DNA of 64,000 nucleotides from Halalkalibacter oceani (GTDB lineage: Bacteria; Bacillota; Bacilli; Bacillales; Bacillaceae_D): the NCBI RefSeq assembly GCF_023715605.1, contig NZ_JAMBOL010000001.1:124001-188000 (forward strand), read 5' to 3'. Numbering within the stretch: the stretch's first letter is position 1; every line of letters begins with the position of its first letter. The notes below the pieces were generated by a model, which was not told the DNA's origin, ran no database searches, and worked only from the letters and a program-made list of their open reading frames with translations. This document shows positions 1-64,000 of this stretch, in pieces. The position numbers and the translations under genes are program-made.

Positions 1-115
1 TCGTTTCCTGGATTGTCGAGGGAAAATCAGGATGCTCCGCTTGGACTGGAATGGTAGTAAACAGCCCGATACTGACGACAAAGGTCAAAAAGGAGAGCTT
101 TTTGGAAATCATCAT
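1..115 (-). CDS. Secreted protein, N-terminal part only (runs off window)
   Basis: The minus strand carries an open frame that starts at 115 (ATG) or 112 (a second ATG) and stays open to base 1. A strong AGGAGG lies at 121-126, which suits either start. The visible 38 residues begin MMISKK, followed by a hydrophobic stretch and PVQA-EHPDF, which looks like a Sec signal peptide with cleavage after Ala at about residue 26. The mature part is not in the window, so no function can be given. It is divergent from the CoA-transferase operon. Confidence 0.6.
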   Translation of the reverse strand, partial: MMISKKLSFLTFVVSIGLFTTIPVQAEHPDFPSTIQET

Positions 116-256
116 CACATCCTCCTTTCTATACAGTATTATATCTTTTCCAACTGGTTGATTTTTACTCTTGCCCGAGGATAAGACAAAACTAGCTAGC
201 ATGGAAGGACAAAGACAACACACTATTCTTTTATTTATGATTTTTCGGAATATTTG

Positions 257-285
257 TTGACATCGCCCAATTTAACGAGTATATT
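257..285 (+). promoter_or_regulatory. SigA-type promoter of the CoA-transferase operon
   Basis: A perfect -35 TTGACA (257-262) and a -10 TATATT (280-285) are separated by 17 bases, 37 bases before the start codon of the CoA-transferase gene. The -10 directly abuts a 20-bp palindrome. Confidence 0.75.
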
Positions 286-305
286 GTATATTGTACACAA
301 TATAC
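286..305 (+). promoter_or_regulatory. Palindromic operator, GntR-type
   Basis: Two perfect 9-base arms, GTATATTGT and ACAATATAC, flank a central AC. The core TTGT-AC-ACAA fits the general GntR-family pattern TNGT..ACNA. It begins just after the -10 and covers the expected transcription start, the classic place for a repressor. The GntR/FCD regulator encoded at 6095-6793 is the obvious candidate to bind it, which is an inference. Confidence 0.6.
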
Positions 306-321
306 GAGAGGGAGGGGTATC

Positions 322-1533
322 ATGCTACCTTTAGATGGTGTGAAAATCCTGGACTTAACACAATTTCTCGCCGGGCCTTATTGTACGATGGTTCTTTCCG
401 ATATGGGGGCGGAAGTTACAAAAATTGAACGCTTCCCGGGAGGAGATGATTCACGGAGACTGGGCCCGTTTATAAATGACGAAGGCTATTGCTTTGCAAT
501 GGCAAACCGTAATAAGAAAAGTCTCGCTCTTGATTTGAAATCGGAAAAAGGAGTGGAGATTTTTCATAAGCTCGCCGCCGAGGCTGATATTATTATTGAA
601 AATTTCCGCCCGGGCGTCACAAAGAAGCTGAATATCGACTATGAAACAATTAAAGAAGTCAAGCCTGATATTATTTATTGCTCCATTTCAGGCTTCGGCC
701 AAACTGGACCGTACAGTCAAAAGGGCGGCTTTGATATCATTGCTCAAGGTGTGACCGGCTTTATGAGAATGACTGGTGAACCTGGCGGGCGACCGGCCAA
801 AGTCGGGATTGCGATTAACGACATCGCTGCCGGAGCGTCGGCTATCTATGGTATTCTCGGAGCCTATATTCATCGGCAAAACACAGGCGAGGGACAATAT
901 CTTGAAACGTCATTGGTCGATGCAGGATTAGCGTGGACGATTTGGGAATCGGCTGCCTATTTCGGGAAAGGCGAAGTACCGGAGGCAACGGGAACAAGAC
1001 ATAGACGATCCACGCCGTACCAATCGTATCGCACACAGGACGGCTATGTAACGGTCGGGGCTGGAAGCCAGCGTTTATGGGAGAAGTTTTGTCAGCACGT
1101 CGTTGAAAAGCCGGAATGGATCACGGCGGAAAAATACATTGACTTGCAAAAGCGGATGGATAACATTGATGAGCTGGAACAAGACATTGAAGCGATTTTG
1201 CAGGAGCACCCAACCGCTTATTGGGTTGAAAAATTAGATGCGGCAGGTGTGCCGGCAGGGCCTGTGTACACCTATGATCAGACGCTCAATGATCCTCATA
1301 TTAAGGCGCGAGAGATGATTGTCGAGATGGAGCATCCGAAGCTCGGCCAGATTAAAACAATCGGCGTTCCGGTGAAATATTCGAAAACGCCGCTGCAAAT
1401 TCGTTCGGCTGCGCCGTGGTTAGGTCAGAACACAGCAGAAAAGCTGCGAGAAATCGGCATGGATGAAGCGGAAATTGCCAAATTGTATGAAGAAGAGGTT
1501 ATTTATAATAAATATAGAGAGGAAGAGGTGTAA
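322..1533 (+). CDS. CaiB/BaiF family III acyl-CoA transferase
   Basis: This 403-residue protein has the full length of a family III CoA-transferase, the enzymes that move CoA between carboxylic acids. The N-terminal part reads LDGVKILDLTQFLAGPY, and FRPGVTKKL and SGFGQTGPY follow the usual fold. Asp167 in KVGIAINDIAAG matches the catalytic aspartate that forms the aspartyl-CoA intermediate. The gene starts at ATG 322 after GGAGGGG. Its stop codon overlaps the start of the crotonase gene by one base, so the two are translated together. The substrate cannot be read from the sequence. A small di- or hydroxy-carboxylate is plausible, given the tricarboxylate-type transporter downstream. Confidence 0.88.
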   Translation: MLPLDGVKILDLTQFLAGPYCTMVLSDMGAEVTKIERFPGGDDSRRLGPFINDEGYCFAMANRNKKSLALDLKSEKGVEIFHKLAAEADIIIENFRPGVTKKLNIDYETIKEVKPDIIYCSISGFGQTGPYSQKGGFDIIAQGVTGFMRMTGEPGGRPAKVGIAINDIAAGASAIYGILGAYIHRQNTGEGQYLETSLVDAGLAWTIWESAAYFGKGEVPEATGTRHRRSTPYQSYRTQDGYVTVGAGSQRLWEKFCQHVVEKPEWITAEKYIDLQKRMDNIDELEQDIEAILQEHPTAYWVEKLDAAGVPAGPVYTYDQTLNDPHIKAREMIVEMEHPKLGQIKTIGVPVKYSKTPLQIRSAAPWLGQNTAEKLREIGMDEAEIAKLYEEEVIYNKYREEEV

Positions 1534-2318
1534 TGGAAAAAAAGGATCTTGTTTTAGAAAAGCAGGGTGAAATTGCTACGATTATTTTCAATCGTCCCGA
1601 AAAAAGGAATGCGCTTACGCACGAAATGTGGAAGGAAATTCCTTCACTCGTCGAAGATGTGGAAAATGATAAGAACATTAAAGTACTTATTTTGCGAGGG
1701 GCAGATGAAACAAGCTTTGCTGCCGGAGCAGATATAAGCGAATTTAAGACGCTGCGGGCTGATGCGGAAGGGGCGAAGATTTACAACGCCGCTACTCATA
1801 AAGCGGAGCGCGCCCTAGCCACGATGACAAAGCCGAGCATCGCGATGGTTCAATCGTTTTGTATCGGCGGGGGACTGGAAATTGCGCTTGCCTGCGATTT
1901 CCGTTTCACGGATACGAATGGAAAGTTTGGAATTACTCCAGCGAAGCTTGGCCTTGTGTACGGCTTAACGGCAACAAAGCAACTCGTTGATCTCGTTGGT
2001 CCGTCCACGGCAAAATATATTTTATTCTCCGGACAAATTCTTGATGTTGAGCACGCGCTGCGCGTCGGGCTCGTTGATGTTGTTTATGAGCCGGAGGAAA
2101 TCGTCGAAAAAACGTATGAGTTTGCCCAAGGACTTTGTGAAAAGGCGCAGTTCACCGTTCGCAGCATGAAAGAGATTATTTCATTGATCACTTCCGGTCA
2201 AACCGAGGAAAGTGAGAGAACAGAGTACTTACGAACGATCTCGTTTGATACGGATGATTATAAAGAGGGGGTGCAAGCGTTCCTTGAGAAGAGAAAGCCA
2301 AAATTCACGTACTCTTAA
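1533..2318 (+). CDS. Crotonase-family protein (enoyl-CoA hydratase/isomerase-like), atypical active site
   Basis: This 261-residue protein has the crotonase fold. The oxyanion-hole segments SFAAGADISEF (61-71) and GGGLEIALACDF (112-123, with the first catalytic Glu at 116) are present. The second hydratase glutamate, normally in a PE.LG motif, is missing: the region reads FGITPAKLG (132-140). A simple hydratase reaction is therefore doubtful, and an isomerase, decarboxylase, thioesterase or C-C hydrolase role is possible. It starts at ATG 1533, overlapping the CoA-transferase stop, and probably acts on the CoA ester that enzyme makes. Confidence 0.82.
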   Translation: MEKKDLVLEKQGEIATIIFNRPEKRNALTHEMWKEIPSLVEDVENDKNIKVLILRGADETSFAAGADISEFKTLRADAEGAKIYNAATHKAERALATMTKPSIAMVQSFCIGGGLEIALACDFRFTDTNGKFGITPAKLGLVYGLTATKQLVDLVGPSTAKYILFSGQILDVEHALRVGLVDVVYEPEEIVEKTYEFAQGLCEKAQFTVRSMKEIISLITSGQTEESERTEYLRTISFDTDDYKEGVQAFLEKRKPKFTYS

Positions 2319-2331
2319 GGACTGAAGAAAT

Positions 2332-2751
2332 ATGAATGAAAAAGCGGCAAGAGAAAGCTTTGAACGCGCACTTCAGGAACATAAGCCGGAATTTGAACAA
2401 TTTTTCTTAGCTAAGCTTTTTGGATTATCGTTTTCATATGGGGAGGATACATGCACAATCGAGCTGGAAAGCAAAGATTTTATGTTTAATCCCCAAGGTA
2501 CGTTGCATGGTGGTGTCATTTCATTTATTCTGGATGTTTCGATGGGACATTTATGTAAGCGGTTTCTTGGGGCGGCTATCACCTTGGAACTTAAAACGCA
2601 ATTTCTCCGTCCGGTTCGCACAGGAACGATTTCGTGTACGTCTTCGTTTTCGAAGAAGGGAAACAACGTCATTTTCTTAGAATCAAAGCTATACAATGAA
2701 GAGGGAAAACTGGCTGCTGTTGCGACATCGACCTGGTATAACATCGAGTAA
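2332..2751 (+). CDS. PaaI-type hotdog acyl-CoA thioesterase
   Basis: This 139-residue single hotdog-domain protein carries the PaaI/YbgC-like core: the segment around NPQGTLHGGVISFILDVSMG (52-71) has the HGG motif and the conserved Asp of the central helix. Such enzymes hydrolyse acyl-CoA to release free acid and CoA. It lies 13 bases after the crotonase gene and is the last gene of the three-gene operon, before a strong inverted repeat. A role in clearing stalled CoA intermediates fits the context. The substrate is unknown. Confidence 0.8.
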   Translation: MNEKAARESFERALQEHKPEFEQFFLAKLFGLSFSYGEDTCTIELESKDFMFNPQGTLHGGVISFILDVSMGHLCKRFLGAAITLELKTQFLRPVRTGTISCTSSFSKKGNNVIFLESKLYNEEGKLAAVATSTWYNIE

Positions 2752-2779
2752 ATCCCAAAAGGCGAGGACCTTTTGGGAT
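2752..2779 (+). terminator. Inverted repeat, probable terminator
   Basis: ATCCCAAAAGG (2752-2762) and CCTTTTGGGAT (2769-2779) form a perfect 11-bp stem with a 6-base loop, directly after the thioesterase stop. The T tract is weak. The AAAAGG/CCTTTT part recurs in other terminator-like hairpins of this window. Confidence 0.6.
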
Positions 2780-2840
2780 CAACTGAAAAGTAGTCAATCT
2801 CTATCTAATTCTGAAACAAAGTAAGAACCTTGCCAATCTG

Positions 2841-2870
2841 TTAAGAAAAATCGCTACGAGGTTTTCTTAA
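2841..2870 (+). promoter_or_regulatory. 9-bp inverted repeat upstream of tctC
   Basis: TTAAGAAAA (2841-2849) and TTTTCTTAA (2862-2870) form perfect arms around 12 bases. No T tract follows and it sits in the promoter region of the transporter genes, so it may be an operator or a leader hairpin. Confidence 0.4.
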
Positions 2871-2885
2871 AATAATAAAAGTAAA

Positions 2886-2899
2886 TGAAAGCGTTTACT
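2886..2899 (+). promoter_or_regulatory. CcpA cre box upstream of tctC
   Basis: TGAAAGCGTTTACT matches the cre consensus TGWNANCGNTNWCA at all but the last position. It ends 16 bases before the tctC start, where CcpA binding would block transcription. This implies catabolite repression of the transporter operon. Confidence 0.7.
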
Positions 2900-2915
2900 T
2901 AAGGGGGATTTATTG

Positions 2916-3935
2916 ATGAAGAGATTTTTATTACTTGTCCTGATGTTAGTCGTAATGGGAATGATCGCAGCGTGTGGTTCTGATGAAACGAGTCAAGAAG
3001 GAGGCGGAGCTGCTGAAGGAGCGGGAGCGGAAGGAGAAGCTGAATTTGAACCGTCCGGCCCTCTTGATTGGACGATTGCTTTTGGACCGGGAGGCGGAAA
3101 TGATGTCATGGCAAGAAGCATGATTAAGATCATTGAACAGTATGAGCTTTATCCGGAATCAATCGTTCCTGAAAATCGTGAAGGGGGAAGCGGAGCAGTC
3201 GGCTGGGGTTATTTAATGGGCAAAGCAGGCTCAGACAGCGATATTTCGACAACGAGCGGAAGCTTTATTACGACTCCATTGCAATCTGATCCAGGCTGGA
3301 CGTATGAAGACTTCACCCATGTCGCTTTAATGGCAACGGATGACATGTTCCTCGTCGTGCCGGGAGATTCAGAATTTGAGACGTTGGAAGACTTTATTGA
3401 ACATGCGAAAGCCAACCGGTTGAATTTCGGCGGGATCGGTGTTGCCAACGTGGACAGAATGATTGTCGCCACTTTTGCGGAGGAAGCAGGAGTCGAAAAT
3501 TATGAATATATTCCATATGATGACACCGGCTTACAGCTGGCGGATATGTTGGCAGGGACGTTGGATGCTGTCGTATCGAATCCTGGAGACGTGCTCGGAC
3601 AGCTTGAAGCAGGAGAATTGAAAGCGCTCGCATTTTCAGGGCAGGAAAGATTGCCCGGCCAGTTTGAGGAAATCCCGACCTTTATTGAATCAGGCTTAGA
3701 TGTCAACATTTCGATGCCACGCGGGGTCATTCTGCCGCCGGATGTGCCGGATGAGGTGCGTGAGTATTGGATTGATACGATGAAGCAGATTGCCGAAACG
3801 CCGGAATGGAAAGAGTATATCGAGAAAAATCACTTATCTGAATACATTTTGTATGGCGATGACTTTTCGAATTATTTGGAGGAGACGGTAAGCACATTTG
3901 AAGAGATTTTGACTGAACTCGGTGTCATTGGCTAG
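2916..3935 (+). CDS. Tripartite tricarboxylate transporter substrate-binding lipoprotein (TctC/Bug family)
   Basis: This protein of about 339 residues has a lipoprotein signal ending MIAAC with Cys20, then a Gly/Glu-rich linker and a Bug-type binding domain with the typical GPGGGNDVMAR motif for carboxylate binding. The solute receptor would be anchored outside the membrane and deliver the substrate to TctA/TctB. ATG 2916 is preferred over TTG 2913 because AAGGGGG (2902-2907) is better spaced. The tctC-tctB-tctA order is standard. The cre box just upstream suggests CcpA control. The ligand is a carboxylate of unknown identity. Confidence 0.9.
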   Translation: MKRFLLLVLMLVVMGMIAACGSDETSQEGGGAAEGAGAEGEAEFEPSGPLDWTIAFGPGGGNDVMARSMIKIIEQYELYPESIVPENREGGSGAVGWGYLMGKAGSDSDISTTSGSFITTPLQSDPGWTYEDFTHVALMATDDMFLVVPGDSEFETLEDFIEHAKANRLNFGGIGVANVDRMIVATFAEEAGVENYEYIPYDDTGLQLADMLAGTLDAVVSNPGDVLGQLEAGELKALAFSGQERLPGQFEEIPTFIESGLDVNISMPRGVILPPDVPDEVREYWIDTMKQIAETPEWKEYIEKNHLSEYILYGDDFSNYLEETVSTFEEILTELGVIG

Positions 3936-4015
3936 CTGGATAATGATAGATAGGTAGACAAGAAAGGGTGACTCATGCACCTGAGAGTCCCCCTTTCACT
4001 TTAAGGAGGAGCGAA

Positions 4016-4462
4016 ATGAGAGTTATATTCTCAGGAATATTGCTTGCCACATCTATTTTCTTCACCGTGTACGGCACAAGATATGAATACGTCACCAGCT
4101 CGGGACAGGTGGGGGCGGGGTTTTTCCCATTATGGCTTGGTGGTCTGTTAATTGTCTTTACAGCTATTACCTTTGCGAAAGATCTTAAGCTTCATCTGCA
4201 GAATAAGCCATCCTTTGCCATCACGGAAAATGTAAGAACGATGATCATTATGATTGTGTTAACGATTCTCTTTATTGGAACTTTGCAAATTATAGGGGCC
4301 GTAATCGGAATGATTCTTTATACGTTTGCCGTCTTGTTTGTCCTTAACCGTCAAAGAATGGTCGTAAATACGTTGATTTCCATCTTAGTGCCTTTAGGAA
4401 CCTACTATTTGCTGGATGTCTGGCTGAATGCCGGCTTTCCAGAAGGAATATTCGGCTTCTAA
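4016..4462 (+). CDS. Tripartite tricarboxylate transporter small membrane subunit (TctB)
   Basis: This 148-residue protein has about four predicted membrane segments and belongs to the TctB family, the small partner of TctA. A longer frame opens at GTG 3968, but AAGGAGGA at 4003-4010 points clearly to ATG 4016 (MRVIFSGILLATSIFFTVYG). It has the common TctB features: a polar loop with GQVGAGFFPLW after the first segment and a conserved LLDVWLNAGFPEGI end. It lies between tctC and tctA. Confidence 0.85.
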   Translation: MRVIFSGILLATSIFFTVYGTRYEYVTSSGQVGAGFFPLWLGGLLIVFTAITFAKDLKLHLQNKPSFAITENVRTMIIMIVLTILFIGTLQIIGAVIGMILYTFAVLFVLNRQRMVVNTLISILVPLGTYYLLDVWLNAGFPEGIFGF

Positions 4463-4483
4463 CGGAGAAGGGAGGAGAAAATA

Positions 4484-5998
4484 GTGGAAATACTTTCAGA
4501 TCTTTGGTTAGGACTTTCGGTGGCAATCACCCCTATTAATATATTATTTTTAATGATCGGCGCTTTTGTTGGTATGGTCGTCGGCTTAATTCCCGGATTT
4601 GGCCCGACAGCGGGAATCGCAATTTTACTGTCGCTGACCTTCTCGCTTGAGCCGGTTACAGCCGTTATCATGCTCGCCGGAATTTATTACGGATCGATGT
4701 ACGGGGGAACAATCACTTCGATCATGATTAACACTCCCGGTGAGTCGGCGACGGTTGCCAGTACATTTGACGGCTATCCGCTGGCGAGAAACGGCCGCGT
4801 CGGTCCGGCTCTGGTGATGCAGGCGGTCGCTTCCTTTGTAGGGGGAACGATCGGCGTTCTGCTTATCACTTTATTTGCTCCTTATTTTGCGATGGCCGCG
4901 GGAGCGTTCGGCTCACCTGAGTATTTTCTCGTGATGGTCGGCGGGTTGCTGACATTGGTCATGATTATGGGAGATAACAAAATTAACGGCGTGATCTCGG
5001 CACTGATTGGTCTGGCGATCTCTGTCGTCGGTGTCGACGTCATCTCAGGAGCACAGCGCTTCACCTTTGGAGAGGCCGAATTAATTAACGGCATTTACTT
5101 TCTACCTGTAGCGATCGGGTTGTTCGGGATCGGGGAACTTTTTTATTCGCTTTATTCCGGTCAGCATAAGAAAGAAAAAGAAGAAATCATCCGTCTGGAC
5201 GACAAAAAAAGCTTTTGGCCGAATGCACACGACTTTGTCGAAAGCAAGTTCACCCTGCTGCGGGGCTCGTTTCTCGGGTTTGTCGTCGGAATCCTGCCAG
5301 GAGCTGGAGCGACGATTGCATCTTTAATGTCCTATTCACTTGAAAAGCAAGTATCAAAAACGCCTGAAAAGTTCGGGAAAGGTCATATGCCTGGTCTTGT
5401 CGCTCCTGAATCGGCGAATAACGCGGCTTCTTCCGGAGCGATGATTCCGCTGCTGACGCTCGGGATCCCGGGTTCGGGAGCGACGGCCGTTTTACTCGGA
5501 GCCTTTCTGATGTGGGGGCTGCAGCCGGGGCCGCTTTTAATGGAACAGGAGCCTGAGTTTGCCTGGGGGCTAATTGCAAGTATGTATTTAGGGAATATCA
5601 TTTTAATTGCGATTAATATTTTCGCGATTCCGGTCTTTGTGAAAATAATGGAGGTTCCTTATAAATTACTCGTGCCGGTGATTATGATTCTTTGTACGAT
5701 TGGAACGTTCAGTTTACATGGCAGTATGATCGAAACATGGATTATGCTCGTCTTCGGTTTGATCGGCTTCTTCATGAGACTGTATGGGTTTTCCCCTGCT
5801 GCCCTCGTTTTGGCGCTGGTACTGGGGCCGATGGCTGAGCGGTCGCTCAGACAATCATTACTTGTTTCTGAAGGCTCATTCAACATCTTTGTTTCACGGC
5901 CAATTTCCCTTGCCCTGGTCATTTTTATTGCTGTACTGATTGCTTATCCGATTGCGAAATGGATTTACAGACGGATCAGGCGAAAAGGACTCAATTAG
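4484..5998 (+). CDS. Tripartite tricarboxylate transporter large permease subunit (TctA)
   Basis: This 504-residue integral membrane protein of the TctA family has many hydrophobic segments. Its hallmark repeats are GLIPGFGPTAGIAILL near the N terminus and GILPGAGATIASLMSY in the second half, together with NNAASSGAMIPLLTLGIPGSG. These proteins drive ion-coupled uptake of carboxylates handed over by TctC. GTG 4484 follows GGAGG with good spacing. It is the last gene of the tct operon, and a new promoter for the GntR gene follows about 45 bases later. Confidence 0.92.
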   Translation: MEILSDLWLGLSVAITPINILFLMIGAFVGMVVGLIPGFGPTAGIAILLSLTFSLEPVTAVIMLAGIYYGSMYGGTITSIMINTPGESATVASTFDGYPLARNGRVGPALVMQAVASFVGGTIGVLLITLFAPYFAMAAGAFGSPEYFLVMVGGLLTLVMIMGDNKINGVISALIGLAISVVGVDVISGAQRFTFGEAELINGIYFLPVAIGLFGIGELFYSLYSGQHKKEKEEIIRLDDKKSFWPNAHDFVESKFTLLRGSFLGFVVGILPGAGATIASLMSYSLEKQVSKTPEKFGKGHMPGLVAPESANNAASSGAMIPLLTLGIPGSGATAVLLGAFLMWGLQPGPLLMEQEPEFAWGLIASMYLGNIILIAINIFAIPVFVKIMEVPYKLLVPVIMILCTIGTFSLHGSMIETWIMLVFGLIGFFMRLYGFSPAALVLALVLGPMAERSLRQSLLVSEGSFNIFVSRPISLALVIFIAVLIAYPIAKWIYRRIRRKGLN

Positions 5999-6040
5999 TT
6001 GCTAAGTAGGCTCTCTATATTTAAGGAAGTCGCTTAAACA

Positions 6041-6049
6041 TGATATAAT
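6041..6049 (+). promoter_or_regulatory. Extended -10 promoter of the GntR gene
   Basis: TGATATAAT is an extended -10 element (TGN-TATAAT at 6044-6049). The matching -35 position (TTAAGG, 6021-6026) is weak, which is common when the TG extension is present. Confidence 0.55.
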
Positions 6050-6094
6050 GAGACAATTAAAAAAGCTGTAGCGACAGGAATACAGAGAGGGACT

Positions 6095-6793
6095 GTGAGG
6101 TTGAAAGCGATGACGATAAAAGCGAAAACAATAACAGGTGCCGTGTATGAAAGAGTGAAGTCAGATATTTTATCAGGAAAGTATAAGCCGGGTCACCATC
6201 TATTGGAGAAAGAATTAAGCGAAGAGCTTGAAGTCAGCCGCACTCCGATTCGTGATGCCCTGATTCGCTTGCAGGAAGAAGGCTTGGTTGTTCTGAAACC
6301 TCATAAAGGGGTGTTTGTCCGGAAATTAACGCAGCGAAACATTCAGGATTATTACCAGACGAGAGCTGTTTTGGAAGGACTGGGGGCAGAGCTGGCCGCG
6401 GAGCATGTCACGGCGGATGCGGAAGAGCAGTTCCGGCAGTTGCTGAAAGAGATGAAGAAAACGCTTGCTGAGGATGTCGGTCCGCAAAGCGATGAGAATA
6501 TTATTAAACTCAATGATCAATTTCATAATTTTATTTTTCAATTAGCTGGAAATGAAGTGCTCGATAAGATGAGGAGAACGCTGGCTCATCCGATCGCCTT
6601 AATCCGCGCGACTTCTTGGATCAATCATGATCGAAAGCAGGAGGTGTTTCGCGAGCACGAACAAATCATTGAAGCGATTATTGCCAAGGATAAGAAACTG
6701 GCGAGAGAACGGGCGGAAATGCATATCCATAAAGCCTGGAAATCAGCAGAATATAATCTTCATCAGCTTCCAGGCGATGAGGAGGGGAATTAA
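6095..6793 (+). CDS. GntR-family transcriptional regulator (FadR/FCD subfamily)
   Basis: This 232-residue protein has an N-terminal winged helix (about residues 10-75; LEVSRTPIRDALIRLQEEGL and GVFVR are the signature segments) and an all-helical FCD ligand-binding domain (about 85-220) with the metal/ligand residues in LNDQFHNFIF and FREHEQIIEAI. FCD regulators sense organic acids. It sits between the transporter operon and the permease/dehydrogenase genes, so it probably controls them. The palindrome at 286-305 is a candidate site. Start GTG 6095 is weakly supported; ATG 6110 is an alternative. Confidence 0.9.
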   Translation: MRLKAMTIKAKTITGAVYERVKSDILSGKYKPGHHLLEKELSEELEVSRTPIRDALIRLQEEGLVVLKPHKGVFVRKLTQRNIQDYYQTRAVLEGLGAELAAEHVTADAEEQFRQLLKEMKKTLAEDVGPQSDENIIKLNDQFHNFIFQLAGNEVLDKMRRTLAHPIALIRATSWINHDRKQEVFREHEQIIEAIIAKDKKLARERAEMHIHKAWKSAEYNLHQLPGDEEGN

Positions 6794-6883
6794 TGTTCAA
6801 TCGGTTGAAGGAAAGCACACCGTTTGTGCATAACATGGCTTGGATCGTCCGAATGAAAACAAGCAAGCTGAGAAGCAGCTTGT

Positions 6884-8311
6884 GTGATTGAAACGAAGCA
6901 GCAAATGAAACATGCGTTGAAGTCGTTTCGTCCCGATCTCGTCTTTTATCTTAGTAACAGTGTAAGCTGGTTATTGCTCTTTTTTCTACCGATCGAGCAC
7001 GCGCTGATGTTTGTTGTGCTCGTCTTCGCCTTAAGTGGCTGGGCGCTCGGAACATGGCCGCAGCCCATTATTTCTCTCGGCATATTATTGTATTTGGAGC
7101 TTGTCGGCATTTCTGATTTTGCGCAAGGGCTGGAAGGGTACGCCCAGTCGTTTGTCTGGCTGCTCGTCTCGACGTTCATCATCGCATCGGCCTTTGAGTC
7201 GACAGGCTTGGGAAGACGGATTGCGCTTTCGATTTTTTCGATAGTCAAGGGAAACGCGACAGCGAGTATCGGACTTGTGATTTTGGCCTTGACCATCTTA
7301 AGCTTTCTCATCCCGACCGGAGCCGGAAGAATCGCGATGATTTTGCCGGTGTGCGTCGGACTGATTGAAGTTGTGCGAAAAAATGGCGACAATCCGGCCT
7401 ACGCAAAAAGCGTGCTTCTCGGCGTGACGTTCACCTCGTCCTTCATGTCGTTCGCTTTGATCACCGGCTCCAGTTCATCTGTATATGCCGCTTCCACGAT
7501 TCAGCTGATGACGGGTTTCGATTGGAACTATCTTTACTGGTTTATCGTCAATGTTCCGCTCGCGCTGACGATGCTGCTCGTTCTCTGGCTCGTCTTAATG
7601 TGGCGCTATCCAATCAAGCTCGATCATTGGAGCAAGGGCAGGGCTTATATTAAGGAGAAGCTTGGTGAAATGGGAAGCGTTACTATCAATGAGAAAAAGC
7701 TGCTGACGATTAGCCTCTTCATGCTGGCCGGCTGGATGACAGAGCCGTTCCATGGCTATTCCGTCGCGATGGTGGCGATGTTCAGCGCGGTGCTGAGCTG
7801 CTTGCCGCTTTTCGGCGTACAGCAATGGAAACAGGCAAGTTCAGCAATTAATTGGAACATTATTATTTTGTTCGGTGCGGCATACGCGCTAGCTGATGCG
7901 ATGCAGACGAACGGAACAGCAGATTGGATTGCCCAAGGCTTGGTCGCCTATATCCCGCCGCAAAGCCCACTGCTCGCCGCGATTGTGATGCTCGTCCTTG
8001 TAACCGTTTTCCGGCTTGGGTTTGCGAATATGCTTGGCGTAACGGCAGTCTTTCTTCCGCTGACGATCAGCCTTGCCGAGGCTTTGGCGATCAATCCGGT
8101 TTGGCTGGCGCAAATCGTCATTATTACTTGCTCGTTTGGCTATTTTCTTCCGACGCAGAGTCCGGCGAATTTAATGACCTTCGCTTTAAACCGCTATTCA
8201 AAGGCAGATCTGTTTCAAGTCGGCATCGTCTTATTCATCGTGACGGTACCGATCATGTTTCTGTTTGCGTTTTTCTATTGGCCGCTTATCGGCTTGAGTC
8301 CGTACCGGTAA
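6884..8311 (+). CDS. DASS/SLC13-type anion permease
   Basis: This 475-residue protein has about 11-12 hydrophobic segments. SFLIPTGAGRIAMILPV and ITGSSSSVYAAST in the first half, and MLGVTAVFLPLTISLAEAL with PTQSPANLMTFA in the second, resemble the two ligand/Na+-binding repeats of the divalent anion:sodium symporter family. It would import a di- or hydroxy-carboxylate, a second uptake route beside TctABC. GTG 6884 has a poor ribosome site, and ATG 6905 (MKHALKSF) is equally possible. It lies 90 bases after the GntR gene on the same strand. Confidence 0.75.
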   Translation: MIETKQQMKHALKSFRPDLVFYLSNSVSWLLLFFLPIEHALMFVVLVFALSGWALGTWPQPIISLGILLYLELVGISDFAQGLEGYAQSFVWLLVSTFIIASAFESTGLGRRIALSIFSIVKGNATASIGLVILALTILSFLIPTGAGRIAMILPVCVGLIEVVRKNGDNPAYAKSVLLGVTFTSSFMSFALITGSSSSVYAASTIQLMTGFDWNYLYWFIVNVPLALTMLLVLWLVLMWRYPIKLDHWSKGRAYIKEKLGEMGSVTINEKKLLTISLFMLAGWMTEPFHGYSVAMVAMFSAVLSCLPLFGVQQWKQASSAINWNIIILFGAAYALADAMQTNGTADWIAQGLVAYIPPQSPLLAAIVMLVLVTVFRLGFANMLGVTAVFLPLTISLAEALAINPVWLAQIVIITCSFGYFLPTQSPANLMTFALNRYSKADLFQVGIVLFIVTVPIMFLFAFFYWPLIGLSPYR

Positions 8312-8387
8312 ATAGAAGGAGTAGTCGGAATTTTTTAAATTAAATCTTATATATGGTGTTTTATCGACAAAAGGAGGGGGCAGCTTG

Positions 8388-9446
8388 ATGACCCGGATAA
8401 AGGAAGCTGTACTGACAGAATGGATTGGTCAAATTTTAACAGGGAGCGGTCTGGATCAGGAGCAGGCTCAAATGATTTCCGAGCATCTTGTGCTGGCGAA
8501 TTTACGCGGGGTTGATTCGCACGGAATCAGTAAGATCGACGTCTATTGCAAACGTCTGGAAAAAGGGATTGTCAACAAAAAACTGAATTTTCATATTACG
8601 AAGGAAACTCCCGTCAGTGCCCTGATCGATGGTGAAAACAGTATGGGGATTTCACTGGCGACGAAAGGGATTAAGCTTGCGGTTCAGAAAGCGAAGGAGG
8701 TCGGCGTCGGCATTGTCGGCATTTCGCATTCCAACCATGCCGGGATGCTGGCTGCTTATACGGATTACGCCGCGCAGCATGACTGCATTTCGATTGCGGT
8801 CACAAACGCGCCGTCGGTGATGGCGCCGTGGGGAGGAAGAACGCCTTTCTTTGGAACGAATCCGATTTCTTACAGCATTCCGACAGGCGGGGAGATGAAC
8901 ATCGTATTTGATATGGCAACGACCACTGTCGCAAAAGGAAAAATCGTCCTTGCCGAAAAGGAAAACAAGTCGATTCCGGTTGGATGGGCCATTTCCAAGG
9001 ACGGCAGAGAAACAACCGATCCGAAAGAAGCGCTTGAAGGGCTGCTTCTTCCGGTCGGAGGGCCGAAAGGGTATGGTCTCTCCTTTTTAGTGGAAACGCT
9101 CTCTTCTTTATTTACAGGAGCGGCGTATGGACCGTATATCGGCAGTCTGTTCGATGATTTTGAGCATGAGCAGAATGTCGGCCAGTTTTTCTTTGTGATG
9201 AGAGCCGATCTTTTTCAGGAGTTGGATGTTTTTAAAGCGAGAGTCGATCAAATGGCGCAAGAAATCAAAGGAATTGAACGGATGCAGGGAGTGGACCGAA
9301 TTTACTTGCCTGGTGAAATTGAATTTGAGCGGACGCGCGAGCTGAGACAAAACGGCATTCCGGTTTCCGCGCAAATGCTCGAGACATTGCAGGCGATCAG
9401 CGATCAGCTCGGCATTAAAACCGAGCAATTTAGTCCAGTGGGGTGA
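8388..9446 (+). CDS. Malate/L-lactate dehydrogenase family (LDH2/MDH2) 2-hydroxyacid dehydrogenase
   Basis: This protein of about 352 residues belongs to the LDH2/MDH2 family, NAD(P)-dependent enzymes with a fold unlike classic Rossmann lactate dehydrogenases. Family features are VLANLRGVDSHGISK near residue 45, GISHSNHAGMLAAY, FGTNPISYSIP and GGPKGYGLSFLVE. Known members oxidise malate, lactate, ureidoglycolate, 2,3-diketogulonate or (R)-sulfolactate. AAAGGAGGGGG precedes, and ATG 8388 is chosen over TTG 8385. The next gene overlaps or abuts it and encodes a 2-hydroxyacid dehydrogenase of a different fold, so the pair may act on two stereoisomers. Confidence 0.88.
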   Translation: MTRIKEAVLTEWIGQILTGSGLDQEQAQMISEHLVLANLRGVDSHGISKIDVYCKRLEKGIVNKKLNFHITKETPVSALIDGENSMGISLATKGIKLAVQKAKEVGVGIVGISHSNHAGMLAAYTDYAAQHDCISIAVTNAPSVMAPWGGRTPFFGTNPISYSIPTGGEMNIVFDMATTTVAKGKIVLAEKENKSIPVGWAISKDGRETTDPKEALEGLLLPVGGPKGYGLSFLVETLSSLFTGAAYGPYIGSLFDDFEHEQNVGQFFFVMRADLFQELDVFKARVDQMAQEIKGIERMQGVDRIYLPGEIEFERTRELRQNGIPVSAQMLETLQAISDQLGIKTEQFSPVG

Positions 9447-9451
9447 GCGGA

Positions 9452-10408
9452 ATGAATATCGTCTATGTCGATCCGGTATCACCGGAATTAAAGCAGCTTT
9501 TGCTTGAGATGAAGCCGCCGGGGGCTGAGCTGTCATTTAGCGCCGAGCTTGACTCTGACCGCCGGGAAACTGCCTTTGCGCAAGCCGACTATCTCGTCGT
9601 GGCGACAGCGGAGATATCGGCGTCCTTACTGGAACGGACTCCCCGCCTGGTCCACATTCAAAAAACGGGCGTCGGAGTTGACAATATTGACCTGCAGGCG
9701 GCCAAGGAGCGCAACATTACGGTGGCCAATACACCCGGAGCCAATGCCAACGGGGTGGCAGAGCTGTCAATGCTGATGATTTTGGCGTTGTATCGCAGGC
9801 TGCTACTTTTAGACCGGGAAACGAAGCAAGGAGAGTGGCCGATGTGGAAGCATCGCCTTTCCTCTTATGAAGTAAGTGGGAAGGTTCACGGCTTGTTCGG
9901 CTTTGGAAGGATCGGTCAGGAAACAGCGCGACGCTCAAAAGCGTTCGGAACGACGATTATCTATTATGACGTTCAGCGCGCGAGCCGTGAGCAGGAGGAA
10001 GCGCTAGGGGCGGTCTATGTCGCAAAAGAGGAACTGCTCAGGCAGGCCGATATTATCAGCCTCCATCTTCCACTGTTGCCTGAAACGAGACATTTTCTTG
10101 ACAAGGCCGAATTCGAGCTGATGAAGCATACGGCTGTACTCATCAATGTGTCGCGCGGCGGCACGGTAAATGAAGAAGCATTGGCGGCTGCGCTGCAGGC
10201 AGGGCAAATAAGCGGAGCCGGAATCGATGTATGGAGCAGTGAGCCGCCGGAACGTAATCATCCGCTTTTTGCATTGGATCAAGTGATTGCCACGCCCCAT
10301 ATTGGAGCTGGTACGAAAGATACGCTAAAGCGGGTTTTGGAAATTGCTTTCTCAAATATTGAGAAAATCGAAGCAGGAAATCAAGCTAGTAATCTTGTAT
10401 CTATATAA
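9452..10408 (+). CDS. D-isomer-specific 2-hydroxyacid dehydrogenase
   Basis: This protein of about 318 residues has the D-2-hydroxyacid dehydrogenase domain pair. The NAD-binding Rossmann motif is GLFGFGRIGQETARR; the catalytic set is Arg in INVSRGGTVNE, Glu in DVWSSEPPE and His in TPHIGAGT. It oxidises or reduces a 2-hydroxy/2-oxo acid in the cytoplasm. ATG 9452 is listed, but GTG 9443, which overlaps the previous stop as GTGA, is also possible. It resembles phosphoglycerate and (S)-sulfolactate dehydrogenases in general layout. The substrate is not determined by the sequence. Confidence 0.88.
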   Translation: MNIVYVDPVSPELKQLLLEMKPPGAELSFSAELDSDRRETAFAQADYLVVATAEISASLLERTPRLVHIQKTGVGVDNIDLQAAKERNITVANTPGANANGVAELSMLMILALYRRLLLLDRETKQGEWPMWKHRLSSYEVSGKVHGLFGFGRIGQETARRSKAFGTTIIYYDVQRASREQEEALGAVYVAKEELLRQADIISLHLPLLPETRHFLDKAEFELMKHTAVLINVSRGGTVNEEALAAALQAGQISGAGIDVWSSEPPERNHPLFALDQVIATPHIGAGTKDTLKRVLEIAFSNIEKIEAGNQASNLVSI

Positions 10409-10433
10409 GAGTCGAAAAAAGGAGATTGATATC

Positions 10434-11297
10434 ATGCGTTTAGCGACAATTAAGCAGCACGGTGAAGAAAGAGCAGCGGTTGTACATGACGGAAGAGTTT
10501 ACTCGGTGAAGGATATCAACAGCACTTTTCAGCATAGTTGGGCAGAGGATCTGTTCGGGCTGATTACGACAGCTGATATTAGCCGCCTTCAAGAGTGGTA
10601 TGACTCAGAAGGAGCGGAGGTGCTCGCCAAGCTGGATGGGACCGCCCGCACGGAAGTGGAGTGTGGCCCGCTTTACCGCCATCCCCGCAAAATTTGGGGA
10701 ATCGGGCTGAACTATGTAGAGCATGCTGCGGATTTAAGTGAAAAGGCGCCTAACACCGAACCGGCGAGCTTTATGAAACCGGACACAACGATTATTGGGG
10801 AAAAGGATACGATTTTGCTGCCGCCACAATCAAAGCGGACGACAGCCGAGGCGGAGCTTGGCGTGATCATCGGGAAAGAATGCAAGAATGTCGAGGAAGA
10901 GGATGCGATCCATTATGTCGCCGGCTACACGACGATTATTGATATGACAGCGGAAGACATTCTCGAGAAAAACCCGCGTTACTTAACGCGTTCGAAAAGC
11001 TTTGACACTTTTTTTAGCTTCGGTCCGGAATTGGTGACGCCTGATGAGGTTGACGATGTCATGAAGCTCGAAGTCTCGACGATGATTAACGGCTCGCTTC
11101 ATCGGAAAAACGTCGTCTCAAACATGACGTTTACACCATGGAATCTCGTCTCCTTCCATTCGAAAGTGATGACGCTGCTGCCGGGCGACATCATTTCAAC
11201 CGGGACGCCGGGTGCTGTCGTGATCCGTGACGGCGATGTTGTCAGCTGCGAGATCAATGGCTTTACGCCGCTTGTCAATCAAGTAAAAAACGCATAA
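10434..11297 (+). CDS. Fumarylacetoacetate hydrolase (FAH) family protein, 287 residues
   Basis: The protein has a short N-terminal domain (MRLATIKQHGEERAA) followed by the FAH catalytic fold. It contains IWGIGLNYVEHAADL, the metal-binding acidic residues in TTAEAELGVIIG and a downstream Asp in TTIIDMTAEDI, and the closing motif LLPGDIISTGTPGAV. Such enzymes cleave or hydrate 2-oxo/2,4-dioxo acids or act as oxaloacetate decarboxylases. ATG 10434 with AAAGGAG is clearly better than the upstream frame opening at 10344. It is 15 bases before the SDR gene, so the two are co-transcribed. Confidence 0.85.
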   Translation: MRLATIKQHGEERAAVVHDGRVYSVKDINSTFQHSWAEDLFGLITTADISRLQEWYDSEGAEVLAKLDGTARTEVECGPLYRHPRKIWGIGLNYVEHAADLSEKAPNTEPASFMKPDTTIIGEKDTILLPPQSKRTTAEAELGVIIGKECKNVEEEDAIHYVAGYTTIIDMTAEDILEKNPRYLTRSKSFDTFFSFGPELVTPDEVDDVMKLEVSTMINGSLHRKNVVSNMTFTPWNLVSFHSKVMTLLPGDIISTGTPGAVVIRDGDVVSCEINGFTPLVNQVKNA

Positions 11298-11312
11298 AGG
11301 AGTCCTGATAAG

Positions 11313-12104
11313 ATGGATTTACAGCTAAATAAGAAAACAGTCATCGTTACCGCTTCCAGTAAAGGTTTGGGGAAAGCGAGCGCGCTTGCTTTTGCGAAGG
11401 AAGGGGCGAATGTCCTTATCTCAAGCCGGAACGCGGAAGAATTAGAGCAGACGGTTCAGCAAATTAAAGCAGCAACAGGAAATGAATCAGTCCGTTATGC
11501 CGTTTGTGATATTACGGATGAAACATCGATTAAGAACCTCGTTCAGGAAGCGGTCGATTGGACTGGCCGGGTCGATGTGCTCATTAATAATGCCGGGGGA
11601 CCTCCAGCCGGCGGCTTTGAAAAATTTTCCGATCAGGACTGGTACAAGGCGTTTGAACTGAATTTGCTAAGCTTTATTCGTCTGACGCGCGAGGTGCTGC
11701 CGCATATGAGAAAAGCAGGGGGAGGCCGGATCATTAATTTTGCCTCTTCTTCAATCAAGCAGACGCTCGACAATTTGATTCTTTCCAATACATTCCGCGC
11801 CGGAATTGTCGGCTGGGCGAAAAGCCTGTCTCAGGAGCTGGCTGCGGACAATATTTTAATCAATACGGTCGGTCCGGGAAGAATTGCCACAGACCGCGTT
11901 GCCGAGCTGGATCAAATCCGCGCCGACAAAGTAGGAAAAAGCTATGAGGAATTGCGCAAGCAAACCGAGCAATCGATTCCAATCGGGCGCTACGGCAATC
12001 CGGATGAATTTGCCAGTATCGTTGTCTTTCTCGGCTCTGGCGCCAATACGTATATCACTGGCCAATCTTTTCTCGTCGACGGCGGCTTAGTCAAAGCGTT
12101 GTAG
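11313..12104 (+). CDS. Short-chain dehydrogenase/reductase (SDR)
   Basis: This 263-residue classical SDR has the glycine-rich cofactor motif as TASSKGLGKA (residues 13-22), the NNAG motif at INNAGGPPAGG, a Ser in INFASSSIK and a C-terminal GQSFLVDGGL. The usual YxxxK catalytic pair is not present in its normal form: the region after the serines reads QTLDNLILSNTFRAGIVGWAK, where Tyr is replaced. This variation is seen in some SDR subgroups and may mean a changed or lost reductase activity. It is the last gene of the cluster before a strong terminator. Confidence 0.8.
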   Translation: MDLQLNKKTVIVTASSKGLGKASALAFAKEGANVLISSRNAEELEQTVQQIKAATGNESVRYAVCDITDETSIKNLVQEAVDWTGRVDVLINNAGGPPAGGFEKFSDQDWYKAFELNLLSFIRLTREVLPHMRKAGGGRIINFASSSIKQTLDNLILSNTFRAGIVGWAKSLSQELAADNILINTVGPGRIATDRVAELDQIRADKVGKSYEELRKQTEQSIPIGRYGNPDEFASIVVFLGSGANTYITGQSFLVDGGLVKAL

Positions 12105-12106
12105 GA

Positions 12107-12143
12107 GAGAAGGTGTCCCTGTCATGTGGGGGCGCCTTCTCTT
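12107..12143 (+). terminator. Rho-independent terminator after the SDR gene
   Basis: GAGAAGGTGTCCC (12107-12119) pairs with GGGGGCGCCTTCTC (12128-12141) allowing two G-T pairs, with an 8-base loop. A short TT follows. Confidence 0.65.
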
Positions 12144-12192
12144 AAAGCATGTGGGGAAAGTGGAACGGCAGCGCCCCTCCTTCAGGCGAAGT

Positions 12193-12369
12193 GGAACGAG
12201 ATTCCGCTATCCCGCTATTATGATGCTTATTTGCGCAAAAACAGGAACGAGATTCCGCAATTAAGCCAGAACAAGCGGAATAGCCTCCTTGTAATCGCCA
12301 ATAGCGGAAGGAGGTTCCTTTCATCTTGGAAAAAGGGTGCTGAAACGTCAATAGCGGAAAGAGGTTCCT
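12193..12369 (+). repeat. Cluster of four short inverted/direct repeats (TAGCGGAA..GTTCC family)
   Basis: Four related units lie between the SDR and the second FAH gene: GGAACGAGATTCCGCTAT (12193-12210), GGAACGAGATTCCGCAA (12244-12260), then two in the opposite sense, TAGCGGAAGGAGGTTCCT (12302-12319) and TAGCGGAAAGAGGTTCCT (12352-12369). A partial unit GCGGAATAGC is near 12275. Each unit is itself an imperfect palindrome. The open frames crossing this region are made of the repeats and are not genes. Confidence 0.7.
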
Positions 12370-12439
12370 AACCAAGGCACCAATCTCCCCCACGACTCAT
12401 CAATTGTCCAGTTTTTCAAACAACAAAGGAGAGATGACG

Positions 12440-13057
12440 ATGAACGTAGGAAACATTTATTGCATTGGTCGAAATTATGTGAAGCATGCGGAGGAACTCG
12501 GCAATGCGGTTCCAGAGGAGCCACTGTTGTTTTCAAAGCCGACGCATGCTCTTGTGCAGGCAGATGGCCGGGAGATTACCCTTCCGCAGGATAAAGGGGA
12601 GATCCATCACGAGCTTGAAATTGTGTTGCAGATGAAGCGAGAAGTGAAAGCTGGCGATCGCGTTGCTGACGTCGTCGGGGCAATCGCTTTAGGCGTTGAT
12701 TTAACGCTGCGTGATGTCCAATCGGCGCTCAAGAAAAAGGGCCACCCGTGGCTGCGGGCGAAAGGCTTTAAGCAATCGGCCATCGTCGGCTCTTTTTGGG
12801 AATTTACGAGCGTGGAAGACTGCGAGCAGGTTGATTTCTCGTTTGTCAAAAATGGAGAAGTCGTGCAAAAAGGCAATATCAGTCATATGATCTTTGATTT
12901 TCAAACGATTATCGATGAATGCGCGGACTGCTTCGGACTAGGGGAAGGAGACCTGATTTATACAGGAACGCCTGAAGGAGTCGGGCCGCTGACATCGGGG
13001 GATACGTGCCAGCTTTTCTGGGGAGAAGAAGAAAAGGGTTCCTTCCGCGTACGATAA
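12440..13057 (+). CDS. FAH-family hydrolase (acylpyruvase-like), 205 residues
   Basis: This is a short single-domain FAH protein, the size of FAHD1/YcgM acylpyruvases. IYCIGRNYVKHAEELG opens the fold. The metal ligands lie in GEIHHELEIVLQM (Glu-x-Glu) and a later Asp in ALGVDLTLRDVQ, and the closing loop is GEGDLIYTGTPEGVGPL. It would hydrolyse an acylpyruvate or decarboxylate oxaloacetate. ATG 12440 follows AAAGGAGAG with 6-8 bases; ATG 12434 also fits. It is separated from the main cluster by a terminator and repeats, and is followed by a glycerophosphodiesterase gene 24 bases later. Confidence 0.83.
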   Translation: MNVGNIYCIGRNYVKHAEELGNAVPEEPLLFSKPTHALVQADGREITLPQDKGEIHHELEIVLQMKREVKAGDRVADVVGAIALGVDLTLRDVQSALKKKGHPWLRAKGFKQSAIVGSFWEFTSVEDCEQVDFSFVKNGEVVQKGNISHMIFDFQTIIDECADCFGLGEGDLIYTGTPEGVGPLTSGDTCQLFWGEEEKGSFRVR

Positions 13058-13081
13058 TCCTTCATAAGGAGGCTGAAAAAG

Positions 13082-13816
13082 TTGGGAACATGTATGTTTG
13101 CGCACCGGGGATTATCAGCCCAGTATCCTGAAAATACGCTGGCCGCCTTTCAAGCCGCCGCGGATGCCGGGGCGGATGGGATTGAGCTTGATGTGCAGCT
13201 AAGCAAAGATCTCCAGGCTGTCGTCATTCATGATCACAGTCTGGAGCGGACGACGACAGGGACCGGCTTTGTGAAGGAGTATGAGCTGCAGCAGCTGAAG
13301 GAGTTTGATGCCGGCAGCTGGTTTGCGCCGCCATTTGCCAATGAAACGATTCCGGCTCTTGCTGATGTGCTTACTTGGGCAAAAGGCAATCAACTGCTGC
13401 TCAATATTGAACTGAAGGGACAAGTATGGGAGCGGAGTCAGCTTAAGGAAGCTGTTCTGCCGCTCGTTTTCGAGCATGAGCTGCAGGAGCGGGTCATCTT
13501 TTCTTCATTTGACCATCGGCTCATTTATGAGATTCAAAAGCAGGAGCCGCAGCTGGAGACGGCGATTCTCGTCGCGGCGGCTCTCCATGAACCGGAGCGC
13601 TATTTGCGGGACATCGGCGTGCGCGGCTATCATTTTCGCGTCCCTTTTCTGTTGCAGGAGGAAGCGGTACGCCTGCAGCAGCATGGCGTGCAGCTTCGTC
13701 CCTACACGGTCAATGATCCTTATTGGGTTGAAATGTTCGTGAAATGGGGCTGCGCCGGGCTGTTTACCGATGATCCGGTGATGGCTTTGCAGCTTCGAAA
13801 AAAATATGAAGGTTAA
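13082..13816 (+). CDS. Glycerophosphodiester phosphodiesterase
   Basis: This 244-residue GDPD-family TIM barrel has the catalytic motif FAHRGLSAQYPENTLAAF (His, Arg, Glu, Asn), the metal ligands in GIELDVQLSKD and the second histidine in VVIHDHSLERTT. The C terminus has GLFTDDPVMAL. It hydrolyses glycerophosphodiesters to glycerol-3-phosphate and an alcohol. No signal peptide is seen, so it is cytoplasmic. It starts at TTG 13082, 9 bases after AAGGAGG. Its TAA stop overlaps the stop of glgP on the other strand within TTAA, with no terminator between them. Confidence 0.9.
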   Translation: MGTCMFAHRGLSAQYPENTLAAFQAAADAGADGIELDVQLSKDLQAVVIHDHSLERTTTGTGFVKEYELQQLKEFDAGSWFAPPFANETIPALADVLTWAKGNQLLLNIELKGQVWERSQLKEAVLPLVFEHELQERVIFSSFDHRLIYEIQKQEPQLETAILVAAALHEPERYLRDIGVRGYHFRVPFLLQEEAVRLQQHGVQLRPYTVNDPYWVEMFVKWGCAGLFTDDPVMALQLRKKYEG

Positions 13817-16242
13817 CGGGAAGCAGGCGGGTGGATGTTCCAAATGTCTGCGGCATACTCCCGAATCGTCCGGTCGCTCGCGAAGGTGCCGGAGCGGCCG
13901 ATATTGATAATGCTTTTTTCAAGCCATTTCTCCTGATTGCGGTATGTTGCGTCAACGCAGCGCTGGGCGTGAACGTAGCTGTCGAAATCCTTCAGGACGA
14001 AAAATTCGTCATTGTTGTAGAGCAGCGAGTAAAAGATATCTTTAAATTCGACATCATCGCTTGTAAAATGCTCATTGACAAACAGGTCGAGAATTTGTTG
14101 CAGGCGCCGGTCCTGATTATAATAATCACGCGCCCGGTAGCTTCCGTGCTGCTGCAGCGCAAAAACCTCATCGGAGGTCAGTCCGAAAGTGAAGATGTTC
14201 TCCTCGCCGACAAGCTGCTGGATCTCGACGTTGGCGCCATCCTCGGTGCCGATCGTCAAGGCGCCGTTCATCATCAGCTTCATATTGCCGGTTCCCGAGG
14301 CTTCCTTACTCGCGGTGGAAATTTGCTCGCTGATGTCAGCGGCGGGAATAATCCGTTCTGCCAGGCTCACCTGATAATTTTCTAAAAAGATGACCTTGAG
14401 CTTTTCTTTGACGAGTGGATGATGATTCACTTTATCAGCAACAGCGTTAATCAATTTGATGACGTGCTTGGCGAACGTATAGCCGGGAGCGGCCTTTGCG
14501 CCGAAAATAAAAGTCCGTGGCGTGAATTCCAATGCCGGGTTCTCCAGACAGCGCTGATAGAGATGGATAATATGAAAGACGTTTAACAGCTGGCGCTTAT
14601 AGCCGTGCAGCCGCTTGATCTGGACATCGAAAATCGATTGTTCATTCACTGGAATGCGGGCATGCTGGTAAATATAGGCGGCCAGTTTTTTCTTGTTGTC
14701 ATGCTTCACTTCAGCGATTGCTTCCTGGAAGCCTCTGTCGGACGAAAATGGAATAATGTCAGCGAGTCGATCAGCGTCCTTGATCCAGCTGTCGCCAATC
14801 GCTTCTGTCAACAGCCGGGCAAGGCCGGGGTTGCAATTCATCAGCCAGCGACGGTGGGTGATCCCATTTGTTTTGTTCGTAAAGCGTTCCGGGAAGATCG
14901 TATAGAACGACTTCATCACCCGTTCTTTTAAAATGCGTGTATGCAGCTCGGCGACCCCGTTGACGCTGAAGCTGCCAACAATCGCCAAGTGGGCCATATG
15001 GATTTGATCGTAGGAGATGATCGCCAATTCCGCTATTTTGTCCCGTAATTCAGGATAGTCATGCCAGAGCGATTGACAGAAGCGTTCATTGATTTCCTCG
15101 ATAATTAAATAGATGCGCGGAAAAAGCATTTCGATCATGTCTTTTGGCCATGTTTCAAGCGCTTCATTCAACGTCGTATGATTTGTATAGGCGACTGTTT
15201 CGGTTGTGATGGCCCAGGCTTCGTCCCAGCCCAATCCTTCTTCATCAAGTAAGAGCCGCATCAGCTCCGGAACGACGAGGCTTGGATGGGTGTCATTGAT
15301 TTGGAGGACGACATGCCGGGAAAGTTGTTCCATTGGCAGAGCTTTCTGCTTGCATTGCTGTAAGATGCTTTGCAGTCCGGCCGACACGAGAAAATATTGC
15401 TGCTTCAGCCGCAAAACCTTTCCCGCATAGGTGGAATCGTCGGGATAAAGGAATTCAGAAATTTTTTCGACGGAACGTTTATAGTCAAGATAATGATAAT
15501 AGTCATGTCCCCTGCTTGAATGGAAGTGGAAGTGGTTGGCGGTCGATTCGGCGCTCCATAGGCGCAGCGTGTTGACGGTCTCATTTTGAAAACCGACAAT
15601 TGGTACATCATAAGGAATCGCCAGCACGCGCTCATAATCATGATGATGGAATTGCAGTTTATGATGCTCAAAGGACGTTTCCACCGTTCCGCCAAAGCGG
15701 ACTTCCACTGTCCGGTCACTTCGTTTCGTTTCCCACATGTATTCATCCTTGAGCCAGTAGTCAGGTAGTTCAACCTGATAGCCATCCACCACTTTTTGCT
15801 GAAACAGCCCATATTTGTAGCGAATTCCCATTCCATTTCCGGGTAGCTGAAGGGACGCAAGGGAGTCAAGGAAGCAGGCCGCGAGTCTGCCAAGCCCGCC
15901 GTTTCCCAGCCCGGCATCATGCTCCTCCATAAAGACGCGCTCCGGATCAAAGCCGAGAGAGCGGAGGGCTTGCTGATAGGTTTCGAGTTGTCCCATATTT
16001 AATAAATTGCTTTCGACTAACCGGCCTAACAGAAACTCCATCGAAAAATAATAAACCTGCTTGCTGTTTGTCTCGCGGTAAAGCTGCTTCGTTTTTTGCC
16101 AGTTGGCATGAATCGATTCCTTCATGACGAGGCAGACGACTTGAAACATGTCCTTCGTTGTTGCTTCTTTCAGCTGCTTTCCAAAGGTAAGTGTCAGTTT
16201 TTCCGTTAACTCCTGCTCCAGCTGTTCAGCCTGATTCTTCAT
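13813..16242 (-). CDS. glgP: Glycogen/maltodextrin phosphorylase
   Basis: This protein of about 809 residues is full length for glycogen phosphorylase, which releases glucose-1-phosphate from alpha-1,4 glucans using PLP. The pyridoxal lysine is in EASGTGNMKLMMNGAL, and the PLP/phosphate site GTEDGANVEI follows. QQKVVDGYQVELPDYWL near the N terminus is also typical. ATG 16242 (MKNQAEQLEQEL) is preferred to an upstream in-frame start at 16290 because GGAGGAGG lies before it and family length fits. It overlaps the end of glgA by 17 bases. It is the last gene of the glg operon and meets the GDPD gene tail to tail. Confidence 0.95.
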   Translation of the reverse strand: MKNQAEQLEQELTEKLTLTFGKQLKEATTKDMFQVVCLVMKESIHANWQKTKQLYRETNSKQVYYFSMEFLLGRLVESNLLNMGQLETYQQALRSLGFDPERVFMEEHDAGLGNGGLGRLAACFLDSLASLQLPGNGMGIRYKYGLFQQKVVDGYQVELPDYWLKDEYMWETKRSDRTVEVRFGGTVETSFEHHKLQFHHHDYERVLAIPYDVPIVGFQNETVNTLRLWSAESTANHFHFHSSRGHDYYHYLDYKRSVEKISEFLYPDDSTYAGKVLRLKQQYFLVSAGLQSILQQCKQKALPMEQLSRHVVLQINDTHPSLVVPELMRLLLDEEGLGWDEAWAITTETVAYTNHTTLNEALETWPKDMIEMLFPRIYLIIEEINERFCQSLWHDYPELRDKIAELAIISYDQIHMAHLAIVGSFSVNGVAELHTRILKERVMKSFYTIFPERFTNKTNGITHRRWLMNCNPGLARLLTEAIGDSWIKDADRLADIIPFSSDRGFQEAIAEVKHDNKKKLAAYIYQHARIPVNEQSIFDVQIKRLHGYKRQLLNVFHIIHLYQRCLENPALEFTPRTFIFGAKAAPGYTFAKHVIKLINAVADKVNHHPLVKEKLKVIFLENYQVSLAERIIPAADISEQISTASKEASGTGNMKLMMNGALTIGTEDGANVEIQQLVGEENIFTFGLTSDEVFALQQHGSYRARDYYNQDRRLQQILDLFVNEHFTSDDVEFKDIFYSLLYNNDEFFVLKDFDSYVHAQRCVDATYRNQEKWLEKSIINIGRSGTFASDRTIREYAADIWNIHPPASR

Positions 16243-17671
16243 CGTATGTGTCCGCCTCCTCCGAAAGTAGTTGATTGTACAATTGCTCATAAGCGCCAGC
16301 CGACTGATTCCAGCCTAAACGACTGTTGTACATCGTAAGCTGGAGCTGCCGCCATTTTTCCGGCCGGCCGTACTGGTGAATGGCATAGCGAATCGTGTGA
16401 AGAAAATCATCGGCCCGGTAATGAGTAAAGGAGAAGCCATTTCCTTCCCCGCTACATTCATTAAAAGGACGAATCGTATCCTTAAGTCCGCCGGTTTCTC
16501 TGACAATCGGCACCGTTTCGTAGCGGAGAGCAATTAACTGACTCAATCCGCACGGCTCAAACCTGGACGGCATTAACAGGAAGTCGGAGCCGGCATAAAG
16601 CCTGCGCGCCAATGATTCGTTAAATTCCCCGATAAAGCGGAAGGAATCAGGGTAGCGGGCGGCGACATTTTGTAAGGCGTTGGCCAGAAGCGGATCTCCT
16701 TCTCCAAGAATGACGAGCTGCATCGTTTCGGAGGAAAGCAGCTGATCGACGACCGCCAGCAAGAGCGGGATGCCTTTTTCCTCAACAAGCCGGCTGATCA
16801 TCACGAAAAGTGGCGCTTCGGTCAGAACCGGCAGCCCCAGCTCCTGCTGAAGCCGGACTTTGTTCAGCTGCTTGCGGGCCGGCTGGCGGGTATACGTTTG
16901 GTACAGAGCCTGATCCCGACCCGGATGGTAGCTCTTTTCGTCAATGCCATTCAGAATGCCGCTTAGCATAGGCTGTCTCTGCGCCAGAATCGACTCCAAG
17001 CCTTCCCCGAACGGATGCTGCAAAATTTCCCTCGCGTAGCTTGGACTGACGGTCGTGATCCAGTCAGCGTAAAGCAAGGCGGTTTTCATGAAATTAATCG
17101 CTCCATTCATTTCGAGCTGCGATCGGTCGCTCTCTCTAAAATGAAGCAGCTCGTCAAAAACAGAAAGCGGGAACACGCCCTGATATTTTAAGTTATGAAT
17201 GGTAAAGACGGTTTTCGGCAGCCGTCCGCTTCTGTGCTGGTGAAGATAGGCTGGAAGCAGCCCGGTTTGCCAATCGTGACAATGAAGGATGTCAATTGCA
17301 AGCTGGAGACGATCAAAGGCTTCCAGGCAGGCATGAGTAAAGAAGGCATAGCGCTCGGCGTCATCGTTTTCTCCGTAAAGGGCCGGGCGGTTGAAGTAGT
17401 ATTCATTATCAATGAAATAATAGCTGATCTCTTCCTTTTGATAGAGATAGAGCCCGCCATACTGTTTTCGCCACTTTACCCGAACATCAAACGATTCCAG
17501 GAAGGTGGCATGTTCGGTAAGTTCAGCGGGGAGGGAGGCGTGCTTTGGCAAGAAAACGGAGAGCGTATGCCCGCGTTCGGCCAAAGCGGATGGAAGAGAG
17601 CCGATAACATCGGCGAGTCCCCCTGTTTTAAAAAAGGGGGTACATTCTGAAGCAACCATGACTATATTCAT
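16226..17671 (-). CDS. glgA: Glycogen synthase (ADP-glucose type)
   Basis: This 481-residue GT5 family enzyme adds glucose from ADP-glucose to glycogen. It begins MNIVMVASECTPFFKTGGLA, in which the KTGGL loop binds ADP-glucose. ILHCHDWQTGLLPAYL and the C-terminal FEPCGLSQLIALRYETVPIV segment (nucleotide and acceptor site) are typical. ATG 17671 follows AAAGGAG at the right distance; an in-frame start at 17773 would run into glgD and is rejected. It lies between glgD and glgP. Confidence 0.95.
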   Translation of the reverse strand: MNIVMVASECTPFFKTGGLADVIGSLPSALAERGHTLSVFLPKHASLPAELTEHATFLESFDVRVKWRKQYGGLYLYQKEEISYYFIDNEYYFNRPALYGENDDAERYAFFTHACLEAFDRLQLAIDILHCHDWQTGLLPAYLHQHRSGRLPKTVFTIHNLKYQGVFPLSVFDELLHFRESDRSQLEMNGAINFMKTALLYADWITTVSPSYAREILQHPFGEGLESILAQRQPMLSGILNGIDEKSYHPGRDQALYQTYTRQPARKQLNKVRLQQELGLPVLTEAPLFVMISRLVEEKGIPLLLAVVDQLLSSETMQLVILGEGDPLLANALQNVAARYPDSFRFIGEFNESLARRLYAGSDFLLMPSRFEPCGLSQLIALRYETVPIVRETGGLKDTIRPFNECSGEGNGFSFTHYRADDFLHTIRYAIHQYGRPEKWRQLQLTMYNSRLGWNQSAGAYEQLYNQLLSEEADTYDEESG

Positions 17672-17693
17672 AGGCGGACTCCTTTGGCGAAGT

Positions 17694-18797
17694 TTACATG
17701 ACTTTGCGCTTGGCGATGACATAAGGGCGGTGAACGGTGCCGCGAATGATGCGCTTCGATGTAATATGTGCATCTTTGTCGGCGATGATCCGGCTCACGT
17801 GGCTTCCTTCATGAATCGTACTGCGCTGCATAATGATCGAGTTGCGGACGCTGGCATGCGGCTTGACGTGGACCCCGCCAAAGAGAATGCTGTTTTCCAC
17901 CGTTCCTTCGATAATACAACCGTTTGCAATCAGGGAGCCGCTCGTCCTTGCCCGTGTGCCGAAGCGCGCCGGCGGCTCATCCTTCCCCTTTGTATAGACG
18001 GTTTGAAGTGCGTGAAAGAGTTCTTTGTACGTCGCCGGTTCCAGCAGGGCCATACTATGCTTATAATAGCTCTCTATCGAATTAATGACAGATAAATAGT
18101 CCGTGTAGCGGTACGTCCCAACTGTGAGCCGTTCGAGATGAGCAATGATGCCCTCGAAAAAGCTTTGCCTATTCCGGGAAAGGCAATCGTCAACGAGCTC
18201 CAATAGAAGGGATTTTTTTAAAATCAGCATCCCCATGTATACATTACGATTGGCCGGGTCGATGACGGCGCCGCTGACGAGCCCGTCGTCCGTCAGAACA
18301 AGCTTCCTTTCGTTCTCGTGCTCGCTGCCTTGCTTGGCGAGCGGCTGATAGACAACAGTCACATCGTGACCGGAGTGAAGATGTTCGTAAAACACGTTCT
18401 CATAATCTATCGTGCAAATATGCTGAGTGCCCGTCAGCAGAACATATTCCGCTCCGTCCCGCTCAAGAATGTGACGGTTGCGGTGAAAATGCTGCAAATC
18501 ACCATTCGGCTGTTCAGCGCGCTCATGCCAATCCGGTGGCAGGATGGATAAGCCTCCCCTTTTGCGCTCCAAATTCCACGCTTTCCCTGTAGCTACATGA
18601 TCGACGAGTGAGCGGTATTTTTGCTGGGCGAAGATGAGGATGTTCTTAATCCGGGCGTTGGCCATATTGGACAGGACAAAATCAATGACGCGATAGCGCC
18701 CGCCAAACGGGACGGCGGCTCCGCAACGGAAAGCGGTTAATTCGTTGAGAAAGTCCTGCTCTTTATCCAAGTGAATTATTCCGATCAATCTGTTCAT
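17694..18797 (-). CDS. glgD: Glucose-1-phosphate adenylyltransferase-like regulatory subunit
   Basis: This 367-residue GlgC homologue has a nucleotidyltransferase domain followed by a left-handed beta-helix. Where GlgC has the GGEGKRL pyrophosphorylase loop, this protein has LIGIIHLDKEQDFLNELT, so it lacks the catalytic loop, as is usual for GlgD. In related Bacilli, GlgD pairs with GlgC and raises its activity. It keeps PFGGRYRVIDFVLSNMANA. The gene starts 13 bases after glgC. Confidence 0.93.
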   Translation of the reverse strand: MNRLIGIIHLDKEQDFLNELTAFRCGAAVPFGGRYRVIDFVLSNMANARIKNILIFAQQKYRSLVDHVATGKAWNLERKRGGLSILPPDWHERAEQPNGDLQHFHRNRHILERDGAEYVLLTGTQHICTIDYENVFYEHLHSGHDVTVVYQPLAKQGSEHENERKLVLTDDGLVSGAVIDPANRNVYMGMLILKKSLLLELVDDCLSRNRQSFFEGIIAHLERLTVGTYRYTDYLSVINSIESYYKHSMALLEPATYKELFHALQTVYTKGKDEPPARFGTRARTSGSLIANGCIIEGTVENSILFGGVHVKPHASVRNSIIMQRSTIHEGSHVSRIIADKDAHITSKRIIRGTVHRPYVIAKRKVM

Positions 18798-18810
18798 CTG
18801 CTCGCCCCAA

Positions 18811-19986
18811 TCATAAAATTTTTTGCTGTAGCATCATCGAAAACTGCTTTTGTTTCGTTAGATCTTCATCCGAGCTGATGACGAGAATATCGCCGTTCGG
18901 CGATTGCAATGTTGTATGATCAGGAATGGTGACGCCTTCTGTGACGATCACCCGATTGAGCGTGACATGCTTGCCGAGTGTTACGCGGGGCATGAGAATG
19001 GATTCCGTAACGCTGCTTCCTTCCTGAATCTCAACTTGATGAAACAGAATCGAGCGCTTTATTCGGCCTTTTATGATGCAGCCTTCATTAATGAAGCTGT
19101 CTGTCACCTTCGCCGAGGGAGCAAGATAATGGGGCGGCTGATTCGGATTCACGGAGTAAATCGGCCAGTCCGGCTGATGAAGGGAAAACGGTGGATCATT
19201 GTCGAGCAAATCCATATTCGCCTGCCAATAGCTTTCAATTGTCCCGACATCCTTCCAATAGCCTGTAAAAGGGTAGGCAAACAATCGGCGCTGATCGGCG
19301 AGCAGCGCCGGAATGACATCCTTGCCGAAATCATGGCTGGATGTGGGACTTGCCGCGTCGCGGGTTAAATACGTCCGCAACAGCGACCAGTTAAACAGAT
19401 ATACGCCCATCGAGGCCAGGTTGCTGCTGGAATGGAGCGGCTTCTCCTCAAATTGTGAAATCTCTCCCGTTTCTGACGTCTTCATAATGCCGAAGCGGCT
19501 CGTTTCCTCCCAGGGGACTTCAATGACAGAGATTGTTACCTCGGCTTGTCGTTCTTGATGAAAGGCGAGCATCTTTCGGTAATCCATTTTATAAATATGA
19601 TCACCGGAAAGGATCAGAACATAGTGAGGGTTGAATTGCTCAAGGAAGTGCAAGTTCTGATAAATGGCATCAGCCGTACCCCGGTACCACGAACCGCCAT
19701 GTTTTTCAGTGAAGGGTGGCAGGCAGGTCAGGCCCCCTTGAGAGCGGTCGAGCTCCCATGGCGAGCCGATTCCTAAGTGGGCATTCAGGGTTAACGGAGC
19801 ATATTGGGTTAAAACACCGACTGTATCCATACCGGAATTCGCGCAATTGCTTAAAGGAAAGTCAATAATACGATAGTTACCACCGAAATATACTGCAGGT
19901 TTTGCTTGCTGATCAGTCAGCTTTCCTAGACGCTTTCCTTCTCCACCAGCCAGCAGCATTGCGACACACTCTTTTTCCATTGTCAT
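18811..19986 (-). CDS. glgC: Glucose-1-phosphate adenylyltransferase (ADP-glucose pyrophosphorylase)
   Basis: This 391-residue enzyme makes ADP-glucose from ATP and glucose-1-phosphate, the first step of glycogen synthesis. The [14 protein letters not shown] loop, [31 protein letters not shown] and FEEKP segments are all present, followed by a beta-helix C terminus. ATG 19986 is preceded by AGGAGAGG. It is the first gene of the minus-strand operon glgC-glgD-glgA-glgP. In Bacillus subtilis glgB precedes glgC, but here there is only a non-coding region with a cre box. Confidence 0.95.
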
Positions 19987-20051
19987 CGTCCTCTCCTCGC
20001 TTCCAGTCGTGACGGTCTTGTGTTTTTCATGGCGCTAGTAGTCTATGTGAC

Positions 20052-20065
20052 TGAAAGCGTTTACC
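20052..20065 (-). promoter_or_regulatory. CcpA cre box upstream of glgC
   Basis: Reading on the minus strand, GGTAAACGCTTTCA matches cre in 13 of 14 positions. It lies 65 bases before the glgC start, in its leader or promoter, and implies catabolite control of glycogen genes. Confidence 0.65.
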
Positions 20066-20222
20066 ATTCCTGGAATTGTCTGTTGGAGGAAAATGATCCC
20101 GTTTTCAAGAAAAGAACGTAAGAAATTATTCCTTGTTTTTTCGTAATATATTAAAAAAACTCTAGTTTTATAGGTTCTTTTAGACTAAAATAAAACTAAA
20201 CTAAAAGACTAGGGTGGTGCTC

Positions 20223-20921
20223 GTGACTGAAACGTTGACTCCATTTTATGAGAAAGAAGTCCGTTGTTTGAATTGCGAAAAGTCGTTTCACACGAGAAAG
20301 GTGCGTTCACGGTTTCTCAGAGTTCAAAAAGTACATCCTGATTTTTATATAGAGTATAAAAATCCGTCTTTGAATCCTTATTTTTATGAGATAGATGTTT
20401 GTCCTTCTTGCGGCTTTGCAGCGGCAGATACGTTTTCGCCCGGGTTTCCACCAGGGACTAAAGCGGTGATCGAGCAGCAGTTCCAGCAATGGAATAAGCA
20501 GGATTTTAATAAGGAACGGACAAGCGATGAGGCAATTCGTGCTTTAAAATTAGGGGTACTGTCAGCTGTATTAAAAAAAGAAAAGCATGTCGTCATCGCC
20601 GGTTTGTGTCTTCGCCTCGCTTGGATTTATCGGCTTGAGGATCGGGAAGAAGAGGAAATCAGATTTCTTCATCAGGCTCTGAACCACTATCAGCTTTCCT
20701 ATGAACAGGCAGATTTCGTCAGCACGCAAATGTCGGAAATGAGGATATTGTATCTGATTGGCGAACTGGCGAGGAGAGTGGGTAATATCGATGAAGCAAT
20801 ACGTTATTTTTCTCGGGTCATTCAACATAAGAACAAAGCATTTGAACAGAAGCTGGTCGAAATGGCAAGAGAACAGTGGTATATCATTCGGAGTCAAGAA
20901 GAAACGGTTGCTAGCCAATAA
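20223..20921 (+). CDS. DUF2225 family protein
   Basis: This protein of about 232 residues has two N-terminal Cys pairs (RCLNCEKSF and CPSCGFAAAD) that could bind zinc, followed by helical repeats resembling a TPR array (YRLEDREEEEIRFLHQALNHY, IGELARRVGNIDEAIRYFSRVI). This is the layout of DUF2225 proteins of Firmicutes, whose function is not established. GTG 20223 follows AGGGTGG; GTG 20214 is an in-frame alternative. A run of ACTAAA-like repeats lies in the AT-rich leader. A CheX-like gene follows 17 bases later, so they form an operon. Confidence 0.8.
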   Translation: MTETLTPFYEKEVRCLNCEKSFHTRKVRSRFLRVQKVHPDFYIEYKNPSLNPYFYEIDVCPSCGFAAADTFSPGFPPGTKAVIEQQFQQWNKQDFNKERTSDEAIRALKLGVLSAVLKKEKHVVIAGLCLRLAWIYRLEDREEEEIRFLHQALNHYQLSYEQADFVSTQMSEMRILYLIGELARRVGNIDEAIRYFSRVIQHKNKAFEQKLVEMAREQWYIIRSQEETVASQ

Positions 20922-20938
20922 AGGAAAAGCTTGGAGGA

Positions 20939-21403
20939 ATGAGATTGAACGTCAAACATGTAAATGCGATTTGTCGAGCTACAAAGGAAATATTAACGAA
21001 TCATTTTGGATTGGCCGTTACGCCAATGGCCCCTTCGGCAGGGACGGGGACAGTGCCTTCCAATGAAATTGCTGTTGTGTTAGGGGTGAAGGGGGAATTG
21101 ACCGGTCAGATTGTATGTTCCTTCTCATCCGGCACGGCGAAAAAGATTGTCAGTGTGATGATGGGCGGAATGGAGATTGAGAAGCTCGATGAAATGGGCT
21201 TAAGTGCTGTTCAGGAGTTTGGAAACTGGGTCGCCGGTACGACTGCGACTGAGCTTTCCAAGGAATCGTGTGTCATTGATGTCACCCCGCCGATCATTAA
21301 TGAAGGGGAGTCGAGATTCCATTCAGCGAATCCGTTTGTGACGGTTCCGCTTGAAAGCAATATCGGCTTAATTGACGTCCATATTTCTGTTAAGGAAGAA
21401 TAG
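20939..21403 (+). CDS. CheX-like chemotaxis phosphatase domain protein
   Basis: This 154-residue protein matches the CheX/CheC-type fold. FSSGTAKKIVSVMMGG and, in the central helix, GLSAVQEFGNWVAGTTATEL contain the conserved Glu and Asn of the CheX active site that dephosphorylates CheY-P. Stand-alone CheX proteins are common in Bacilli outside chemotaxis operons, and there is no other chemotaxis gene here. It starts at ATG 20939 after GGAGG. A strong terminator follows. Confidence 0.8.
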   Translation: MRLNVKHVNAICRATKEILTNHFGLAVTPMAPSAGTGTVPSNEIAVVLGVKGELTGQIVCSFSSGTAKKIVSVMMGGMEIEKLDEMGLSAVQEFGNWVAGTTATELSKESCVIDVTPPIINEGESRFHSANPFVTVPLESNIGLIDVHISVKEE

Positions 21404-21480
21404 GACAGGCGGCTTTTCCGATTATGGAAGCATTCCTCCATTTTGTTGGAATGAAGAGGATGAGACAAAACGAATTAGCA

Positions 21481-21524
21481 GGGCTGGGAAAAGGTAAATA
21501 ATAACCTTTTGCCCAGCCCTTTTG
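21481..21524 (+). terminator. Strong rho-independent terminator after the CheX-like gene
   Basis: GGGCTGGGAAAAGGT (21481-21495) pairs with ACCTTTTGCCCAGCCC (21504-21519), followed by TTTT. It shares its stem sequence with hairpins at 25790, 32530, 59674 and 60194. Confidence 0.85.
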
Positions 21525-21560
21525 CGTAGAACGGCTTTCTTCGTTAAGCTGCTTATATGG

Positions 21561-21632
21561 AAATTGCCTCTTCCTGGAACGGTGGCGACAGGAACGCCAA
21601 AACGGGGAGGCAATTTTTGCTGTTTTTACGAA
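21561..21632 (+). other. Long bulged stem-loop of unknown role in the yhcX leader region
   Basis: AAATTGCCTC (21561-21570) pairs with GAGGCAATTT (21607-21616), and inside it TTCCTG (21571-21576) pairs with CAGGAA (21589-21594), leaving conserved-looking single-stranded segments. A T-rich tract follows (TTTTTGCTGTTTTT). The 231 bases between the upstream terminator and yhcX hold no gene. This could be a second terminator or a structured leader. I could not match it to a known riboswitch. Confidence 0.35.
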
Positions 21633-21754
21633 ATTGCTTTGCGATAACACGGGAAAAAATAGAAACAGAAATTTCATTATAAGCCAAGGAAAAATAGTGT
21701 TCATTTTCGCTAAAAAAGGTTACACTTCAAGGTGGTAGGAAAGGAGTTGGCAAC

Positions 21755-23299
21755 ATGTCGAAAAAGATTGATATGTCTAAATTTGAAAAGAAAATGATTA
21801 TCCGCAACATCGAAGCGAAAGACTTCGATGCAATTATAAATATGCAAAAGCTCTGCTTCCCGAATATGGAGCCGTGGAAAAGAGAGCATCTTGAAAGCCA
21901 TATCGAAATCTTCCCCGAAGGTCAGTTTTGCGTGGAGTATGACGGGAAGGTGATCGGTTCCTGCTCAAGCTTAATTATTAACTTCGACGAGTATGACGAT
22001 CAGCATACATGGGATGAGATCACCGACAATGGCTATATTACAAACCATGATTATGAAGGCTATAACCTTTACGGCATCGAGGTGATGGTTCATCCCGAAT
22101 ACCGCCGGATGAAGGTCGGACGCCGACTGTACGAGGCGCGGAAGGAATTGGCCCGCAATCTCAATTTGAAAAGCATCATCATCGGCGGAAGAATTCCGAA
22201 CTATTACAAATATGCCAAGGAAATGACTCCGCGGAAGTATGTTGAAGAAGTGACGATGCACAATATTTACGATCCGGTTTTGACGTTTCAGGTCATGAAC
22301 GGCTTTTCGCTGAAGCGGATCAACCATAATTATTTGGAGGATGATCGCGCTTCCCTGCGTTATGCGACGTTGATGGAATGGAATAACATTGATTATCGGC
22401 CAACGTCACCGAAGCGGCAATTTAAAACGGCTTTTCCGGTTCGGATTACGACGGTGCAATATGCGATGAAGAAAATTTCCTCATTCGAAGAGTTCGCCGT
22501 CCAGTGTGAATATTACACGGACGTGGCGGCAAGCTTCAATTCGGATTTTGCTGTTTTCCCGGAGATTTTCACGCTGCAGCTGTTGTCTTTCCTGCCGGAA
22601 AAAAGTCCGAGTTTGGCGATTCGCCGCCTGACTGAATTTACCGAGGACTACATCGAGCTGTTTACCAATTTGGCGGTAAAGTACAATGTAAATATTATCG
22701 GCGGCTCGCACTTTGTTGAAGAAGAAGGAAAGATTTACAACATCGCCTATCTGTTCCGCCGCAATGGGACGATTGAGAAGCAATATAAGCTGCATATTAC
22801 GCCAAATGAGCGCAAGTTCTGGGGGATCAGCGGCGGGGACAACGTCAATGTGTTCGATACGGATTGCGGCAAAATCGCGATTCAGATCTGCTATGACATT
22901 GAGTTTCCGGAGCTGGCGCGAATCGCTGTCAATAAAGGCGCCAATATTATTTTCACCCCATTTTGTACAGATGATCGCCAAGGCTATTTACGCGTGCGCT
23001 ACTGCTCGCAGGCCCGGGCGATTGAAAACCAAGTTTATACCGTACTGTCTGGTACGGTTGGCAATTTGACCGATGTTGAAAACATGGATATTCAATATGC
23101 GCAATCCGGTATTTTCAGCCCGTCTGATTTCACCTTTGCCCGCGACGGAATTGTCGGCGAATGTAACCCGAATATTGAAACCGTCGTTGTCGGCGATGTC
23201 GATCTTGAAATTCTCCGCCGCCATCGCCGAGCCGGCAGCGTCAACCAGCTGCGCGACCGTCGTCACGATATTTATGAAATCAATTATAAGCAGAGATAG
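21755..23299 (+). CDS. yhcX: GNAT acetyltransferase fused to a carbon-nitrogen hydrolase
   Basis: This 514-residue two-domain protein is like Bacillus subtilis YhcX. Residues about 14-190 form a GNAT domain (GIEVMVHPEYRRMKVGRRLYEAR is the acetyl-CoA-binding segment). Residues about 230-500 form a nitrilase-superfamily domain with the full triad: Glu270 in VFPEIF, Lys345 in YKLHITPNE and Cys379 in ICYDIEFPEL. The natural amide substrate is unknown; a YhcX homologue has been linked to indole-3-acetic acid synthesis in plant-associated bacilli. ATG 21755 follows AAAGGAG. As in Bacillus subtilis, glpD and pgcA lie downstream. Confidence 0.9.
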   Translation: MSKKIDMSKFEKKMIIRNIEAKDFDAIINMQKLCFPNMEPWKREHLESHIEIFPEGQFCVEYDGKVIGSCSSLIINFDEYDDQHTWDEITDNGYITNHDYEGYNLYGIEVMVHPEYRRMKVGRRLYEARKELARNLNLKSIIIGGRIPNYYKYAKEMTPRKYVEEVTMHNIYDPVLTFQVMNGFSLKRINHNYLEDDRASLRYATLMEWNNIDYRPTSPKRQFKTAFPVRITTVQYAMKKISSFEEFAVQCEYYTDVAASFNSDFAVFPEIFTLQLLSFLPEKSPSLAIRRLTEFTEDYIELFTNLAVKYNVNIIGGSHFVEEEGKIYNIAYLFRRNGTIEKQYKLHITPNERKFWGISGGDNVNVFDTDCGKIAIQICYDIEFPELARIAVNKGANIIFTPFCTDDRQGYLRVRYCSQARAIENQVYTVLSGTVGNLTDVENMDIQYAQSGIFSPSDFTFARDGIVGECNPNIETVVVGDVDLEILRRHRRAGSVNQLRDRRHDIYEINYKQR

Positions 23300-23323
23300 T
23301 TTTTCGAGGTGATTCGAGGAAGG

Positions 23324-23440
23324 GCGGCGGCTTCACTCGTTACGCGGCTGGCTGAAAAAAAGCCCGTTTTCAGCCAGCCTTAAAAGATTGTAACGGCTCC
23401 GCACGCCGCTTCTTAAGAAAAGCCGCTGCGCGTTTTTCTT
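23324..23440 (+). repeat. Structured intergenic element, copy 1, with trailing hairpin
   Basis: Nested pairing: GCGGCG (23324-23329) with CGCCGC (23404-23409); GTTAC (23339-23343) with GTAAC (23390-23394); and a 13-bp inner hairpin, GGCTGGCTGAAAA (23346-23358) with TTTTCAGCCAGCC (23367-23379). The internal loops carry GCTTC and GCTCCGC. A second hairpin, AAGAAAAGC..GCGTTTTTCTT (23415-23440), follows and may end transcription of yhcX. Related copies lie at 37504 and 37661. Confidence 0.75.
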
Positions 23441-23450
23441 ATGTTTATCT

Positions 23451-23493
23451 CTCCTTCTCGTTGGCAAAGCTTGAATAGACAACGAGAAGGAGG
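23451..23493 (+). promoter_or_regulatory. 13-bp inverted repeat covering the Shine-Dalgarno sequence
   Basis: CTCCTTCTCGTTG (23451-23463) and CAACGAGAAGGAG (23480-23492) are perfectly complementary around 16 bases. The right arm contains most of the AAGGAGG (23487-23493) that serves GTG 23503. If transcribed from upstream, the hairpin would hide the ribosome site of the next gene. Confidence 0.6.
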
Positions 23494-23502
23494 CTACATA
23501 GG

Positions 23503-24012
23503 GTGAAACTTGAACAACATTCATATCCCTCTTACATGGCGAATGTCCTGCTGCTTACGTTCTTTCTTGGAGCAATCGGCACAATCGTCTATGCGGGTTC
23601 AGCCGAGCTGCGGGCAGACTGGGGCGTTACGCTTGCCGTCAATGAAACATTTCAAACCGGTGAGGCGATTGATTTCCAGCTGTTTGTCGAGGACGGGCAA
23701 GAGCAGCTTATCGAGGGAGCAAGTGTGGAGGCTGTCTTTGACCGGCCTGAAACGGTTCATCAAATTGAAAAAACATTCCATCATCTTGGGGATGGCCTGT
23801 ATGAGACAGAGGTCATCTTTTCTGTTCCTGGGACATGGGTTGTGATGGTGGAGGTCAAAAAAGGACGCGATTTTTACCGCAATCAATATTTGCTTGAAGT
23901 GGAGGGGCCGATTATCGGTGAACAAAACCGTGATCCGGGCGATCATTTTTCGCTGGAGCAGCCTTTGCCGGAAGAATTGAAGCAGCTGCTCGAACTGCCT
24001 GTATTTAAGTAG
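23503..24012 (+). CDS. Membrane-anchored YtkA/FixH-like domain protein
   Basis: This 169-residue protein has one N-terminal membrane segment (about residues 11-31, NVLLLTFFLGAIGTIVYAG). An extracytoplasmic beta-sandwich domain follows, of the YtkA/FixH kind: FQTGEAIDFQLFVEDGQ, GLYETEVIFSVPGTWVVMVEV. Such domains occur with copper and cytochrome oxidase proteins, but no Met/His-rich copper motif is visible here and no such gene is near. GTG 23503 is used with AAGGAGG. The ribosome site lies in a perfect inverted repeat, so translation may be regulated. Confidence 0.65.
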   Translation: MKLEQHSYPSYMANVLLLTFFLGAIGTIVYAGSAELRADWGVTLAVNETFQTGEAIDFQLFVEDGQEQLIEGASVEAVFDRPETVHQIEKTFHHLGDGLYETEVIFSVPGTWVVMVEVKKGRDFYRNQYLLEVEGPIIGEQNRDPGDHFSLEQPLPEELKQLLELPVFK

Positions 24013-24017
24013 TAAGT

Positions 24018-24068
24018 GAGTCGGCTTCTTAGGCATAAAAAGAAACCTAAGAAAGCTGACTCTTTCTT
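24018..24068 (+). terminator. Terminator/antiterminator candidate in the glpD leader
   Basis: GAGTCGGCTTCTTAGG (24018-24033) pairs with CCTAAGAAAGCTGACTC (24046-24062), followed by TTTCTT. It ends the upstream gene. In Bacillus subtilis a terminator in the glpD leader is overcome by GlpP, so this hairpin could have that role; this is an inference. Confidence 0.65.
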
Positions 24069-24137
24069 GTAGAAGAAAGAAAATTTTCGTAAGATGGAGA
24101 AAGTAGAAAGAATCGGAGAGGGCAAGGAGGAACCGGA

Positions 24138-25787
24138 GTGGGACATACATTTTCAAGTGAAAAAAGATGGAACTACATCGCACAGTTAAAACGGGAAGAG
24201 CTTGATGTCCTTATTATTGGCGGAGGAATCACTGGTGCCGGGATTGCGCTTGACGCCCAGGTTCGTGGCTTGAAAACAGGGCTCGTTGAAATGCAGGACT
24301 TTGCCGCAGGGACGTCGAGCCGTTCGACGAAGCTCATTCACGGCGGGTTACGGTATTTGAAGCAGTTTGAAATGAAGCTGGTCGCCGAGGTCGGTCGGGA
24401 ACGGGCGATTGTCTTTGAAAATGCTCCACATGTAACAACGCCGATTAAAATGCTGCTGCCGATCTACAAAGATGGAACCTTCGGCAAGCTGTCGACTTCC
24501 GTCGGCCTGAAGCTGTATGACCGGTTAGCGGATGTCGGGAAGCACGAGCGCCGTGATATGCTGACAAGACGGCAAACGTTGAAGCATGAACCGCTTTTGC
24601 GGGCTGAAAAGTTAAAGGGTGGCGGGATGTACGTCGAATACCGGACGGATGACGCCAGGTTAACGATCGAAGTGCTGAAGGAGGCCGTCAGACGGGGAGC
24701 CTGTGCCTTGAATTATCTGAAAGTTGAATCATTGCTGTATGAAGGGGAAAAAGCGGTTGGCGCCCTCGTCGTTGATCAGCTTACCGGGGAAGCGCATAAG
24801 GTACTGGCGAAGAAAATTGTCAACGCCTCCGGTCCGTGGGTCGATACGATCAGAGAGCAGGATCGTTCGAAAAAAGGAAAAAACATTAAGCTTTCAAAAG
24901 GGGTTCATCTTGTGATCGACGGGAAGCGTTTTCCTTTGCAGCAGGCGATTTATTTTGATACGGAAAAAGACGGACGGATGATGTTCGCGATCCCCCGTGA
25001 TGGCAAAACCTATATCGGAACGACGGATACCTTTTATGAGGGTGATTTGGCAACCCCGCGGATGACGAAGGAAGATCTCAATTATATTTTACGTGCCGCC
25101 AATTATATGTTTCCTTCTCTTAAGCTGTCACCGGAAGATGTTGAATCGAGCTGGAGCGGCTTGCGTCCGCTCATTTATGAGGAAGGAAAAACCGCTTCCG
25201 AGCTGTCGCGTAAGGATGAGGTGTTAATGTCAGATTCCGGTCTGATTTCCATCGCCGGTGGGAAATTAACAGGCTACCGGAAAATGGCGGAGCGCGTTGT
25301 CGATGTCGTCTGTAAGGAACTGGGGGTAAAGAATGGCTGTGAAACAGAGGATATTACTCTCTCAGGCGGGCATGTCGGCGGGGCGAAAGGCTTTGAGAGC
25401 TTTTTGAAAAAGAAAATTTCCGATGGAGTCGCTTTAGGGTTGTCAGAGGACGAAGCGCGTCAGCTGGCGATACGGTACGGATCAAATGTTGAAAATATTT
25501 TTTCGCGAATGAGCGCCTTCCGCAAGCAGGCGCAGGCCTTTCATTTGCCAGCTTCCCTGTATGCTGAATTGCGTTATGGGATCGAAGAGGAAATGGTGGA
25601 GACTCCGCTTGATTTCTTTCAGCGCCGCACGGGCGCGCTTTTCTTCAATATCAAATGGGTGGAGACATGGATGGAGCCGGTTACCCGCTATATGCGCGAC
25701 ACATTTGAATGGTCGGAGGAAGAAACAGCGAAGCGAATTCAGGAGCTGGCGACCGAGCTGTATTTCGCGAAAAATCCAATTAATTAG
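24138..25787 (+). CDS. glpD: Aerobic glycerol-3-phosphate dehydrogenase
   Basis: This 549-residue FAD enzyme oxidises glycerol-3-phosphate to dihydroxyacetone phosphate at the membrane and feeds electrons to quinone. The dinucleotide motif is DVLIIGGGITGAGIALDA, followed by GTSSRSTKLIHGGLRYL, and IGTTDTFYEGD and ISIAGGKLTGYRKMAE are further family segments. GTG 24138 follows AAGGAGG with 7 bases. glpF, glpK and glpP are not in this window. It is followed by a perfect terminator and then pgcA, the order seen in Bacillus subtilis. Confidence 0.95.
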   Translation: MGHTFSSEKRWNYIAQLKREELDVLIIGGGITGAGIALDAQVRGLKTGLVEMQDFAAGTSSRSTKLIHGGLRYLKQFEMKLVAEVGRERAIVFENAPHVTTPIKMLLPIYKDGTFGKLSTSVGLKLYDRLADVGKHERRDMLTRRQTLKHEPLLRAEKLKGGGMYVEYRTDDARLTIEVLKEAVRRGACALNYLKVESLLYEGEKAVGALVVDQLTGEAHKVLAKKIVNASGPWVDTIREQDRSKKGKNIKLSKGVHLVIDGKRFPLQQAIYFDTEKDGRMMFAIPRDGKTYIGTTDTFYEGDLATPRMTKEDLNYILRAANYMFPSLKLSPEDVESSWSGLRPLIYEEGKTASELSRKDEVLMSDSGLISIAGGKLTGYRKMAERVVDVVCKELGVKNGCETEDITLSGGHVGGAKGFESFLKKKISDGVALGLSEDEARQLAIRYGSNVENIFSRMSAFRKQAQAFHLPASLYAELRYGIEEEMVETPLDFFQRRTGALFFNIKWVETWMEPVTRYMRDTFEWSEEETAKRIQELATELYFAKNPIN

Positions 25788-25789
25788 AC

Positions 25790-25838
25790 AGAGGCTGGAC
25801 CAAAGGTTGTTTTTTAACCTTTGGTCCAGCCTCTCTTT
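25790..25838 (+). terminator. Perfect long terminator between glpD and pgcA
   Basis: A 19-bp perfect stem, AGAGGCTGGACCAAAGGTT (25790-25808) with its complement at 25816-25834, is followed by CTTTT. It belongs to the GGCTGG(G)ACAAAGG terminator family of this window. Confidence 0.88.
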
Positions 25839-25919
25839 TCAATTAGAAAGAGGAGGCATCAATTTTTTGGAGAAAGAATACATAATGAGAAAGAGGTGAG
25901 ATGGCAGGAGGGGAAGCCT

Positions 25920-27656
25920 TTGGAGTGGAAGGAACAATACGAAAAATGGAGCTCTTTTTCCGGACTTGAGCCAGAGATGAGCGAGGCGCTGGCTCAGCTG
26001 GCGGGCAAGGAAGAAGAATTGGAGGATTGCTTTTACAAGCATTTGGAATTCGGCACCGGAGGAATGCGCGGTGAACTGGGGCCTGGGCCTAACCGGCTGA
26101 ACCGTTACACGGTGAGGCGGGCGGCTGAAGGTCTTGCCCGCTTTTTAACAGCGAAAGGAGCAGTGGCGCAAGAACGGGGTGTCGTGATTGCCTATGATTC
26201 CCGTCATCAATCAAAAGAATTCGCCATGGAGGCCGCCTTAACGTTAGGGAGGCACCGGATCCGGACTTATTTGTTTAAGGAACTGCGGCCGACGCCGGAG
26301 CTTTCGTTTGCCGTACGCTACCTGAAAGCTGAGGCTGGTATTATGATTACAGCAAGCCACAATCCGCCTCAATACAATGGCTTTAAAATGTACGGCCCTG
26401 ATGGCGGTCAGCTGCCGCCTGGTCCGGCCGATGAGCTTGTTCGTTGCGTCCACGAGGTCGAAAATGAGCTGGCGATTGAGGTGACAGACGAGCTTGAAAT
26501 GAAGGAAAAGCAGCTGTTGCGGATGATTGGCGCAGATGTTGACGCCGCTTATCTCGAGCAAGTAAAAAGCCTGATTGTTCAACCCGGGCTGGTGAAGGAG
26601 TGGAGTGGGCAGCTCAAGATAATTTTTACCCCATTGCATGGAGCCGCCAATCTCCTTGTTCAAAGAGCGTTCGCGGAATCCGGCTTTTCAGGGCTGACCG
26701 TCGTCGCCGAGCAACAGCTTCCTGATCCTGAATTTTCGACCGTTGTCTCGCCAAACCCGGAGGAAGAGCAGGCATTTGCCATGGCGATCGAATATGGCAA
26801 AAAAGAGCAGGCCGAGCTGCTGCTGGCGACCGATCCTGACGGGGATCGTATGGGCGTTGCCGTCAGGGACGGGAGCGGGGATTATAGTTGCCTGTCGGGC
26901 AACCAAATTGGAGCCTTGCTGCTTGATTATCTCCTTTCCGAAAAAAAGCGGCAGCAGCGACTGCCGGCAAACGGAGCTGTCATTAAAACGATTGTCACCT
27001 CTGAGTTCGGCCGGGCGATTGCCGACTCCTATGACATCACGACACTCGATACGTTAACGGGCTTTAAATTTATCGCCGAAAAAATAAAAGAATTCGAGCA
27101 AACAGGAGAGCATACCTTTTTATTCGGCTATGAGGAAAGCTATGGCTTTTTAATCGGTGATTTTGTCCGTGACAAAGATGCTGTCCAGTCGTGTCTTTTA
27201 ACAGCGGAACTCGCCGCTTTTTATAAAGCGAGACAGATGAGCCTTTACGAAGGTCTGCACGCTTTGTATGAAAAGCATGGCTACTTTGAAGAGAGCCTAA
27301 CCTCGGTCACATTGAAGGGCAAATCAGGACTTGAAAAAATGGCAGGAATCCTTGATGCTTTCCGCCAATCTCCCCCGGATTTTATTGCTGAAAAGCGTGT
27401 GACGACGATTGAAGACTACGAGGCGCTGTCCGCGTTAAATCCGTTGACGGGAGAGACGGCGAATCTTGACTATCCGCGGTCAAACGTGCTGAAATACAAG
27501 CTTGAGGATGGCTCCTGGTTCTGTGTACGCCCATCAGGTACCGAGCCGAAGATCAAGTTTTACTTCGGCGTCAAAGGCACGTCAGCGGCCGACAGCAGGC
27601 GGAGGCTCAAGACTCTTCAGGACGAGGTACTGGAGCGGGTGGAGGGATTTCGTTAA
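25920..27656 (+). CDS. pgcA: Alpha-phosphoglucomutase
   Basis: This protein of about 578 residues belongs to the phosphohexomutase superfamily and is close in layout to Bacillus subtilis PgcA, which interconverts glucose-6-phosphate and glucose-1-phosphate for UDP-glucose synthesis. Phosphoserine loop TASHNPP has Ser146; metal loop DPDGDRMG, sugar loop GYEESYGF and phosphate-binding RPSGTEPKIKFYF are all intact. The chosen start is TTG 25920 (MEWKEQYEKW), 6 bases after AGGAGGGG. An in-frame start at 25821 lies in the terminator and is rejected. It could also supply or drain glucose-1-phosphate for the glg operon. Confidence 0.92.
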   Translation: MEWKEQYEKWSSFSGLEPEMSEALAQLAGKEEELEDCFYKHLEFGTGGMRGELGPGPNRLNRYTVRRAAEGLARFLTAKGAVAQERGVVIAYDSRHQSKEFAMEAALTLGRHRIRTYLFKELRPTPELSFAVRYLKAEAGIMITASHNPPQYNGFKMYGPDGGQLPPGPADELVRCVHEVENELAIEVTDELEMKEKQLLRMIGADVDAAYLEQVKSLIVQPGLVKEWSGQLKIIFTPLHGAANLLVQRAFAESGFSGLTVVAEQQLPDPEFSTVVSPNPEEEQAFAMAIEYGKKEQAELLLATDPDGDRMGVAVRDGSGDYSCLSGNQIGALLLDYLLSEKKRQQRLPANGAVIKTIVTSEFGRAIADSYDITTLDTLTGFKFIAEKIKEFEQTGEHTFLFGYEESYGFLIGDFVRDKDAVQSCLLTAELAAFYKARQMSLYEGLHALYEKHGYFEESLTSVTLKGKSGLEKMAGILDAFRQSPPDFIAEKRVTTIEDYEALSALNPLTGETANLDYPRSNVLKYKLEDGSWFCVRPSGTEPKIKFYFGVKGTSAADSRRRLKTLQDEVLERVEGFR

Positions 27657-27771
27657 CCGCTTGCCGGCAAACGGTCAAGGCTGCTTGCGCTTACGGTCTT
27701 CCCTCGTTAGCGACGTCTTTTTTTCTCCTTCCCGCATATGATGTATAAAGCATTGTCTGGGAGGGAGATCT

Positions 27772-29187
27772 ATGGCAGCTGTGGAATGGAAAGAGCTGGA
27801 GCGGGCGATTGCGGAAATAACGGAAATCGCCGAAGGCTTCGGGCTTGATTTTTATGAGATGCGCTATGAAATTTGTCCGGCTGAAATTATTTATACGTTC
27901 GGTGCTTACGGGATGCCAACTCGTTATTCCCATTGGAGCTTCGGGAAACAATTTCATAAAATGAAACTTCAATACGATCTTGGGTTAAGCAAAATTTATG
28001 AGCTCGTGATCAATTCAGATCCGTGCTATGCCTTTTTGCTCGACAGCAATACACTCGTTCAAAATAAGCTGATCGTTGCTCATGTGCTCGCTCATTGTGA
28101 TTTCTTCAAAAACAATGTGCGCTTTTCCAATACGCGCCGAGATATGGTTGAAAGCATGAGTGCGACGGCTGAACGGATTGCCCATTATGAGCATGTTTAT
28201 GGCAAGGAGGAAGTAGAGCAGTTCCTCGATGCGGTGCTGGCGATTCAAGAGCATATCGATCCGAGCATCGTCCGGCCAAAATTAAACTGGAGCCTGACCG
28301 ATGACGAAGAGCAGCCGAAGTCGGAAGCAAAACGGTCCGAGTATGACGATTTATGGGGACTTGATGAGAAAAAGAAACCAGAGGAACCGAAGCGGAAGAA
28401 AAAAAGCTTCCCTCCGAATCCTGAGAAGGATATTTTGCTCTTTATCGAGGAATACAGCCGCGAGCTGGAGCCTTGGCAGCGTGACGTGCTGACGATGATG
28501 CGCGAGGAAATGCTCTATTTTTGGCCGCAGCTGGAAACGAAAATCATGAATGAAGGCTGGGCTTCCTACTGGCATTCGCGGATCCTGCGGGAAATGGAGC
28601 TGAGCAGCGAGGAAACGATTGAATTCGCCAAGCTGAACGCGGGTGTCGTCCAGCCGTCAAAGACGTCGATTAATCCGTATTATTTAGGGCTGAAGATTTT
28701 TGAAGACATTGAAGAGCGCTATAATAATCCGACAAAGGAAATGCAGGAGCGTCAAGGCGTCAAATCCGGCGGCGGCAGGGAAAAAATGTTTGAAGTGCGG
28801 GAGATTGAATCAGATATTTCCTTCATCCGCAATTATCTCACGAAAGATCTCGTAATGCGCGAGGATATGTATTTGTTCCAGAAGCAGGGGGCCGATTATA
28901 AAATCGTCGATAAGGAATGGGAGCATATTCGCGATCAGCTTGCCTCGTCACGGGTCAACGGCGGCTTTCCTTATTTAGTCGTTACCGATGGAGACTATTT
29001 GAAAAACGGCGAGCTGTATATTACCCATAATTATGAAGGGACGGAGCTCGATGTTGGCTATTTAGAAAAGGTGCTTCCCTATATGTACCAGCTCTGGGGC
29101 CGCCCGGTCCATCTTGAATCCGTCGTCAACGATAAGGCAATCATTTTTATTTATGACGGGAAGAAGGTTCATCGCAAATATGTCTAA
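27772..29187 (+). CDS. spoVR: SpoVR family sporulation protein
   Basis: This 471-residue cytoplasmic protein has the SpoVR signature: [32 protein letters not shown] and [13 protein letters not shown]. In Bacillus subtilis SpoVR acts in spore cortex formation and is made in the mother cell. Its biochemical role is not settled. ATG 27772 follows GGGAGGGAG. A low-complexity charged stretch ([13 protein letters not shown]) lies near residue 200. It stands alone between pgcA and a two-component system. Confidence 0.93.
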
Positions 29188-29247
29188 TCCCCTTCTTAAC
29201 GGCTTCGGTGAAAAAAGCAAAACCGCTAAAAACATAACGAGGAATGC

Positions 29248-29275
29248 AGAGCTGTCGTTCACAGCTCTTTTTTCT
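29248..29275 (+). terminator. Rho-independent terminator after spoVR
   Basis: AGAGCTGT (29248-29255) pairs with ACAGCTCT (29261-29268) around CGTTC and is followed by TTTTTTC. Confidence 0.85.
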
Positions 29276-29436
29276 TTGGCTTTCCTTCTTTCAGCAGAGG
29301 AGCACGTATCTGGATTCCAGCGGATTGTCCTTTCTTACTAGTGAAAAAATAGGAGAAACGATCCGGGAGCTGCTGCTTGTTTACTCCAGGGCGGTAATTC
29401 ATGTACACTTTTAAAAAAAAGACAGCGAGGATGGCT

Positions 29437-30135
29437 ATGAATAAAGCGCGTATATTAATTGTCGAAGATGAAGCAAATATTGCGAGGGTGCTGGAGCTGG
29501 AACTGGAGCATGAAGGCTATAAGACAGCGGTTGCCCGTGATGGCGAGGAGGCGCTGGCCCGGCTGGAGGAAAGCAGCTGGTCACTCGTTCTCCTCGATGT
29601 AATGCTGCCGGTTATGAGCGGGATGGAGGTCATGCGGAGAATGAGAGCAGGGGGCGACCAGACGCCTGTCATTCTTTTAACGGCGAGAAATACCGTCGTT
29701 GATAAAGTAATGGGGCTTGATCAGGGCGCCAATGATTATGTAACAAAACCATTTGATATTGAAGAGCTGCTCGCGCGAATTCGCGCAAGCTTACGAGTGC
29801 AGACAGCGGCTGAGCCACAATCGGCGAAGGAAGTTTTAGCGATGGCAGATTTGACGGTTGAGCTTTCAACACGTGACATAAAACGGGGTGACACGTTGAT
29901 TGAGTGTACACCGAGGGAATTTGATCTGCTCGTCTTTTTATTGCGCCACGCCGAGCAGGTTCTCAGCCGTGAACAAATTCTCGAGCATGTTTGGGGCTTT
30001 GACTATTTCGGCGATACGAATGTCGTCGATGTGTACATCCGCTATTTACGGCAAAAAATCGATAAACCGTTTGACGAGCCGCTCATTCAGACGGTGCGCG
30101 GAGTCGGCTATGTGATGAAGGTAGCGAAAAAATGA
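29437..30135 (+). CDS. OmpR-family response regulator
   Basis: This protein of about 232 residues has a receiver domain with the phosphoacceptor Asp54 (VLLDVMLP), acidic pocket VEDE and conserved Thr and Lys (LLTARN, YVTKPF). A winged-helix DNA-binding domain follows (TPREFDLLVFLLRHAEQVLS, GVGYVMK). ATG 29437 (MNKARILIVEDE) fits GCGAGG; ATG 29431 is possible. Its last codons overlap the kinase start by four bases. With the kinase and two PepSY proteins it forms an envelope-sensing module. Confidence 0.93.
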   Translation: MNKARILIVEDEANIARVLELELEHEGYKTAVARDGEEALARLEESSWSLVLLDVMLPVMSGMEVMRRMRAGGDQTPVILLTARNTVVDKVMGLDQGANDYVTKPFDIEELLARIRASLRVQTAAEPQSAKEVLAMADLTVELSTRDIKRGDTLIECTPREFDLLVFLLRHAEQVLSREQILEHVWGFDYFGDTNVVDVYIRYLRQKIDKPFDEPLIQTVRGVGYVMKVAKK

Positions 30136-31496
30136 GAATTTCCCGCCGGATAACATGGTTTTCAACGGTTTGGCTTTTTGTCCTTTTAGTGATTGTCAAT
30201 AGTGGCGTTTACTTTTTGTTCGCTCACCGGACGGCAGAAACAGAGCTTGACCGGATTATGTCACAGGCTGAAACGATTGCCGAGGCGCTCCGGGGCGATC
30301 AAGGAAACGCGGCCAATCTGCTCGCTGCTTATGTGCCGAGAGACGGGATGGTCCGGATTATCAGAGAGAACGGCAGTGAGGCGGTTACGGTAACGAAATA
30401 CCCCGAGCTGCGGGCGATTCCTCATTCGTATACGACAGGTCAGGAAAAGGAGCAGCTGCACGCTCAGGAGAGACGGATGGCTGTCGCCCGCTTTCCGCTT
30501 ATTTGGAATGACGGCTCTGTCGTCGCGCTTGAAGTTATTGAGCCGATGGAATCGTATGAATCGACATTGGCGACGCTACGGCTCGTCCTCGTCATCGCTT
30601 CCCTCTTTATCCTTCTGCCGGCTTTCCTTGCAGGACGGGCGTTAAGTCGCCTCCTCCTCTATCCGATTCAAGCCTTGAAGGAAACGATGGAGGATATTAG
30701 ACGAAGTGGCAGCTTTCAGCGGATTGAGGTACCGGCTGAACCGAAGGATGAGCTTGATCAAATGGGGGCGACCTTTAACGGGATGATTGAGCTGCTCGAG
30801 AAAAACTATGAAAAGCAGCAGCAATTTGTGTCCGACGCCTCCCATGAACTGAGAACGCCTTTAACGGTGATCGAAAGCTATGCACGTCTTTTGCAGCGTT
30901 GGGGAAAGAAAGATCCGGAACGACTTGAAGAAGCAATTCACGCGATTGCCGAAGAAGCAGAGCGGATGAAGGGACTGACGGAGCAGATGCTCGCACTGGC
31001 CACCGGAGAGCCTGATCGGACATTGGAGCTTCGCCGGGTTCAGATCGATGTGCTTGCCGAACAGACTGCGAAAAAGCTAGAGCAGGCCTATGAGCGAAAG
31101 CTCCATGTCGAAGCGGCGGAGGCGTGCATCGTCTTTGGTGATGAGCCACGGCTGAAGCAGCTGCTCTTCATTCTCTGTGAAAATGCCTTGAAATATAGTG
31201 AAGATGATGTCATCATTTCCTTGAAGAATCACGAGGACAGTGTGGAGATGAACGTTACCGACAAAGGGATCGGCATTCCGAAAAAAGATCTTCCTCATGT
31301 ATTCGAGCGTTTTTTTCGCGTTGATAAAGCGCGAAGCCGGCAAACGGGAGGAAGCGGTCTCGGGCTGTCGATTGCCAAGGCGATCGTTGACGCGCATCAA
31401 GGAAAGATCGTCGTGACGAGCAAAGAGGGAGCAGGAACGACCTTTACGGTCACTTTGCCGCGAAGAGGGGAAATTGAGGTGAAAAGCGATGGGTAG
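30132..31496 (+). CDS. Sensor histidine kinase (HAMP-containing)
   Basis: This 454-residue protein has two membrane segments (about 10-32 and 155-178) that enclose an extracellular sensor of about 120 residues, followed by HAMP, a HisKA dimerisation helix (SHELRTPLTV contains the phosphorylated His) and HATPase domain (N box ENALKY, DKGIGIP, GGSGLGLSIAKAIV). ATG 30132 overlaps the regulator stop as ATGA. It partners the adjacent regulator. The PepSY gene begins inside its last codons, suggesting PepSY proteins adjust its sensing; this is an inference. Confidence 0.93.
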   Translation: MRISRRITWFSTVWLFVLLVIVNSGVYFLFAHRTAETELDRIMSQAETIAEALRGDQGNAANLLAAYVPRDGMVRIIRENGSEAVTVTKYPELRAIPHSYTTGQEKEQLHAQERRMAVARFPLIWNDGSVVALEVIEPMESYESTLATLRLVLVIASLFILLPAFLAGRALSRLLLYPIQALKETMEDIRRSGSFQRIEVPAEPKDELDQMGATFNGMIELLEKNYEKQQQFVSDASHELRTPLTVIESYARLLQRWGKKDPERLEEAIHAIAEEAERMKGLTEQMLALATGEPDRTLELRRVQIDVLAEQTAKKLEQAYERKLHVEAAEACIVFGDEPRLKQLLFILCENALKYSEDDVIISLKNHEDSVEMNVTDKGIGIPKKDLPHVFERFFRVDKARSRQTGGSGLGLSIAKAIVDAHQGKIVVTSKEGAGTTFTVTLPRRGEIEVKSDG

Positions 31497-32256
31497 AGCG
31501 ACATGGAGAAAATGGGCAGTGGTCATCGGAGGAGTTCTGGTCGTTACTGTGCTGGCGTTTACTTTCCTGAAGCCATCTCAGTCGGCTCTCGCCGAGGAAG
31601 AAGTCAGGGCATCGATCGGCGAGCAGTTTGCCGGAACGATTCAAGCTTTCGTCCATACGAAGCAGAATGGCGTAGAGGTTTACCAGGTCACCATTTTAAC
31701 CGAGGCCGGGCTCTACGGGGTTCTGGTCGATCCTTATTCAGGAGAGATTCTCTCCTTGGAGCAATTGGCCGACCGTAAGCAGATTGAGCCGGGAGAGAAT
31801 GAAGGAAATGCACCCGGGAACAGCCGACTTTCTGTTGAGCAGGTGAAGGAACTGATCGCTGGTATGGTGGAGGAAGACGTGACGATTGTTGAAATCGAAC
31901 AAAGGCAGAGGAATGAGCGCCCCTTTTATGCTGTTGTGATCGAGCAGCGTGAAGGAAGTGGAAAAATCGAAATCGACGCGATATCGGGCGAGGTGTTGAA
32001 CTACCAGGTTGAAGAGGAGCCAGAAAAAGGGCGCCCGGGCGATGAACAGCCTGCCCAGACGATTACGAAGCAGGAGGCTGAACGAATTGCGCTGGAGCAA
32101 GTGTCCGGACATGTCGAGGATGTTGACCTTGAGGACGAGGATGGCCGTCTCCTCTATGAGGTGGAGATCGAAATCGAAGGTCAGGACGGCGATGAAGCGA
32201 CCGTATTAATTGACGCCGTAACGGGCGAAGTGATCACGATTATTTGGGAGGACTAG
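31489..32256 (+). CDS. Membrane-anchored PepSY-domain protein
   Basis: This 255-residue protein has one N-terminal membrane segment (about 9-27) and extracellular PepSY repeats, each ending in a typical DAxxGEVL-type turn: VDPYSGEILSL, IDAISGEVLNY and IDAVTGEVITI. PepSY domains are associated with protease inhibition and signalling at the cell surface. It overlaps the kinase gene by 8 bases and is the third gene of the operon. The C-terminal half is very acidic. A terminator follows immediately. Confidence 0.85.
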   Translation: MGRATWRKWAVVIGGVLVVTVLAFTFLKPSQSALAEEEVRASIGEQFAGTIQAFVHTKQNGVEVYQVTILTEAGLYGVLVDPYSGEILSLEQLADRKQIEPGENEGNAPGNSRLSVEQVKELIAGMVEEDVTIVEIEQRQRNERPFYAVVIEQREGSGKIEIDAISGEVLNYQVEEEPEKGRPGDEQPAQTITKQEAERIALEQVSGHVEDVDLEDEDGRLLYEVEIEIEGQDGDEATVLIDAVTGEVITIIWED

Positions 32257-32258
32257 CA

Positions 32259-32298
32259 GGGGCTGGACAAAAAAAGATTGGCCCAGCCCTATTTTTTT
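32259..32298 (+). terminator. Terminator after the first PepSY gene
   Basis: GGGGCTGG pairs with CCCAGCCC (32282-32289) across an A-rich loop, followed by TATTTTTTT. Confidence 0.75.
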
Positions 32299-32317
32299 GA
32301 GCGTAACTCGAGGAGGC

Positions 32318-32404
32318 TAGTGGCTTCGTACTGCGCGCAGCTAGAAGGAAAGAAACTCACTTTCCTTCTAGCTTTTTAAAACATGCGCAGACTTCGCACA
32401 CTGC
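32318..32404 (+). repeat. Structured intergenic element, copy 4
   Basis: AGTG (32319-32322) pairs with CACT (32399-32402), CTGCGC (32331-32336) with GCGCAG (32385-32390), and a 13-bp inner hairpin GCTAGAAGGAAAG (32340-32352) with CTTTCCTTCTAGC (32360-32372). Conserved internal-loop words GGCTTCG and ACTTCGC are present. The stems differ from the other copies but the pairing is kept. Confidence 0.65.
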
Positions 32405-32407
32405 TGT

Positions 32408-32577
32408 AAGAGCTTGAGATAAAACTAGCTTTGACCTATTGGCAATGGCTCCACACACCACAAGTCCGATGTGAGAAACCCACTCACATCGGACTTTACA
32501 AGATCGTGGCGGTTCCGCACATTGCTTAAGGGCTGGACAAAAGGTACGAAAAAATAACCTTTTGTTCCAGCCCTTTT
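32408..32577 (+). repeat. Structured intergenic element, copy 5, with flanking hairpins
   Basis: Starts with a half-hairpin (GAGCTTGAGATAAAACTAGC), then GCAATG (32442-32447) pairs with CATTGC (32520-32525), CCAC with GTGG, and a 14-bp inner hairpin, AAGTCCGATGTGAG (32462-32475) with CTCACATCGGACTT (32483-32496). It ends with terminator GGGCTGGACAAAAGGT..ACCTTTTGTTCCAGCCC plus TTTT (32530-32577). The whole unit is repeated in reverse at 60194-60360. Confidence 0.75.
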
Positions 32578-32604
32578 CTCATCAAATTCTCATTTTTCTT
32601 TAAG
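32576..32604 (+). promoter_or_regulatory. Direct repeats TTCTCAT spaced 11 bases, possible response-regulator site
   Basis: TTCTCAT occurs at 32576-32582 and again at 32587-32593, one helical turn apart, and a degenerate third copy follows. OmpR-type regulators bind such direct repeats. The site is 60-90 bases before the second PepSY gene. Confidence 0.4.
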
Positions 32605-32663
32605 GGTGTTTTCAGAAAGGAGCTGTATGCTGAAAGCAGAATAAGAAAAGGGAGGAAACAACA

Positions 32664-33485
32664 ATGAACAAATGGACAACGATCGCAACAAGCTTATTAC
32701 TGGCAGGGGGCGCTGCTATTGGAGTAGCGGGTGCTACGGACAATGGAAAGGTATCTGTCGATGAATCGGCCGTCGTGTTAAATACGCAAACCGCTCAGCC
32801 TGCTCAAACGGAAAACGAAAACAGCCCAGCCAACGATGAAACGATCACAAAGGAAGAGGCGATTGCGATCGCCCAGCAGGTGCTTCCCGGCAAGGTGAAA
32901 GAAATCGAGCAGGATTCCGATGATGGCCACCGTTATTATGAAATTGAATTGAAGTATGAAGGAAAAGATTATGATTTCGATATTGACGCGGCGACGGGGG
33001 AAGTGCTGAATATCGATGGAAATCTGTTAAGAACGCCGCTGGCCGATAAAATGGAGATCACGGCGGAGCAAGCAAAGCAAGCTGTGCTTGACGAAGTGGG
33101 AGAAGGACGGATCAAGGAAATTGAGCTGGAGAAAAACAGAGGCACGTATATGTATGAAATTGAAGTCAAGGTCCACGGCGACGATGATGATTGGTATGTC
33201 GACGCCAATACAGGGGAGGTGCTGGCTTCAGGCAACGATAAGCGCGGAGCCGAGGCCCAGTCACAGCGCACGCAGCAGGCTGACTCAGCTGAGCGCCTGA
33301 GTGTGAAAGAAGCGAAAAACATCGCCCTCGCTCATGTCGGGCAAGGAAGAGTAGATGACGCTGATCTTGACCGCGAAAATGGCCGACTCGTTTATGAAAT
33401 CGAGATTGAGCAGTCCGGTGGAGATGACGTTGAATTGATCATTGATGCCCTAACCGGCGAAATTCTCCACGTCGATTGGGATTAA
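32664..33485 (+). CDS. Secreted PepSY-domain protein
   Basis: This 273-residue protein has a signal peptide (MNKWTTIATSLLLAGGAAIG, cleavage likely after AGA near residue 24), a Ser/Asn/Gln-rich linker, then three PepSY repeats ending in DAATGEVLNI, DANTGEVLAS and DALTGEILHV. It is a paralogue of the PepSY protein at 31489. It has its own leader with tandem TTCTCAT boxes, so it may be a target of the adjacent two-component system. GGGAGG lies before ATG 32664. Confidence 0.85.
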   Translation: MNKWTTIATSLLLAGGAAIGVAGATDNGKVSVDESAVVLNTQTAQPAQTENENSPANDETITKEEAIAIAQQVLPGKVKEIEQDSDDGHRYYEIELKYEGKDYDFDIDAATGEVLNIDGNLLRTPLADKMEITAEQAKQAVLDEVGEGRIKEIELEKNRGTYMYEIEVKVHGDDDDWYVDANTGEVLASGNDKRGAEAQSQRTQQADSAERLSVKEAKNIALAHVGQGRVDDADLDRENGRLVYEIEIEQSGGDDVELIIDALTGEILHVDWD

Positions 33486-33499
33486 GCATTAGCAAAGAG

Positions 33500-33528
33500 A
33501 GCCGGGGCTTTATTGCCTTGGCTTTTTT
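33500..33528 (+). terminator. Terminator after the second PepSY gene
   Basis: AGCCGGGGC pairs with GCCTTGGCT (with mismatches in the middle) and is followed by TTTTTT. Confidence 0.75.
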
Positions 33529-33718
33529 GGACGTGAGTAAAGAGGGGCTGATGATAATTTCAACAGAGCATTTTATGGAAGTCCTACTCTTGGTGAGTTT
33601 ATCGTATTTGGACCCATATTTTTATTAATTGTCTTTCAGCTTTTGTTTCACTAACGGGGGCTTAACCTTAATTAGTATAAGAAGATGTTTGTGTTATTCC
33701 ATCATGGCGTTATCATGG

Positions 33719-33815
33719 TAAAATATAAAGGCAGTCATAAATATAGACGATTTATTATTGCAGTCAAATAGCTAATGGCAAGTATAGGTGCATCTCAATA
33801 CTTGCCATTTTTTGT
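33719..33815 (+). ncRNA. Candidate small RNA ending in a terminator (speculative)
   Basis: The AT-rich 600-base gap between the PepSY and DUF4127 genes holds an extended -10 (TGG-TAAAAT, 33719-33724; -35 weak). About 50 bases later comes a clean terminator, AATGGCAAGTAT (33774-33785) with ATACTTGCCATT (33798-33809), followed by TTTTTTG. No coding frame lies between. A transcript of about 85 nt is possible. Upstream, at 33550-33650, is a frame without a start codon that encodes a short hydrophobic tail, perhaps a gene remnant. Confidence 0.25.
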
Positions 33816-33923
33816 TTTGCCTCTTTACATAAGTTGAAACTTAAGTTAAAAGAATCCAATGGTGGTGTGATTGGTCAAGATTCCGTTGTATTGATCGTGA
33901 ATTCACTAACTCCTTATGTGATT

Positions 33924-33958
33924 AAAAGACCTGCACCAGTTTTGACGCAGGTCTTTTT
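33924..33958. terminator. Bidirectional terminator
   Basis: AAAAGACCTGC (33924-33934) and GCAGGTCTTTTT (33947-33958) form a perfect stem with A and T tracts on both sides. It can end the minus-strand DUF4127 transcript. The bases from 33960 to 34126 are AT-rich and show no gene. Confidence 0.75.
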
Positions 33959-34126
33959 AAATCTAAGATTTATAAAACCTAACCCCAACTGGCTGTAAGG
34001 TTATCCGAGAAATTGCAATAAAAACTAAAACAGCTTTATTACACAATAATCGGCAAATTTTGGCTTAGTTGAATCTTGTATCGTGGTAAAAGACTCCTAC
34101 TGCACAATAACAGACTTTCAAGCGTT

Positions 34127-35812
34127 TTACCCGAGCGTGACGGTTGGATTAAGCGTAATTTCAAAAGCCCGCCCCCAGGAAAATTCAGGGTTTCCATAAG
34201 CGAGGGAGGCGCTGCGGTAAGCAGAAAGGTTCCACGATGAGCCGTTTATTTGTCGGATATTATAGGAAGCGCAGAAAGCGGGCTCGGCGGCGAGAGTGCT
34301 TGTATACGCCTGCATTTGTTCGCGGAGAACGGCAGTCAGCTGTAAGTAGTCGCTGCTCGTGTTGAACAGCAGCATATTTTGATCGGGAGCGACATTTGTA
34401 TAGGCAGAGCGTTCCGCTGAAATGGCGCGGATGTCTCCGATCGTTTCCCGCTTGTAATAATAATCCTTGAGAAATCTTTTGAACAATAAGGAGCCGTGGG
34501 CGTTGACCGCGATGTTCAGCGCCTCTGCTTCGGTTTCACTCTTTAAAAAATCGTAACGCGCCTGCCCCATTCCGACGGCAATGCCGATTTTATTTCCAGC
34601 TGTGTTCCAGCCGCTGTAGCCGAGAATACGTCCTGTAAACGGGGTTGCCAGCAAGGAGTGGGTAACGGTCGGATCAGCGGGACCAGCTCCAACGAAATCA
34701 ATGACGATTGTCGGAAGTTGTTTTTTTCCGTTTGCTGCCATCCGCCTTGCCGCATTTTCAGCTTCAGCGGAGCTCGTTATCGAAATGATTTCGATGTCAT
34801 ATGGGCCGCTCGTTACATAGTCCCCGCCTGTTATCTCGACGTGATGACGAATATTGTCTTCAATATTCATATATTCATATGGGTTGATGATGGTGGAACC
34901 GTGCGGCCCGTAGTAGCGTGTCTGAAAGCGGGGCGTTGAACTGCCGTGCTGCAAATGGTTCACCATACGCGCCAGCAGGCAATGGCCGAGGCCGTCAGCA
35001 TCCGGCAGTATAATTGCCCGCTCGCGGTTTTGTCCGTTTGTTCCGTCGAGCCATTCATTGATCCGGGCTTCGATCCAATTGATTTCATTCATCTGCACGC
35101 CTTCGGTCGAGGCATCATCGACACCAATCGCCAGAAAGTCGATCACCTGCTGTTTCGCCAGCTGTTCAAGGACATAGCGATTCGTTTTAAACTTATGACG
35201 GCGGGCGTGGTAGTATTGCTCTTTATTGAAGTGAACAGGATCGCCAAAGGCTGTACCGTCTGGACGGAGATCATAGCCGTTTAGAATCGGTTCGAACTCC
35301 GTTTCCGTTTTTCGCGTTTGCTGCATAAAGCTTCTCGATTCAGTATAAGAATCTTGCGTCTCACTTTCGACGAACGGAGTAGTGGCGAGACGCATCACCG
35401 TATCGAGCACATAGATAGGTTTATGCGGATAACGCTGTTTGATTTGCTTCAGCGTATCGAGCAGGCCGGTTACGGTTGAATCGTAATGCGGGTATGTTCC
35501 TCCGCTTGTCGGGCGGAGGCGGCGGCTGCCGATCAGACCCCCGTACACGAGCATATCAATCGAAATAATAAAGCCATCAACCGAATCTGCATGGTTGACA
35601 ATAAACTGCCGGATATCCGCCGGATTTCCGAAAGTCGGTGAATACGTGCTTGTTATTGATGAGCCACAAGCGAGTAGCTGCGAATCTAACCGGTTCCTGA
35701 TTGACGCTGTGTTTGGGGTTATAACCTCAATCCCCGCTGATTTTCCTTGCATGATCACATCGTCAGTGTTGACCGGTCTGTCATCAAGTGGTACATACAG
35801 AATTCTCCCCAT
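34127..35812 (-). CDS. DUF4127 family protein
   Basis: This 561-residue protein begins MGRILYVPLDDRPVNTDDV, the hallmark of DUF4127, and contains GFIISIDMLVYGGLIGSR, VLDTVMRLATTPF, LAIGVDDASTEGVQMNEINW and ILPDADGLGHCLLARM. The family function is unknown; conserved Asp residues in these motifs suggest a metal-dependent enzyme. No signal peptide is visible. ATG 35812 follows GGAGGGG. The gene stands alone on the minus strand, with AT-rich non-coding DNA downstream, so it may have been gained independently. Confidence 0.85.
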   Translation of the reverse strand: MGRILYVPLDDRPVNTDDVIMQGKSAGIEVITPNTASIRNRLDSQLLACGSSITSTYSPTFGNPADIRQFIVNHADSVDGFIISIDMLVYGGLIGSRRLRPTSGGTYPHYDSTVTGLLDTLKQIKQRYPHKPIYVLDTVMRLATTPFVESETQDSYTESRSFMQQTRKTETEFEPILNGYDLRPDGTAFGDPVHFNKEQYYHARRHKFKTNRYVLEQLAKQQVIDFLAIGVDDASTEGVQMNEINWIEARINEWLDGTNGQNRERAIILPDADGLGHCLLARMVNHLQHGSSTPRFQTRYYGPHGSTIINPYEYMNIEDNIRHHVEITGGDYVTSGPYDIEIISITSSAEAENAARRMAANGKKQLPTIVIDFVGAGPADPTVTHSLLATPFTGRILGYSGWNTAGNKIGIAVGMGQARYDFLKSETEAEALNIAVNAHGSLLFKRFLKDYYYKRETIGDIRAISAERSAYTNVAPDQNMLLFNTSSDYLQLTAVLREQMQAYTSTLAAEPAFCASYNIRQINGSSWNLSAYRSASLAYGNPEFSWGRAFEITLNPTVTLG

Positions 35813-36190
35813 TCAAACCCCTCCATTTGTCTCTTTGTAGCAGCGCGTGAAAAAGTCGCGCTTAGTCATCCCTATGCAAAAGAGAAGGAGGATTTCATCA
35901 TCCTTTTGACCTCTGCCGAAAGCCGGTTTTTAAAGCGGACGAGCAGTTCACGGCCAATGCGTCATATTTGGAGTTGCCCCCTCGATCGTTTTTCTGTTTT
36001 TTAGCTGTGAATTGGGGAAAATGGTAGTATGCGAAGAAGATGATCCAAGTGAAAGTGGACCTGGTTTCTGAGCAGTTCCTTTGGCTGTCACAAAAGCTTC
36101 GGATGGAATTGATTTTTGGGATTGACTTTTAAGTGAAATGAGTTAGTATGTATAATATTCAAAACTTTTAGAGTAATAGAGGTGCAAGTT
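35813..36190 (+). promoter_or_regulatory. Divergent intergenic region with aminotransferase promoter
   Basis: The region separates the minus-strand DUF4127 gene from the aminotransferase gene. A TTGACT at 36124-36129 followed by TAGTAT or TATAAT near 36145-36158 probably forms the promoter, although the spacing to the better TATAAT is too long (23 bases). No other gene is seen here. Confidence 0.35.
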
Positions 36191-37408
36191 ATGAAATATG
36201 CCTTTGCAAATCGCGTTCGTCATTTACAATCCTCCGCTGTGCGGGACATTCTTAAGGTTGTCGGACAGGGCAATGTTATTTCATTTGCCGGTGGGCTGCC
36301 GGATGATGACTTATTTCCGATTGAAGGGATAGAAGAAGCCTTTTCCCGCGTGTTTGAGTCAGGAAAAGGGGCGTTGCAATATATGGAAACAGAGGGCTAT
36401 CGTCCGCTGCGTGAAGTGATTCTTGAAAGAATGAGCAAAAAGGGAGTGAGCGGCTTTTCAACCGATGAGGTTCTCTTGACGACCGGGTCGCAGCAAGCGA
36501 TTGATTTGTTCTCAAGAATCATGCTGAGTCCTGGCGATGTGATTTTAACGGAGGACCCGACCTATTTGGCTGCGCTCCAGGTGTTTAAGTCCTATGAGGC
36601 TGAGGTAATCGCTGTCGACTCGGATGACAATGGCATGCTTCCTGAAGATTTAGAAAGAAAACTGAAGCTGTTTAAGCCGAAAAGCATTTATGTCGTGCCG
36701 ACTTTCTCCAACCCGGCGGGCCGCGTCTGGTCACTGGAACGGCGCAAGATGCTCGTTAAGCTTGCTCATAAATACAAGGTAGTCATTTTTGAGGATGATC
36801 CGTATGGAGAGATCCAATTCAGACCGGAGGAAACGTATACGCCACTTGCCGCGCTTGATGATGGGACGCATGTGTTATATACGAGTACCTTTTCCAAAAC
36901 GGCGGTGCCGGGATTGCGGACAGGCTGGGTTGTCGGTCCATTCCAGGTCATTCGGATGATGGCCCAGGCGAAGCAGGCGAATGATCTTCATTCCAATTCA
37001 CTGTCGCAGCAGGCACTGTATCAGCTGTGCCGCCATTTTGACTTGGACGGCCATATCCAAAACCTAGTTAAGGTGTACAAGAGCCGGATGGAAGTGATGG
37101 TGAACTGTCTGGAGCGGGCCGATTTGCCGGACCTGCGCTTCGTCACACCGAAAGGCGGGATGTTCCTCTGGGTCGAGCTTGAAAAGTCGCTTAACACGAC
37201 GACGCTGCTCAATACAGCGGTGGAAAAGGGAGTCGCCTATGTGCCGGGTGAGCCGTTCTATGCCGGAAAACCTGAGAAAAACACGATGCGTCTGAATTAT
37301 ACGCACTCCACCCCGGAAAAAATTGAACAGGGGATGGGCTTGCTCGTGGAGCTTTTGGCGGCGCAGGCGGAAACGAAAAACAAGCCGGTAGAAATCGGCA
37401 GCTACTAA
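36191..37408 (+). CDS. PLP-dependent aminotransferase, class I/II (2-aminoadipate-type)
   Basis: This protein of about 405 residues has the fold type I aminotransferase motifs. The cofactor lysine is Lys236 in STFSKTAVPGLRTGW, Asp203 and Tyr205 are in FEDDPYGE, and FSNPAGR is at about 172. N-terminal VISFAGGLPDDDLFP and YMETEGYRPLREVI resemble the LysN/Kat-II and MocR-like group that includes 2-aminoadipate and aromatic or branched-chain aminotransferases. ATG 36191 is favoured over GTG 36182 by AGAGGTG spacing. It could supply keto acids to the downstream leucine-degradation operon, but the specificity is not shown. Confidence 0.85.
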   Translation: MKYAFANRVRHLQSSAVRDILKVVGQGNVISFAGGLPDDDLFPIEGIEEAFSRVFESGKGALQYMETEGYRPLREVILERMSKKGVSGFSTDEVLLTTGSQQAIDLFSRIMLSPGDVILTEDPTYLAALQVFKSYEAEVIAVDSDDNGMLPEDLERKLKLFKPKSIYVVPTFSNPAGRVWSLERRKMLVKLAHKYKVVIFEDDPYGEIQFRPEETYTPLAALDDGTHVLYTSTFSKTAVPGLRTGWVVGPFQVIRMMAQAKQANDLHSNSLSQQALYQLCRHFDLDGHIQNLVKVYKSRMEVMVNCLERADLPDLRFVTPKGGMFLWVELEKSLNTTTLLNTAVEKGVAYVPGEPFYAGKPEKNTMRLNYTHSTPEKIEQGMGLLVELLAAQAETKNKPVEIGSY

Positions 37409-37425
37409 AAAATACAGATTCAATC

Positions 37426-37466
37426 AAAGCCGTCTGCGGGGACTTCATCCGCGGGCGGCTTTTTTT
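37426..37466 (+). terminator. Rho-independent terminator after the aminotransferase gene
   Basis: AAAGCCGTCTGCGG pairs with CCGCGGGCGGCTTT (two mismatches) and is followed by TTTT. Confidence 0.82.
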
Positions 37467-37503
37467 AGTCTTTTTGAATAATGATTCGCCGGGGAGATGT
37501 GTG

Positions 37504-37634
37504 GAGAATCGAGGAAGGGCGTCGGCTTCGCGCGTTACGCGGCAGCCTGAAAGAAGCCCGCTTTCAGTCATCCTTAAAAAATGGTAACGGCTTCGCACGC
37601 CGCTTTAAAGAAAAACCGTCTGGCGGTTTTTCTC
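37504..37634 (+). repeat. Structured intergenic element, copy 2
   Basis: GGCGT (37518-37522) pairs with ACGCC (37597-37601), GTTAC (37534-37538) with GTAAC (37584-37588), and CTGAAAG (37547-37553) with CTTTCAG (37561-37567). A trailing hairpin AGAAAAACCG..GCGGTTTTTCT (37610-37634) follows. It is closely repeated 157 bases downstream. Confidence 0.72.
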
Positions 37635-37660
37635 ATTTACGAAATCAAACATTTACAGGG

Positions 37661-37792
37661 GAGAATCGAGGAAGGGCGTCGGCTTCGCGCGTTACGCGGC
37701 TGCCTGAAGGAAGCCCGTTTTCAGTCATCCTTAAAAAATGGTAACGGCTTCGCACGCCGCTTTAAAGAAAAGCCGCTACGCGGTTTTTCTTT
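37661..37792 (+). repeat. Structured intergenic element, copy 3 (tandem with copy 2)
   Basis: Nearly identical to the copy at 37504 from GAGAATCGAGG onward, with single-base differences in the inner hairpin and in the trailing hairpin (AAGAAAAGCCGC..GCGGTTTTTCTT). From 37793 to 37972 I see no gene, only an imperfect hairpin near 37898-37930 (GCTGAAAAAG..CTTTTTCACAGC). Confidence 0.72.
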
Positions 37793-37972
37793 GACATTGT
37801 TAGTGGTGTTTTTGAATAAAGATATAAAGATCGTTGAACAGAGGCTTTACCATGCTACTGTTCGAACACCCTGGCTGAACGGGAGGCCATTGAAACTGCT
37901 GAAAAAGTGAAAATCGTCCTTTTTCACAGCTTCTCTTTAACGGCGGGCTTTGGGTAACGTAAAGAGAAGTTA

Positions 37973-37986
37973 TGATAGCGCTTTCA
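37973..37986 (+). promoter_or_regulatory. CcpA cre box upstream of the yng-type operon
   Basis: TGATAGCGCTTTCA matches the cre consensus TGWNANCGNTNWCA at every position. It lies 55 bases before the acyl-CoA dehydrogenase start. CATAATAT (37985-37992) just after it resembles a SigE -10, but no convincing -35 is seen. Confidence 0.72.
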
Positions 37987-38040
37987 TAATATGCGCTTTG
38001 AAAATGAGCGCTTGTTCAGCGGAGTAAAAGGAGGTTTCTG

Positions 38041-39183
38041 ATGAATTTTGAGTTGACAAAGGAACAGCGGATGATCCGCAATCTCGTTCGTGATTTCGCT
38101 CAAAAAGAACTGGCTCCATTGGCGGAACGGCTCGATGACGAAGCGGAATTTCCGGCTGAACAATTTGCGCAAATGGGCGAGCTAGGTCTGCTTGGTTTGC
38201 CCTTTCCCGAACAATATGGCGGTGCCGGCGCCGATACGATTTCCTACGCGCTTGCCGTGGAAGAAATCGGGCGGGCCTGCGGCGGGACGGGGCTAAGCTA
38301 TGCGGCGGCGGTGTCGCTTGGCGCCAGTCCGATTTATTATTTCGGCACGGAGGAACAAAAAAAGAAATATTTGCCACCGCTGGCAAAAGGGGAAGCGTTC
38401 GGGGCATTTGGCTTAACGGAGCCTAACGCCGGCTCGGATGCTGGAGGAACGCAAACGACGGCAGTGCTTGATGGCGAGGAGTACGTAATCAACGGGGAAA
38501 AATGCTGGATTACGAACGCCGGCATTGCCGAAATTATCACGATTACGGCGGTGACGGCCCGTGATGTGCAAGGAAGAAAGGTGATTTCGGCCTTTATCGT
38601 CCCGACGGATCAGAAGGGTGTAACGATCCGCTGCCAGTACAAAAAAATGGGGGTACGCGCGTCCAACACATGTCAAGTATTGCTCGAGGATGTTCGCGTG
38701 CCGAAGGAAAACGTGCTCGGCGATCCGGCTGGAGGCTTTAAACAGTTTCTCCTCACGCTTGACGGCGGACGGATTTCAATTGGCGCGCTCGCTGTCGGCA
38801 TCGCCCAGGCCGCATTTGACAAGGCGCTCGCCTATGCCAAGGAACGCAAGCAGTTTGGCAAAGCGATTTCGTCGTTTCAGGCGATTCAATTTAAGCTGGC
38901 TGATATGGCGCTTGACATTGAACTGGCGCGCAATATGGTGCTTAAAGCAGCATGGCTCAAGGATGAGGGCAAGCCATTTGCTAAAGAAGCAGCCTTCGCC
39001 AAGCTGTTTGCCTCCGAGGCGGCGACGCGCGTTTGCAATCAGGCGCTGCAAATTCACGGCGGCTACGGCTATATGCGGGAGTACGGGGTTGAGCGGATGC
39101 TCCGTGACGCCAAATTGCTGGAAATCGGGGAGGGGACCTCTGAAATCCAGCGGCTCGTCATCGCAAGAAAGCTTGGCTGCTAA
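38041..39183 (+). CDS. yngJ: Acyl-CoA dehydrogenase (YngJ-like)
   Basis: This 380-residue flavoprotein is full length for the acyl-CoA dehydrogenase family. [14 protein letters not shown] and [18 protein letters not shown] are substrate/FAD segments, and [21 protein letters not shown] leads to the catalytic region. The catalytic base appears to be Glu364 in [10 protein letters not shown], the medium/short-chain type position, whereas human isovaleryl-CoA dehydrogenase has a non-acidic residue there. Operon context indicates isovaleryl-CoA oxidation to 3-methylcrotonyl-CoA. AAAGGAGG precedes ATG 38041. First gene of the operon. Confidence 0.9.
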
Positions 39184-39209
39184 AGCAAAATCGGAGGGAG
39201 GTGCAGACG

Positions 39210-40559
39210 GTGTTTACGAAAATAGTGATTGCCAATCGTGGAGAAATCGCCGTCCGGGTAATTCGTACGTGCCGGCGGCTCGGCATTAAAACGGTTGCCG
39301 TCTATTCCGAGGCTGACCGGACGGCGGCGCATGTTTTTCTTGCGGATGAAGCCTATTTGCTCGGGGCGGCGCCAGTGAGCGAAAGCTACTTAAATGGTGA
39401 AAAACTGATCAGCATTGCAAAAGCAGCGAAAGCGGAGGCGATCCATCCGGGCTACGGCTTTTTATCCGAACAGGCGTCATTTGCGAGCCGTTGTCAGGAA
39501 GAGGGACTTGTCTTCATCGGACCTTCGCCGGAGATTATCGCTTTAATGGGAGATAAAATTGCGGCGCGAAAGGCGATGGAAGCAGCCGGATTTCCGGTAA
39601 TTCCGGGAACGATGGAAGCCGTGAAAAACGAAGAGGAAGCGGTCGACGCCGCGGCTGAAATCGGTTTTCCCGTGATGCTGAAGGCGGCGGCAGGTGGAGG
39701 GGGAATCGGAATGGAGCTTGTCCGCAATCCGATTCAGCTGAAGCAGGCGTTCGACGCCACTCGGCAGCGGGCCTCGCGCTTTTTCAAAAACGGCGAAATG
39801 TTTTTGGAAAAAGCTCTGGAAGGCACCAGGCATATTGAAATTCAGCTTTTAGCCGATCATGATGGTCATGTCATTCATTTGTTTGAACGGGACTGCTCCA
39901 TTCAACGCCGTCATCAGAAAGTGATCGAGGAAGCGCCGGCCGCGTCGATCATCGGACCTTTAAGGGAGAAAATCGCCGAACTGGCTGTTACAGCGGCGAA
40001 GCAGCTTGGCTATACGAATGCCGGTACGATAGAATGCTTAGTCGATCAGGAGCAAAACGTCTATTTTTTGGAGATGAATACGCGCCTCCAGGTCGAGCAT
40101 CCGGTAACGGAGGAAGTGACAGGGCTTGATCTTGTCGAGTGGCAGCTGCGGATTGCCGCCGGAGAAAAACTGGAGCTGCGGCAGGAGGAGATCGCCTGCA
40201 CAGGGCATGCGCTTGAGGCGCGGATTTATGCCGAAGACCCGGAGACTTTTCTGCCTTCTCCCGGAAAAATCACCGGCCTGCTGCAGCCGCAGGAGCCTTA
40301 TATTCGCCATGAATGCGCCGTTTCAAAAGGAAGTGTCGTCTCGCCGTTTTACGACCCGATGATCGCGAAGATTATCGTTAACGGCTCGTCGCGGCTGGAA
40401 GCAATCGAGCGGATGAAGTACGCCCTGCGCCGCTATCAGATTGAAGGCATCAAAACAAACCTCCCGCTTTTAAGGAAGGTGATCAATCATCACGAGTTTT
40501 CAAAAGGGAACGTCACAACGAAGTTTATTATGGAACATATCGACAACGGGGAGAGTTGA
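39210..40559 (+). CDS. yngH: Biotin carboxylase subunit of a 3-methylcrotonyl-CoA-type carboxylase
   Basis: This protein of about 449 residues has the biotin carboxylase fold: KIVIANRGEIAVRVIRTC, ATP-grasp loop KAAAGGGGIGM, FLEMNTRLQVEHPVTE and RDCSIQRRHQKVIEEAP. It carboxylates biotin on the small carrier encoded next, using ATP and bicarbonate. GTG 39210 gives the best spacing to GGAGGGAGG; GTG 39201 is in frame. It lacks the carrier domain found in fused MccA proteins, as in Bacillus subtilis YngH, where the carrier is a separate small gene. Confidence 0.93.
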   Translation: MFTKIVIANRGEIAVRVIRTCRRLGIKTVAVYSEADRTAAHVFLADEAYLLGAAPVSESYLNGEKLISIAKAAKAEAIHPGYGFLSEQASFASRCQEEGLVFIGPSPEIIALMGDKIAARKAMEAAGFPVIPGTMEAVKNEEEAVDAAAEIGFPVMLKAAAGGGGIGMELVRNPIQLKQAFDATRQRASRFFKNGEMFLEKALEGTRHIEIQLLADHDGHVIHLFERDCSIQRRHQKVIEEAPAASIIGPLREKIAELAVTAAKQLGYTNAGTIECLVDQEQNVYFLEMNTRLQVEHPVTEEVTGLDLVEWQLRIAAGEKLELRQEEIACTGHALEARIYAEDPETFLPSPGKITGLLQPQEPYIRHECAVSKGSVVSPFYDPMIAKIIVNGSSRLEAIERMKYALRRYQIEGIKTNLPLLRKVINHHEFSKGNVTTKFIMEHIDNGES

Positions 40560-40562
40560 AAT

Positions 40563-40775
40563 ATGGCTGAAATTAAAGCAATGATGGCAGGGAATGTTTG
40601 GAAGATTATCGTTCAGGTTGGCGATGAGGTGACGGTCGGGCAGCAAGTCGCGATACTTGAATCGATGAAGATGGAAATCTCGATAGAAGCTGCAAGCAGT
40701 GGAACGGTGACGGCGATTTTGAAGGAGGAAGGTGAGTTTGTCAACGAAGGCGACGTGCTGATGGAAATGACATGA
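40563..40775 (+). CDS. yngHB: Biotin carboxyl carrier protein
   Basis: This 70-residue single biotinyl domain carries the biotin attachment lysine in ESMKMEI (Lys36). It shuttles carboxybiotin between the biotin carboxylase (upstream) and the carboxyltransferase (42490). ATG 40563 follows GGGGAGAG and lies 3 bases after the previous stop. It is a dedicated small carrier, typical of the yng operon. Confidence 0.93.
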   Translation: MAEIKAMMAGNVWKIIVQVGDEVTVGQQVAILESMKMEISIEAASSGTVTAILKEEGEFVNEGDVLMEMT

Positions 40776-40790
40776 GGAAGGAGGAGCAGG

Positions 40791-41702
40791 ATGACTGACA
40801 GCAGTCAAGTGTATGTCCGTGAGGTTGGACCGAGAGACGGACTCCAGCATGAGCAAACATGGCTGGATACGGCCGATAAGCTGAACTGGATCGAACAGCT
40901 GGGGGAAGCCGGGCTGACGTATATCGAGATCACCTCCTTTGTCTCCCCGTCGTGGATTCCGGCATTGGCCGATGCGGACGAGGTGGCGCGCACGCTTAAG
41001 AAAAGTCCCGGGGTTACCTATGCCGCGCTCGTCCCGAACAGAAAGGGACTTGAACGGGCTTTGCTTGCTAATATTGATGAAGTCGCGATTTTTCTTTCAG
41101 CAAGTGAAACGCATAATCAGAAGAACATCAATGCCGATACGGAGTCGGCGCTTGCCCGTTTGAGCCGGGTGGCCGAGGAGGCGCGGCAGTCCGGGAAGGC
41201 GGTGCGCGGCTATCTTTCGATGGCATTCGGCTGCCCTTATGAAGGCAAGGTGGAGGTCGACGAGGTCGAACGGCTGGCGGAGCGTCTGTTTGAAATGGGA
41301 GTAACGGAGCTGTCACTCGGCGATACGATTGGCATTGCCGGACCGAAGCAAATTGAGGCTGTTATCAGCCGGCTTGGCCGCATGATTCCGCTTGAGCGGC
41401 TCGCTCTTCATCCTCATAATACCTATGGGACAGGACTCGCGAACATCTATGCTGCTTTTCAGCTCGGGATCCGCCGCTTTGACGGCTCGACGGGAGGGAT
41501 TGGCGGCTGTCCTTACGCCCGCGGCGCTTCCGGAAATGTCGCGACAGAGGATCTTGTGTACTTGATGCAAACGCTCGGCGCAAAGACCGGCAATGATCTT
41601 GTCCGGCTGACAAGTTCGGCACAATGGATTGAAAAGCGGCTTGGGCGGCCGTTGCCGAGCAGTCAATTACAGCTGAGCAAAGAGGAAGGGCGGTGCTTGT
41701 GA
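40791..41702 (+). CDS. yngG: Hydroxymethylglutaryl-CoA lyase
   Basis: This 303-residue TIM-barrel enzyme cleaves 3-hydroxy-3-methylglutaryl-CoA to acetyl-CoA and acetoacetate, the last step of leucine breakdown. VREVGPRDGLQHEQ holds the catalytic Arg and metal Asp, LHPHNTYGTGLANI the metal histidines, and GGIGGCPYARGASGNVATED the active-site Cys loop. ATG 40791 follows GGAGGAG. The stop overlaps the next start as GTGA. Confidence 0.95.
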   Translation: MTDSSQVYVREVGPRDGLQHEQTWLDTADKLNWIEQLGEAGLTYIEITSFVSPSWIPALADADEVARTLKKSPGVTYAALVPNRKGLERALLANIDEVAIFLSASETHNQKNINADTESALARLSRVAEEARQSGKAVRGYLSMAFGCPYEGKVEVDEVERLAERLFEMGVTELSLGDTIGIAGPKQIEAVISRLGRMIPLERLALHPHNTYGTGLANIYAAFQLGIRRFDGSTGGIGGCPYARGASGNVATEDLVYLMQTLGAKTGNDLVRLTSSAQWIEKRLGRPLPSSQLQLSKEEGRCL

Positions 41703-42478
41703 GCGCGTTGATTGCTGTTGAGAATAGAGGCAAGGGAATCGTTTTGATTACGCTGCGTCAGCCGGAACGCGCCAATGCTTTATCACTCGCGCTGCTTGTC
41801 GATTTGCAGCGGGTGCTGCGCGAAACGGTGGAGAGAGAACCTCGCGTGCTCTTGTTCAGAGGCGAAGGAGAGAATGTCTTTTGCGCCGGGGCTGATTTGA
41901 AGGAAAGGGTGAAGATGACGGAAGCTGAAGTGCGCCGGACGCTCTCGTTCATCCGGGCGACGATTGAAGCGGTGGCGGCAGTGAAGCAGCCGACGATCGC
42001 CGCGATGAACGGTCATGCCTTTGGCGGAGGACTGGAGCTCGGATTAGCCTGTGATCTGCGCGTTGTCGGCGCCACGAGTTTATACGGCTTGAGCGAGACG
42101 TCATTAGGGATTATTCCGGGGGCGGGTGGAACGCAACGTCTGGCGCGATTAATCGGCTTAGGAAAAGCGAAAGAGCTGATTTACACGGCTGCCCGGATTT
42201 CCGGCAAGGAAGCGGAACGAATCGGGCTGGCAGAAAAGGCGGTTCCGCAGGAAAAGGTTGTGGAAGAGGCGTTGCAGCTTGCCGGTAAAATCGCTGAACA
42301 AGGGCCGATCGCGGTTCAGCAGGCGAAGCAGGCAATCGACGCCGGCTATGATCTTGATCTGCAGACGGCGCTGACGATTGAACAGCTCGCCTATGAGCGG
42401 ACGCTGTCGACAAAGGACCGGCTTGAAGGATTGCGCGCCTTTCAGGAAAAGCGCAAGCCACATTATAAAGGTGAGTAG
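41699..42478 (+). CDS. yngF: Enoyl-CoA hydratase (methylglutaconyl-CoA hydratase, YngF-like)
   Basis: This crotonase of about 259 residues has an intact hydratase active site: VFCAGADLKERVKM, GGGLELGLACDLRV with the first Glu and YGLSETSLGIIPGAGGTQRL with the second. By context it hydrates 3-methylglutaconyl-CoA to HMG-CoA. GTG 41699 overlaps the lyase stop (GTGA) and is well spaced from AGGAAGGG; GTG 41693 is an in-frame alternative. Contrast the crotonase at 1533, which lacks the second Glu. Confidence 0.92.
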   Translation: MSALIAVENRGKGIVLITLRQPERANALSLALLVDLQRVLRETVEREPRVLLFRGEGENVFCAGADLKERVKMTEAEVRRTLSFIRATIEAVAAVKQPTIAAMNGHAFGGGLELGLACDLRVVGATSLYGLSETSLGIIPGAGGTQRLARLIGLGKAKELIYTAARISGKEAERIGLAEKAVPQEKVVEEALQLAGKIAEQGPIAVQQAKQAIDAGYDLDLQTALTIEQLAYERTLSTKDRLEGLRAFQEKRKPHYKGE

Positions 42479-42489
42479 GAGGGAGAAAA

Positions 42490-44013
42490 ATGACGCAGGA
42501 AGATACATTTCATGAGCGGACGGAGAAGCTGCGCGCCGGAGGAAAGCCGCATTACCATGCCAGCAATAAAGCGCAAAACAAGCTGTTCGTCCGCGAACGG
42601 CTCAAGCTGCTTTTGGACGATGGTCTGGCGCTGGAAGACGGATTGTTTGCCAATGCGTTAAAGGAAGGGCTGCCGGCTGACGGTGTTGTCACGGGAATAG
42701 GCAAGATAAATGGACAGACCGTGTGCGTGATCGCCAACGATTCGACCGTCAAGGCCGGGTCGTGGGGAGCCAAGACGGTCGAAAAAATGATACGAATGCA
42801 GGAAACCGCTGAAAAGCTCCACGTCCCGCTGCTCTATTTAGTCGACTCTGCCGGGGCGAGAATTACCGATCAAGTTGAGATGTTCCCGGGACGACGCGGG
42901 GCAGGCCGGATTTTTTACGAGCAGATCAAGCTGTCGGGCAAGGTACCGCAAATCTGTCTTCTATTCGGACCGTCCGCCGCCGGCGGCGCCTATATTCCTG
43001 CTTTTTGCGATACGGTAATAATGGTCGACGGCAATGCGTCGATGTATTTAGGCTCACCGCGGATGGCCGAGATGGTCATTGGCGAGAAAGTGTCGCTTGA
43101 AGAAATGGGAGGAGCGCGGATGCACTGTCAAGTGTCGGGCTGCGGCGATATTCTGGGGGCGACAGAGGAGGAGGCTATCCGTTTTGCCCGCGATTATTTG
43201 CGTTATTTTCCGGCGAGCTATAAGGAGCGGCCTCGCCGGGCTGAGCCGCGGCCGTCCGTTCCCGGCTCGATAGATGAGCTGATTCCGGCCAATCAAAATG
43301 CCCCTTTTGATATGTATCAGCTGATTGAGCGGCTGATCGACGAGAACTCCTTTTTTGAATGGAAGAAGCTGTTCGCGCCCGAGCTGATTACCGGATTCGC
43401 CCATTTGGACGGACGGGTGATCGGAATCGTCGCCAATCAGCCAAAGGTAAAAGGAGGCGTGCTTTTTCCCGATTCAGCCGATAAGGCGGCAAAATTTATG
43501 ACGCTCTGTGATGCCTTTCATATTCCACTGCTTTTTCTCGCCGATATTCCGGGTTTCATGATCGGAACGAAAGTCGAGCGCGCCGGGATTATTCGCCACG
43601 GCGCGAAAATGATCGCCGCGATGGCCGAAGCGACTGTCCCGAAGATTTCCGTAATTATTCGCAAGGCATATGGTGCAGGGCTGTACGCGATGGCCGGTCC
43701 CGCGTTCGAGCCGGATTGCTGTCTCGCCCTCCCACAGGCACAAATTGCCGTCATGGGGCCGGAAGCGGCCGTGCAGGCCGTGTATGCGAAAAAAATTGCC
43801 GAGCTTCCTCCGGAAAAAAGAGCCGCTTTTATCGAGGAGCGTCGCAACGCTTATCAGCAGGATATTGATATTTATCATCTTGCCTCCGAAATGGTCGTTG
43901 ACGGGATCGTAGAAGGCGATGATTTGCGGGAGGAGCTGACCCGACGCTTTTCCGCTTATGAAGGACAGGAAAGAACGTTTAGCGAACGGAAGCACCCGGT
44001 GTATCCCGTGTAA
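42490..44013 (+). CDS. yngE: Acyl-CoA carboxyltransferase subunit (methylcrotonyl/propionyl-CoA type)
   Basis: This 507-residue protein has two crotonase-like halves of a carboxyltransferase. Residues about 95-175 contain LLYLVDSAGARITDQ and GPSAAGGAYIPAF, and the second half has PLLFLADIPGFMIGTKVERAG and RKAYGAGLYAMAGPAFEP. It transfers carboxyl from biotin to 3-methylcrotonyl-CoA by context. ATG 42490 follows GGAGGGA. With yngH and yngHB it completes a three-part carboxylase. Confidence 0.93.
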   Translation: MTQEDTFHERTEKLRAGGKPHYHASNKAQNKLFVRERLKLLLDDGLALEDGLFANALKEGLPADGVVTGIGKINGQTVCVIANDSTVKAGSWGAKTVEKMIRMQETAEKLHVPLLYLVDSAGARITDQVEMFPGRRGAGRIFYEQIKLSGKVPQICLLFGPSAAGGAYIPAFCDTVIMVDGNASMYLGSPRMAEMVIGEKVSLEEMGGARMHCQVSGCGDILGATEEEAIRFARDYLRYFPASYKERPRRAEPRPSVPGSIDELIPANQNAPFDMYQLIERLIDENSFFEWKKLFAPELITGFAHLDGRVIGIVANQPKVKGGVLFPDSADKAAKFMTLCDAFHIPLLFLADIPGFMIGTKVERAGIIRHGAKMIAAMAEATVPKISVIIRKAYGAGLYAMAGPAFEPDCCLALPQAQIAVMGPEAAVQAVYAKKIAELPPEKRAAFIEERRNAYQQDIDIYHLASEMVVDGIVEGDDLREELTRRFSAYEGQERTFSERKHPVYPV

Positions 44014-44028
44014 GAAAGGAGTAGAGCC

Positions 44029-45966
44029 GTGGAAAAAAGCTGGCGTCCTTCAGTGGACGAAATCGAAAGAACAAGGCTTTATCAATGGATGGAAAGACTC
44101 GGTTTTACTGATTATGAGGAGTTTTACGAGCGCTCGATTACCGATCCCGGCTGGTTTTGGGAACAGGCGGAAAAAGAGCTGGGAATCAGCTGGTATAGGC
44201 GCTATGAGAGGGCTTATGACCCGGCCAGGGGGATCGAATGGCCGATTTGGTACCGTGGCGGTCTGCTTAACGCCAGCTATAATGCGATTGAAAAATGGAG
44301 CGCCACGGCAGAATATCGTCAACAGCCGGCCCTTTTTTGGGAAGGTGAGGATCGGCAAAAGCGGAGCATGAGCTTTCAGGAGCTGACGGAGGAAACGGAG
44401 CGGATCGCCGCCGGGTTGAAGAAGCTCGGTGTGAAGCGTGGAGATGTCGTGATGATCTATATGCCGGTGCTAGCGGAAACGGTGATTGCGCTGATGGCGA
44501 TAGCGAAGCTCGGCGCGATTTTTTCCCCGATTTTCTCCGGCTATGGATACGAGGCTGTCGCAACGCGGCTTCAAGCGGCTGAGGCGGTGGCTGTCATCAC
44601 CGCTGACGGCTACTTCCGCAAAGGGCAGGAAATTGCGATGAAGCAGGAGCTTGATCAGGCATTAGCCTTGTGCCCGACTGTTCAGCATGTCGTCGTCGTT
44701 GAGCGGCTGAAAACGGCAGTTTCGTGGAAAGAGGGACGCGATGTAAAATGGACAGCACTTCTTCACTCGCCGCCGCTTAAAAAAACAGAAACGATGAACA
44801 GCGACGACCCGTTGATGATTTTATATACGTCGGGAACGAGCGGCAAGCCGAAGGGCACCGTCCATACTCATAGCGGCTTTCCGTTGAAAGCGGCGTTTGA
44901 TGCCGGGATTTGCATGGACGTGAACAAGAAGGACCGCATGTTTTGGTATACTGACTTCGGCTGGATGATGGGACCTTTTCTTATGTTCGGTGCCTTGCTT
45001 AATGGTGCCGCGATTGTGCTTTATGAAGGCGCTCCCGACTATCCGGCCCCCGATCGGCTTTGGCAGCTGGCGACTGAGTACAAGGTGACTCATTTCGGTC
45101 TTTCACCGACCTTGGTGCGGGCGCTGATGAAGTATGGTGAACAGTGGACGCAGAGGCATGAGTTGTCTGAATTAAAGGTGCTGGCCTCAACAGGTGAACC
45201 GTGGAATGATAAACCGTGGGAATGGCTGTTTACCCATGTTGGCAAAAGCCGGCTGCCGATCATCAACTATTCAGGCGGCACGGAAATTGCCGGCGGGATT
45301 TTAGGAAATATTCTGATCCGGCCGATTGAGCCGAGTACGTTTAATGCCGCCTTGCCGGGAATGGCGGCGGCCGTGTATTCGGCGGAAGGGAAAGAGGTCA
45401 TAGAAGAAGCCGGTGAGCTGATTTTGACAAAGCCGTGGGTCGGGATGACAAACGGGTTTTGGAACGAGCCGGAACGTTATATTGAGACGTATTGGTCCCG
45501 CTGGCCATCCGTGTGGGTGCATGGTGATACCGCTGTCCGCAGCGCGTCGGGCTATTGGCGAATCAGCGGACGTTCGGACGATACGTTTACGATTGCCGGA
45601 AAGCGGATCGGACCAAATGAATTTGAAACGGCTTTGGTCAGTCATAGCGCCGTTCATGAAGCGGGGGCAATCAGCATTCCCGATCCAATAAAAGGAGAGG
45701 CGGCGATCTGCTTTGTTGTTCTCCACGGGGATGTGTCGGCAAATGAGTCATTGAAACAGGAGCTAAAGACTCATCTCGCGCGGACGTTGGGAAAAGCGTT
45801 CATCCCGCAGGCGATTCACTTTATTCCTGATTTGCCAAAAACAAAAAATGGAAAAGTGATGCGGCGCATTTTGAAGGCCACCTATGCAGGCGAAGAGGTC
45901 GGCAACCAAACGGCACTTGAAAATCCCGAGATCGTAAATGAGATCAAAGCACTGCGCCCGAAATAA
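44029..45966 (+). CDS. yngI: AMP-forming acyl-CoA synthetase
   Basis: This 645-residue ANL-superfamily enzyme activates a carboxylic acid with ATP and CoA. The P-loop is LYTSGTSGKPKGTVHTH, followed by YTDFGWMMGPF and NYSGGTEIAGGIL. The hinge region SGRSDDTFTIAGKRIGPNE and the C-terminal PKTKNGKVMRRIL lysine motif are intact. An N-terminal ACAS_N-like domain makes it longer than Bacillus subtilis YngI and closer to acetyl/acetoacetyl-CoA synthetases. In this operon it may activate acetoacetate from HMG-CoA cleavage, or isovalerate. The symbol is by operon position, so orthology is uncertain. GTG 44029 follows AAGGAG. Confidence 0.85.
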   Translation: MEKSWRPSVDEIERTRLYQWMERLGFTDYEEFYERSITDPGWFWEQAEKELGISWYRRYERAYDPARGIEWPIWYRGGLLNASYNAIEKWSATAEYRQQPALFWEGEDRQKRSMSFQELTEETERIAAGLKKLGVKRGDVVMIYMPVLAETVIALMAIAKLGAIFSPIFSGYGYEAVATRLQAAEAVAVITADGYFRKGQEIAMKQELDQALALCPTVQHVVVVERLKTAVSWKEGRDVKWTALLHSPPLKKTETMNSDDPLMILYTSGTSGKPKGTVHTHSGFPLKAAFDAGICMDVNKKDRMFWYTDFGWMMGPFLMFGALLNGAAIVLYEGAPDYPAPDRLWQLATEYKVTHFGLSPTLVRALMKYGEQWTQRHELSELKVLASTGEPWNDKPWEWLFTHVGKSRLPIINYSGGTEIAGGILGNILIRPIEPSTFNAALPGMAAAVYSAEGKEVIEEAGELILTKPWVGMTNGFWNEPERYIETYWSRWPSVWVHGDTAVRSASGYWRISGRSDDTFTIAGKRIGPNEFETALVSHSAVHEAGAISIPDPIKGEAAICFVVLHGDVSANESLKQELKTHLARTLGKAFIPQAIHFIPDLPKTKNGKVMRRILKATYAGEEVGNQTALENPEIVNEIKALRPK

Positions 45967-45988
45967 CCTAGGGGGATGAAAAAGCACG

Positions 45989-46083
45989 GCAATGGCTTCA
46001 CACGCCACAGGATATTAAAGATGGTGGCGGTTCCGCTCATTGCTTCGAGCTTGCGACAAAGGCTTTTGTCGCAAGCTCTTTTT
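45989..46083 (+). repeat. Structured intergenic element, copy 6 (short form), with terminator
   Basis: GCAATG (45989-45994) pairs with CATTGC (46038-46043) and CGCCAC (46003-46008) with GTGGCG (46024-46029). The inner hairpin of the other copies is missing here. A perfect terminator follows, GAGCTTGCGACAAA (46047-46060) with TTTGTCGCAAGCTC (46065-46078), then TTTTTCC, which ends the yng-type operon. Confidence 0.72.
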
Positions 46084-46160
46084 CCATTTATTACACAGCT
46101 TGTGCGTACATATCTGCCTCTAAAAAAACCACACTAGAAGTACAGAAGGAGGTGAATCAA

Positions 46161-46373
46161 ATGGCTAGCAACAATAACGGAAATTCAAACCAACTTCTTG
46201 TACCTGGTGTACAACAAGCGCTTGATCAAATGAAATACGAAATTGCGCAAGAATTTGGCGTGCAGCTTGGAGCTGATGCGACTTCTCGTTCTAACGGTTC
46301 TGTAGGTGGAGAAATCACGAAGCGCCTTGTCCAAATGGCTGAACAGCAAATGGGCGGATTTAAACAACAATAA
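46161..46373 (+). CDS. Alpha/beta-type small acid-soluble spore protein
   Basis: This 70-residue spore protein coats and protects DNA in the dormant spore. [33 protein letters not shown] is represented by [10 protein letters not shown], the GPR protease site (cut after Glu27), and by [17 protein letters not shown] at the end. ATG 46161 follows AGGAGGTG with 6 bases. Expression in the forespore under SigG is expected from the family, though I found no clear SigG promoter. A terminator-like hairpin at 46392-46415 separates it from the next gene. Confidence 0.97.
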
Positions 46374-46391
46374 TGAAATGGCTTTAAAAAG

Positions 46392-46415
46392 AGGGTGTCC
46401 GTTTAGGGCACCCTT
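46392..46415 (+). terminator. Terminator-like hairpin after the SASP gene
   Basis: GAGGGTGTCC pairs with GGGCACCCTT around GTTTA (one mismatch), followed by TTAAAC. The T tract is short. Confidence 0.6.
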
Positions 46416-46437
46416 TAAACAATGGGGAGGTATCGAA

Positions 46438-46683
46438 ATGGCAATCTGTACGGTTTGCAACGGCATGAGTCAAATTGATTACACATGCCCAGCTTGTCAT
46501 GTACGCACTGTTGATTTTGGCAAAATTATGGATTACGAAGACAGCTACAAGCCCTATGAAGAAATTGAAGTAGCGAAGGCCGCCAACGGCATCGCAAATG
46601 ACCGGGAAGAACAGCTTTGTCCTCATTATATGATTTGTCCCGCCTGTTCGAGCTCTTTTGTGTATCAAGTAAAAGAACAGTAA
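46438..46683 (+). CDS. Small Cys-rich (zinc-ribbon-like) protein
   Basis: This 81-residue protein has Cys pairs CTVC (4 and 7), CPAC (17 and 20) and CPHYMICPAC (61, 67 and 70, with His63), which could bind one or two zinc ions. The middle part is acidic and Tyr-rich. ATG 46438 follows GGGGAGG at good spacing; longer in-frame starts run through the SASP gene and are rejected. I do not recognise the family firmly. Its place beside a SASP gene may suggest a sporulation-linked role, but this is only context. Confidence 0.75.
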   Translation: MAICTVCNGMSQIDYTCPACHVRTVDFGKIMDYEDSYKPYEEIEVAKAANGIANDREEQLCPHYMICPACSSSFVYQVKEQ

Positions 46684-46718
46684 GCCCCCTCCTTTTCCTC
46701 CTAATTTAGCGAATTTTC

Positions 46719-46748
46719 TTGCAAAAATATCGAGAAAGACTATATAAT
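46719..46748 (+). promoter_or_regulatory. SigA-type promoter of the SDR gene
   Basis: TTGCAA (46719-46724) and TATAAT (46743-46748) are 18 bases apart, 58 bases before the start codon. Confidence 0.7.
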
Positions 46749-46778
46749 GTGAAGCATATTCCTTTGTTATTGAAGGGA

Positions 46779-46792
46779 TAAAAACGTTAACA
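46779..46792 (+). promoter_or_regulatory. cre-like box before the SDR gene
   Basis: TAAAAACGTTAACA matches cre in 13 of 14 positions (A for G at the second). It lies downstream of the promoter and 13 bases before the start codon. Confidence 0.5.
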
Positions 46793-46805
46793 GGGGGAAT
46801 AGACT

Positions 46806-47582
46806 GTGGTAGAGGAACAACAAAAAATTGCAGTGGTGACAGGAGGGAGCCGCGGCATTGGAAAAGCGGTCGTCAAAAGGCTTCTTCAAGCAGGGCATCT
46901 CGTTGTGTTCGGCAGCCGTACGGAAGCCGATAGTAAGCAAACTGTAACGGAGCTTTCCTCAATCGGAGAAGTTCATGGACTTGTGCTTGACGTTTCCGAA
47001 CGGAAGTCTGTTCAGCAATTTGTCGATGAAGTGATCGATCGGTTTGGCCGGATTGACATTCTCGTTAACTGTGCCGGAATTAATATCCGCATTCCAGCTG
47101 AGGACTATCAGGAAGAGGATTGGGAGAAAGTATTAAATATTAATTTAAGCGGGGCGTACCGGATGTGTCAGGAAGTCGGTAAGCAGATGATTCAACAGCA
47201 GTCAGGTAAAATATTAAATATTACATCGATGCAGTCTCATATCGTTACCCCGAACCAAAGTGCCTATGCTTCAGCGAAAGGTGGACTTGTCCAATATACG
47301 AAGCTGCTAGCCGTTGAATGGGGCAAGCATAATATTCAAGTGAATGCCGTCAGCCCAGGTTTTATTGAAACGGAAATGACGCGAAGAACACTGGAGGAAC
47401 CGGATTACCGCCAAAAACTGCTCAATCAAACAGCTCAGCAGCGCTTCGGAACACCGGAAGAAGTCGCGGAAGCCGTTGAGTTTCTTGTATCGGAGCGGGC
47501 GAGTTTTATCACCGGCCATATTTTAGCGGTTGATGGCGGATTCCTTGCCGGTCATCCTTCCTTTGTTCCACCACAATCATAA
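46806..47582 (+). CDS. Short-chain dehydrogenase/reductase
   Basis: This 258-residue classical SDR has cofactor loop VVTGGSRGIGKAV, NCAG in LVNCAGINIRI, and the catalytic set Ser (NITSMQSH), Tyr and Lys (SAYASAKGGLVQYTKLL), with VNAVSPGFIETEM and GHILAVDGGF. It resembles gluconate/3-oxoacyl-type reductases. GTG 46806 follows AGGGGGAA. Promoter and cre-like box precede it. An iron-type alcohol dehydrogenase follows 71 bases later with its own operator-like palindrome. Confidence 0.9.
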   Translation: MVEEQQKIAVVTGGSRGIGKAVVKRLLQAGHLVVFGSRTEADSKQTVTELSSIGEVHGLVLDVSERKSVQQFVDEVIDRFGRIDILVNCAGINIRIPAEDYQEEDWEKVLNINLSGAYRMCQEVGKQMIQQQSGKILNITSMQSHIVTPNQSAYASAKGGLVQYTKLLAVEWGKHNIQVNAVSPGFIETEMTRRTLEEPDYRQKLLNQTAQQRFGTPEEVAEAVEFLVSERASFITGHILAVDGGFLAGHPSFVPPQS

Positions 47583-47591
47583 TTATTTATT

Positions 47592-47604
47592 ATGGTCAGA
47601 CCAT
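47592..47604 (+). promoter_or_regulatory. FadR/GntR-type operator palindrome
   Basis: ATGGTCAGACCAT is a perfect palindrome around CAG. Its core TGGT-N3-ACCA is the classic FadR-subfamily GntR site. It lies 49 bases before the alcohol dehydrogenase start. Confidence 0.5.
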
Positions 47605-47622
47605 CATTCCTAATGAAAAAAA

Positions 47623-47636
47623 TGATTGCGCTTACA
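47623..47636 (+). promoter_or_regulatory. cre-like box before the Fe-ADH gene
   Basis: TGATTGCGCTTACA matches cre in 13 of 14 positions and ends 17 bases before the start codon. Confidence 0.55.
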
Positions 47637-47653
47637 AAGAGAGGGAGGAGAAA

Positions 47654-48823
47654 ATGGGGAAAAATTATCAATTTTCAATTCCAACGATCATCAAATGTGG
47701 TCGGGGTATTTCCGCTCAAATTGGAGAAACATTGAAAAGCTATCGTCTTAAGAAGCTGTTAATTGTCACGGACAAAGGAGTCAGACAGGCGAATTTGCTG
47801 GAAAAAATTGAAGCCTCCTTACGCAGCAGCGGGATTGATTATACCATTTATAATGACGTAGAGCCGAATCCGAAGGCGGAGCTGGTCGAGGAAGGGGTCT
47901 CTTTTCTCAACGCCGAGCAATGTGATTCGGTGCTAGGCATCGGCGGAGGAAGCAGTCTCGACACGGCGAAGGGGATCGCGGCGATGGTAACAAATAACGG
48001 AAGCATTCTTGACTATGAAGGGATTGGCAAGCTGCCGAACCCGACTCTGCCATTGTTTGCGATCCCCACGACAGCGGGAACAGGCAGTGAAGCCACAGCT
48101 TCAACCGTTTTTACAGACCGCGAGACGCTGTTTAAAGCGGTCATTATCAGCCCTCATCTCTTTCCAAAGGTCTCCTTTTTAGATCCGGACTTGATTTTGC
48201 AGCTGCCACAAGGCATTACAGCGGCCACAGGAATGGATGCCCTAACCCATGCGATTGAATCCTACGTGTCGAAGGATGCGACGCCTGTGAGTCGCGCGCT
48301 GGCGATTCAGGCGATTAAAATGATCGCCACTGATTTAGAGAAAACCTATTTCGTCGGCACGGATGTGGAGAGCCGGGAAAATATGCTCGTTGCCTCGATG
48401 CTGGCCGGAGTCGCCTTTTCGCAGTCGCGTTTAGGAAATGTACATGCGATTTCTCATACGTTCGGCGGCGTGTTCAACATTCCGCACGGAATCGCCAATG
48501 CGACGCTGCTGCCATTTGTCATGGAGTTTAATCTTCCGGCCTGCGCTGAGAAAATGAAGGATATTGCCGTTGCGCTCGGGGAAAATGTGACGGGGTTAAA
48601 TACGCTTCAGGCAGGGGAGAAAGCAATTGAGGCTGTCAAACGGTTAAATCAATCTTTGAATATACCAAATAATATTAAAGAGTTAGGCGTTTCACTTGAC
48701 CACTTGCCGCAAATGGTCGAAGATTCGATGAGAAGCGCAAATGTCCTGTCAAATCCCCGCCTGACACGGGCCGAAGATATTGCAGCAATTATCGAACGCG
48801 CTTACGCCACTGAGGAGCTTTGA
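47654..48823 (+). CDS. Iron-containing alcohol dehydrogenase
   Basis: This 389-residue protein belongs to the group III (Fe-dependent) alcohol dehydrogenases. GIGGGSSLDTAKGIA binds NAD; PTTAGTGSEATASTVF and MDALTHAIESYVSKDATP give the Asp/His, and the SHTFGGVFNIPHGIANATLLP histidines complete the metal site. It oxidises an alcohol or reduces an aldehyde. ATG 47654 follows GGGAGGAG. GntR-type palindrome and cre-like box precede it. It is followed by a NIPSNAP gene. Confidence 0.92.
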   Translation: MGKNYQFSIPTIIKCGRGISAQIGETLKSYRLKKLLIVTDKGVRQANLLEKIEASLRSSGIDYTIYNDVEPNPKAELVEEGVSFLNAEQCDSVLGIGGGSSLDTAKGIAAMVTNNGSILDYEGIGKLPNPTLPLFAIPTTAGTGSEATASTVFTDRETLFKAVIISPHLFPKVSFLDPDLILQLPQGITAATGMDALTHAIESYVSKDATPVSRALAIQAIKMIATDLEKTYFVGTDVESRENMLVASMLAGVAFSQSRLGNVHAISHTFGGVFNIPHGIANATLLPFVMEFNLPACAEKMKDIAVALGENVTGLNTLQAGEKAIEAVKRLNQSLNIPNNIKELGVSLDHLPQMVEDSMRSANVLSNPRLTRAEDIAAIIERAYATEEL

Positions 48824-48896
48824 TCCCTCTTTACATACCGGTCATTGATCCGTACAGTGATGGTAGAAACGATACTACAAAAAAGGAGATGATTAC

Positions 48897-49226
48897 ATGT
48901 TTTATGAAATGAGAACGTACACGATTAAAGTAGGGAAAGTCCCGGAGTATTTAAAGCATTTTGAGGAAAATGGTCTTCCGGTTATTACGAAATATGCCAA
49001 GCTTGTCGCCTGGTGGTACACGGATATTGGCGAACTAAACCAGGTCATTCACGTCTGGGAATACGAAAGCATGGATGACCGCGCTGTGAAAAGAAGACAG
49101 CTTTATCAGGATCCCGACTGGATTGAAAAATTTGTGCCGACCGCTTTTCCGATGCTTGAAAAGCAGGAGTCGAAGCTGCTCTATGCCGCCGACTTTTCCC
49201 CAATTGGCGGAAAAAACAAGTCATAA
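48897..49226 (+). CDS. NIPSNAP family protein
   Basis: This 109-residue protein begins MFYEMRTYTIKVGKVPEYLKHF and has VITKYAKLVAWWYTDIGELN and VWEYESMDDRAVKRRQL, the NIPSNAP (ferredoxin-like dimeric alpha/beta barrel) signature. Bacterial NIPSNAP proteins often sit beside catabolic dehydrogenases, as here, but their reaction is not known. ATG 48897 follows AAAAGGAG. A terminator follows. Confidence 0.88.
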   Translation: MFYEMRTYTIKVGKVPEYLKHFEENGLPVITKYAKLVAWWYTDIGELNQVIHVWEYESMDDRAVKRRQLYQDPDWIEKFVPTAFPMLEKQESKLLYAADFSPIGGKNKS

Positions 49227-49248
49227 TGACAGGAGCCTGGGACAAAGG

Positions 49249-49292
49249 AAGCTGCTGAAAAAGTATGATTTTCACTTTTTCAGCAGCTTTTT
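49249..49292 (+). terminator. Rho-independent terminator after the NIPSNAP gene
   Basis: AAGCTGCTGAAAAAGT (49249-49264) pairs perfectly with ACTTTTTCAGCAGCTT (49274-49289), then TTT. It also serves to separate this operon from the convergent msmX-like gene. Confidence 0.85.
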
Positions 49293-49362
49293 CGTGATGA
49301 GCGGAGCCATTACTCTTCTTCGAGTTCCCTTTTTCCAGGCTCTTACGCGAGATAAGCCGTCT

Positions 49363-50460
49363 TTATTTAATGACGAGCTCAGTCTCTTTGTCAAAGAAAT
49401 GGACTTTGTTCATATCAAGGGCGAGATCAATTGAATCGCCACTCGCCACCGTTGTGCGGGAATCAATACGGGCGATGAGCTCCTGTCCTTCAATCGTTGT
49501 ATAAAGAATCGTTTCCGCTCCCATCAGTTCCGCCACATCAACCTGCACCGTGATCTTTGTGCCAGGCGAAGCCTCAATAAACGCCAGTTCATCATGAACA
49601 TCCTCAGGGCGAATGCCGAGAATCAGTTCTTCCCCATCATAGCCTTTCTCCTTTAGCACTTTTAAGCGGGCGCTTGGAACCTTGATCGCAATATTGCCCG
49701 CCTGGAACGAGTCGCCCTCAATCCGACCCTGGAGAAAGTTCATTGCCGGGGAGCCGATGAAACCCCCGACGAAAATATTTTTTGGGTTGTCATACACTTC
49801 TTTTGGCGAGCCGACCTGCTGAATAAAGCCGTCCTTCATAATGACAATCCGTGTCGCCATCGTCATCGCTTCCGTCTGGTCATGCGTGACGTAAATCGTT
49901 GTTGTTTGCAGGCGCTTGTGCAGCTTAATAATTTCCGCTCTCATTTGTACGCGCAATTTTGCATCGAGATTGGAAAGCGGTTCATCCATAAGAAACACTT
50001 GCGGGTCGCGGACAATCGCCCGTCCGAGAGCGACGCGCTGCCGCTGTCCGCCCGACATCGCTTTCGGTTTTCGATCGAGCATTTCCTCTAAGCCGAGAAT
50101 TTTGGCGGCATCTCTCACCCGCCGGTCAATTTCATCTTTTTTAAACTTGCGGAGCTTAAGCCCGAACGCCATATTGTCATAAACATTCATATGAGGATAG
50201 AGCGCATAATTCTGGAACACCATCGCAATATCGCGATCCTTTGGGGCGACATCATTCATACGTTTTGAGCCGATATACAAATCACCCTTTGAAATGTCCT
50301 CCAACCCGGCAATCATCCGCAAGGTCGTTGATTTTCCACAGCCGGAAGGACCGACAAACACGATAAACTCCTTATCCTCAATATCGAGGTTAAAATCGGT
50401 CACAGCGGTGACATCCCCATCATATACCTTGTACACATTCTTTAATTGAATCTCTGCCAT
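49363..50460 (-). CDS. msmX: Multi-sugar ABC transporter ATPase (MsmX/UgpC type)
   Basis: This protein of about 365 residues has an ABC domain with Walker A GPSGCGKS (37-44), signature MSGGQRQRVALGRAIV and Walker B VFLMDEPLSNLDA, then the C-terminal OB-type (TOBE/MalK regulatory) domain with GIRPEDVHDE. It is very close in sequence layout to Bacillus subtilis MsmX, the shared ATPase for several sugar importers. No permease is nearby, which also fits a shared ATPase. Two in-frame ATGs exist at 50463 and 50460; the second is better spaced from GAGGAGGG. Confidence 0.93.
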   Translation of the reverse strand: MAEIQLKNVYKVYDGDVTAVTDFNLDIEDKEFIVFVGPSGCGKSTTLRMIAGLEDISKGDLYIGSKRMNDVAPKDRDIAMVFQNYALYPHMNVYDNMAFGLKLRKFKKDEIDRRVRDAAKILGLEEMLDRKPKAMSGGQRQRVALGRAIVRDPQVFLMDEPLSNLDAKLRVQMRAEIIKLHKRLQTTTIYVTHDQTEAMTMATRIVIMKDGFIQQVGSPKEVYDNPKNIFVGGFIGSPAMNFLQGRIEGDSFQAGNIAIKVPSARLKVLKEKGYDGEELILGIRPEDVHDELAFIEASPGTKITVQVDVAELMGAETILYTTIEGQELIARIDSRTTVASGDSIDLALDMNKVHFFDKETELVIK

Positions 50461-50519
50461 CATTGTCCCTCCTCATTAACTTATTTGAATTGTAAGTTTT
50501 TTGAGAAAGAAGAGCTATG

Positions 50520-50564
50520 GCAACGTTGCACAAACTTTTATGGAACCGCTGTGCACAATGACAA
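50520..50564 (-). promoter_or_regulatory. Promoter and operator-like palindrome of the msmX-like gene
   Basis: On the minus strand TTGTCA (50564-50559) and TAAAAG (50540-50535) are 18 bases apart. A perfect 10-bp palindrome GCAACGTTGC (50529-50520) lies just downstream of the -10, a plausible repressor site. It is not a full cre match. Confidence 0.5.
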
Positions 50565-50575
50565 ATAGGCACCAC

Positions 50576-51475
50576 TTATTTAGGATAAACGCCCTCCTCA
50601 AGTAAAAGCAGCGCCACATAGACGACGACCGCCTGAGGGAATTGGCGGATATCAAAGCTCGTCCGCTCCATCCATTTATCAATCCGGTATTGCAGGCTGT
50701 TGCGGTGCATATGGAGGGCTTTGGCGGCGGCGGAAATATTGAGATTCGATTCGAAATAGAAGCGGAGACTTTTTAACAGCTCTTGATCCGCGAGCAGCTC
50801 TTTGTCGAAAATCCGGCTAATAAATTGACTTCGCTCCTGAGCTGACAAGGACTGTAGCCAAAAGTAAGGAATCAGTTCATATTCGTAATAAACGCGCTTT
50901 CGTTTTTTAGGCGCAACGAAGCGGTCAAAGCAGGCCGACTCCCACTGAAATTGTGATTTTGCCAATGATCTCGGCTGACTCGCTCCGATCAGAAGAGTAA
51001 CATCGACATAGAAATCGGTCGAAAGAGCTTCACAAAAGCTCAAATAATCAGGTGATTCATAGTCCTGCTGCCCGGCGTCCGTAACAATGACTCCTCTTGT
51101 CGGACTGATCCACAAAAAGGTCATCGACAAATCAAACTCGCTCTCCCAAATTTGCTGAAAAGCGGCGACGTCCTCAATCTGCTTTTCAAGCAGAAAGTGA
51201 ATCAATTGCACCGACTCAGGCTGAGTAGGCGGTTTGCCCTGATGAAAAAGCCAATCCGCCCACTGCTTCTCCGAAAGCGACTTCGGCAGAGGCAAAGGCC
51301 GATAAGCCTCCAGCAGGAGCGATAACAGCATTTGCTCATTTTCCGTCAGCTTCGCCTTCACAAATCCGAGCGGCTTCTCATCCTCTCCCTCAAACCACAA
51401 TACACCCTCCGCATCCGGCTGATAAGACCCTGGAAAAATCGCCCCGGCAAACTGCCGCTTCACCTTCTCAATCAT
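50576..51475 (-). CDS. PucR/CdaR-like transcriptional regulator
   Basis: This protein of about 299 residues ends in a PucR-type helix-turn-helix (NLNISAAAKALHMHRNSLQYRID, then FDIRQFPQAVVVYVALLLLEE). The upstream part is an unrecognised sensing region. Members of this group often respond to sugar acids or purines. ATG 51475 (MIEKVKRQF) after AGGGGATTGAGG is chosen; an in-frame start at 51529 lies in the upstream hairpin region. A TGGTATACT extended -10 is at 51516-51508 on the minus strand. The msmX-like gene lies 115 bases downstream. Confidence 0.78.
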   Translation of the reverse strand: MIEKVKRQFAGAIFPGSYQPDAEGVLWFEGEDEKPLGFVKAKLTENEQMLLSLLLEAYRPLPLPKSLSEKQWADWLFHQGKPPTQPESVQLIHFLLEKQIEDVAAFQQIWESEFDLSMTFLWISPTRGVIVTDAGQQDYESPDYLSFCEALSTDFYVDVTLLIGASQPRSLAKSQFQWESACFDRFVAPKKRKRVYYEYELIPYFWLQSLSAQERSQFISRIFDKELLADQELLKSLRFYFESNLNISAAAKALHMHRNSLQYRIDKWMERTSFDIRQFPQAVVVYVALLLLEEGVYPK

Positions 51476-51517
51476 CCTCAATCCCCTTCCCACACACGTT
51501 TCCAACAGTATACCAAA

Positions 51518-51560
51518 AAGCCCAACCAAATGGTCGGTTTTTGACCATTTGGTTGGGCTT
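51518..51560 (-). terminator. Perfect 18-bp terminator hairpin
   Basis: AAGCCCAACCAAATGGTC (51518-51535) and its exact complement (51543-51560) form an 18-bp stem with a 7-base loop. On the minus strand it is followed by TTTTT, so it can end the transcript of the 55-residue gene at 51873-51706. Confidence 0.8.
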
Positions 51561-51705
51561 GAAGGAACGAGCGAAGCCGCTTTCCAAAAGCCCGATAATC
51601 GGTTTTATTAGCGGGCAAAGCGAGCGAAGCCGTTCCGAAAGGAGGAAGGTTTTTGACCATTTGGTTAGGCTTGAAGGAACGTTTTTGCTATTTGATTAGA
51701 CTTAA
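51541..51705 (+). repeat. Imperfect direct repeats between the PucR-like and 55-residue genes
   Basis: TTTGACCATTTGGTTGGGCT followed by TGAAGGAACG (51539-51570) recurs at 51651-51681 with one change (GTTAGGCT), and a weaker third unit, TTTGCTATTTGATTAGACTT, is at 51684-51703. GCGAAGCCG also occurs twice. This looks like local duplication. No gene is seen here. Confidence 0.55.
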
Positions 51706-51873
51706 TTACTGTTCGCCTGGTGGATCCTCCTCCTTGAAATCACGGGCTTGTTCAATTTTTCCGGCATGGTGGTCATTGACGGTGCCGCCGCCAAGCCCTT
51801 CGTTAATCATCCGGTCAACATCGACAAAGTACTTATCTCGTCCTTCGTGCTGAGAATCTTTTTTATCTGCCAT
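51706..51873 (-). CDS. Small hypothetical protein, 55 residues
   Basis: A short minus-strand frame starts at ATG 51873 with AAAGGAG 8 bases before it and ends at 51706. The sequence starts MADKKDSQHEGRDKYFVDVD and continues with RMINEGLGGGTVNDHHAGKI; it is hydrophilic and has no membrane segment. Good ribosome site, codon use and a strong terminator directly downstream support a real gene. I do not recognise a named function; its small, soluble, charged nature would suit a spore-associated or stress protein. Confidence 0.72.
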   Translation of the reverse strand: MADKKDSQHEGRDKYFVDVDRMINEGLGGGTVNDHHAGKIEQARDFKEEDPPGEQ

Positions 51874-52002
51874 CTGCACCACTCCTTTACTGCTAGCGTG
51901 GCGGAGAGAGGATGATTTTATACATCGAGCGAAGCTGGCTTGATGTCACAACGTATCGTATACTAGAGCTATCGTAGAGAACATTGAAGGAGTGACACAC
52001 GG

Positions 52003-53142
52003 TTGCAAACAGTAGGATTGATTGGTTTTATGGTCATCATTGGCGCGATTATCGGCGGTGTGACCAACTCATTAGCGATAAAAATGCTCTTTCGCCCGTA
52101 CCGGGAGATAAAAATTAGGGGATGGCGTTTGCCGTTTACGCCGGGATTAATTCCAAAGCGTCATGATGAATTGGCCTCTCAGCTTGGCAAAATGGTCGTC
52201 GATTATTTATTGACAGCAGAAGGACTGGCAAAGAAGCTCAAAAGCTCTGCTTTTACAAGCGGCATGACGAGCTGGCTTCAGGGTGAGGTCAAGAAGCTGG
52301 CAGCGAGTGAAGTCAGCATTGCGCAGCTGCTGAAAGAGCATACAGACATAAAGGAGCCAAAGCAGCTGGCGGTGGAGCGCACTGAGCGCTTTATCCAGCA
52401 AAAATACCGCGCTTTTTTTGATCAGCATCAGCAGACAACGCTGGAGCAGATCCTGCCGGTCCCCTTAATGGGAGCGGTAGAGCAGCAAATTCCAAAGCTG
52501 ACCGCTTATCTGTTGGAGCGCGGCCAACATTTTCTCCAGCAGCCAGAGGGAAAAGAAAGGCTCAGTATGATGATTGATCGGTTTCTCGCGCAAAAAGGGA
52601 CGATCGGAAATATGGTGTCGATGTTTTTAGGAAATGAGCGGCTTGTCGATAAAGTCCAGCCTGAACTGATCAAATTTTTCCGCGATGAAGGGACAAGCCA
52701 GCTCGTCGAAAACCTGCTCAACCAGGAATGGCATAATATCAAGCAAAAGCGTCTCGGAGAGCTTGAAGAATTTTTAAATGAAGAACAGACTGTCGCCTGG
52801 CTCGTGCAGACAGCCGAACAGCAGGTACCGGTTTATCAGTGGCTTGAGCTGCCGCTGAACGAATGGGCGCCGAAGTATGAAGAAGCGGTTACGACGGCAA
52901 TCATTCCGAAAGGGGTTGACCTGCTCACCGAGTGGCTTGCGCTTCATTTAGAAACATTACTGGCGAGCTTTCATTTGGACGACATTGTCCGCGAACAAGT
53001 ACAAGCCTTTTCTGTCGAGCGTCTCGAGGAGCTGGTTTTATCAATTTCAAGGCGCGAATTTAAAATGATCACTTATCTCGGGGCGCTTTTAGGCGGTGTG
53101 ATCGGGCTGATTCAAAGTTTTATTGTGCTGATGCTCGGGTAA
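52003..53142 (+). CDS. yheB: DUF445 family membrane protein (YheB-like)
   Basis: This 379-residue protein has an N-terminal membrane segment (GLIGFMVIIGAIIGGVTNSLAI) and a C-terminal one (YLGALLGGVIGLIQSFIVLMLG) around a long helical region. NSLAIKMLFRPYREIKI and LPFTPGLIPKRHDELASQLGKMV are the DUF445 signature. Its function is unknown. TTG 52003 follows GAAGGAGTG. The yheA gene is next, the pair found side by side in Bacillus subtilis. Confidence 0.9.
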   Translation: MQTVGLIGFMVIIGAIIGGVTNSLAIKMLFRPYREIKIRGWRLPFTPGLIPKRHDELASQLGKMVVDYLLTAEGLAKKLKSSAFTSGMTSWLQGEVKKLAASEVSIAQLLKEHTDIKEPKQLAVERTERFIQQKYRAFFDQHQQTTLEQILPVPLMGAVEQQIPKLTAYLLERGQHFLQQPEGKERLSMMIDRFLAQKGTIGNMVSMFLGNERLVDKVQPELIKFFRDEGTSQLVENLLNQEWHNIKQKRLGELEEFLNEEQTVAWLVQTAEQQVPVYQWLELPLNEWAPKYEEAVTTAIIPKGVDLLTEWLALHLETLLASFHLDDIVREQVQAFSVERLEELVLSISRREFKMITYLGALLGGVIGLIQSFIVLMLG

Positions 53143-53247
53143 AGGAAAAGCGACTGTAGTATTTGCTTCATTTCGCTATAGGGGATGCAATGTCGGAGTG
53201 AACATGTTATAGTCGAAAAGACTATGTTTTTTAGGAGGACTTACCTT

Positions 53248-53601
53248 ATGTCGAATGTATACGATAAGGCTCAGGAATTAAAGCGCGGTTTAGCGGAAAG
53301 TGAAGAGTTTACGACATTGAAATCATTGCATGAGCAAATTGAAGCAGATGAGATTGCGAAGAAAATGCTTGATAACTTCCGCCGACTTCAGCTTGATCTT
53401 CAGCAGAAGCAAATGCAGGGAGTTCAGATCACCGAGGAAGAAGCGCAGCAGGCTCAACAACAATTTGAAGTGATCCAGCAGCATGATCTGATTTCAAAGT
53501 TGATGGAAGCAGAGCAGCGTTTGAGTGTGATCATCGGCGATATCAACAAGATCATTACCGAACCGCTTGAAGCGATTTACGGCAACCCGGAACAGCAATA
53601 A
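53248..53601 (+). CDS. yheA: YlbF/YmcA family protein (YheA-like)
   Basis: This 117-residue helical protein of the YlbF/YmcA (Com_YlbF) family has VYDKAQELKRGLAESEEF, followed by LDNFRRLQLDLQQKQMQG and Gln/Glu-rich coiled coil. Paralogues YlbF and YmcA form the Y-complex that guides RNase Y; YheA's own role is unclear. ATG 53248 follows TTAGGAGG, and the longer frame from 53185 has no ribosome site. A terminator follows. Confidence 0.92.
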   Translation: MSNVYDKAQELKRGLAESEEFTTLKSLHEQIEADEIAKKMLDNFRRLQLDLQQKQMQGVQITEEEAQQAQQQFEVIQQHDLISKLMEAEQRLSVIIGDINKIITEPLEAIYGNPEQQ

Positions 53602-53654
53602 GCGCTGAAGCGATGCCGAAGCTCACCAGTGAACATATACGCCATGGCGTCGAA

Positions 53655-53687
53655 ACAGGCAGTCCTCTCAGGGCTGCCTGTTTTTAT
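53655..53687 (+). terminator. Rho-independent terminator after yheA
   Basis: CAGGCAGTCC pairs with GGGCTGCCTG around TCTCA and is followed by TTTTTATT. Confidence 0.85.
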
Positions 53688-53690
53688 TGA

Positions 53691-53876
53691 TTAATGTTTC
53701 GTCAGTTTTTTGCCAATCAGGGTGGCTATATGAAAAATAAAGCCTGCAAACAGACCGAGAACAGTGGAAGCGAGAATCGTCATGCCAATGTTGGCAATAG
53801 GCCGTTCCATGCTCGATATAGATAAAAGAATTAGAATCAATGGAGGAAATAAATAAAACGATAACAATCTTTTCAC
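53691..53876 (-). CDS. Small membrane protein, 61 residues
   Basis: The minus strand encodes a protein with two hydrophobic segments, FYLFPPLILILLSISS and MTILASTVLGLFAGFIFHIA, ending GKKLTKH. GTG 53876 has AAGGAG 8 bases upstream; a longer in-frame start at 53972 is unlikely. It may belong to DUF5325, a small membrane family found beside yheA in bacilli, but I hold that only weakly. It converges on yheA across the shared terminator. Confidence 0.7.
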   Translation of the reverse strand: MKRLLSFYLFPPLILILLSISSMERPIANIGMTILASTVLGLFAGFIFHIATLIGKKLTKH

Positions 53877-54037
53877 AGTCAAGACTCCTTTTTGGATGTT
53901 ATTAAAAAGTATATAGCGGATAGGAAGGGTTTTCAATAGAATGAGAAGTTCTATCTTGACGGCATTTCTCATAAGCTAAGGGAGAAGAGTGAATCCATAT
54001 TTTTATCATGGACAACGAGAAAAGGGGGACACGGAAG

Positions 54038-54880
54038 ATGACATACCGCTTGCTAGCCCTGAACATCGATGGAACATTGCTAAAAGCAAATGCCAGAATA
54101 GCAAGGCAGACAAAGGATGCAATTGACTATGTTAAACAAAAAGGGGTCTATGTGACATTGGCGACGTCAAGGCCGTTTCCATCGGCCAAAAAGGTAGCGA
54201 AATCATTAAAATTATCGAGTTATTTGATTACAAATGATGGGGCATTTGTCGCCTCTTCGAACAAAGAGCCGCTGTTTGTCAGAGCGATCCCGACGGAAAT
54301 TGCGATCCAGATTACCGATTTTCTCGAGCAATATGAATGTCACATCCGCGTTCTGCATGAAGATCATGCGACCGGGAACAGAGTGCGCCAAAAAAGCAAT
54401 TTAATTGCCAAAATGACGGTCGGGGTCGGTGATCCGCTTTACTATCCGATTTCATTTGTTGATTCTGTCAGTGAGCAATTGTTAAAGGATGCGAGTCCGC
54501 CTCCTAAAATACAAGTACAGTTCTTTCATGACAGCGAGGAGTTAAAAGCCATCCAGCAAATCAAAAAACAGGTAAAAGGGATCCATGTGATGGAAACAGG
54601 GGCGGGGCGCTATGACTTCATCCATGCCGAAGCCTCAAAAGCGCGGGGGCTGAGCGTACTGGGGCAGCATCTTGGCATTGAGCCTAGTGAAATGGTCGCC
54701 ATCGGCGCTTACGACAATGATGTCGAAATGATTTCCCAGGCCGGCCTCGGCGTAGCGATGGGCAATGCGACTCCGGCGGTCAAAGAAGCAGCCGACTGGT
54801 TGACACGCTCCAATGAGCAGAATGGTGTCTCGTACATGATCAGAGAGGTGTTCCGCAAGCAGCTACGCGTGCAATTATAA
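54038..54880 (+). CDS. yhaX: Cof-type HAD protein lacking the catalytic aspartate (YhaX-like)
   Basis: This protein of about 280 residues has the Cof/HAD fold, but the first motif reads LLALNIDGTLL, with Asn9 in place of the nucleophilic Asp, and the last motif reads AIGAYDNDVEM, with Ala224 in place of the metal-binding Asp. The Lys of motif III (Lys201) remains. From memory, Bacillus subtilis YhaX, a mother-cell spore protein, also has LALNIDG, so this is probably its orthologue and a non-catalytic HAD. ATG 54038 follows AAGGGGG. A terminator-like hairpin follows the stop. Confidence 0.82.
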   Translation: MTYRLLALNIDGTLLKANARIARQTKDAIDYVKQKGVYVTLATSRPFPSAKKVAKSLKLSSYLITNDGAFVASSNKEPLFVRAIPTEIAIQITDFLEQYECHIRVLHEDHATGNRVRQKSNLIAKMTVGVGDPLYYPISFVDSVSEQLLKDASPPPKIQVQFFHDSEELKAIQQIKKQVKGIHVMETGAGRYDFIHAEASKARGLSVLGQHLGIEPSEMVAIGAYDNDVEMISQAGLGVAMGNATPAVKEAADWLTRSNEQNGVSYMIREVFRKQLRVQL

Positions 54881-54889
54881 CATAAACGA

Positions 54890-54933
54890 AGGGTGTGCCA
54901 AAAAGGAAGTTCGTCGTCCTTTTGGGACACCCT
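54890..54933 (+). terminator. Terminator-like hairpin after the yhaX-like gene
   Basis: AGGGTGTGCCAAAAAGGA pairs with TCCTTTTGGGACACCCT (54917-54933), one mismatch and a bulge, without a good T tract. Confidence 0.65.
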
Positions 54934-55073
54934 GATCTCATTGGATGGTGGTCAAAGAAAATTCGTTGACTCGTTTTGGTTCAGATCCTTCTTACGATTA
55001 GTCAAGTTCTTTCATTTGAAGTTTATGAAGGGGAGATCAAGTGTTTTACCTACATGAGGGGAAGTTCACCGCT

Positions 55074-55200
55074 CCTGAAATAAACTTCGCTTTCGGCGGG
55101 AAGCTGATGAGCCTCCTCGGGCTACCGCCCTGTGGGGTCTCACCGTTGCTTTTTCTCTCGCAGGAGTCTCCGTCTATTTCCTCCGCTTCGATAGTGTCTT
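55074..55200 (+). repeat. Non-coding palindromic element (GAAATAAACTTCG type)
   Basis: The segment starts GAAATAAACTTCGCTTTCGG and ends near CGTCTATTTCCTCCGCTTCG, with inner words CTGTGGGGTCTCACCG and CGCAGGAGTCTCCG that partly pair. From experience, similar sequences recur between genes of Bacillus genomes. The 490-base gap from 54940 to 55393 otherwise shows no supported gene. Confidence 0.45.
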
Positions 55201-55393
55201 GGTCAAGAGTCTAGGTAAACACCTTAATTATGATAACGCACGGAAGCCATTTTCAGGCTCGCTACAAGAGGATTCATGCGACAAGTATGCCCGTAATTAT
55301 GTAGAAACTTTGAATAAATCACTGTCGCTTCAAATACGGATTTAAAGTAATCCGAGGGGCTGATCGACCTTCCTTTCCTTCTACTACTCTTAG

Positions 55394-55435
55394 AAACATA
55401 AAAAAGCGTGTATTTATTCACGCTTTTTTATGTTT
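55394..55435. terminator. Perfect 17-bp bidirectional terminator
   Basis: AAACATAAAAAAGCGTG (55394-55410) and its exact complement (55419-55435) form the stem with an 8-base loop and A/T runs on both sides. The end of the DUF3221-like gene lies inside it, so it terminates that gene. Confidence 0.85.
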
Positions 55436-55913
55436 CATCAACTTTAATTGTTATCAGATCATCGTTATACATACTAAGCATTTCAATCGACCATCGTTTG
55501 TCCTCTTCATGAAAAATAATCGATTTTATCGCGGGAACTTGCATGTGTTTATCGTCTTCTATTTGATTTAAGGCTTTTTGTATTGCCTCGATCTCGGTCA
55601 AGTCTGAATGGCCTGGTGGCGCGATCGTCACGACTTCAAATCTGTCAAGTTCCGCTCTTAGCGGTTGAGTACCGAGAGCCTGCCCATTTTTAAACCATAC
55701 TCTGACATATTGCCCGAGTTCAATAGGGACAGGCTCTTGAGAGGAGAGCCAAACTCCGGAGCTGTCTCCATCCAGATAATTGGTGAGTAACAGCCGGTTT
55801 CCCTCTGTTTTAACAGCATAGCCTTCAAAATCCCCGCCATTAAAATTGACTGTTTTTTCTAATGATCCTGTCACGTGATTTTTAAATAAAGCGAAGCTCA
55901 GCATACAAATCAA
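55428..55913 (-). CDS. Exported DUF3221-like protein with an uncertain start codon
   Basis: The product (161 residues from TTG 55913) has an N-terminal hydrophobic stretch, an OB-like domain (FEGYAVKTEGNRLLLTNYLD, GQYVRVWFKNGQAL, LDRFEVVTI) resembling DUF3221/YobA, and a C-terminal region with FHEEDKRWSIEML. No good ribosome site precedes TTG 55913. The best one, AGGAGG at 55954-55959, points to an in-frame ATA at 55949 that would give a signal peptide MKKIIFIHFTILLICML. So the original ATG may have changed to ATA, or ATA may be used. It follows the YhzD-like gene on the same strand. Confidence 0.6.
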   Translation of the reverse strand: MICMLSFALFKNHVTGSLEKTVNFNGGDFEGYAVKTEGNRLLLTNYLDGDSSGVWLSSQEPVPIELGQYVRVWFKNGQALGTQPLRAELDRFEVVTIAPPGHSDLTEIEAIQKALNQIEDDKHMQVPAIKSIIFHEEDKRWSIEMLSMYNDDLITIKVDET

Positions 55914-55970
55914 TAGTATCGTGAAATGGATGAAGATTATTTTTTTTATGTGACCTCCTCTCCTTTTTTG

Positions 55971-56150
55971 CTAGCGATGAAATAAAAGCAGCGTTCCAGA
56001 ACGGGTCAAGCGGTGCGTCTGATTATAGTACTGACGTTCATGCAGATCCTGCTCCGCAAGCGCTTTGGCGGCTTCGTCCGTCTCTGCCTCGAAGCGATTC
56101 TCGAAAACGAGCTCTCCTGTTTCGTTAAAAACGGTCAATGTATACTCCAT
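55971..56150 (-). CDS. Small YhzD-like protein, 59 residues
   Basis: The minus-strand frame begins MEYTLTVFNETGELVFENRF and ends LTRSGTLLLFHR, with an acidic Ala-rich middle. Its size and the closing GxLLLFHR resemble YhzD of Bacillus subtilis, a family of unknown function. ATG 56150 has AAGGGAAAGGG upstream. The neighbouring yhaQP genes support the yha region. The DUF3221-like gene follows about 20 bases later. Confidence 0.65.
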   Translation of the reverse strand: MEYTLTVFNETGELVFENRFEAETDEAAKALAEQDLHERQYYNQTHRLTRSGTLLLFHR

Positions 56151-56381
56151 TTCTGTCAGCCCTTTCCCTTTTTACGTTCAGTTTAAAACGGAGCCGGCTA
56201 ATAATCAATCGAAAAAGGCTTTTTGCCGGAAACGCATTATTGATTTGTAAAAAATGGAATCCGCGTTTGAGTGATTCCGGCTGATGACTCGTGCTAAAAT
56301 GAAGCTTGATGAAGAAAATGAAACGACAACGCCGCTGAATCGTATGACTAAAGAGAGACGAATGGGCAAGGAGGGCTATGG

Positions 56382-57281
56382 ATGGGACTTGATATAACAA
56401 ATGTGACGAAGCGCTTTGGCGCGTTCACCGCTGTCGATGATCTGACGCTTACCGTTCCAGCAGGGCAAATGTTTGGCATGCTCGGGGCAAACGGAGCCGG
56501 GAAAACGACGACATTCCGCATGCTGCTCGGGCTGCTGCAGCCGACTGAAGGGAAAATCAGCTGGAAGGGCGAAGAAATCACCTATCAGCGCACGAATGAG
56601 GTCGGCTATTTGCCGGAGGAACGCGGGTTATATCCGAAATTGAAGGTGAAAGACCAGCTTCTTTATTTAGGGCGTCTAAAGGGGATGGACAAGGCTACGA
56701 TTTTAGCTGAAATGGAAAAATGGCTTGAGCAGTTTAAAGTACCGGAATATGCGACAAAGCGAATTGAAGAGCTGTCAAAGGGAAATCAGCAGAAAATCCA
56801 ATTCATTGCCGCCGTCATTCATAAACCGGAGCTTCTCATTCTTGATGAGCCTTTCAGCGGACTTGATCCGGTCAATGTTGAATTATTAAAAGGGGCCGTA
56901 ATGGAGCTGCAACAAAACGGTACGACGATTTTATTTTCCAGTCACCGGATGGAGCATGTGGAGGAGCTGTGCGAGCATTTGTGTATTCTTCACCACGGAA
57001 AGCCGGTCGTATACGGAAAGCTGCGCGAGATCAAGAAATCGTTCAGCAAGAAAAACGTCTTTATTGCGAGCGATTACGATTTGTCATCATTAGCCGACCA
57101 GGCTGGAGTGCTGAAGTATCGCCAGACAGCAGAAGGGGTGCGTCTCCAGGTCGAGCATGAGGATGTCGCGAGAGATGTCTTTCAATTTATTGCTGAAAAA
57201 GGCTTTGTCCGCAAGTTCGAAGTGGAAGAGCCGAGCTTGCACGATATTTTTATCGAAAAGGTAGGGGAGAGCTATGCGTAA
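56382..57281 (+). CDS. yhaQ: ABC transporter ATPase (NatA/YhaQ type)
   Basis: This 299-residue ABC ATPase has Walker A GANGAGKT (35-42), signature LSKGNQQKIQFIAAV, Walker B LLILDEPFSGLDP and H-loop SSHRMEH, then a C-terminal DUF4162-like domain (VRKFEVEEPSLHDIFIEKVG). It is close to Bacillus subtilis YhaQ, the ATPase of a putative Na+ exporter. ATG 56382 follows AAGGAGGG. It overlaps the permease gene by 8 bases. Confidence 0.93.
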   Translation: MGLDITNVTKRFGAFTAVDDLTLTVPAGQMFGMLGANGAGKTTTFRMLLGLLQPTEGKISWKGEEITYQRTNEVGYLPEERGLYPKLKVKDQLLYLGRLKGMDKATILAEMEKWLEQFKVPEYATKRIEELSKGNQQKIQFIAAVIHKPELLILDEPFSGLDPVNVELLKGAVMELQQNGTTILFSSHRMEHVEELCEHLCILHHGKPVVYGKLREIKKSFSKKNVFIASDYDLSSLADQAGVLKYRQTAEGVRLQVEHEDVARDVFQFIAEKGFVRKFEVEEPSLHDIFIEKVGESYA

Positions 57282-58530
57282 TTTCTGGATTATCGTCGGC
57301 CATACGTATACAAAGAAGCTGCTTACGAAAACCTTTCTCGTTACGACGGCGATTACGCTTCTCTTCGTCCTCTTTTTCATGAATATGGAGCGGATTTTTA
57401 CGATGTTCGAGCAGGATGCGGAGCAGGCAGCCACTCATATTATTGTCGTCGATGAAACGGATGAGCTGATTGAGCCGTTAAGGGACCAGCTGCAGCCGTT
57501 TACCGAGCGGATTATTTTGGCCGGAGAAGCGGAGACGCTGGAAGAAGCCCGTCAGAGCGTCGAAGCAGGAGACTATGATGCGGCTCTGAGGATCTCTTAT
57601 GATCAACAGGGGCAGCTCGAAGGAGAGTATTTCTCTGATTCTTTAACACAAACGTTCGCGCCCAACCAGCTGCAGCAGGCTTTGCAGCATGTGAAGGAGA
57701 CGCGCTTGACGGTCGAACTTGGCCTCAGCCCGGTCGAACTGGAGCGGATCTACCAGCCGATCTCCTTTGAACTGACGACGATCAGTGAAACGGCTAAATC
57801 AGAAAGTGAATTAATGCAGGCGCAGATGATCGTCTATGTGCTGTTATTTGTTATTTATTTTACGGTGCTGTTATTTGGAAACATGATCGCGACGGAGGTT
57901 GTCACCGAAAAATCATCACGTGTGATGGAAATTCTTGTATCGACGGTTTCACCGATCACGCAAATGTTCGGTAAGATCGTCGGCATTGGCTTGCTGGCGC
58001 TGACGCAATATGGTTTGTTGTTCCTGGTCGGTGCTGTCAGTTTGATGATGCAGGCCGACGGAAGCTCATTGGCGGGTGCTTTTTTGTCAGAGGAGCTGCC
58101 GCTTGATTTACTCGGTTATGCCATCCTGTTCTTTTTATTAGGCTATTTCCTTTATGCGACGCTGTCAGCGACACTCGGTTCAATTGTCAGCCGGGTGGAG
58201 GATGTCAATCAAGTGCTCGGGCCGGTCAACTTCCTCGTGATCGGCGCCTTTTTCCTGGCGATGTTCGGGCTGAACGCGCCTGAGTCGACGGTCGTGACCG
58301 TGGCGTCCTTCATTCCGTTTTTTACACCGATGCTGATGTTTCTCCGTGTCGGCATGCTGCCTGTTCCGCTCTGGGAGGTCATTTTGGCCCTTGTAATTCT
58401 TCTTGGTACCATTGCGGTGCTGGCGGCGATTGGAGGCCGTATTTTTAAAGGGGGCGTGCTGATGTATGGCAAGAGTTCGGCACTTAAGGATTTAAAAAAG
58501 GCGTTTCAGCTGTCGAAGCAGGAACGGTAA
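57274..58530 (+). CDS. yhaP: ABC transporter permease (NatB/YhaP type)
   Basis: This 418-residue permease has one N-terminal membrane segment, an extracellular domain of about 140 residues, and then about five membrane segments. GNMIATEVVTEKSSRVMEILVSTVSP, FMVGKIVG-like FGKIVGIGLLALTQYG and the PFFTPMLMFLR segment are typical of the NatB/YhaP (ABC-2) family. It works with the overlapping ATPase gene, possibly to export Na+ or a drug. In Bacillus subtilis yhaO and yhaN follow; here a different set of genes does. Confidence 0.92.
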   Translation: MRNFWIIVGHTYTKKLLTKTFLVTTAITLLFVLFFMNMERIFTMFEQDAEQAATHIIVVDETDELIEPLRDQLQPFTERIILAGEAETLEEARQSVEAGDYDAALRISYDQQGQLEGEYFSDSLTQTFAPNQLQQALQHVKETRLTVELGLSPVELERIYQPISFELTTISETAKSESELMQAQMIVYVLLFVIYFTVLLFGNMIATEVVTEKSSRVMEILVSTVSPITQMFGKIVGIGLLALTQYGLLFLVGAVSLMMQADGSSLAGAFLSEELPLDLLGYAILFFLLGYFLYATLSATLGSIVSRVEDVNQVLGPVNFLVIGAFFLAMFGLNAPESTVVTVASFIPFFTPMLMFLRVGMLPVPLWEVILALVILLGTIAVLAAIGGRIFKGGVLMYGKSSALKDLKKAFQLSKQER

Positions 58531-58544
58531 AAGAGAGCCTCCAT

Positions 58545-58573
58545 TTGGTGGCAGGCTGTTTGTATGGTAAACT
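58545..58573 (+). promoter_or_regulatory. Promoter of the arrest-peptide/yidC2 operon
   Basis: TTGGTG (58545-58550) and TAAACT (58568-58573) are 17 bases apart, with a TGG extension before the -10. Transcription would begin about 20 bases before the ribosome site of the small ORF. Confidence 0.6.
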
Positions 58574-58600
58574 AATGAATGAAAGAGGAGGTGGGTAAGG

Positions 58601-58870
58601 ATGCTGGAAGTGATTTCGGAGATGATGATGCTTTGGTACAGTGTCATTCTAACAGTATGGCTCGTCACAGCTTTTGCAAAAGCGAATATCGTACTGATGG
58701 AATGGGAGCTCCGGATGAGTTCACGGAGACAATGGCTGAAGCTGGAAGGCGGTCAGCCTCCAGGGATGCTCCTTATCCCTTCCCAACGAAGCAGCTATCG
58801 GCCGAAGATTCCGAACCGGGCCGATCACCATAAATCAGATGAGGAAGATCCTTCCCTTGTTGTTTGCTGA
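58601..58870 (+). CDS. Putative MifM-like translation-arrest peptide upstream of yidC2
   Basis: This 89-residue ORF has AGGAGGTGGG before ATG 58601. It has one N-terminal membrane segment (about residues 9-33, MLWYSVILTVWLVTAFAKAN), a basic/Pro-rich tail, and ends with SDEEDPSLVVC; Asp80-Glu-Glu-Asp83 are encoded at 58838-58849. Bacillus subtilis MifM has the same size, topology, DEED cluster near its C terminus and position before a yidC gene, and it stalls ribosomes there to induce yidC2. The rest of the sequence is not clearly similar. The last codons form half of a hairpin that hides the next ribosome site. Function is inferred. Confidence 0.75.
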   Translation: MLEVISEMMMLWYSVILTVWLVTAFAKANIVLMEWELRMSSRRQWLKLEGGQPPGMLLIPSQRSSYRPKIPNRADHHKSDEEDPSLVVC

Positions 58871-58893
58871 CATTAGTGAAAACAACAAGGAGG
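58855..58893 (+). promoter_or_regulatory. Hairpin sequestering the yidC2 Shine-Dalgarno sequence
   Basis: CCTTGTTGTTT (58855-58865, last codons of the small ORF) is perfectly complementary to AAACAACAAGG (58880-58890), whose end is the AAGG of the ribosome site AAGGAGG (58887-58893). A ribosome halted at the DEED codons (58838-58849) would cover bases to about 58864 and melt the stem, freeing the site for ATG 58901. Confidence 0.78.
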
Positions 58894-58900
58894 ATTATGA

Positions 58901-59662
58901 ATGAAAAAACGATTACTGCTAGTGATGATGATTGGGCTGGTCGCCCTTTTAAGTGCGTGTGGAGCGGCGAACCAGGCTCCGATTACGATGGAGACGGAAG
59001 GATTTTGGAATCACTTCTTTGTCTTCCCGATGTCGTGGTTATTGATTCAAGTCGCGGAGCTGTTTGATGGCAGCTATGGCTTCTCAATTATCGTTGTCAC
59101 GATTGCGATTCGGCTGTTATTGCTGCCGCTCGTATTGAAACAACAGAAGAGCGCGCGGGCGATGCAGGCGTTGCGTCCGGAAATGGAAGCCTTGCAGAAA
59201 AAGTTCAAAGCCGGTGATAAAGATCCAAAGAAGCAGCAGGAGATGCAAAAGGAACTGATGGGTCTCTACCAGACACATGGCGTCAATCCGCTTGCCGGCT
59301 GTCTGCCGCTCTTTATTCAAATGCCGGTTCTGATGGCGTTTTACTTTGCAATTATGCGGACGGAGCAAATTGCGCTCCATACGTTTCTATGGTTTGACTT
59401 AGGACAGCCTGATCCTTTTTACTTGCTGCCGCTCATTGCCGGCTTTACGACATTTTTGCAAGTGAAAATGACCGCTACAGGGCTGCAGGATCAGATGAAA
59501 GTGATGATGTATATTATGCCTGTCATGATTATCGTCGCCGGTATTACACTTCCCTCGGCCTTATCGCTTTATTGGGTAGTGGGCAACATCTTCATGATTA
59601 TTCAAACATATTTTACCGTGACAAGATTTGAGCAGAAGCGGGCGGAAGTAAGCAACTCATAA
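58901..59662 (+). CDS. yidC2: YidC/Oxa1-family membrane insertase, second-copy type
   Basis: This 253-residue insertase has a lipoprotein signal (LLSAC, Cys20) and five membrane segments. The conserved hydrophilic-groove arginine is Arg71 in [17 protein letters not shown], and [25 protein letters not shown] and [14 protein letters not shown] are family motifs. It inserts membrane proteins alone or with Sec. The gene is not next to rnpA/rpmH, so it is probably the inducible paralogue (YqjG/YidC2 role), in line with the arrest-peptide-like ORF directly upstream. Confidence 0.93.
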
Positions 59663-59673
59663 AGTGAGACAGC

Positions 59674-59720
59674 AGAGCCTGGGAAAAGGGTTGAGATTAT
59701 CCTTTTCCCGGGCTCTTTCT
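59674..59720 (+). terminator. Rho-independent terminator after yidC2
   Basis: AGAGCCTGGGAAAAGG (59674-59689) pairs with CCTTTTCCCGGGCTCT (59701-59716), followed by TTCT. Confidence 0.82.
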
Positions 59721-59812
59721 GTTATTTGCGCCCAAACCGGAAAAGTGTGCCATAGACATTCACCTATTTTGCCTTTGCTGAATAAGGTAGAGTGAAGAGG
59801 AGGGAAGAGCAA

Positions 59813-60184
59813 ATGACGAGTCAGCTTGAACAAATCAAAATGCAATGCCAGCAATGTATCAACCAGGCGGTCCATGTTGAGGTCAATGGTCAGCATGGCT
59901 ATAACGGAGTCGTTGAACACGTTGATGATGAATATGTTTATTTAATGGTCCCTGTTGATGAAAACGGACAATACCTTGACCTGGCAACGATGAATATGAA
60001 TGCGATGCACCCAAATGGAGCAAACCAGGCTGTTCAGCCGATGATGAGACAGCAGATGGGAGCGCGTTATCCGTACAATCCATACTTTTCTCCGTATCCG
60101 TTTTACCCATACCCGCCGCGCCCTTTTGGCTGGAATCGCCTCGTCCTCCCATTAGCGGCCCTAACGGCTCTGGCGATTCTTTAA
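59813..60184 (+). CDS. Tyr/Pro-rich hypothetical protein with Sm-like N terminus
   Basis: This 123-residue protein has an N-terminal part with CQQC and a beta-rich stretch AVHVEVNGQHGYNGVVEHVD and DEYVYLMVPVDENG that recalls small Sm-like barrels. A Met/Asn/Gln-rich linker follows, then a Tyr/Pro-rich stretch (YPYNPYFSPYPFYPYPPRP) and a hydrophobic end (LVLPLAALTALAIL). Tyr-rich tails of this kind occur in spore coat proteins. ATG 59813 follows GAGGAGGG. I do not know its function. Confidence 0.72.
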   Translation: MTSQLEQIKMQCQQCINQAVHVEVNGQHGYNGVVEHVDDEYVYLMVPVDENGQYLDLATMNMNAMHPNGANQAVQPMMRQQMGARYPYNPYFSPYPFYPYPPRPFGWNRLVLPLAALTALAIL

Positions 60185-60193
60185 CAGAATGAC

Positions 60194-60360
60194 AGAGGTT
60201 GGGACAAAGGTTGTTTTTTTTACCTTTTTCCCAGGCTCTAAGCAATGAGCGGAACCGCTACGATCTTTTAAAGCCCGTTGTGAGTGGGTTTCTCACAACG
60301 GGCTTGTGGCGTGTGAAGCCATTGCCAGTAGGTCCAAAGCTAGTTTTGTCTCAAGCTCTT
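60194..60360 (-). repeat. Structured intergenic element, copy 7 (reverse orientation)
   Basis: Reading on the minus strand it aligns along its full length with 32408-32577. GCAATG/CATTGC (60242-60325) is the outer stem, and the 14-bp inner hairpin is AAGCCCGTTGTGAG with CTCACAACGGGCTT. Relative to the copy at 32408, two base pairs of that hairpin changed on both sides. A terminator-like hairpin (60194-60239) and a half-hairpin lie at its two ends. Confidence 0.75.
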
Positions 60361-60631
60361 TTTTCGGAGAAAAGGAAAGTCGTCTTTTAAGGATTTGTTC
60401 AAAAGAGTGGCGGCGTTCCCCACTGCGCACAGCAGGAAGAAAAGAAGCCCGTATTCCTTTTGGCTTCCCCGGGAAATAATAGCTATAACGAATGCAGGAG
60501 AAAAGAAAAAATGCAGTGATATTATGAAAAAAGTTGTATTTCTGCATAACTTTTTCTAGGAAATGGTGTGAAGCTCGTTTCAAGCGGGAAAATACGGTAC
60601 AATATGAGGTATAGAGAAGGAGGAATGAGCG
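60361..60631 (+). other. Non-coding leader of cssRS
   Basis: No gene is supported here. A small inverted repeat AAAAAGTT..AACTTTTT (60528-60555) and, later, TACAAT at 60597-60602 as a possible -10 are visible. The -35 is not clear. CssR-binding boxes could lie here because cssRS is autoregulated in Bacillus subtilis, but I cannot identify them. Confidence 0.3.
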
Positions 60632-61315
60632 ATGAAGCAATATCTCGTTTATTTGGTGGAAGATGAGGAAAATTTGTCTGAAGTATTAAAAGCTTATTTA
60701 GAAAAAGAAGGCTGGGAGGTTCGTGTCTTTAATGATGGAGATGCGGCCCGGGACGCGATTACGGACAAGCCTCATCTCTGGATCCTTGATATCATGCTTC
60801 CTGGGACAGATGGCTATCAGCTATTAAAAGGGATTAAAGAAGAAACTGATACACCGGTAATCTTTATTTCCGCGCGGGATCAGGATTTGGATCGCGTGCT
60901 CGGACTGGAAATGGGCAGTGATGACTATTTAGCTAAGCCATTCCTACCGCAGGAGCTGATTATTAGAACGAAAAAACTGCTAAACCGTGTTTACGGGGCA
61001 TCCACTCAAGATCAGAAAAAAATTGAGTTGAATCAATATACGATTGATCCAGTTGGACGGACGGTTATTGATGAAGAAGCAGACGGGGAAAAGCTTGTTG
61101 ATTTAACGACAAAGGAAATGGACTTAATTTTATTGCTTACGGGAGAAATCGGCAAGGCTTTTTCACGCGAAAGTATTATCGAGCATGTGTGGGGAGAAAA
61201 CTATTTCGGCTCAGAGCGGGCCGTTGATGATGTCGTCCGCCGCGTCAGGAAGAAAATGCCACGCATTCATTTAGAAACGCTCTATGGCTACGGCTACAGG
61301 GTTCTATCTTCATGA
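60632..61315 (+). CDS. cssR: Secretion-stress response regulator CssR
   Basis: This 227-residue OmpR-type regulator has receiver Asp53 in LWILDIMLPGTDGY, VEDEENL, FISARDQDLDRVLGLEMGSDDYLAKPFLPQELIIR and a winged helix ending HLETLYGYGYRVLSS. The sequence closely follows Bacillus subtilis CssR, which induces htrA/htrB proteases when misfolded proteins build up outside the cell. ATG 60632 follows AAGGAGG. It overlaps cssS by four bases. The presence of a second YidC nearby gives an envelope-homeostasis theme. Confidence 0.9.
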   Translation: MKQYLVYLVEDEENLSEVLKAYLEKEGWEVRVFNDGDAARDAITDKPHLWILDIMLPGTDGYQLLKGIKEETDTPVIFISARDQDLDRVLGLEMGSDDYLAKPFLPQELIIRTKKLLNRVYGASTQDQKKIELNQYTIDPVGRTVIDEEADGEKLVDLTTKEMDLILLLTGEIGKAFSRESIIEHVWGENYFGSERAVDDVVRRVRKKMPRIHLETLYGYGYRVLSS

Positions 61316-62700
61316 TTAAAGTGAATTTAACGCAGCGGATCTGGCTTGCGTTTATTTCATTAATTGTCCTCGTCGGTCTTTCTATTATTATTATTTATCC
61401 GATTTCAATTAAAGGTACATTAACAGAGGAAACGTATCGCATCATTGAGAACGAGCAGCTTCGCTATGCGTATCCATTGCTTGATCTGATCAGCCCGAGG
61501 CGGGATGAGCCGGGCTTTGTTGAGCGGCGTGAAGCTGGCTCGGTCGGACATTTCTTTATTTATGATACGCTTGGCCGGTCTCCGGAGGGACAGCCGCCGC
61601 CGACAGAGGTTTTACAGGAAATGGCACAAAACGCATACAACCAGGAGGCGAGCCGCGGTCGCTATGAAATCCAATACGGTGGAGCGACGGTTTTCTATGT
61701 AATTGCCAAGGCGCAAATTTCCGGGAATCCGGCTTATCATATTACGTATATGTGGGACACGTACCGCGATGAAATGGTCAACCGTCTCTGGGAACGTCTC
61801 GTCTATATTCTGTTAATTACAAGCGGTCTCAGCCTGCTGCCGGCAATTTGGCTGAAGCACTATTTGCGCCAGCCGCTGATCGTGCTTGGAAACCATTTGG
61901 ATCAAATTGCGAACCGGGATTGGAAGGAACCGTTGAAATGGAAGGGCGATGAAGATTTCCAACGGCTGTCCGACCAATTTGAGAAGATGCGACAAAACTT
62001 AAATTTGTACGATCACGCGCAAAAGACTTTTATTCAGCATGCTTCTCATGAATTAAAAACCCCGATTATGGTCATTAAAAGCTACGCTCATTCGGTAAAA
62101 GATGGCATTATGCCGAAGGAAAATATGGAAAAAACGATGGACGTCATAGTTGAAGAAGCGAACCGGATGGAGCGCCGCGTGATTGATATGCTTTATTATA
62201 CGAAGCTTGACTCACTCAAGGAAGAAACGCCGAAGCATGAGGATCTTGTCTTTGGCGACCTTGCCTTTCAAATTGAAGAACGCTTCCGCGTCCAGCGAGA
62301 GGATGTGAAGATTCTCGTTGAAGGAGCGGATACGCGCTTCAAAGGGGACCGTGAACAACTGGAGGTTTTGCTTGAGAACCTCGTTGAAAATGCGTTACGC
62401 TATGCGCAAGATACGATCTGGATTAAAGCCGAAGCAGATGAACAGCGGACGAAAATTATCGTTGAGAATAACGGGGAGCATATCCCGGCCAGCGACTTGC
62501 CACAGCTTTTTAATCCATTTTATAAGGGGAACAAAGGGAAGTTTGGTCTTGGGCTGGCGATTGTAAAACGGATTTCAGAGCTGCACAATGGCTATCCGAA
62601 AGTCGAAAACAGCGATGTTGGCGTCAGATTTGTCGTGACGATTCCGAAGCAGGAAACTGAGCAGGGCAAGGCGGCGCGCCGGCATAAAAGGAAGGCTTAG
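61312..62700 (+). CDS. cssS: Secretion-stress sensor kinase CssS
   Basis: This 462-residue kinase has two membrane segments (about 9-30 and 163-185) around an extracellular sensor, HAMP, HisKA with HASHELKTPIMVIKSYAHSVKDG (His in SHELKTP) and HATPase domain (ENLVENALRYA, KGKFGLGLAIVKRISELHNG). The layout and the IYPISIKGTLTEETYRIIE start of the sensor match CssS. ATG 61312 overlaps the regulator's end. It phosphorylates CssR on secretion stress. Confidence 0.9.
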   Translation: MIKVNLTQRIWLAFISLIVLVGLSIIIIYPISIKGTLTEETYRIIENEQLRYAYPLLDLISPRRDEPGFVERREAGSVGHFFIYDTLGRSPEGQPPPTEVLQEMAQNAYNQEASRGRYEIQYGGATVFYVIAKAQISGNPAYHITYMWDTYRDEMVNRLWERLVYILLITSGLSLLPAIWLKHYLRQPLIVLGNHLDQIANRDWKEPLKWKGDEDFQRLSDQFEKMRQNLNLYDHAQKTFIQHASHELKTPIMVIKSYAHSVKDGIMPKENMEKTMDVIVEEANRMERRVIDMLYYTKLDSLKEETPKHEDLVFGDLAFQIEERFRVQREDVKILVEGADTRFKGDREQLEVLLENLVENALRYAQDTIWIKAEADEQRTKIIVENNGEHIPASDLPQLFNPFYKGNKGKFGLGLAIVKRISELHNGYPKVENSDVGVRFVVTIPKQETEQGKAARRHKRKA

Positions 62701-62774
62701 ACGCGGCGCTTGTTACTTGAAGATCCGGGACGGGGAGAGCGAGCCTGTCAACTGAATGAGCCTTCTCAAAATCA

Positions 62775-62818
62775 GGGGATGTGTCAAAAGGAAAAACAAC
62801 CTTTTGGCACATCCCTCT
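62775..62818 (+). terminator. Terminator after cssS
   Basis: GGATGTGTCAAAAGG pairs with CCTTTTGGCACATCC (62800-62814), one mismatch, around AAAAACAA, then CTCT. T tract weak. Confidence 0.7.
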
Positions 62819-62873
62819 ATGCTATACTTATAGAAAAGAGACGATTAGCGATGAAGGAGAGGTTGATGAATTA

Positions 62874-63833
62874 ATGGGAAAAGGGATTCGTTTTCAACAG
62901 GTCGGCGACCGCGTTGAAACCTATTATTTAATTAAATCGGCGACAAAAGGGATTGCGAGCAACAATAAACCTTTTTTAACGCTCATTCTTTGTGATCATA
63001 CAGGGGAAATTGAAGCGAAGCTGTGGGGCGCTTCCCCTGAAGATGAAGCGACGTTTAAAAGCAGGGTCATCGTACATATCCAAGGGGAAGTAACGGAATA
63101 TAGAGGCCGGCTGCAAATGAAAATTAGCAGTATCCGGCCAACGAGCGCGATCGACCAGGTGAAGGTTGCTGATTTTGTTCGCTCCGCTCCGATGGCTCCT
63201 GCTGAAATGCTGGAGCAAATCACGCAATATATTTTTGAAATGAAGAATGCTAATATTCAACGGATTACCCGCCATCTTCTGAAAAAGCATCAGGAGGCTT
63301 TCCTCGAATCACCGGCAGCGACGAAAAACCACCATGAATTTGCCTCGGGCCTTGCTTATCACGTTGTCTGCATGTTAAATGTCGCCAAAAGCCTTGCTGC
63401 GCTTTATCCGAGCCTTGATACCGACTTGCTCTATGCCGGGGTTATTCTCCATGATTTAGGAAAAGTACGCGAGCTTTCCGGGGCGATTGATACGACGTAT
63501 ACATTAGAGGGAAAGCTGCTTGGTCATATTTCGATTATCGTCAATGAAATTGCCGAAGCCGCAAAGGAGCTTGGAATTGAAGGGGAAGAAGTGTTAATGC
63601 TGCAGCATATCGCTCTGAGCCATCACGGCAAAGGAGAATGGGGCAGTCCAAAGGCGCCTGTGCTGCGTGAAGCGGAAGTTCTCCATATGATTGATAACAT
63701 TGATGCGAAAATGAATATGATGGATCGCGCGCTTGAGCGGGTTCAGCCGGGAGAATTTTCCGAGCGGATCATGCCAATGGAAAACAGAACCTTCTATAAA
63801 CCGAGCTTTCATGAAGCGCCGCTTGATCTTTAA
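62874..63833 (+). CDS. yhaM: 3'-5' exoribonuclease YhaM
   Basis: This 319-residue protein has an N-terminal OB-fold nucleic-acid-binding domain (about 15-95; [19 protein letters not shown]) and an HD metal-dependent nuclease domain (about 155-290). His163 and the His193-Asp194 pair in [12 protein letters not shown] are visible, with a later His in [11 protein letters not shown]. YhaM degrades RNA and single-stranded DNA from the 3' end. ATG 62874 ([12 protein letters not shown]) is preferred over in-frame starts inside the upstream terminator. AAGGAGAGG lies about 12 bases before it. Confidence 0.93.
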
Positions 63834-63853
63834 TTCTAGTTCTAAACCTCCGG

Positions 63854-63883
63854 GCTTGTACATAGATATACAGTAGTACAAGC
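63854..63883 (+). promoter_or_regulatory. 8-bp inverted repeat before the last gene
   Basis: GCTTGTAC (63854-63861) and GTACAAGC (63876-63883) are perfect arms around 14 bases, 18 bases before the last start codon. There is no T tract, so an operator or leader hairpin is more likely than a terminator. Confidence 0.4.
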
Positions 63884-63900
63884 TGCATGGAGGGAAGGAA

Positions 63901-64000
63901 ATGGAAACAAAACAAAAAAACACACGACGGGCATTATGGTTGTTAGCTGTTTTAGTACTCGCATTTCTCTTGACTCAAACAAGACTTGGTATGATCCTTT
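63901..64000 (+). CDS. Membrane protein, N-terminal part only (runs off window)
   Basis: ATG 63901 follows GGAGGGAAGG. The visible 33 residues are METKQKNTRRALWLLAVLVL, then AFLLTQTRLGMIL: a short basic start and one hydrophobic segment, so a membrane-anchored or exported protein. In Bacillus subtilis yhaL and prsA follow yhaM, but this start does not look like either. No function can be given. Confidence 0.6.
   Translation, partial: METKQKNTRRALWLLAVLVLAFLLTQTRLGMIL

Follow-up and report, generated by a model that had tools for sequence, protein, structure and literature searches.

The closest described counterpart of the locus reported here is MifM (YqzJ) of Bacillus subtilis, a 95-codon leader 5' of yidC2 (yqjG). 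As set out in excerpts of the primary literature, MifM carries the motif RIxxWIxxxxxMNxxxxDEED (PMC7897499) and stalls the ribosome at codons 89-92, starting at the last D of DEED (PMC6037786, PMC4423224); its N81, eight residues from D89, sits at the tunnel constriction, and the B. subtilis ribosomal protein L22 has F85 and M90 (PMC4423224). Two further yidC leaders are described in similar terms: CliM of the Clostridia, with a membrane segment, a stem-loop on the yidC initiation site and experimentally shown YidC monitoring (PMC13183943), and ApcA of the Actinobacteria, with a membrane segment and a C-terminal arrest motif (PMC7897499). Neither the K-Y-x-I-W motif of CliM (uC_KYxIW; PMC10987492) nor the R-A-P-G motif of ApcA is present in the leader considered below. 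In a survey of 592 Firmicutes genomes, Fujiwara 2024 reports 572 leaders of the MifM class, delineated by clustering with MMseqs2 and by an acidic region within residues 70-100 (PMC10987492).

The DNA analysed here, referred to as the window, is a stretch of 64,000 nucleotides from Halalkalibacter oceani, in which a small ORF directly precedes a second yidC gene.

A conserved leader ORF 5' of yidC2

The leader and its target comprise the following features:

58561..58573, + strand: candidate extended -10 promoter element TGTATGGTAAACT (by eye)
58586..58594, + strand: leader ribosome site AGGAGGTGG (from sequence; an SD-like sequence also lies 5' of relatives' leaders)
58601..58870, + strand: leader ORF of 89 aa, a candidate YidC-monitoring arrest peptide (sequence, homologues, dN/dS)
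58625..58693, + strand: putative N-terminal membrane segment, about codons 9-31 (hydropathy; limits approximate)
58799..58828, + strand: codons 67-76, RPKIPNRADH, candidate arrest motif (conservation in the family alignment)
58838..58849, + strand: DEED acidic run, codons 80-83, presumed stall region (D80 at least 90% conserved)
58901..59662, + strand: second YidC insertase gene, yidC2, of 253 aa, with a lipoprotein-like signal by eye (PF02096, E 1.7e-55)

The frame of this ORF, its DEED cluster and its PSLVVC tail all read in the sequence as a preliminary description of the locus had claimed, and hydropathy windows of 1.5-1.8 agree with the single N-terminal membrane segment proposed there, the topology of which is probably N-out/C-in. 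That description also gave the leader its own promoter and ribosome site. The ribosome site stands, but the promoter is weaker, since a strict sigma-70 scan of 58400-59000 returned no promoter and the element listed above was picked out by eye; an element resembling TGTATGGTAAACT or TGTGATAAAAT was likewise seen by eye at a similar position 5' of the 21 family leaders examined. The proposed genomic context, an ABC-2 permease, tentatively yhaP, before the pair and a response regulator and histidine kinase, tentatively cssRS, after it, was borne out. The order leader, yidC2, small ORF, response regulator, histidine kinase and yhaM-like gene recurs in all 13 named family-leader loci (at L051 the small ORF is visible only as a short match), and in the compared stretches of these 13 loci the upstream ABC pair was seen at L043, L049 and L050 only. 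A 130-aa ORF between yidC2 and the two-component genes of the window (59792-60184) is matched at the same position in 13/13 named loci and is without a Pfam or NCBIfam match.

The leader peptide is identical over its whole length (100%) in another genome named Halalkalibacter oceani, the compared stretch of which showed no ABC pair ahead of the leader, and homologues were found in 11 of the 13 genomes of the genus and, by profile, in 38 of the 41 family genomes. It is under purifying selection, with dN/dS of 0.08-0.25 in all 11 relative pairs tested and low values over the whole ORF; because dS is about 1 or more in every pair, these ratios are rough. P68 and K69 do not vary among 26 family leader sequences, in which W12, P71, D75 and D80 each reach at least 90% conservation, and in a wider set of 25 rows K69 and D75 are invariant and P71 again reaches at least 90%. 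Like MifM-class leaders, the ORF lies directly 5' of a secondary yidC, and at least 30 soluble residues come after its N-terminal localisation segment, as judged by hydropathy only. The five-residue charge centred on residue 81 is -0.8, within the acidic region of residues 70-100 by which that class is recognised (threshold -0.3; computed with our own formula and not with the idpr package). Searches with the peptide matched no family in Pfam (E up to 0.001) or NCBIfam (E up to 0.1) and nothing in a plasmid collection, and Rfam gave no match over 58300-59000 at E up to 1.

The distribution of conservation along the peptide bears on what it is for. The membrane segment and an EWELR region are conserved within the genus and dN/dS is low over the entire frame, which would also suit a functional small membrane protein, such as a partner of YidC2, that is co-transcribed by chance and whose stoichiometry is tuned by the hairpin described below. 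However, the most conserved part across the family is the C-terminal block, PKIP-x3-D, the peptide after DEED varies across the family while the RNA pairing there is retained, and other yidC2 genes have leaders of the same layout whose membrane segments are dissimilar. We therefore regard a small-protein function as highly improbable.

A hairpin over the yidC2 ribosome site

The last codons of the leader pair with the ribosome site of yidC2 through the following elements:

58847..58852, + strand: outer left arm, codons 83-84 (minimum-free-energy fold)
58855..58865, + strand: left arm of the hairpin (11-bp pairing, fold, co-variation)
58880..58890, + strand: right arm of the hairpin (11-bp pairing, fold, co-variation)
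58887..58893, + strand: yidC2 Shine-Dalgarno AAGGAGG, masked by the hairpin (sequence, fold)
58891..58896, + strand: outer right arm (minimum-free-energy fold)

This hairpin is real. The minimum-free-energy fold of 58836-58915 reaches -21.7 kcal/mol (z -4.27), a value that 0 of 200 shuffles equalled. The 11-bp pairing between the two inner arms is as first described, but the accompanying claim that half of the Shine-Dalgarno (SD) sequence is masked understated the structure, as the fold adds pairing between the two outer arms and the entire AAGGAGG is thereby masked. The preliminary description had also treated conservation of the peptide tail and of the pairing in close relatives as a test of its reading, and of these the DEED block and the pairing are conserved, whereas the amino acids that end the peptide after DEED are variable.

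Evidence that the two arms evolve together came from pairing each left arm with right arms from other loci. At 45 window-type loci (a term used here for every YidC in the comparison that neither belongs to the YqjG clade nor was taken for a SpoIIIJ first copy), arms of the same locus gave a mean of -16.0 kcal/mol, compared to -10.2 kcal/mol for swapped arms, and 0 of 5000 permutations were as good, in a test whose statistics ignore shared ancestry. It used 53 of 63 rows, seven with identical arms and three overlapping the yidC start having been dropped, and at L116 the left arm was placed manually. In the MifM group (n=8), 11 of 5000 permutations reached the own-arm mean. The own right arm outranked all others at only 15 of the 45 window-type loci, because the arms of close relatives and the shared SD fit too, and pairing is weak at L017 (-8.7 kcal/mol), L069 (-6.2), L073 and L074 (both -9.6) and L076 (-6.7). 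Across 29 family loci (29 of 37 rows, eight identical ones dropped), all nine of helix columns 3-11 displayed at least two Watson-Crick pair types, with the left-arm register picked to maximise pairing.

The position of the hairpin is also tied to the acidic run. At 32 loci (29 window-type and three MifM), 16.2 +/- 3.1 nt separate the first acidic codon from the left arm, a spacing that fits ribosome stalling on the acidic residues and is a little steadier than the one measured from the stop (sd 4.4); these loci have stem scores of at least 18 and duplicates removed, so that weak stems are absent from the comparison.

The best reading of these data, and one we consider well supported and highly probable, is a regulated arrest of the MifM type through which the yidC2 ribosome site becomes accessible. 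The N-terminal segment of the nascent chain would be a substrate of YidC. When total YidC activity, mainly that of SpoIIIJ, is sufficient, insertion would pull on the chain, translation would proceed to the stop codon and the hairpin would re-form over the yidC2 site. When insertion is slow, RPKIP-x3-D in the tunnel and DEED at the peptidyl-transferase centre would hold the ribosome at about codons 83-86, a position predicted by analogy with codons 89-92 of MifM, and the stalled ribosome would cover the left arm, free the SD and allow the spare YidC to be made. With D83 in the P-site (58847), the leading edge of the ribosome lies at about 58862. A ribosome in this position would remove most of the 11-bp left arm and occupy the outer left arm, and a stall one to three codons past D83 would cover all of the left arm. 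With D83 at the peptidyl-transferase centre, D75 is eight residues off, the same spacing as that between N81 and D89 of MifM, and the Pro-Lys pair is further out; we infer both the tunnel placement of D75 and Pro-Lys and the extent of ribosome coverage from geometry.

Part of this arrangement could also arise from simple translational coupling, in which translation or termination of the leader opens the hairpin and yidC2 follows, with no arrest and no sensing. Because the leader stop codon (58868-58870) lies inside the hairpin, termination there would likewise place a ribosome over the left arm, and the leaders of some relatives (L089, L091, L092 and L109) overlap the yidC start. Coupling alone, however, leaves the near-invariant PKIP-x3-D-x4-acidic block, the membrane segment and the steady DEED-to-arm distance unexplained, and we consider it improbable.

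YidC lineages and the leaders that precede them

The genome carries a second YidC copy flanked by rnpA-like and jag-like ORFs, neighbours named by eye that we take to mark this copy as SpoIIIJ. To place the window gene among its homologues, YidC was searched in 81 genomes of the order, none of which had more than two YidC above the cut-off, and the stretches 5' of second copies above the cut-off were read. In a midpoint-rooted FastTree phylogeny of 147 sequences, the YidC2 under MifM control in the B. subtilis genus falls in a YqjG clade with 51 tips, one gene being present twice (support 0.999), and the SpoIIIJ genes together with four others form a clade of 40 (support 0.993). The window yidC2 falls outside both, in a core clade of its own of 50 (support 0.867); the deeper nodes are weak, so the 60 window-type genes are not shown as one clade, and four of them (L089, L091, L092 and L157) lie inside the SpoIIIJ-side clade.

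A leader with a membrane segment and an acidic cluster precedes 58/60 window-type genes, 47/50 YqjG-clade genes and 0/35 SpoIIIJ genes (a set in which 30 are the best-scoring loci of the 81-genome survey, not all of them first copies), and at 29 of the 35 SpoIIIJ genes an rnpA-like ORF takes the leader's place. The two kinds of leader differ in the motif before the acidic run: a K[IVKR][PH]-like motif occurs at 57/60 window-type, 0/50 YqjG-clade and 0/35 SpoIIIJ genes, and W[ILFMP] at 1/60, 39/50 and 0/35, respectively, by patterns that were written after viewing the sequences (K[IVKR][PH], with RNIP also counted at one locus). Most window-type loci were found via the leader itself, a bias from which only the 16 window-type second copies of the 81-genome survey are free. 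In that survey alone, a membrane-plus-acidic leader precedes 16/16 of these copies and the K[IVKR]P-like motif is present at 15/16, while among the YqjG-clade genes the corresponding figures are 38/41 and 0/41, with W[ILFMP] in 30/41. By a scripted check the leader adjoins yidC in 62 of 63 leader loci; at the remaining one, L022, which shares a contig stretch with L053, yidC2 was found by tblastn.

Profile A2 matched 25/397 genomes of the order and 3/398 of the class, profile A3 matched 32/328 genomes of the order, and B. subtilis MifM as query matched 8/328, all of one genus. One of the A2 matches in the order (G232, inside a histidine-kinase-like frame) and at least one of the A3 matches (G063, with no yidC-like ORF in the stretch read) were judged unrelated. 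Short motif matches at two proteobacterial loci (L055 and L056) lie in open frames without a membrane segment and were set aside as chance.

Several loci depart from the common arrangement. The family genomes without a leader match are G005, G010 and G031 (3/41). G005 and G010, both of the genus, have a YqjG-clade yidC2 elsewhere, behind small ORFs resembling veg and sspF by eye; it is preceded by a different leader (L109:995-1354 and L110:951-1325) that carries a KRKESPEDDGDY block and then an end overlapping the yidC start; the yidC frame of L110 is broken in the draft genome. In the reduced genome G031 (L108), yidC2 follows a yhaP-like gene with no leader ORF, and a short inverted repeat, seen by eye at about 1217-1330, stands in place of the leader. 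The leader is therefore dispensable there, which we count against the MifM-like reading. At L093 (G257), the leader is interrupted by an internal stop and lies beside a shortened yidC2 without its middle; the pair seems to be decaying together, which we count in favour of that reading. The leader frame of L116 (G036, listed at 86% completeness) diverges from those of relatives after RPKIPG and loses the acidic run, reflecting either decay or an assembly error. In family f28 (L089, L091 and L092), FRKIPTKE leaders run beyond the SD and overlap the yidC start, so that any hairpin must lie within the leader frame. In G050 and G095 (L171 and L173), the sole YidC match belongs to the YqjG clade and has a leader, with no SpoIIIJ copy by Pfam search.

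Relation to MifM and meaning of the leader class

MifM and the window leader have in common an N-terminal membrane segment, DEED at the C-terminal end, an SD-masking hairpin formed from the last codons and a secondary YidC as target. The host L22 carries F85 and M90, like that of B. subtilis, and about 50 residues separate the membrane segment from DEED, close to the median of 54 given for MifM (PMC10987492). The motifs, in contrast, share DEED alone: RPKIP-x3-D-x4-DEED stands in the window leader where MifM, its letters taken from PDB 3j9w, has RIxxWIxxxxxMNxxxxDEED. The residue pairs important in MifM, R69-I70, W73-I74 and M80-N81, are without clear counterparts, which we count against the MifM-like reading. 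The targets differ as well, since the MifM target is YqjG and the well-supported YqjG clade excludes the window gene. The neighbourhood of yqjG presumably also differs from that of the window locus.

Direct comparison of the peptides revealed little similarity. BLASTP of the window peptide against B. subtilis MifM found none, and a PDB search with profile A2 returned three chance-like matches to the hydrophobic part, MifM being absent. With hhalign, window leaders matched the MifM group at 53% over the N-terminal 45 columns and, in another run, at 88% over the membrane segment only; out-of-family window-type leaders matched MifM at 58% (P 9.8e-5) over 46 C-terminal columns, with RKIP placed on RKV. 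After removal of the membrane segment the values were 38% against MifM (12 columns, at the acidic run) and 19% against YqjG-clade leaders, and both of these soluble-part comparisons exceed all 300 column-shuffled controls. The YqjG-clade leaders of the order, MifM included, typically read W[IL]....KRKESP-DD and resemble window-type leaders in their membrane segment, in basic residues before the acidic run and in their position before yidC2. Whole-profile comparison of window-type with YqjG-clade leaders gave a probability of 87 (P 3.7e-6, 17 columns), compared to 97 (P 2.8e-11, 84 columns) for MifM with YqjG-clade leaders. By these profiles MifM clearly joins the YqjG-clade leaders, and common descent of the window-type and MifM leaders is plausible.

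The preliminary description had called the leader a functional analogue or distant orthologue of MifM. The first half of this proposal is well supported by the anatomy, the conserved block, the co-varying hairpin and the presence of a separate SpoIIIJ-type copy. Orthology is not established, given the empty BLASTP result, the weak profile comparisons and a YidC outside the YqjG clade; with the RIxxWI and MN residues absent, plain orthology to MifM was accordingly lowered in our ranking. Its further suggestion that the arrest motif may be new holds in that RPKIP-x3-D-x4-DEED replaces the MifM motif, but the class is widespread and may lie inside the published MifM cluster. In the available portion of Fujiwara 2024, no mention of a PKIP class or of two YidC lineages was found (PMC10987492). 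Word searches of the literature for MifM, YidC2, alkaliphile arrest peptides and paralogues yielded no such class among the matches listed. A study of two YidC proteins in the alkaliphilic B. pseudofirmus OF4 reportedly exists.

Taken together, these results indicate that the leader very probably works like MifM, pausing its own ribosome to switch on yidC2, and that by sequence its pause signal and its target insertase are of a branch different from MifM's. More tentatively, RPKIP-x3-D-x4-DEED may represent a second arrest class, largely independent of MifM and attached to another YidC lineage, with related species holding either one pair or the other; we view this as a possibility that is on balance doubtful. 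Under this proposal, the invariant Pro-Lys beyond the constriction and the Asp at the constriction would constitute an engagement with the tunnel of the class's own, and two spare-insertase lineages in the Bacillales would be equipped with matching sensors. If this is true, there would be at least two spare YidC lineages in the Bacillales, each with its own class of arrest sensor, and the classes would share the acidic stall site and differ in the motif facing the tunnel. They would then offer a natural comparison for separating the portions of an arrest peptide that hold the ribosome from those that set the force threshold, one regulatory design would have been kept, or re-invented, on different insertase paralogues, and the within-genus swap of one leader-yidC2 pair for the other would be open to study.
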